11,458 bases of DNA from an uncultured Marmoricola sp. (GTDB lineage: Bacteria > Actinomycetota > Actinomycetes > Propionibacteriales > Nocardioidaceae): NCBI GenBank assembly GCA_937868455.1, contig CALMMO010000210.1, forward strand, positions 1-11,458. Reading direction: 5' to 3'. The notes under the pieces were generated by a model. That model saw nothing but the letters and a program-made list of their open reading frames with translations. It was not told the origin of the DNA and did not search any database. The position numbers were made by a program, and so were the translations under genes. This document shows positions 1-11,458 of the stretch, piece after piece. Numbering within the stretch: the stretch's first letter is position 1; each line of letters opens with the position of its first letter.

Positions 1-53
1 GAGATCCTCCCCGCAAAGCGCCAAAGTCACAGGTTTACTTGTGACTTTTCACC
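1..53. repeat. Palindromic two-hairpin repeat, copy A (cut by window edge)
   Basis: Positions 22-53 are identical to 6000-6031, 32 bases in the same orientation. Inside is a perfect 9-bp stem, AAAGTCACA (23-31) with TGTGACTTT (40-48), around an 8-base loop. Positions 1-20 are part of a second, GC-rich hairpin: the GAG end of its left arm, an ATC loop and a CTCCCCG right arm. These 20 bases match the reverse complement of the matching hairpin in copy B exactly, so this outer hairpin is flipped between copies while the inner one is not. The repeat starts two bases beyond the stop codon of the minus-strand lipoprotein gene, so it lies directly at that gene's 3' end. It could act as a transcription terminator, but no long T-run follows the stem. 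The left boundary is outside the window. Confidence 0.85.
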
Positions 54-55
54 CG

Positions 56-658
56 TCAGCGTTTGACGTCGATGATCAACCTGGAGGGGCTCTCCACGGC
101 AAAGACTCGGTACGGCGCGGTGGAGTTCAACGCCAATCCGATGCCGAACTGACCTTCGAAATCCCCGGTCACAGCCCATGCGCGCAAGGTGGGGAACTGG
201 GGGCGCTGGAGTTGCGGGCCGGTGTAGACGGGGTTGGAGCTTTCGTCGTACCCAGTGGCTTGGATCGTCACCTGGAGGCCCGCGTTGCCTTTGATCGGCA
301 CAGGCTCGCCTGAGCCGTCGTACACGAACGAGGTCGCGTAGTCGGCTTGCCAGGAGGGCACCGGTCCGTCGAAGTCGACCACCAAGCGGTCGAAGCCGGA
401 GTGGGTGGCGCTGCGGATGTTGGTGACATGGGTTGCGCCAAGTTCGCCGCCTTCGCCGCTCGACTTCCCCGAAACAAAGGCAGGACCAGTGGGATCTGCG
501 GTCGGTTTGGCGGTGTCGCTCGGTGTTGGCGCGGTCGAGGTCGACTTCGACGGGGTCGGCTCGGGGGTAGCGCTCTTGTCGGCGCAACCGGAGAGGGCCA
601 CAGCGGACCCCGAGACCGCTAGGGCAGCACCGGTGATGAGGGTAAGCACTCGTCGCAT
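56..658 (-). CDS. AMIN-like domain lipoprotein
   Basis: Predicted secreted lipoprotein of 200 residues. The start at 658 gives a classic lipoprotein signal: two Arg at residues 2-3, a hydrophobic stretch, then the lipobox L22-S-G-C25, with Cys25 as the expected lipidated residue. Residues about 28-60 form a Pro/Thr/Ser-rich linker, as in many cell-surface proteins of Gram-positives. Residues about 68-200 look like the AMIN-like beta domain of actinobacterial lipoproteins, with a RLVVDFDG strand near the start and SRLIIDVKR at the C-terminus. AMIN domains are generally linked to cell-envelope targeting, but no enzymatic role can be read here. An upstream ATG at 682 would add eight residues ahead of the signal peptide. 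I prefer 658 because it places the lipobox normally and has a -10-like box exactly where a leaderless start needs one. The gene is divergent from the HIT gene. Confidence 0.85.
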   Translation of the reverse strand: MRRVLTLITGAALAVSGSAVALSGCADKSATPEPTPSKSTSTAPTPSDTAKPTADPTGPAFVSGKSSGEGGELGATHVTNIRSATHSGFDRLVVDFDGPVPSWQADYATSFVYDGSGEPVPIKGNAGLQVTIQATGYDESSNPVYTGPQLQRPQFPTLRAWAVTGDFEGQFGIGLALNSTAPYRVFAVESPSRLIIDVKR

Positions 659-665
659 GCGTTCA

Positions 666-671
666 ACTATC
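666..671 (-). promoter_or_regulatory. Leaderless-type -10 box for the lipoprotein gene
   Basis: Read on the minus strand, GATAGT is followed by seven bases and then the ATG at 658. That spacing places transcription start at or next to the start codon. No Shine-Dalgarno-like sequence stands in front of the ATG, which agrees with a leaderless mRNA, a common arrangement in Actinobacteria. I see no convincing -35 box. Confidence 0.4.
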
Positions 672-708
672 CCTGACCTCATGCACGCATGACGCGCGAC
701 AGGCCGCG

Positions 709-714
709 TAGGTT
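709..714 (+). promoter_or_regulatory. Leaderless-type -10 box for the HIT gene
   Basis: TAGGTT fits the actinobacterial TANNNT -10 pattern and ends seven bases before the ATG at 722. There is no clear ribosome binding site in between. This supports transcription starting at the start codon, and it favours the 722 start over the upstream in-frame ATG at 689, which would lie before the promoter. No good -35 hexamer is visible. Confidence 0.45.
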
Positions 715-721
715 GCCTGAC

Positions 722-1132
722 ATGGACTGCTTGTTTTGCTCAATCGCTGCAGGGGAGGCCTCGTCGTACCTCGTGCATGAGGACGATGACTTTGTGGGGT
801 TCCTTGACGTCCGCCCAGTGTTCAAGGGGCATGTGTTGTTGATTCCCCGTCAACACATCGAGACGCTCCCTGATCTCCCTGTGGACTTGCAAGCCGCGTT
901 CGTGGCGCTCCAACAGCGTTTGTGCCGCGCGGTTACGTCGGGCCTGGATGCGGGCGGCACTTTCGTTGCGATCAACAACACGGTCTCGCAATCGGTGCCA
1001 CACCTGCACTGCCATGTCGTGCCACGGACCAAGGGTGACGGACTGCGCGGCTTCTTCTGGCCGCGCACGAAGTACGTCGACGCCGACGAGGCGACCAGCT
1101 ATGCCCGGCGTCTGAGGGCCGCTCTAGAGTGA
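722..1132 (+). CDS. HIT-family nucleotide hydrolase
   Basis: Histidine-triad protein of 136 residues, a normal size for a stand-alone HIT domain. The signature HLHCHVV (residues 94-100) fits HxHxHxx, with His96 as the expected nucleophile that forms the nucleotidyl intermediate. The N-terminal CLFC (Cys3, Cys6) is a CxxC pair that binds zinc in many HIT proteins. KGHVLLIPRQH (35-45) is the usual strand before the helix. Family members hydrolyse nucleoside phosphoramidates or dinucleoside polyphosphates in the cytoplasm; the substrate cannot be read from sequence. The start at 722 is chosen because the protein then begins MDCLFC, like its relatives, and a -10-like box sits just before it. The SDR gene follows after 31 bases on the same strand, so the two may be co-transcribed, although I see no functional link. 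Confidence 0.92.
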   Translation: MDCLFCSIAAGEASSYLVHEDDDFVGFLDVRPVFKGHVLLIPRQHIETLPDLPVDLQAAFVALQQRLCRAVTSGLDAGGTFVAINNTVSQSVPHLHCHVVPRTKGDGLRGFFWPRTKYVDADEATSYARRLRAALE

Positions 1133-1163
1133 GGGTCAAGGACTACCCAGGAGGAACCTCTCA

Positions 1164-1922
1164 ATGAATAGGTACGACGGACGCGTTGTCGTGGTGACCG
1201 GAGCAGCCCGAGGTATCGGTGCGGGCACCGCAAAGCGATTCGCCGATGAAGGCGCTCATGTCGCCATCCTCGACCTCGACGAGGCATCTGCGCAGCAGAC
1301 CGCTGAGGGCTTGGGCGCAGGCAAAGCGATCGGCATTGGCTGCAACGTGACCGACGCTGAGTCGGTTGACAAGGCTGCCGCGCGCATCGTCGCCGAACTT
1401 GGTGGATGGCACGTCTTGGTCAATAACGCCGGCATCACCCGTGACAACTTGCTGTTCAAGATGACCGAGCAAGATTGGGACTCGGTGATGGGGGTGCACC
1501 TGAAGGGGGCATTCTTGATGACGCGTGCAGCCCAAAAGACGTTCGTGGGCCAGAAGTACGGCAAGGTCCTTAACTTGAGTTCGACCAGCGCCCGTGGCAA
1601 TCGTGGCCAGGCCAACTACTCCGCTGCCAAGGCGGGTGTGCAGGGCTTCACTAAGACCTTGGCCATGGAGCTGGGCCCGTTTGGCATCAACGTGAATGCG
1701 ATCGCCCCAGGGTTCATCGCTACCGAAATGACTGACGACACCGCCCGCCGCTTAGGCATGGATGTGGACGAGTTCCGCGCCCTCAACGCCCAAGCCAACC
1801 CGGTGCGTCGCATTGGCGCCCCAGCCGACATTGCGGCCGCGGCAGCGTTCTTGTGCAGCGATGAGGCCAGCTACATCACTGGTCAGACGTTGTACGTCGA
1901 CGGGGGCGCTCGAATCGCCTAA
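1164..1922 (+). CDS. FabG-type short-chain dehydrogenase/reductase
   Basis: Classical SDR of 252 residues, full length. The Rossmann dinucleotide motif TGAARGIG is at 12-19, NNAG at 87-90, and the active site has Ser139/140 (NLSSTSARGN), Tyr152 and Lys156 (YSAAK). It ends with the usual TGQTLYVDGG segment. Overall it most resembles FabG, 3-oxoacyl-ACP reductase. However, Asp37 at the end of the second beta strand (AILDLDE) is the position that usually favours NAD(H), whereas biosynthetic FabG proteins generally prefer NADPH. A catabolic hydroxyacyl or alcohol dehydrogenase is therefore a real alternative, and I give no gene symbol. AGGAGG at 1149-1154 lies nine bases before the ATG and fixes the start. 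It is the second gene after HIT. The 74 bases after it (1923-1996) hold no recognisable terminator or clear promoter. Confidence 0.9.
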   Translation: MNRYDGRVVVVTGAARGIGAGTAKRFADEGAHVAILDLDEASAQQTAEGLGAGKAIGIGCNVTDAESVDKAAARIVAELGGWHVLVNNAGITRDNLLFKMTEQDWDSVMGVHLKGAFLMTRAAQKTFVGQKYGKVLNLSSTSARGNRGQANYSAAKAGVQGFTKTLAMELGPFGINVNAIAPGFIATEMTDDTARRLGMDVDEFRALNAQANPVRRIGAPADIAAAAAFLCSDEASYITGQTLYVDGGARIA

Positions 1923-1996
1923 GAACTACTCGTGGTGAGGGGGGGCGAGCCATGAGAAGATGTGCGGACAAATCACGCATGGCCAAGGGGAACCAA

Positions 1997-2956
1997 GTGA
2001 AGCGTTCTGCATTGTTGACGGCATTGATGGTGGCGTTCGGTGTGCTCTCGAGCACGGCAACTGCCGCGTCAGCCCAACCGGCGCCTGTCGCGGGGCCGAG
2101 TTGCTTCACTCCCACCAACGTCGGCGATGCCCAGAGGCCACGAGACACCCTCGTGGCCACGAAGGCCATGGTCGCCAGAGCTCAACGTCATGTCGATGCC
2201 GCGAAGCGCAAGGCAGTCTTTGGCTCTGGACGCGTGCCCAGCACCGTTGAGGTGCCGGTCTACGCCAACATCATCAAGGGTCGCCACGTGCGAGACCGTC
2301 GTGGGCACTCACGTGAGCGGGTCAGCATTGCCGAGATCCAAGAGTCGATCGCGATTCTCAACGAAGCGTTCGCAGGTGGCCAGTCGGCGACGAACCACGC
2401 TGTTGGCTTGCATTTCAACCTCGTCGACATTCGCTTCAAGAAGCGTGACCGCTGGTTCCACGCCGTGCCCGACTCGGCTGCTGACATTCGGATGCGGCGC
2501 GCGCTTCACCGTGGTGGACGAGATGCGCTGAACCTCTATTTCACCCGGCCACGCGATGACACCTTGGGTTCCTCAGCGTTCCCATGGGACTACAAAGTCC
2601 ACCCACGCAGAGATGGCATCACGATTGGCGCTGGCACGGTGCCGGGCGGCAACACTAAGAACTACAACTTGGGCGACACCTTGGTGCACGAGGTCGGCCA
2701 CTGGGTGGGGCTGTTCCACACCTTCGAGTTTGGTTGCGATGCCGAGAACGACATGGTGGCTGACACGCCCCAAGAAGCTGACCCGGGCTTTGGCTGTCCC
2801 GAGGGCGCTGACACCTGCGCTGATGACCCGGGCGCTGACCCAATCCACAACTTCATGGACTACTCGAACGACTCGTGCATGTTCGAGTTCACCGCTGGCC
2901 AGGTCGCCAGGGCGCAGGACGCATGGAGCGCGTTCCGCGATCCATCGGCTCCCTAA
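1997..2956 (+). CDS. Secreted M43 zinc metalloprotease, paralog 1
   Basis: Pappalysin-type (MEROPS M43) metalloprotease of 319 residues. A signal peptide begins MKRSALL and has a likely cleavage site ASA|Q after residue 26. A region up to about residue 80 may be a propeptide. The zinc motif HEVGHWVGLFH (231-241) fits the metzincin pattern HExxHxxGxxH, with Glu232 as catalytic base. The Met-turn is NFMDY with Met287. Cysteines near 247, 267, 274 and 294 probably form disulfides outside the cell. I choose GTG 1997 over the in-frame ATGs at 1952 and 1979. It has AAGGGGAA (1985-1992) just before it, leaves a clean signal peptide, and gives the same VKRSA opening as paralog 2. The central region (145-206) is rich in Arg and His where paralog 2 uses Lys. 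Target proteins are unknown. Confidence 0.93.
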   Translation: MKRSALLTALMVAFGVLSSTATAASAQPAPVAGPSCFTPTNVGDAQRPRDTLVATKAMVARAQRHVDAAKRKAVFGSGRVPSTVEVPVYANIIKGRHVRDRRGHSRERVSIAEIQESIAILNEAFAGGQSATNHAVGLHFNLVDIRFKKRDRWFHAVPDSAADIRMRRALHRGGRDALNLYFTRPRDDTLGSSAFPWDYKVHPRRDGITIGAGTVPGGNTKNYNLGDTLVHEVGHWVGLFHTFEFGCDAENDMVADTPQEADPGFGCPEGADTCADDPGADPIHNFMDYSNDSCMFEFTAGQVARAQDAWSAFRDPSAP

Positions 2957-3002
2957 TCCTTAGAATTCACCTAACTTTGCCCCGACTCACTTCTGACCAA
3001 GC

Positions 3003-3008
3003 TAGGAT
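3003..3008 (+). promoter_or_regulatory. Leaderless-type -10 box for the DUF3039-protease-helicase operon
   Basis: TAGGAT fits TANNNT and ends six bases before the GTG start at 3015. No Shine-Dalgarno sequence lies between them. It resembles the TAGGTT box of the HIT gene. A weak TTGCCC at 2977-2982 is a possible -35, but its 20-base spacer is long. Confidence 0.4.
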
Positions 3009-3014
3009 CCTGCG

Positions 3015-3269
3015 GTGACTCAGTTGACGCCATCCGGGGGCCTCGACGTACTCGAAGAAACCCGGACCTATCCGACCGACGCTGGGGATCACGAGCGATT
3101 GGCTCACTACGCTCCCAAAGACAAGATCATGGAAGCCATGGTCAACGGCACACCAGTCGTTGCTTTGTGCGGCAAGGTCTGGGTGCCGAGTCGAGACCCC
3201 AATCGTTTTCCGGTATGCCCAGAGTGCAAGGAAATCTGGGAAAACTTCGAATCAGGAGAAGACGAGTGA
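3015..3269 (+). CDS. DUF3039 small zinc-ribbon-like protein
   Basis: Protein of 84 residues matching what I know of DUF3039, a small actinobacterial family of unknown function. The conserved block runs from DHERLAHY (25-32) through VVALCGKVWVP (48-58) to FPVCPECKEIW (65-75). Cys52, Cys68 and Cys71, perhaps with His31, could hold one zinc ion, so a small zinc-binding adaptor is likely. The last residues (ESGEDE) are acidic. It starts with GTG and is probably leaderless. Its stop overlaps the start of the second protease as GTGA, and the helicase follows by another GTGA overlap. The helicase is thus a plausible partner, but this rests on position alone. Confidence 0.85.
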   Translation: MTQLTPSGGLDVLEETRTYPTDAGDHERLAHYAPKDKIMEAMVNGTPVVALCGKVWVPSRDPNRFPVCPECKEIWENFESGEDE

Positions 3270-4186
3270 AGAGATCAGCAATGTTCACAGCGTTGTTGCT
3301 GGCAGGGGGCGCTCTTATTTCAGCCGCACCTGCTGCTAACGCCCAACCCGCACCGGTGGCTGGCCCATCGTGCTTTACCCCGGCTAAGGCCGCTGGCACT
3401 CACGGACGCCACGGTCGCGACACGCGCCCAGTCACCAAGGCCGTGGCCCTCGAGGTGGATCGCCAACTGAAGACCGCCAAGGTTGCCCGACTCGGGCCCG
3501 TCGAAGTGCCGGTCTACGCCAACATCATCGTGGGCTCCCACGCCGGTGACACTGCTGTCACTGAAACCCAGATTGCTGACACCATCACGGTGCTCAACGA
3601 CGCCTACAGCGGCGGGCAGTCTGCTTCCAACATGAACGCCAACTTCCACTTCACCTTGATGGGCACGCGCACCTACAAGAGCGATCGGGCTTACCACGCC
3701 AACCCTTACAAGAAGGCTGACAAGAAGATGCGCAAGAAGTTGCGCAAGGGCGGCAAGAACGCGCTGAACCTGTACTTCGTGAAGCCCAATGACGGCACTC
3801 TTGGTTGGGCCGCGTTCCCCTGGGAATACAAGAAGCACAAGAAGTGGGACGGCGTCTCGATCAACGTTGACTCTGTCGCTGGTGGCTCAATGGCCGAATT
3901 CAACCTCGGTGACACCGCGACCCACGAGGTGGGCCACTGGCTTGGGCTGTACCACACCTTCCAAGGCGGCTGCGACGTCGACAACGACTTCGTTGCTGAC
4001 ACGCCAGCCGAGGCAGGCCCCAACTACGTCTGCACTGAAGGCACTGACACCTGCGCAGCCGCTGGGCTCGACCCCATCCACAACTTCATGGACTACACGC
4101 CTGACGCGTGCATGAACATGTTTACGTGGGGTCAGACCGATCGAATGACTCGTGCTTGGGCGTACTTCCGCGCCCCAGCGGTGTGA
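3266..4186 (+). CDS. Secreted M43 zinc metalloprotease, paralog 2
   Basis: Second M43 protease of 306 residues, clearly related to paralog 1. It opens VKRSA, has a signal peptide with likely cleavage ANA|Q after residue 26, and continues with the same QPAPVAGPSCFTP stretch as paralog 1. The zinc motif is HEVGHWLGLYH (220-230) and the Met-turn NFMDY has Met275. Its cysteines correspond to those of paralog 1, so disulfides are probably conserved. GTG 3266 is the start: AGGAGA (3253-3258) lies seven bases upstream and the codon overlaps the DUF3039 stop as GTGA. The central region 137-194 is strikingly Lys-rich (for example KKADKKMRKKLRKGGK), where paralog 1 has Arg. An exported protease between two probable cytoplasmic proteins in one operon is unusual. 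Fully intact; its substrate is unknown. Confidence 0.93.
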   Translation: MKRSAMFTALLLAGGALISAAPAANAQPAPVAGPSCFTPAKAAGTHGRHGRDTRPVTKAVALEVDRQLKTAKVARLGPVEVPVYANIIVGSHAGDTAVTETQIADTITVLNDAYSGGQSASNMNANFHFTLMGTRTYKSDRAYHANPYKKADKKMRKKLRKGGKNALNLYFVKPNDGTLGWAAFPWEYKKHKKWDGVSINVDSVAGGSMAEFNLGDTATHEVGHWLGLYHTFQGGCDVDNDFVADTPAEAGPNYVCTEGTDTCAAAGLDPIHNFMDYTPDACMNMFTWGQTDRMTRAWAYFRAPAV

Positions 4187-5940
4187 GGTCTGCAGATAAC
4201 GGCGACACTCCTCAGCTAGATCTCTCACCTGCGTGGCCTGGCCGCGCAGCGTGGGGGACTGCGCAACGGTTGCGGGCGTGGCAGTCAGCCGCGCTGCGGC
4301 AGTACTTTGGGTCAAACCCCAGGGATTTCTTGGCGGTGGCAACCCCGGGTGCTGGCAAGACAACCTTTGCGTTGACCGTCGCGGCTGAACTTCTGTCGCG
4401 GCGAGTTATTGAACGCGTGCTGGTGGTCGCACCCACTGAACATCTCAAGGTTCAGTGGGCTGCGGCCGCCGAGCGCGTGGGGATCCCACTCGACCCAGGT
4501 TCATCAAGGCGCTCGAGCAAGGACTTTGTTGGCACGGCTGTTACCTATGCCGGCGTGGCCGCAAATCCAAACGGGCTGCGAGTGCGAGTTGACCGGTTCA
4601 AGACCTTGGTGATCTTGGACGAGATTCATCACGCAGGCGACGCGTTGTCGTGGGGCGAGGCTGTGCGCGAAGCGTTCGAGCCAGCCACCAGACGACTGGC
4701 CTTGACGGGCACCCCGTTTCGCTCCGACATCAACCCGATCCCGTTCGTCACCTACGCCCCGGGCGAAGATGGCGTGCCGCGCTCGGTTGCCGATTTTGTC
4801 TATGGCTACGGGCACGCCTTGGCCGATCACGTCGTTAGGCCGGTCTTGTTCATGGCCTACTCAGGCACCATGCAGTGGCGCACCCGAGCAGGGGATGAGA
4901 TTGATGCCCGACTCGGCGAGCCGCTGACCAAAGACTTGGCCGCTCAGGCCCTGCGCACCGCACTCGACCCGACGGGCTCATGGGTTCCCGCCGTGCTCGA
5001 GGCGGCAGATCGCAGATTGTCAGAGGTACGTCGCCACGTGCCCGATGCGGGTGGCCTAGTCATCGCCACTGATCAAGAATCCGCGCGTCTCTATGCGGGC
5101 ATCTTGCGCAAGATCGCGGGGGAGGCGCCGGTCGTCGTACTCTCCGATGAGGCGGGTTCATCACGCAAAATTGCTGCCTTCGCAGAGGGCACCAAGCGGT
5201 GGATGATCGCGGTGCGGATGGTCTCAGAGGGTGTCGACGTGCCTCGTCTTTGCGTGGGTGTTTACGCAACTTCAACCTCGACACCTCTGTTCTTTGCCCA
5301 AGCCGTTGGCAGGTTCGTGCGAGCGCGCGGTCGTGGAGAGACCGCCTCGGTATTTGTGCCGTCGGTGCCTATCTTGTTGGCTCATGCGGCAGACTTGGAG
5401 CGCGAACGCGATCACGTGTTGGGCCGCGTCATCAACAACGAAGATGACATCTTCGCGGCCGAGAACGACTTACTTGCCGCCGCAAACACAGCTGAGTCTG
5501 CGGTGGAGGATGGGACGTTTGAGGCGCTGGGCTCCAACGCGACCTTCGATCACGTCTTGTACGACGGCTCAGCCTTTGGCCACGAGGGTGAAGTGCATGT
5601 CGGTTCGGACGAGGAGATGGACTTCCTTGGGATTCCCGGGCTGCTAGAGCCCGACCAAGTGCGAGCCTTGTTGCAACAACGCCAAGCCGATCGCGCCAAG
5701 GCTGCCCAGAAGACACCTCGAGTCGAAGTCGAGGAGGCCGTGACTACTCACGAGCAGGTCGCCATCTTGCGTCGTGAACTCAACGGGCTCGTGGGTGCTT
5801 GGCACCATCGCACCGGTCAGGCCCACGGGGTGACCCACTCCAAGTTGCGCAAAGAGCTAGGTGGCCCGCCGGCAGCGGTTGCATCAGCAGCTCAACTGAG
5901 CGCTCGCATCGAGAAGATTCGCCAGTGGGCCACGAGTTGA
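4183..5940 (+). CDS. SF2 DEAD/DEAH-type helicase
   Basis: Superfamily 2 nucleic-acid-dependent ATPase of 585 residues. Motifs in order: a Q-motif-like RAWQ (31-34), Walker A TPGAGKTT (54-61), motif II DEIHH (146-150), motif III-like LTGTPF (about 174-179), a second RecA-like domain with EGVDVPR, and motif VI QAVGRFVRARG (373-383). The region after about 400 is acidic and of no family I recognise, and the C-terminal 60 residues may be a helical nucleic-acid-binding part. Its general layout is that of stand-alone DEAD/DEAH helicases often annotated near DUF3039 in actinobacteria; I recall that link but cannot check it. I choose GTG 4183, which overlaps the protease stop as GTGA. The frame stays open upstream to 4108, but that stretch is the protease tail read out of frame. 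No good Shine-Dalgarno is present, so translation is probably coupled. Confidence 0.88.
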   Translation: MRSADNGDTPQLDLSPAWPGRAAWGTAQRLRAWQSAALRQYFGSNPRDFLAVATPGAGKTTFALTVAAELLSRRVIERVLVVAPTEHLKVQWAAAAERVGIPLDPGSSRRSSKDFVGTAVTYAGVAANPNGLRVRVDRFKTLVILDEIHHAGDALSWGEAVREAFEPATRRLALTGTPFRSDINPIPFVTYAPGEDGVPRSVADFVYGYGHALADHVVRPVLFMAYSGTMQWRTRAGDEIDARLGEPLTKDLAAQALRTALDPTGSWVPAVLEAADRRLSEVRRHVPDAGGLVIATDQESARLYAGILRKIAGEAPVVVLSDEAGSSRKIAAFAEGTKRWMIAVRMVSEGVDVPRLCVGVYATSTSTPLFFAQAVGRFVRARGRGETASVFVPSVPILLAHAADLERERDHVLGRVINNEDDIFAAENDLLAAANTAESAVEDGTFEALGSNATFDHVLYDGSAFGHEGEVHVGSDEEMDFLGIPGLLEPDQVRALLQQRQADRAKAAQKTPRVEVEEAVTTHEQVAILRRELNGLVGAWHHRTGQAHGVTHSKLRKELGGPPAAVASAAQLSARIEKIRQWATS

Positions 5941-5964
5941 CGCCGGTGCTTTGCCCGGATGTTT

Positions 5965-6031
5965 GTCGCTTTGCGGGGAGGATCTCCCCGGTGAAGCGAC
6001 AAAGTCACAGGTTTACTTGTGACTTTTCACC
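5965..6031. repeat. Palindromic two-hairpin repeat, copy B
   Basis: Complete version of the repeat at the left edge, made of two hairpins with no bases between them. The outer hairpin (5965-6000) pairs GTCGCTT with AAGCGAC and CGGGGAG with CTCCCCG, with a small asymmetric internal bulge (TG against GTG) and a GAT loop. The inner hairpin (6001-6026) has a perfect 9-bp stem, AAAGTCACA with TGTGACTTT. Positions 6000-6031 equal 22-53. It fills the gap between the convergent helicase and amidotransferase genes, so a two-way terminator role is plausible; on the plus strand the inner stem is followed by only one more T and then C. It also overlaps the last eight codons and stop of the amidotransferase gene. 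I see no other copy in the window and no nearby transposase. Confidence 0.9.
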
Positions 6032-6730
6032 TAATCCGTTGTGGGCCAAAAACGAATCAACGAGGTCGTAGGCCCGCTGGCGAGCAGCCTCTTCGTTGGC
6101 GATGGTGTCCTCCATCAAAACCGCCGGGTCGAAGCCGGCTTTGACGGCCGCGACATCGCCGCCGTTGCCGAGCCAACCCGCCAGCATTTCGACGGTGAGT
6201 TCGGGGTGAAACTGCACGGCGAGGTGTTGGCGCAACAGATAAGCCTGAGACGCGACCTCATCGCGGGCGATTTCGCGAGCGTCGGGCGGCATGGTCCAGC
6301 AGTCGAAGTGCCACTGGAACCAGGGGCCCTCGGGCACCCAGGAGGGGTCGTCGGTCTCGATGCTGACCCAGCCGATTTCTGGACGTTCGGCCCTAGCGAC
6401 CGATCCTCCTAAGGCAGCAGAGATGAGCTGTCCGCCGAAACAGATGCCCAAGATCGGGATGCCGCGAGCGTCGGCCTCGCGGATGAGGTCGAGTTCGGGC
6501 AGCAGCCAGGAGCCGATGAGGTCGACGTCGTACGCCGACCATGGGGCGCCCATGATGACCACCAAGTCATCGTTTGCCAGTGACGGGAATTGGGTGGTGA
6601 CCCCAGGAGTGGCGAAGCGCTCCGCAGGCACGATCTCGTGATGATCGACGTCGATGCCATGGTGGCGAAGCCGATCACCGATGGGTCCGGGCGGTGAAAC
6701 GTGGTCATGTTGGATGACTAGGGCGCGCAT
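6005..6730 (-). CDS. Class I glutamine amidotransferase (GATase1) protein
   Basis: Stand-alone class I amidotransferase domain of 241 residues, GuaA-like in fold. The nucleophile elbow GICFGGQ carries Cys97, and QFHPE carries His175 and Glu177, completing the Cys-His-Glu triad. IMGAPWSAYD (59-68) probably forms the oxyanion loop. Such single-domain proteins cleave a gamma-glutamyl amide bond. In aniline catabolism a relative (AtdA2/TdnT type) acts on gamma-glutamylanilide, and PuuD acts on a gamma-glutamyl polyamine intermediate. Together with the GS-like gene at the right edge, deglutamylation is a reasonable guess, but a general GMP-synthase-like role cannot be excluded. AAGGAG (6736-6741, minus strand) precedes the ATG by five bases. 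The C-terminal residues 234-241, GEKSQVNL, and the stop are encoded entirely by the repeat. The gene is divergent from the reductase gene. Confidence 0.9.
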   Translation of the reverse strand: MRALVIQHDHVSPPGPIGDRLRHHGIDVDHHEIVPAERFATPGVTTQFPSLANDDLVVIMGAPWSAYDVDLIGSWLLPELDLIREADARGIPILGICFGGQLISAALGGSVARAERPEIGWVSIETDDPSWVPEGPWFQWHFDCWTMPPDAREIARDEVASQAYLLRQHLAVQFHPELTVEMLAGWLGNGGDVAAVKAGFDPAVLMEDTIANEEAARQRAYDLVDSFLAHNGLGEKSQVNL

Positions 6731-6743
6731 CGGTGCTCCTTAC

Positions 6744-6784
6744 TGGTCACAGCGGCCATCCTCCCCTATCGTTTGGACCCAAAC
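6744..6784 (+). promoter_or_regulatory. Candidate promoter and palindromic operator in the divergent gap
   Basis: The 72-base gap between amidotransferase and reductase contains GTTTGGACCCAAAC (6771-6784), a perfect inverted repeat of 6-base half sites separated by AC. On the plus strand TATCGT (6767-6772) is a possible -10, with TGGTCA (6744-6749) as a possible -35 at exactly 17 bases spacing. The palindrome then overlaps the -10 and the likely transcription start, a good place for a repressor. It could control both divergent genes. I cannot name the regulator family, and no regulator gene is in the window. Confidence 0.4.
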
Positions 6785-6802
6785 AAGCCTGAAAGGTGAT
6801 CC

Positions 6803-7762
6803 ATGACACAGCAGACGCTGGTCAGTGAGCGCGAGAGCGACGTGAGAGTCAGCAAGGTCGAAACCGTGGCTGACGATGTTGTCGCTTTGACACTGACCCC
6901 CACGTCGGGCTCGCTTCCGACGTGGACACCCGGAGCCCACATCGACCTACTCCTAGGCGATGACCTCACCCGCCAATATTCCTTGTGCGGATCGCTCACA
7001 GAGCAGGGCAGCTACCAAGTTGGCGTCCTGCTCGCACCTGACACTCGTGGCGGCTCGAAAGCCGTCCACGCGCTCACCGAAGGTCAAACGATCCGCATTC
7101 GCGGCCCGCGCAACCACTTCGCGTTGGTCGCCTCACCCAACTACATCTTCATCGGTGGCGGCATCGGCATCACGCCGATGCTTCCGATGATCGAAGAAGC
7201 CGAAGCCACCGGCGCGAATTGGCAGCTCTACTACGGCGGCCGTTCGCTGGCTTCGATGGCCTTTCGCGACCGTCTAGAGAAGTACGGCGACAAGGTGGTG
7301 CTCGTTCCTCAAGAGACCGACGGCATCTTGGACCTCGAAGCCATCTTGGGTGAGCCGCAAGCAGACACCTTGGTCTACACCTGCGGTCCAGAGCCTTTGC
7401 TGGCAGCGGTCGAAGACAAGTGCCGCACCTGGCCAAGCGCTGCTTTGCATTTGGAGCGCTTTGCCGCGAAGCCGCGTGAGGCTGAGGGCGATGATGAGCC
7501 GTTTGACTTGGTGCTTCAGCGCAGCGGCAAAACCCTCACCGTCGGCGTCGGTGAAACCGCCTTTGACGCGATGCGTGCAGCCGGAGTGAGCGTGCTGGGC
7601 TCCTGCTTGGAGGGCATTTGCGGGACGTGTGAGCAGATTGTCATCGAGGGCGATGTTGACCACCGCGACTCGGTGCTCGACGAAGACGAACGTGAGGCGA
7701 ACGAGTGCATGATGGTGTGTGTTTCCCGAGCCAAAACTCCTGTCATTGTGTTGGATGCGTGA
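6803..7762 (+). CDS. Phthalate-dioxygenase/VanB-type flavin-[2Fe-2S] reductase
   Basis: NAD(P)H-dependent electron-transfer protein of 319 residues with the three-part order of the phthalate dioxygenase reductase family. The flavin-binding barrel contains RQYSL (57-61). The nucleotide-binding domain contains FIGGGIGITPML (116-127) and the YTCGPEPLL segment (192-200). The C-terminal plant-type ferredoxin domain has Cys268, Cys273, Cys276 and Cys306 in the canonical C-x4-C-x2-C-x29-C spacing. All cofactor sites look intact. It would pass electrons from NAD(P)H to an oxygenase. The Rieske-like gene begins at its stop codon and is the obvious partner, but that protein lacks most metal ligands. 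The P450 nearby could be the true acceptor, because CYP116B enzymes are fused to this same reductase type. GAAAGG (6791-6796) lies six bases before the ATG. Confidence 0.93.
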   Translation: MTQQTLVSERESDVRVSKVETVADDVVALTLTPTSGSLPTWTPGAHIDLLLGDDLTRQYSLCGSLTEQGSYQVGVLLAPDTRGGSKAVHALTEGQTIRIRGPRNHFALVASPNYIFIGGGIGITPMLPMIEEAEATGANWQLYYGGRSLASMAFRDRLEKYGDKVVLVPQETDGILDLEAILGEPQADTLVYTCGPEPLLAAVEDKCRTWPSAALHLERFAAKPREAEGDDEPFDLVLQRSGKTLTVGVGETAFDAMRAAGVSVLGSCLEGICGTCEQIVIEGDVDHRDSVLDEDEREANECMMVCVSRAKTPVIVLDA

Positions 7763-8769
7763 TGACGATGAAGCATTCTCCGCTGAACACGTGGTACGCC
7801 GTGGCAACCGCGCACGAAGTCGGTCGCACCCCGCTAGCTCGACAGATCGCGGGCGGACGCATCGTTGTCTACCGTGACTCTCGCGGCGATGCGGTTGTCC
7901 TGGGTGATCGCTGTGTGCACCGCCCGGTTGCCCTCTCTGATGGTCGACTCGACGGCGATGACATCGTGGCTCCGGTCACCGGTTGGCGCTATGCACCTGA
8001 TGGTCGGTGCGTGAGCGTGCCGACGCAGCGAGAGGTGCCTATTGGCGCCGCCGTACGCAGCTATCCGGTGCGTGAAGACGGCAGTTTCGTGTGGGTGTGG
8101 GCTGGTGAGCCCGGCGCGGCCACCTTGCGTCGGCCACCGGCCACCGACTGGCTGCGCGACTCCAACTGGGCCACCTTCGGATCCTCCTGGGAGACCAACG
8201 CAGGTCTGCGCTTGCTGCAGGACAACTTCGCCGACATTTCCCATGTGGCCCAAGTTGACGCAGCGATTGCGCCACCCGTCCTCAGCGGCACCGACCTGCC
8301 GCCCCTAGATGTGTCTGTGACCGAGACTTCGGTTGCGTTCTCACGCCAGTTCGCGCCCGCCCACGTCGGTTCGTGGCAATCACAGGTGATGGGACTGCCC
8401 GAAGATGGGCTCTTTGCCCAACTGGAGGAGGGGGAGTTCGTCGCCCCAGGCCTGTGGGTTGACCGCTGGACAGTGCAGGCCGATCCCGAGCGCACCTTCA
8501 TCTTCACTCACGCGCTCACCCCGATCAGCGACCGGATCACCGGTCACACCTGGTCGGTCAGTCGTAACTTCGCGCTGGGAGCTGCTGCCCAAGGCACGTT
8601 GTTCCCGATCTTCGATGCCTACTACCGACGGGTGAAGGCGATCCTTGAGGGAATGCAGTCGATGATCGACACCGACGGTTACGACGAAGGTGTTGGTCTG
8701 GCAGCCGACGCCGCCTTGGTGCAAGTACGCCGCATCATGGACCGTTTGGTCGCCGACGAGGCCCGCTAG
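7762..8769 (+). CDS. Rieske-oxygenase-like protein with degenerate metal sites
   Basis: Protein of 335 residues related to the large subunit of VanA/dicamba-type Rieske monooxygenases: N-terminal Rieske domain, then a helix-grip catalytic domain. The first Rieske pair is present as Cys51-Val-His53. The second, normally CxxHGW, reads A70-P-V-T73-G-W, so both its Cys and His are missing. In the catalytic domain N155-x-x-D158-x-x-H161-x4-D166 matches N-x-x-D-x-x-H-x4-H, but Asp166 replaces the second iron-binding His. The usual Asp before the late E-x-x-Q helix appears to be Val291. The rest of the protein is full length and shows no stop. It may be an inactive or differently cofactored relative; a paired indel in the second Rieske motif is another possibility. 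ATG 7762 overlaps the reductase stop (TGATG), so translation is probably coupled. ATG 7768 is an alternative. Confidence 0.85.
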   Translation: MTMKHSPLNTWYAVATAHEVGRTPLARQIAGGRIVVYRDSRGDAVVLGDRCVHRPVALSDGRLDGDDIVAPVTGWRYAPDGRCVSVPTQREVPIGAAVRSYPVREDGSFVWVWAGEPGAATLRRPPATDWLRDSNWATFGSSWETNAGLRLLQDNFADISHVAQVDAAIAPPVLSGTDLPPLDVSVTETSVAFSRQFAPAHVGSWQSQVMGLPEDGLFAQLEEGEFVAPGLWVDRWTVQADPERTFIFTHALTPISDRITGHTWSVSRNFALGAAAQGTLFPIFDAYYRRVKAILEGMQSMIDTDGYDEGVGLAADAALVQVRRIMDRLVADEAR

Positions 8770-8782
8770 AGACCAATCAACG

Positions 8783-8816
8783 CAAACGCCCCCCAGACGC
8801 TTCTGGGGGGCGTTTG
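8783..8816. terminator. Strong rho-independent-type terminator after the Rieske-like gene
   Basis: A perfect 15-bp stem pairs CAAACGCCCCCCAGA (8783-8797) with TCTGGGGGGCGTTTG (8802-8816) around the loop CGCT. It begins 13 bases after the Rieske-like stop. The TTT within the stem end and the mirrored AAA give it terminator character in both directions, though the U-run is short. It probably ends the reductase-Rieske transcript and may also stop transcription coming from the P450 side. Confidence 0.85.
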
Positions 8817-8840
8817 TATGCGCGGCTGTGCCAGCTTGGC

Positions 8841-8880
8841 GTCATACGTTGTGGTGCTTATCGCTACCACAACGTATGAC
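8841..8880. repeat. Long inverted repeat beside the P450 stop codon
   Basis: GTCATACGTTGTGGT (8841-8855) is the exact reverse complement of 8866-8880, giving a 15-bp stem with a 10-base loop. One more pair (C8840-G8881) extends it. It ends seven bases from the P450 stop codon, so it sits at the 3' end of the P450 transcript. No T-run follows on either strand, which makes it an unusual terminator; RNA 3'-end stabilisation or a protein-binding site are alternatives. It is unrelated in sequence to the terminator at 8783-8816 and to the two-hairpin repeat. Confidence 0.8.
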
Positions 8881-8887
8881 GTCTGCG

Positions 8888-10162
8888 TTAGGCAGGCTTG
8901 ATTGCCACCGGGAACGCCTTGATGCCGTTGACGAAGTTTGAGCGCACGCGCTTGACCTCACCATCGACCTCAATGCTCTTGAGCACTGGCAGCAGCTCTT
9001 CGAACATCAACCGGATCTCCATGCGCGCCAGGTTGTTGCCCAGGCACAGGTGCGGAGAGCCCTTGCCAAACGTCATGTGATCAACGTTGGGTCGGGTGAC
9101 GTCGATGGCGTAGGGGTCAGCAAACATTGACTCGTCGCGGTTACCCGAGGCGAACCACATCACGACCTTGTCGCCTTGCTTGATGTCCTTGCCGCCCAAG
9201 ACGGTGTCCTTGGTCGCCGTACGCCGGAAGTGGTACACCGGTGAGGCCCAGCGCAGGAGCTCTTCGATCGCGCCTGGGATCAACGACGGGTCGGCCTGGA
9301 GTCGACGCATCTGCTCGGGCTGCTCGATGAGACCCAACATCGCGTTGCTGATGGCGTGACGGGTGGTTTCGTTGCCCGCGATCACCAGCAAGGTGAAGTA
9401 CATGTTGAAGTCTTGCTCGGTCATCGGGGTGCCGTCATCGGGCATCCGGTTGGCCAAGATCGAGATCAGGTCGGTGCCATCGCCACCCAGACGCTGCTTG
9501 CGCAGGGCGTTGCCGTAAGCCCACACGTCGAGCACGGTGGGGGAGCGGAACGGCAGGTTCTTGTACTGCTCGCTCTCCTCCGAGCCCATCATCACGCGGG
9601 CAAAATCGGGGTCGGTGTTGCCGACGAACTCATTACCCCACGCGATCAGCTGAGGAGTGTCCTCTGCTGGCACATCGAGCAAGCGAGCCAACACGTTGAT
9701 CGGGAAGTCCGCAGAGATCTCCTCAACGAAGTCGATCGTGCCGCCCTCAGCCTTGGCGAATGCTTCTGAGATGGTCTTGCGCGTTAGTTCACGCAGGAAG
9801 TTCTCGTAGTTTTTCAGCAAATTGCGCGGGGTGAACTCGCGCTGGATCAGCCGCCGAAGAGAGGCGTGCCGAGGGCCGTCGGTCTCCAACAGTGATCGGC
9901 GTACGTCGCGGTCAGCCGGCTCGACTTCCTCGATGTTGACGAACTCCTCGGAGGTGTAGGTCTCCGGGTCGCGGTCAACTTCCCAAATGTCGTCGTACTT
10001 GGTCACTGCCCAAAAGCCGCTGTTGGGTGCGGCTTCGGGGTTCCAGTGCACCGGGTCCTCGGCGCGCAAGGTGTCGAGCTGGGCAAAGCCGCGCAGATTG
10101 GCAAAACCGTCCAGATCAGACAGGTCAACGTCTTCGAGTGCGACTGGCTCGTGGCGAGGCAT
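8888..10162 (-). CDS. Cytochrome P450 monooxygenase
   Basis: Soluble bacterial P450 of 424 residues, complete. The I-helix oxygen-activation motif is AGNETTRH (262-269). The K-helix ExxR is Glu301-x-x-Arg304. The haem loop FGKGSPHLCLGNNLAR (365-380) places the proximal ligand at Cys373. The haem loop and the overall feel are closest to actinobacterial CYP124/125/142-type enzymes, which hydroxylate sterol side chains and fatty acids. That comparison is from memory and does not establish a substrate. The upstream gene on the same strand is GS-like, ending 14 bases before this start, and the ribosome binding site AAGGAAG (10172-10178) overlaps its TAA stop, so the two are one operon. The partner pair recalls mycobacterial secondary-amine clusters, in which the CYP151 gene neighbours a GS-like gene. 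No ferredoxin gene is seen; the reductase at 6803-7762 may supply electrons. Confidence 0.95.
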   Translation of the reverse strand: MPRHEPVALEDVDLSDLDGFANLRGFAQLDTLRAEDPVHWNPEAAPNSGFWAVTKYDDIWEVDRDPETYTSEEFVNIEEVEPADRDVRRSLLETDGPRHASLRRLIQREFTPRNLLKNYENFLRELTRKTISEAFAKAEGGTIDFVEEISADFPINVLARLLDVPAEDTPQLIAWGNEFVGNTDPDFARVMMGSEESEQYKNLPFRSPTVLDVWAYGNALRKQRLGGDGTDLISILANRMPDDGTPMTEQDFNMYFTLLVIAGNETTRHAISNAMLGLIEQPEQMRRLQADPSLIPGAIEELLRWASPVYHFRRTATKDTVLGGKDIKQGDKVVMWFASGNRDESMFADPYAIDVTRPNVDHMTFGKGSPHLCLGNNLARMEIRLMFEELLPVLKSIEVDGEVKRVRSNFVNGIKAFPVAIKPA

Positions 10163-10176
10163 GTTTATTCACTTCC

Positions 10177-11458
10177 TTACAGGTGGTAGGTGTATTCGTG
10201 GAATTCCCAATCGGTGATCCAAGCGTTGAAACGCTCGATCTCATCGCGCTTGTAGGCGACGAACGTGCGCACGAACGTGTCACCCAAAACTTCGGCGAAC
10301 GCGGTGTCTGCCTCGAGGGCATCCAAAGCGGCCGTCAGGCTTGTGGGCAGCATTTCGGCCTTAGTGGTGTCGTAGCCGTAGCCCTCAAGTGCTGCTGGGG
10401 GCTCCAGTTCGTTCTTGACACCCAAGTACGCCGCGGCCAACAGGCCTGCAATCGCCAGATAGGGGTTTGCGCTTGCGTCGCCAAGGCGGCACTCCAGGCG
10501 TGAGGCAGTGCCGCGCTCGGGTGGGATGCGGACCATGGCGCTGCGGTTGTCGAGCCCCCAGTCGATCAGCCATGGAGCCAAGGTGTCAGGACCAAAGCGC
10601 TTGTAGGAGTTGACCGTTGGGTTCGAGAGCGCGGCCAAGGCGGGGGCGTGAGCCAAGATGCCGGCAATGGCGTGGTGGGCAACCTTGGAGAGGCCGTTGC
10701 TCGAGCTGGGGTCGTCAAAGAGCGGCTTGCCGTCATCACTCCACATGGAGAAGTGCAGGTGGAAGCCCGACCCGCCCTCGTCGTTGAACGGCTTGGGCAT
10801 GAAGGTGGCCAACTTGCCCAGGGAGCGGGCCAGTTCCTTGATGGCTGACTTAAACCGGTGGGCGCGGTCGGCTGCATCGAGCGCCTCGCCGTGCCACAAG
10901 TTGATTTCGAACTGGCCTGCTGAGAACTCGTGGTTTGCAGCGACCACTTCAATGCCGTACTCGCCAAGTTGACGCAAGGTGCTGAGCAAGACGTTTTGCG
11001 GGTCGCCCTTGAGGCCAGAGACGTAGACGTTGCCGGTGGCCTCGCCGTAGCGCTGCCAACCAGAGGGTGCGGTGTCTGACTCTTCAAGCACATAGAACTC
11101 GAGTTCGGGGCCAACGATGGGGCTCATGCCGAGTTCGGCGAACTGCTCGACGACACGGCGCAGCACGTAGCGCGGGCTCTCCTGCGAGGGGGAGCCGTCA
11201 GGGTTGAACAGGTCAGCGATGCAGTGAGCGACTCCTGGCTCCCACGGCACGGCTTGCATGGTGGCGACGTCAGGGAAGGCCACGATGTCGGGCAGACCAG
11301 CTGAGAGGCCACCTTCGATGTCGACCACGCCACCTCGTGGGGTGGTGCCATAGACAGAGCGGCAAAAAGCGATGCCTCCCGATGCGGTGCGCTCGAACCG
11401 GTTGACCAGCAAGTCACGGCCGCGATCGGTGCCGATGAGGTCGGCGTATCCGATCCGA
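10177..11458 (-). CDS. Glutamine-synthetase-like amide ligase (N-terminus outside window)
   Basis: The frame is open to the right edge, so the start is not visible; 426 residues are seen and probably a few dozen are missing. The visible part begins RIGYADLIGTDRG, the N-terminal beta-grasp region. Catalytic-domain signatures follow, numbered from the edge: GPELEF (116-121), NHEFSAGQFEIN (175-186), FMPKPFNDEGGSGFHLHFS (219-237), NSYKRFGP (283-290) and RLECRLGDASANPYL (320-334). All main metal- and ATP-binding positions look present. The C-terminus (WEFHEYTYHL) lacks the adenylylation Tyr motif of housekeeping GlnA. It therefore looks like a GlnA-like ligase joining glutamate to an amine, as in PuuA, IpuC or AtdA1, rather than the main glutamine synthetase. 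Its neighbours (P450 downstream, an amidotransferase nearby) support that. The in-frame TTG at 11412 is inside the domain and is not the start. Confidence 0.93.
   Translation of the reverse strand, partial: RIGYADLIGTDRGRDLLVNRFERTASGGIAFCRSVYGTTPRGGVVDIEGGLSAGLPDIVAFPDVATMQAVPWEPGVAHCIADLFNPDGSPSQESPRYVLRRVVEQFAELGMSPIVGPELEFYVLEESDTAPSGWQRYGEATGNVYVSGLKGDPQNVLLSTLRQLGEYGIEVVAANHEFSAGQFEINLWHGEALDAADRAHRFKSAIKELARSLGKLATFMPKPFNDEGGSGFHLHFSMWSDDGKPLFDDPSSSNGLSKVAHHAIAGILAHAPALAALSNPTVNSYKRFGPDTLAPWLIDWGLDNRSAMVRIPPERGTASRLECRLGDASANPYLAIAGLLAAAYLGVKNELEPPAALEGYGYDTTKAEMLPTSLTAALDALEADTAFAEVLGDTFVRTFVAYKRDEIERFNAWITDWEFHEYTYHL

Follow-up and report, generated by a model that had tools for sequence, protein, structure and literature searches.

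The closest described counterparts of the locus analysed here are Rieske oxygenases of the DdmC (dicamba monooxygenase) and VanA type, P450 systems of the CYP116B46 and P450RhF type, and the AtdA and NpaA gene sets for aniline and 1-naphthylamine degradation. A dead redox enzyme retained as a helper is exemplified by the P450-derived glycosyltransferase activators (NCBIfam TIGR04515), in which a dead P450 is kept as the activator of an adjacently encoded glycosyltransferase; in the present case the dead enzyme is a Rieske oxygenase and its neighbour a P450. Among Rieske proteins, incomplete metal sites are described, in the accessible text of two reports, for the two-chain chlorophyllide a oxygenase of Micromonas and for Rieske β-subunits (PMC9615114, PMC12445004); those chains serve a Rieske oxygenase, whereas the protein described below has lost both sites in one chain and has a P450 among its neighbours. 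The accessible text of a 2025 review of the family records β-subunits without catalytic centres and no known self-sufficient Rieske oxygenase, and makes no mention of members lacking both sites (PMC12445004).

The window, i.e., the whole 11,458-nucleotide stretch analysed, from an uncultured Marmoricola sp., is one (no. 210) of the 540 contigs of a 2.5-Mb assembly. It holds a gene, RLK, for a pseudo-Rieske oxygenase, immediately preceded by a reductase gene, RED, and followed by a P450 gene on the opposite strand. RLK shares with DdmC and VanA-type enzymes the fold, the Rieske and VanA_C domains, the length, the bridging Asp and an adjacent reductase gene; it differs in having lost four of seven metal ligands, in having its reductase upstream rather than downstream, and in having a P450 as partner. 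RED is the same kind of reductase module as in the CYP116B46 and P450RhF type, and natural P450-reductase fusions occur among relatives of the locus, but the P450 in the window is unfused and of CYP125/124 kinship, and a pseudo-Rieske protein is added. We propose, giving the idea roughly an even chance, that RLK serves a P450 monooxygenase system as an accessory protein without redox function.

RLK (7762..8769, + strand; 335 aa) was characterized from its translation, Pfam matches, alignment to DdmC and a fold model. Pfam found both a Rieske domain (PF00355, 57.7 bits, cut-off 20.3) and a VanA_C domain (PF19112, 64.4 bits, cut-off 23.5). The translation reads C51-x-H53, A70-P-V-T73-G-W, N155, D158, H161-x4-D166 and V291. 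The Rieske ligand set C-x-H...C-x2-H is incomplete, in that the first pair is kept (C51, codon 7912-7914; H53, codon 7918-7920) while A70 (codon 7969-7971) replaces the Cys and T73 (codon 7978-7980) the His of the second. The 2-His-1-carboxylate iron set is reduced to H161 (codon 8242-8244), with D166 (codon 8257-8259) in place of the second His and V291 (codon 8632-8634) in place of the Asp, all on the + strand. The DdmC alignment pairs A70 and T73 with the Cys and His of the second Rieske pair, D166 with the second iron His, and V291 with the Asp in KEDKVVVEAIE, which we take to be an iron ligand. The preliminary description of a Rieske-like product with only three of seven ligands is thus borne out, those left in the alignments to DdmC and homologues being C51, H53 and H161. 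The framework residues N155 and D158 are retained; D158, whose position is presumably that of the Asp that bridges the cluster and the iron of neighbouring subunits in Rieske oxygenases, is present in all 43 members of the clade described below. C83, the only other Cys in RLK, was considered as a replacement ligand and rejected, as it is not new: it is Cys in 18 of the 20 rows of the window's group and in all six canonical rows.

The best AlphaFold2 model, built on nine sequences, had a mean pLDDT of 75.6 and a pTM of 0.74; the remaining four scored lower (64.2 to 47.7). Its top solved match in Foldseek was DdmC (3gob; TM 0.82, E 1.4e-22). Block means of pLDDT were 78-93 for residues 101-300 and 46-78 for residues 1-100, so that the Rieske and helix-grip fold is predicted to be preserved, with the former cluster region modelled with little certainty.

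RED (6803..7762, + strand; 319 aa) encodes a flavin/NAD/2Fe-2S reductase, the stop codon of which overlaps the RLK start by one base (TGATG), in line with the coupling of the two genes noted at the outset. Its NAD and 2Fe-2S domains lie above the Pfam cut-off, and its FAD domain is at 21.0 bits against a cut-off of 21.1. RED scored 266.6 bits against the reductase domain of CYP116B46 (238.6 for a second entry) and 165.5 against phthalate dioxygenase reductase; it is therefore of the CYP116B/phthalate dioxygenase reductase kind and nearer to the reductase domain of the self-sufficient P450. Homologues of RED nevertheless adjoin three canonical Rieske loci at 51-53% identity (L091, L139, L141) and a fourth at 42% (L027), so that CYP116B kinship alone does not assign RED to a P450. 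An accessory role of RLK beside the P450 is favoured by two other features: RED lies immediately 5' of RLK in every one of the 43 clade rows, the gap ranging from -4 to 62 bp, and the RED and RLK trees are concordant in their main groups. Among the six canonical rows a RED homologue was found downstream in four and was not found in two.

Relatives of RLK were collected from 341 genomes of the family, 29 of which together contain 31 places that score more than 280 bits with the first profile; two named loci were added, from Gordonia asplenii (L031) and Yinghuangia soli (L034), as were ten further places above 360 bits from 394 genomes of the class, where the next-best place scored 266. With duplicate places removed (e.g., L028, L032, L077, L078), the clade, which is actinobacterial, comprises 43 rows (31 + 2 + 10). 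It was compared with a canonical outgroup of only six rows (L027, L091, L139-L142), hand-picked among many. Among 396 genomes sampled from the phylum, matches at E ≤ 1e-75 came from only four: the window's own genome and three of the same class with canonical ligands. The window's nearest relative among the genomes is G023, which has the RLK homologue at 4-996 of an 18,060-base contig. In the tree the 43 clade rows group together (100/100), as do 27 of them that form a subclade (100/99); the placement of L137, L138 and L079, which are on long branches, is uncertain. The suggestion that relatives sharing the change would mark a real branch of the superfamily is upheld by this clade and subclade, and alignment of the ligand sites showed that close homologues do not all keep C-x-H/C-x-x-H and H-x4-H.

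Read at sites 51, 53, 70, 73 / 155, 158 / 161, 166, 291, the residues indicate that the losses of metal ligands are graded across the clade. Five of the six canonical rows have CHCH/ND/HHD, and the other (L140) has Y166. Least changed within the clade are the 16 rows outside the subclade, namely twelve with CHCH/HD/NHD, one each with CHCH/HD/DHD, CHSH/HD/DHD and CHCH/HD/YYD, and one (L137, genome G823) with all seven ligands and H155 for Asn. In the subclade, the iron-Asp site is Val in 27 of 27 rows and the second iron His is Asp, Arg or Ala; all 27 also deviate from C-H/C-H, 21 by loss of at least one Rieske ligand and six by Cys in place of the last His. These six (L080, L081, L130-L133) read CHCC/(N or S)D/QAV, and L079 reads CHDH/ND/HAV. 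In the window's group, the same iron ligands are missing from each of the 20 rows, as is at least one Rieske ligand. The window and G023 have CHAT/ND/HDV; twelve rows from the genus Nocardioides (L025, L033, L067-L076) have DHSS/ND/HDV; and the first four sites are CHAT in L035 and in L029 (which has R166), CHST in L030 and L129, CHSS in L034, and CHCS in L031. H53 is conserved in all 43 rows. L137 (G823:C1), one of the long branches, has RED directly upstream and a P450 gene downstream on the same strand; it may exemplify the stage that preceded the loss of metal. In the six C-H/C-C rows the second pair has become C-x2-C, giving three Cys and one His, which we take to be the ligand set of NEET-type clusters; a natural conversion of cluster type is possible in these rows.

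The RLK gene is under purifying selection, with dN/dS values of 0.10-0.28 in ten pairs; for the reductase, these pairs gave 0.12-0.27. Seventy-three positions are identical in at least 26 of the 27 subclade rows, several of them unlike the six canonical rows. W232, D234, W236 (Phe in L079), F248, Y287, Y288 and V291 are conserved in the subclade and differ from all six canonical rows; W205 differs from all six yet is common to all 43 clade rows. The C-terminal domain therefore diverged and has since been kept constant, a pattern not produced by decay. Local decay or an error in a draft sequence, which the fragmentation of the window's assembly into 540 contigs might invite, was considered and rejected: the 20 rows of the window's group have the losses in open frames throughout, and some of them come from contigs 5 to 6 Mb long. 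As the losses are conserved across rows and the dN/dS values are low, we regard this explanation as refuted and its residual probability as negligible.

The P450 gene of the window (8888..10162, - strand; 424 aa) encodes the haem motif FGKGSPHLCLG, and its best solved relatives are of the CYP125/CYP124 type. The stretch fetched around each RLK was searched for P450s with just two queries, themselves P450s, at a threshold of 60 bits; matches were found in 40 of 43 clade rows and none of the six canonical rows. In eleven rows P450 and RED are joined in a single open frame of 798-810 aa (Pfam was run on one), and RLK follows with a 4-bp overlap; in eight more (L080, L081, L130-L133, L135, L136) the order is P450, RED, RLK on one strand. 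The absence of a P450 from the G023 stretch likely reflects a contig break, for RED-RLK is at the start of its contig and a P450 of 90-91% identity stops 2 bases short of the end of another contig. In G028, likewise without a P450 in the stretch, a P450 is at a second locus with HpaD, HpaG and ALDH genes. G179 has RED and RLK, and genome-wide no P450 matching either query was found at the cut-offs used. Its locus (L161/L085, G179:C2) has the fused type of RED, with RLK, minus the P450 part. Conversely, a P450-RED fusion of the less-degenerate type without RLK beside it is present in G028 (L158, G028:C3, 5064-7451).

Several of these observations count against an accessory role for RLK. Besides the lone RED-RLK of G179 and the fusion without RLK in G028, P450 and RED are separate genes in the window, the P450 gene being convergent with the RLK operon and outside it, and identity between the P450s of the clade's two halves is only ~33-34% where measured. 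A mere tether would be superfluous in rows with a P450-RED fusion. The P450 of the 27-row subclade, moreover, is one among several pathway genes, so that the linkage there is not specific to it. The main reason to associate RLK with the P450 and not with the pathway comes from the 16 less-degenerate rows: P450, RED and RLK occur together in 15 of them, and HpaD or HpaG genes were found in none.

The pathway genes in the window include a glutamine-synthetase-like ligase (10177..11457, - strand, cut by the contig end), a proposed gamma-glutamyl-amide synthetase whose G028 homologue falls below the NCBIfam cut-off, and a class I glutamine-amidotransferase-like protein (6005..6730, - strand; also below the NCBIfam cut-off), a proposed gamma-glutamyl-amide hydrolase. 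In the stretches around the 27 subclade genes, the ligase gene (at least 49% identity) occurs in 25 rows and an HpaD-like ring-cleavage dioxygenase gene in 17; genes for a PuuD-like hydrolase, ALDH, an HpaG-like protein, a permease and the amidotransferase also recur, the NCBIfam matches of the ligase, amidotransferase, HpaD, HpaG, ALDH and PuuD all being below cut-off. Contig 358 of the window's own genome (L148, 3-5233) carries the end of a PuuD-like gene and then HpaG-, HpaD-, ALDH- and permease-like genes. This is the order that follows the ligase gene in L029, in L031 and, on one contig, in G023 (L160), and contig 358 may follow the window. From gene content, the subclade neighbourhood looks like one for catabolism of glutamylated aromatic amines. 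The accessible text of a report on aniline and 1-naphthylamine degradation places ligase, amidotransferase-like, oxygenase and reductase genes together (PMC11335346), as in the window; in those sets the Rieske oxygenase is the catalyst, whereas in the window its relative is dead and the oxygenase is a P450. P450 and glutamine synthetase genes also co-occur among candidates for cyclic amine degradation, according to the accessible part of another report (PMC9477822). The substrate may perhaps be a glutamylated aromatic amine of phenethylamine type, leading to homoprotocatechuate-like ring cleavage; our literature search found no described pathway that matches the gene set of the RLK locus. GlnA-type genes near five of the 16 less-degenerate rows were rejected as pathway genes; they resemble housekeeping glutamine synthetases (one was checked by Pfam, with a type III gene beside it). 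Elsewhere in the window are two tandem, related genes for secreted metallopeptidase-like proteins (1952-2956 and 3167-4186) with the motif HEVGHWxGL, and a small ORF of 84 aa (3015-3269) between them; G023 seemingly has a single copy in the same setting, before a helicase-like gene (L024, 4521-5480).

Next in rank after an accessory role, though rather unlikely, is that RLK uses its helix-grip C-terminal domain to bind and hand on, or to sense, a pathway intermediate, with no special link to the P450. The full set of pathway genes that surrounds RLK in the subclade is consistent with this, as are the new aromatic residues of that domain (W232, W236, Y287, Y288), at which the canonical rows differ; against it, the less-degenerate rows keep P450 and RED in stretches free of HpaD and HpaG. 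Third, and doubtful, comes a metalloenzyme with a rebuilt mononuclear site, in which H161, H250 and H262 with D166 would replace H-H-D and possibly support redox-neutral chemistry. H250 and H262 (codons 8509-8511 and 8545-8547; span 8509..8547, + strand) are, like H161, fully conserved across the window's group (20 of 20 rows), where D166 is present in 19, and both are absent from the other seven subclade rows and the six canonical rows. On the other hand, 13 of the 16 less-degenerate rows likewise have His at position 250, which aligns with H251 of DdmC, so that H250 was not gained together with H262, which is unique to the window's group and aligns with DdmC Y263. The exceptions also speak against such a site: L029 has R166, L079 has H161 without H250 or H262, and the six related C-H/C-C rows, in the same gene context, carry Q161.

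That RLK is instead a structural partner of another, intact Rieske oxygenase is improbable. Such an arrangement has a precedent in the two chains of the Micromonas enzyme (PMC9615114, accessible text), and the window's own genome has three other, weak Rieske homologues; but these are on other contigs and match only part of the protein, at 28-31% identity, and no intact Rieske oxygenase recurs beside RLK in the set of reference genes looked for, which would reveal one only if it were RLK-like. A joint reading, in which the Rieske oxygenase became a dedicated P450 subunit and its emptied site was rebuilt (H161/H250/H262, D166) for metal or substrate, with the intermediates still living, seems to us a long shot; that relatives preserve its steps, from seven ligands through C-H/C-C, C-H/D-H and C-H/S-H to D-H/S-S, is similarly speculative.

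An accessory role in the P450 system therefore remains our first choice. Lacking the residues for a normal Rieske cluster or a 2-His-1-Asp iron, the RLK of the window should not have the usual redox role. Its history may have begun with an active oxygenase of the VanA/DdmC type that, together with its reductase, came to be linked to a P450. The reductase would then have switched to feeding the P450, and in one branch been fused to it; the oxygenase would have lost its mononuclear iron ligands and then, in the window's branch, its Rieske ligands, while selection kept the fold, the bridging Asp158 and the newly aromatic C-terminal domain. By analogy with the fusions in relatives, electrons in the window most likely pass from NAD(P)H to the RED flavin, the RED 2Fe-2S cluster and the P450. 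Co-produced with RED, RLK would bind RED, the P450 or both, or hold the substrate for the P450, and its binding would raise coupling or set specificity; in the window's branch that substrate is probably a gamma-glutamylated aromatic amine. The preliminary description had offered a pseudo-oxygenase acting as scaffold, regulator or ligand binder, a reading that is supported in kind and only in part overall; its alternative, a different cofactor, is at most a possibility. It had missed the P450 as recurrent partner, the kinship of the reductase to P450 fusions, the graded losses, the glutamyl-amide genes, and H250 and H262.

The RLK branch has the fold and descent of Rieske oxygenases, with the defining metal ligands gone. 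Our literature search, which subscription papers mostly fell outside, found no description of pseudo-, degenerate or P450-linked Rieske oxygenases; so far as it reaches, the branch is undescribed as first suggested, although such a negative is weak evidence of absence. Annotating RLK-type genes by domain name would give a false activity. Two metal centres define the Rieske oxygenases, and here is a conserved clade without them that is tied to another oxygenase. The clade offers natural variants, including the three-Cys, one-His type, for testing which Rieske ligands can go, and a test of what a P450 gains from an extra subunit. If an accessory role is true, the clade would plainly exemplify the conversion of a redox enzyme into a helper, with the intermediates still in living genomes.
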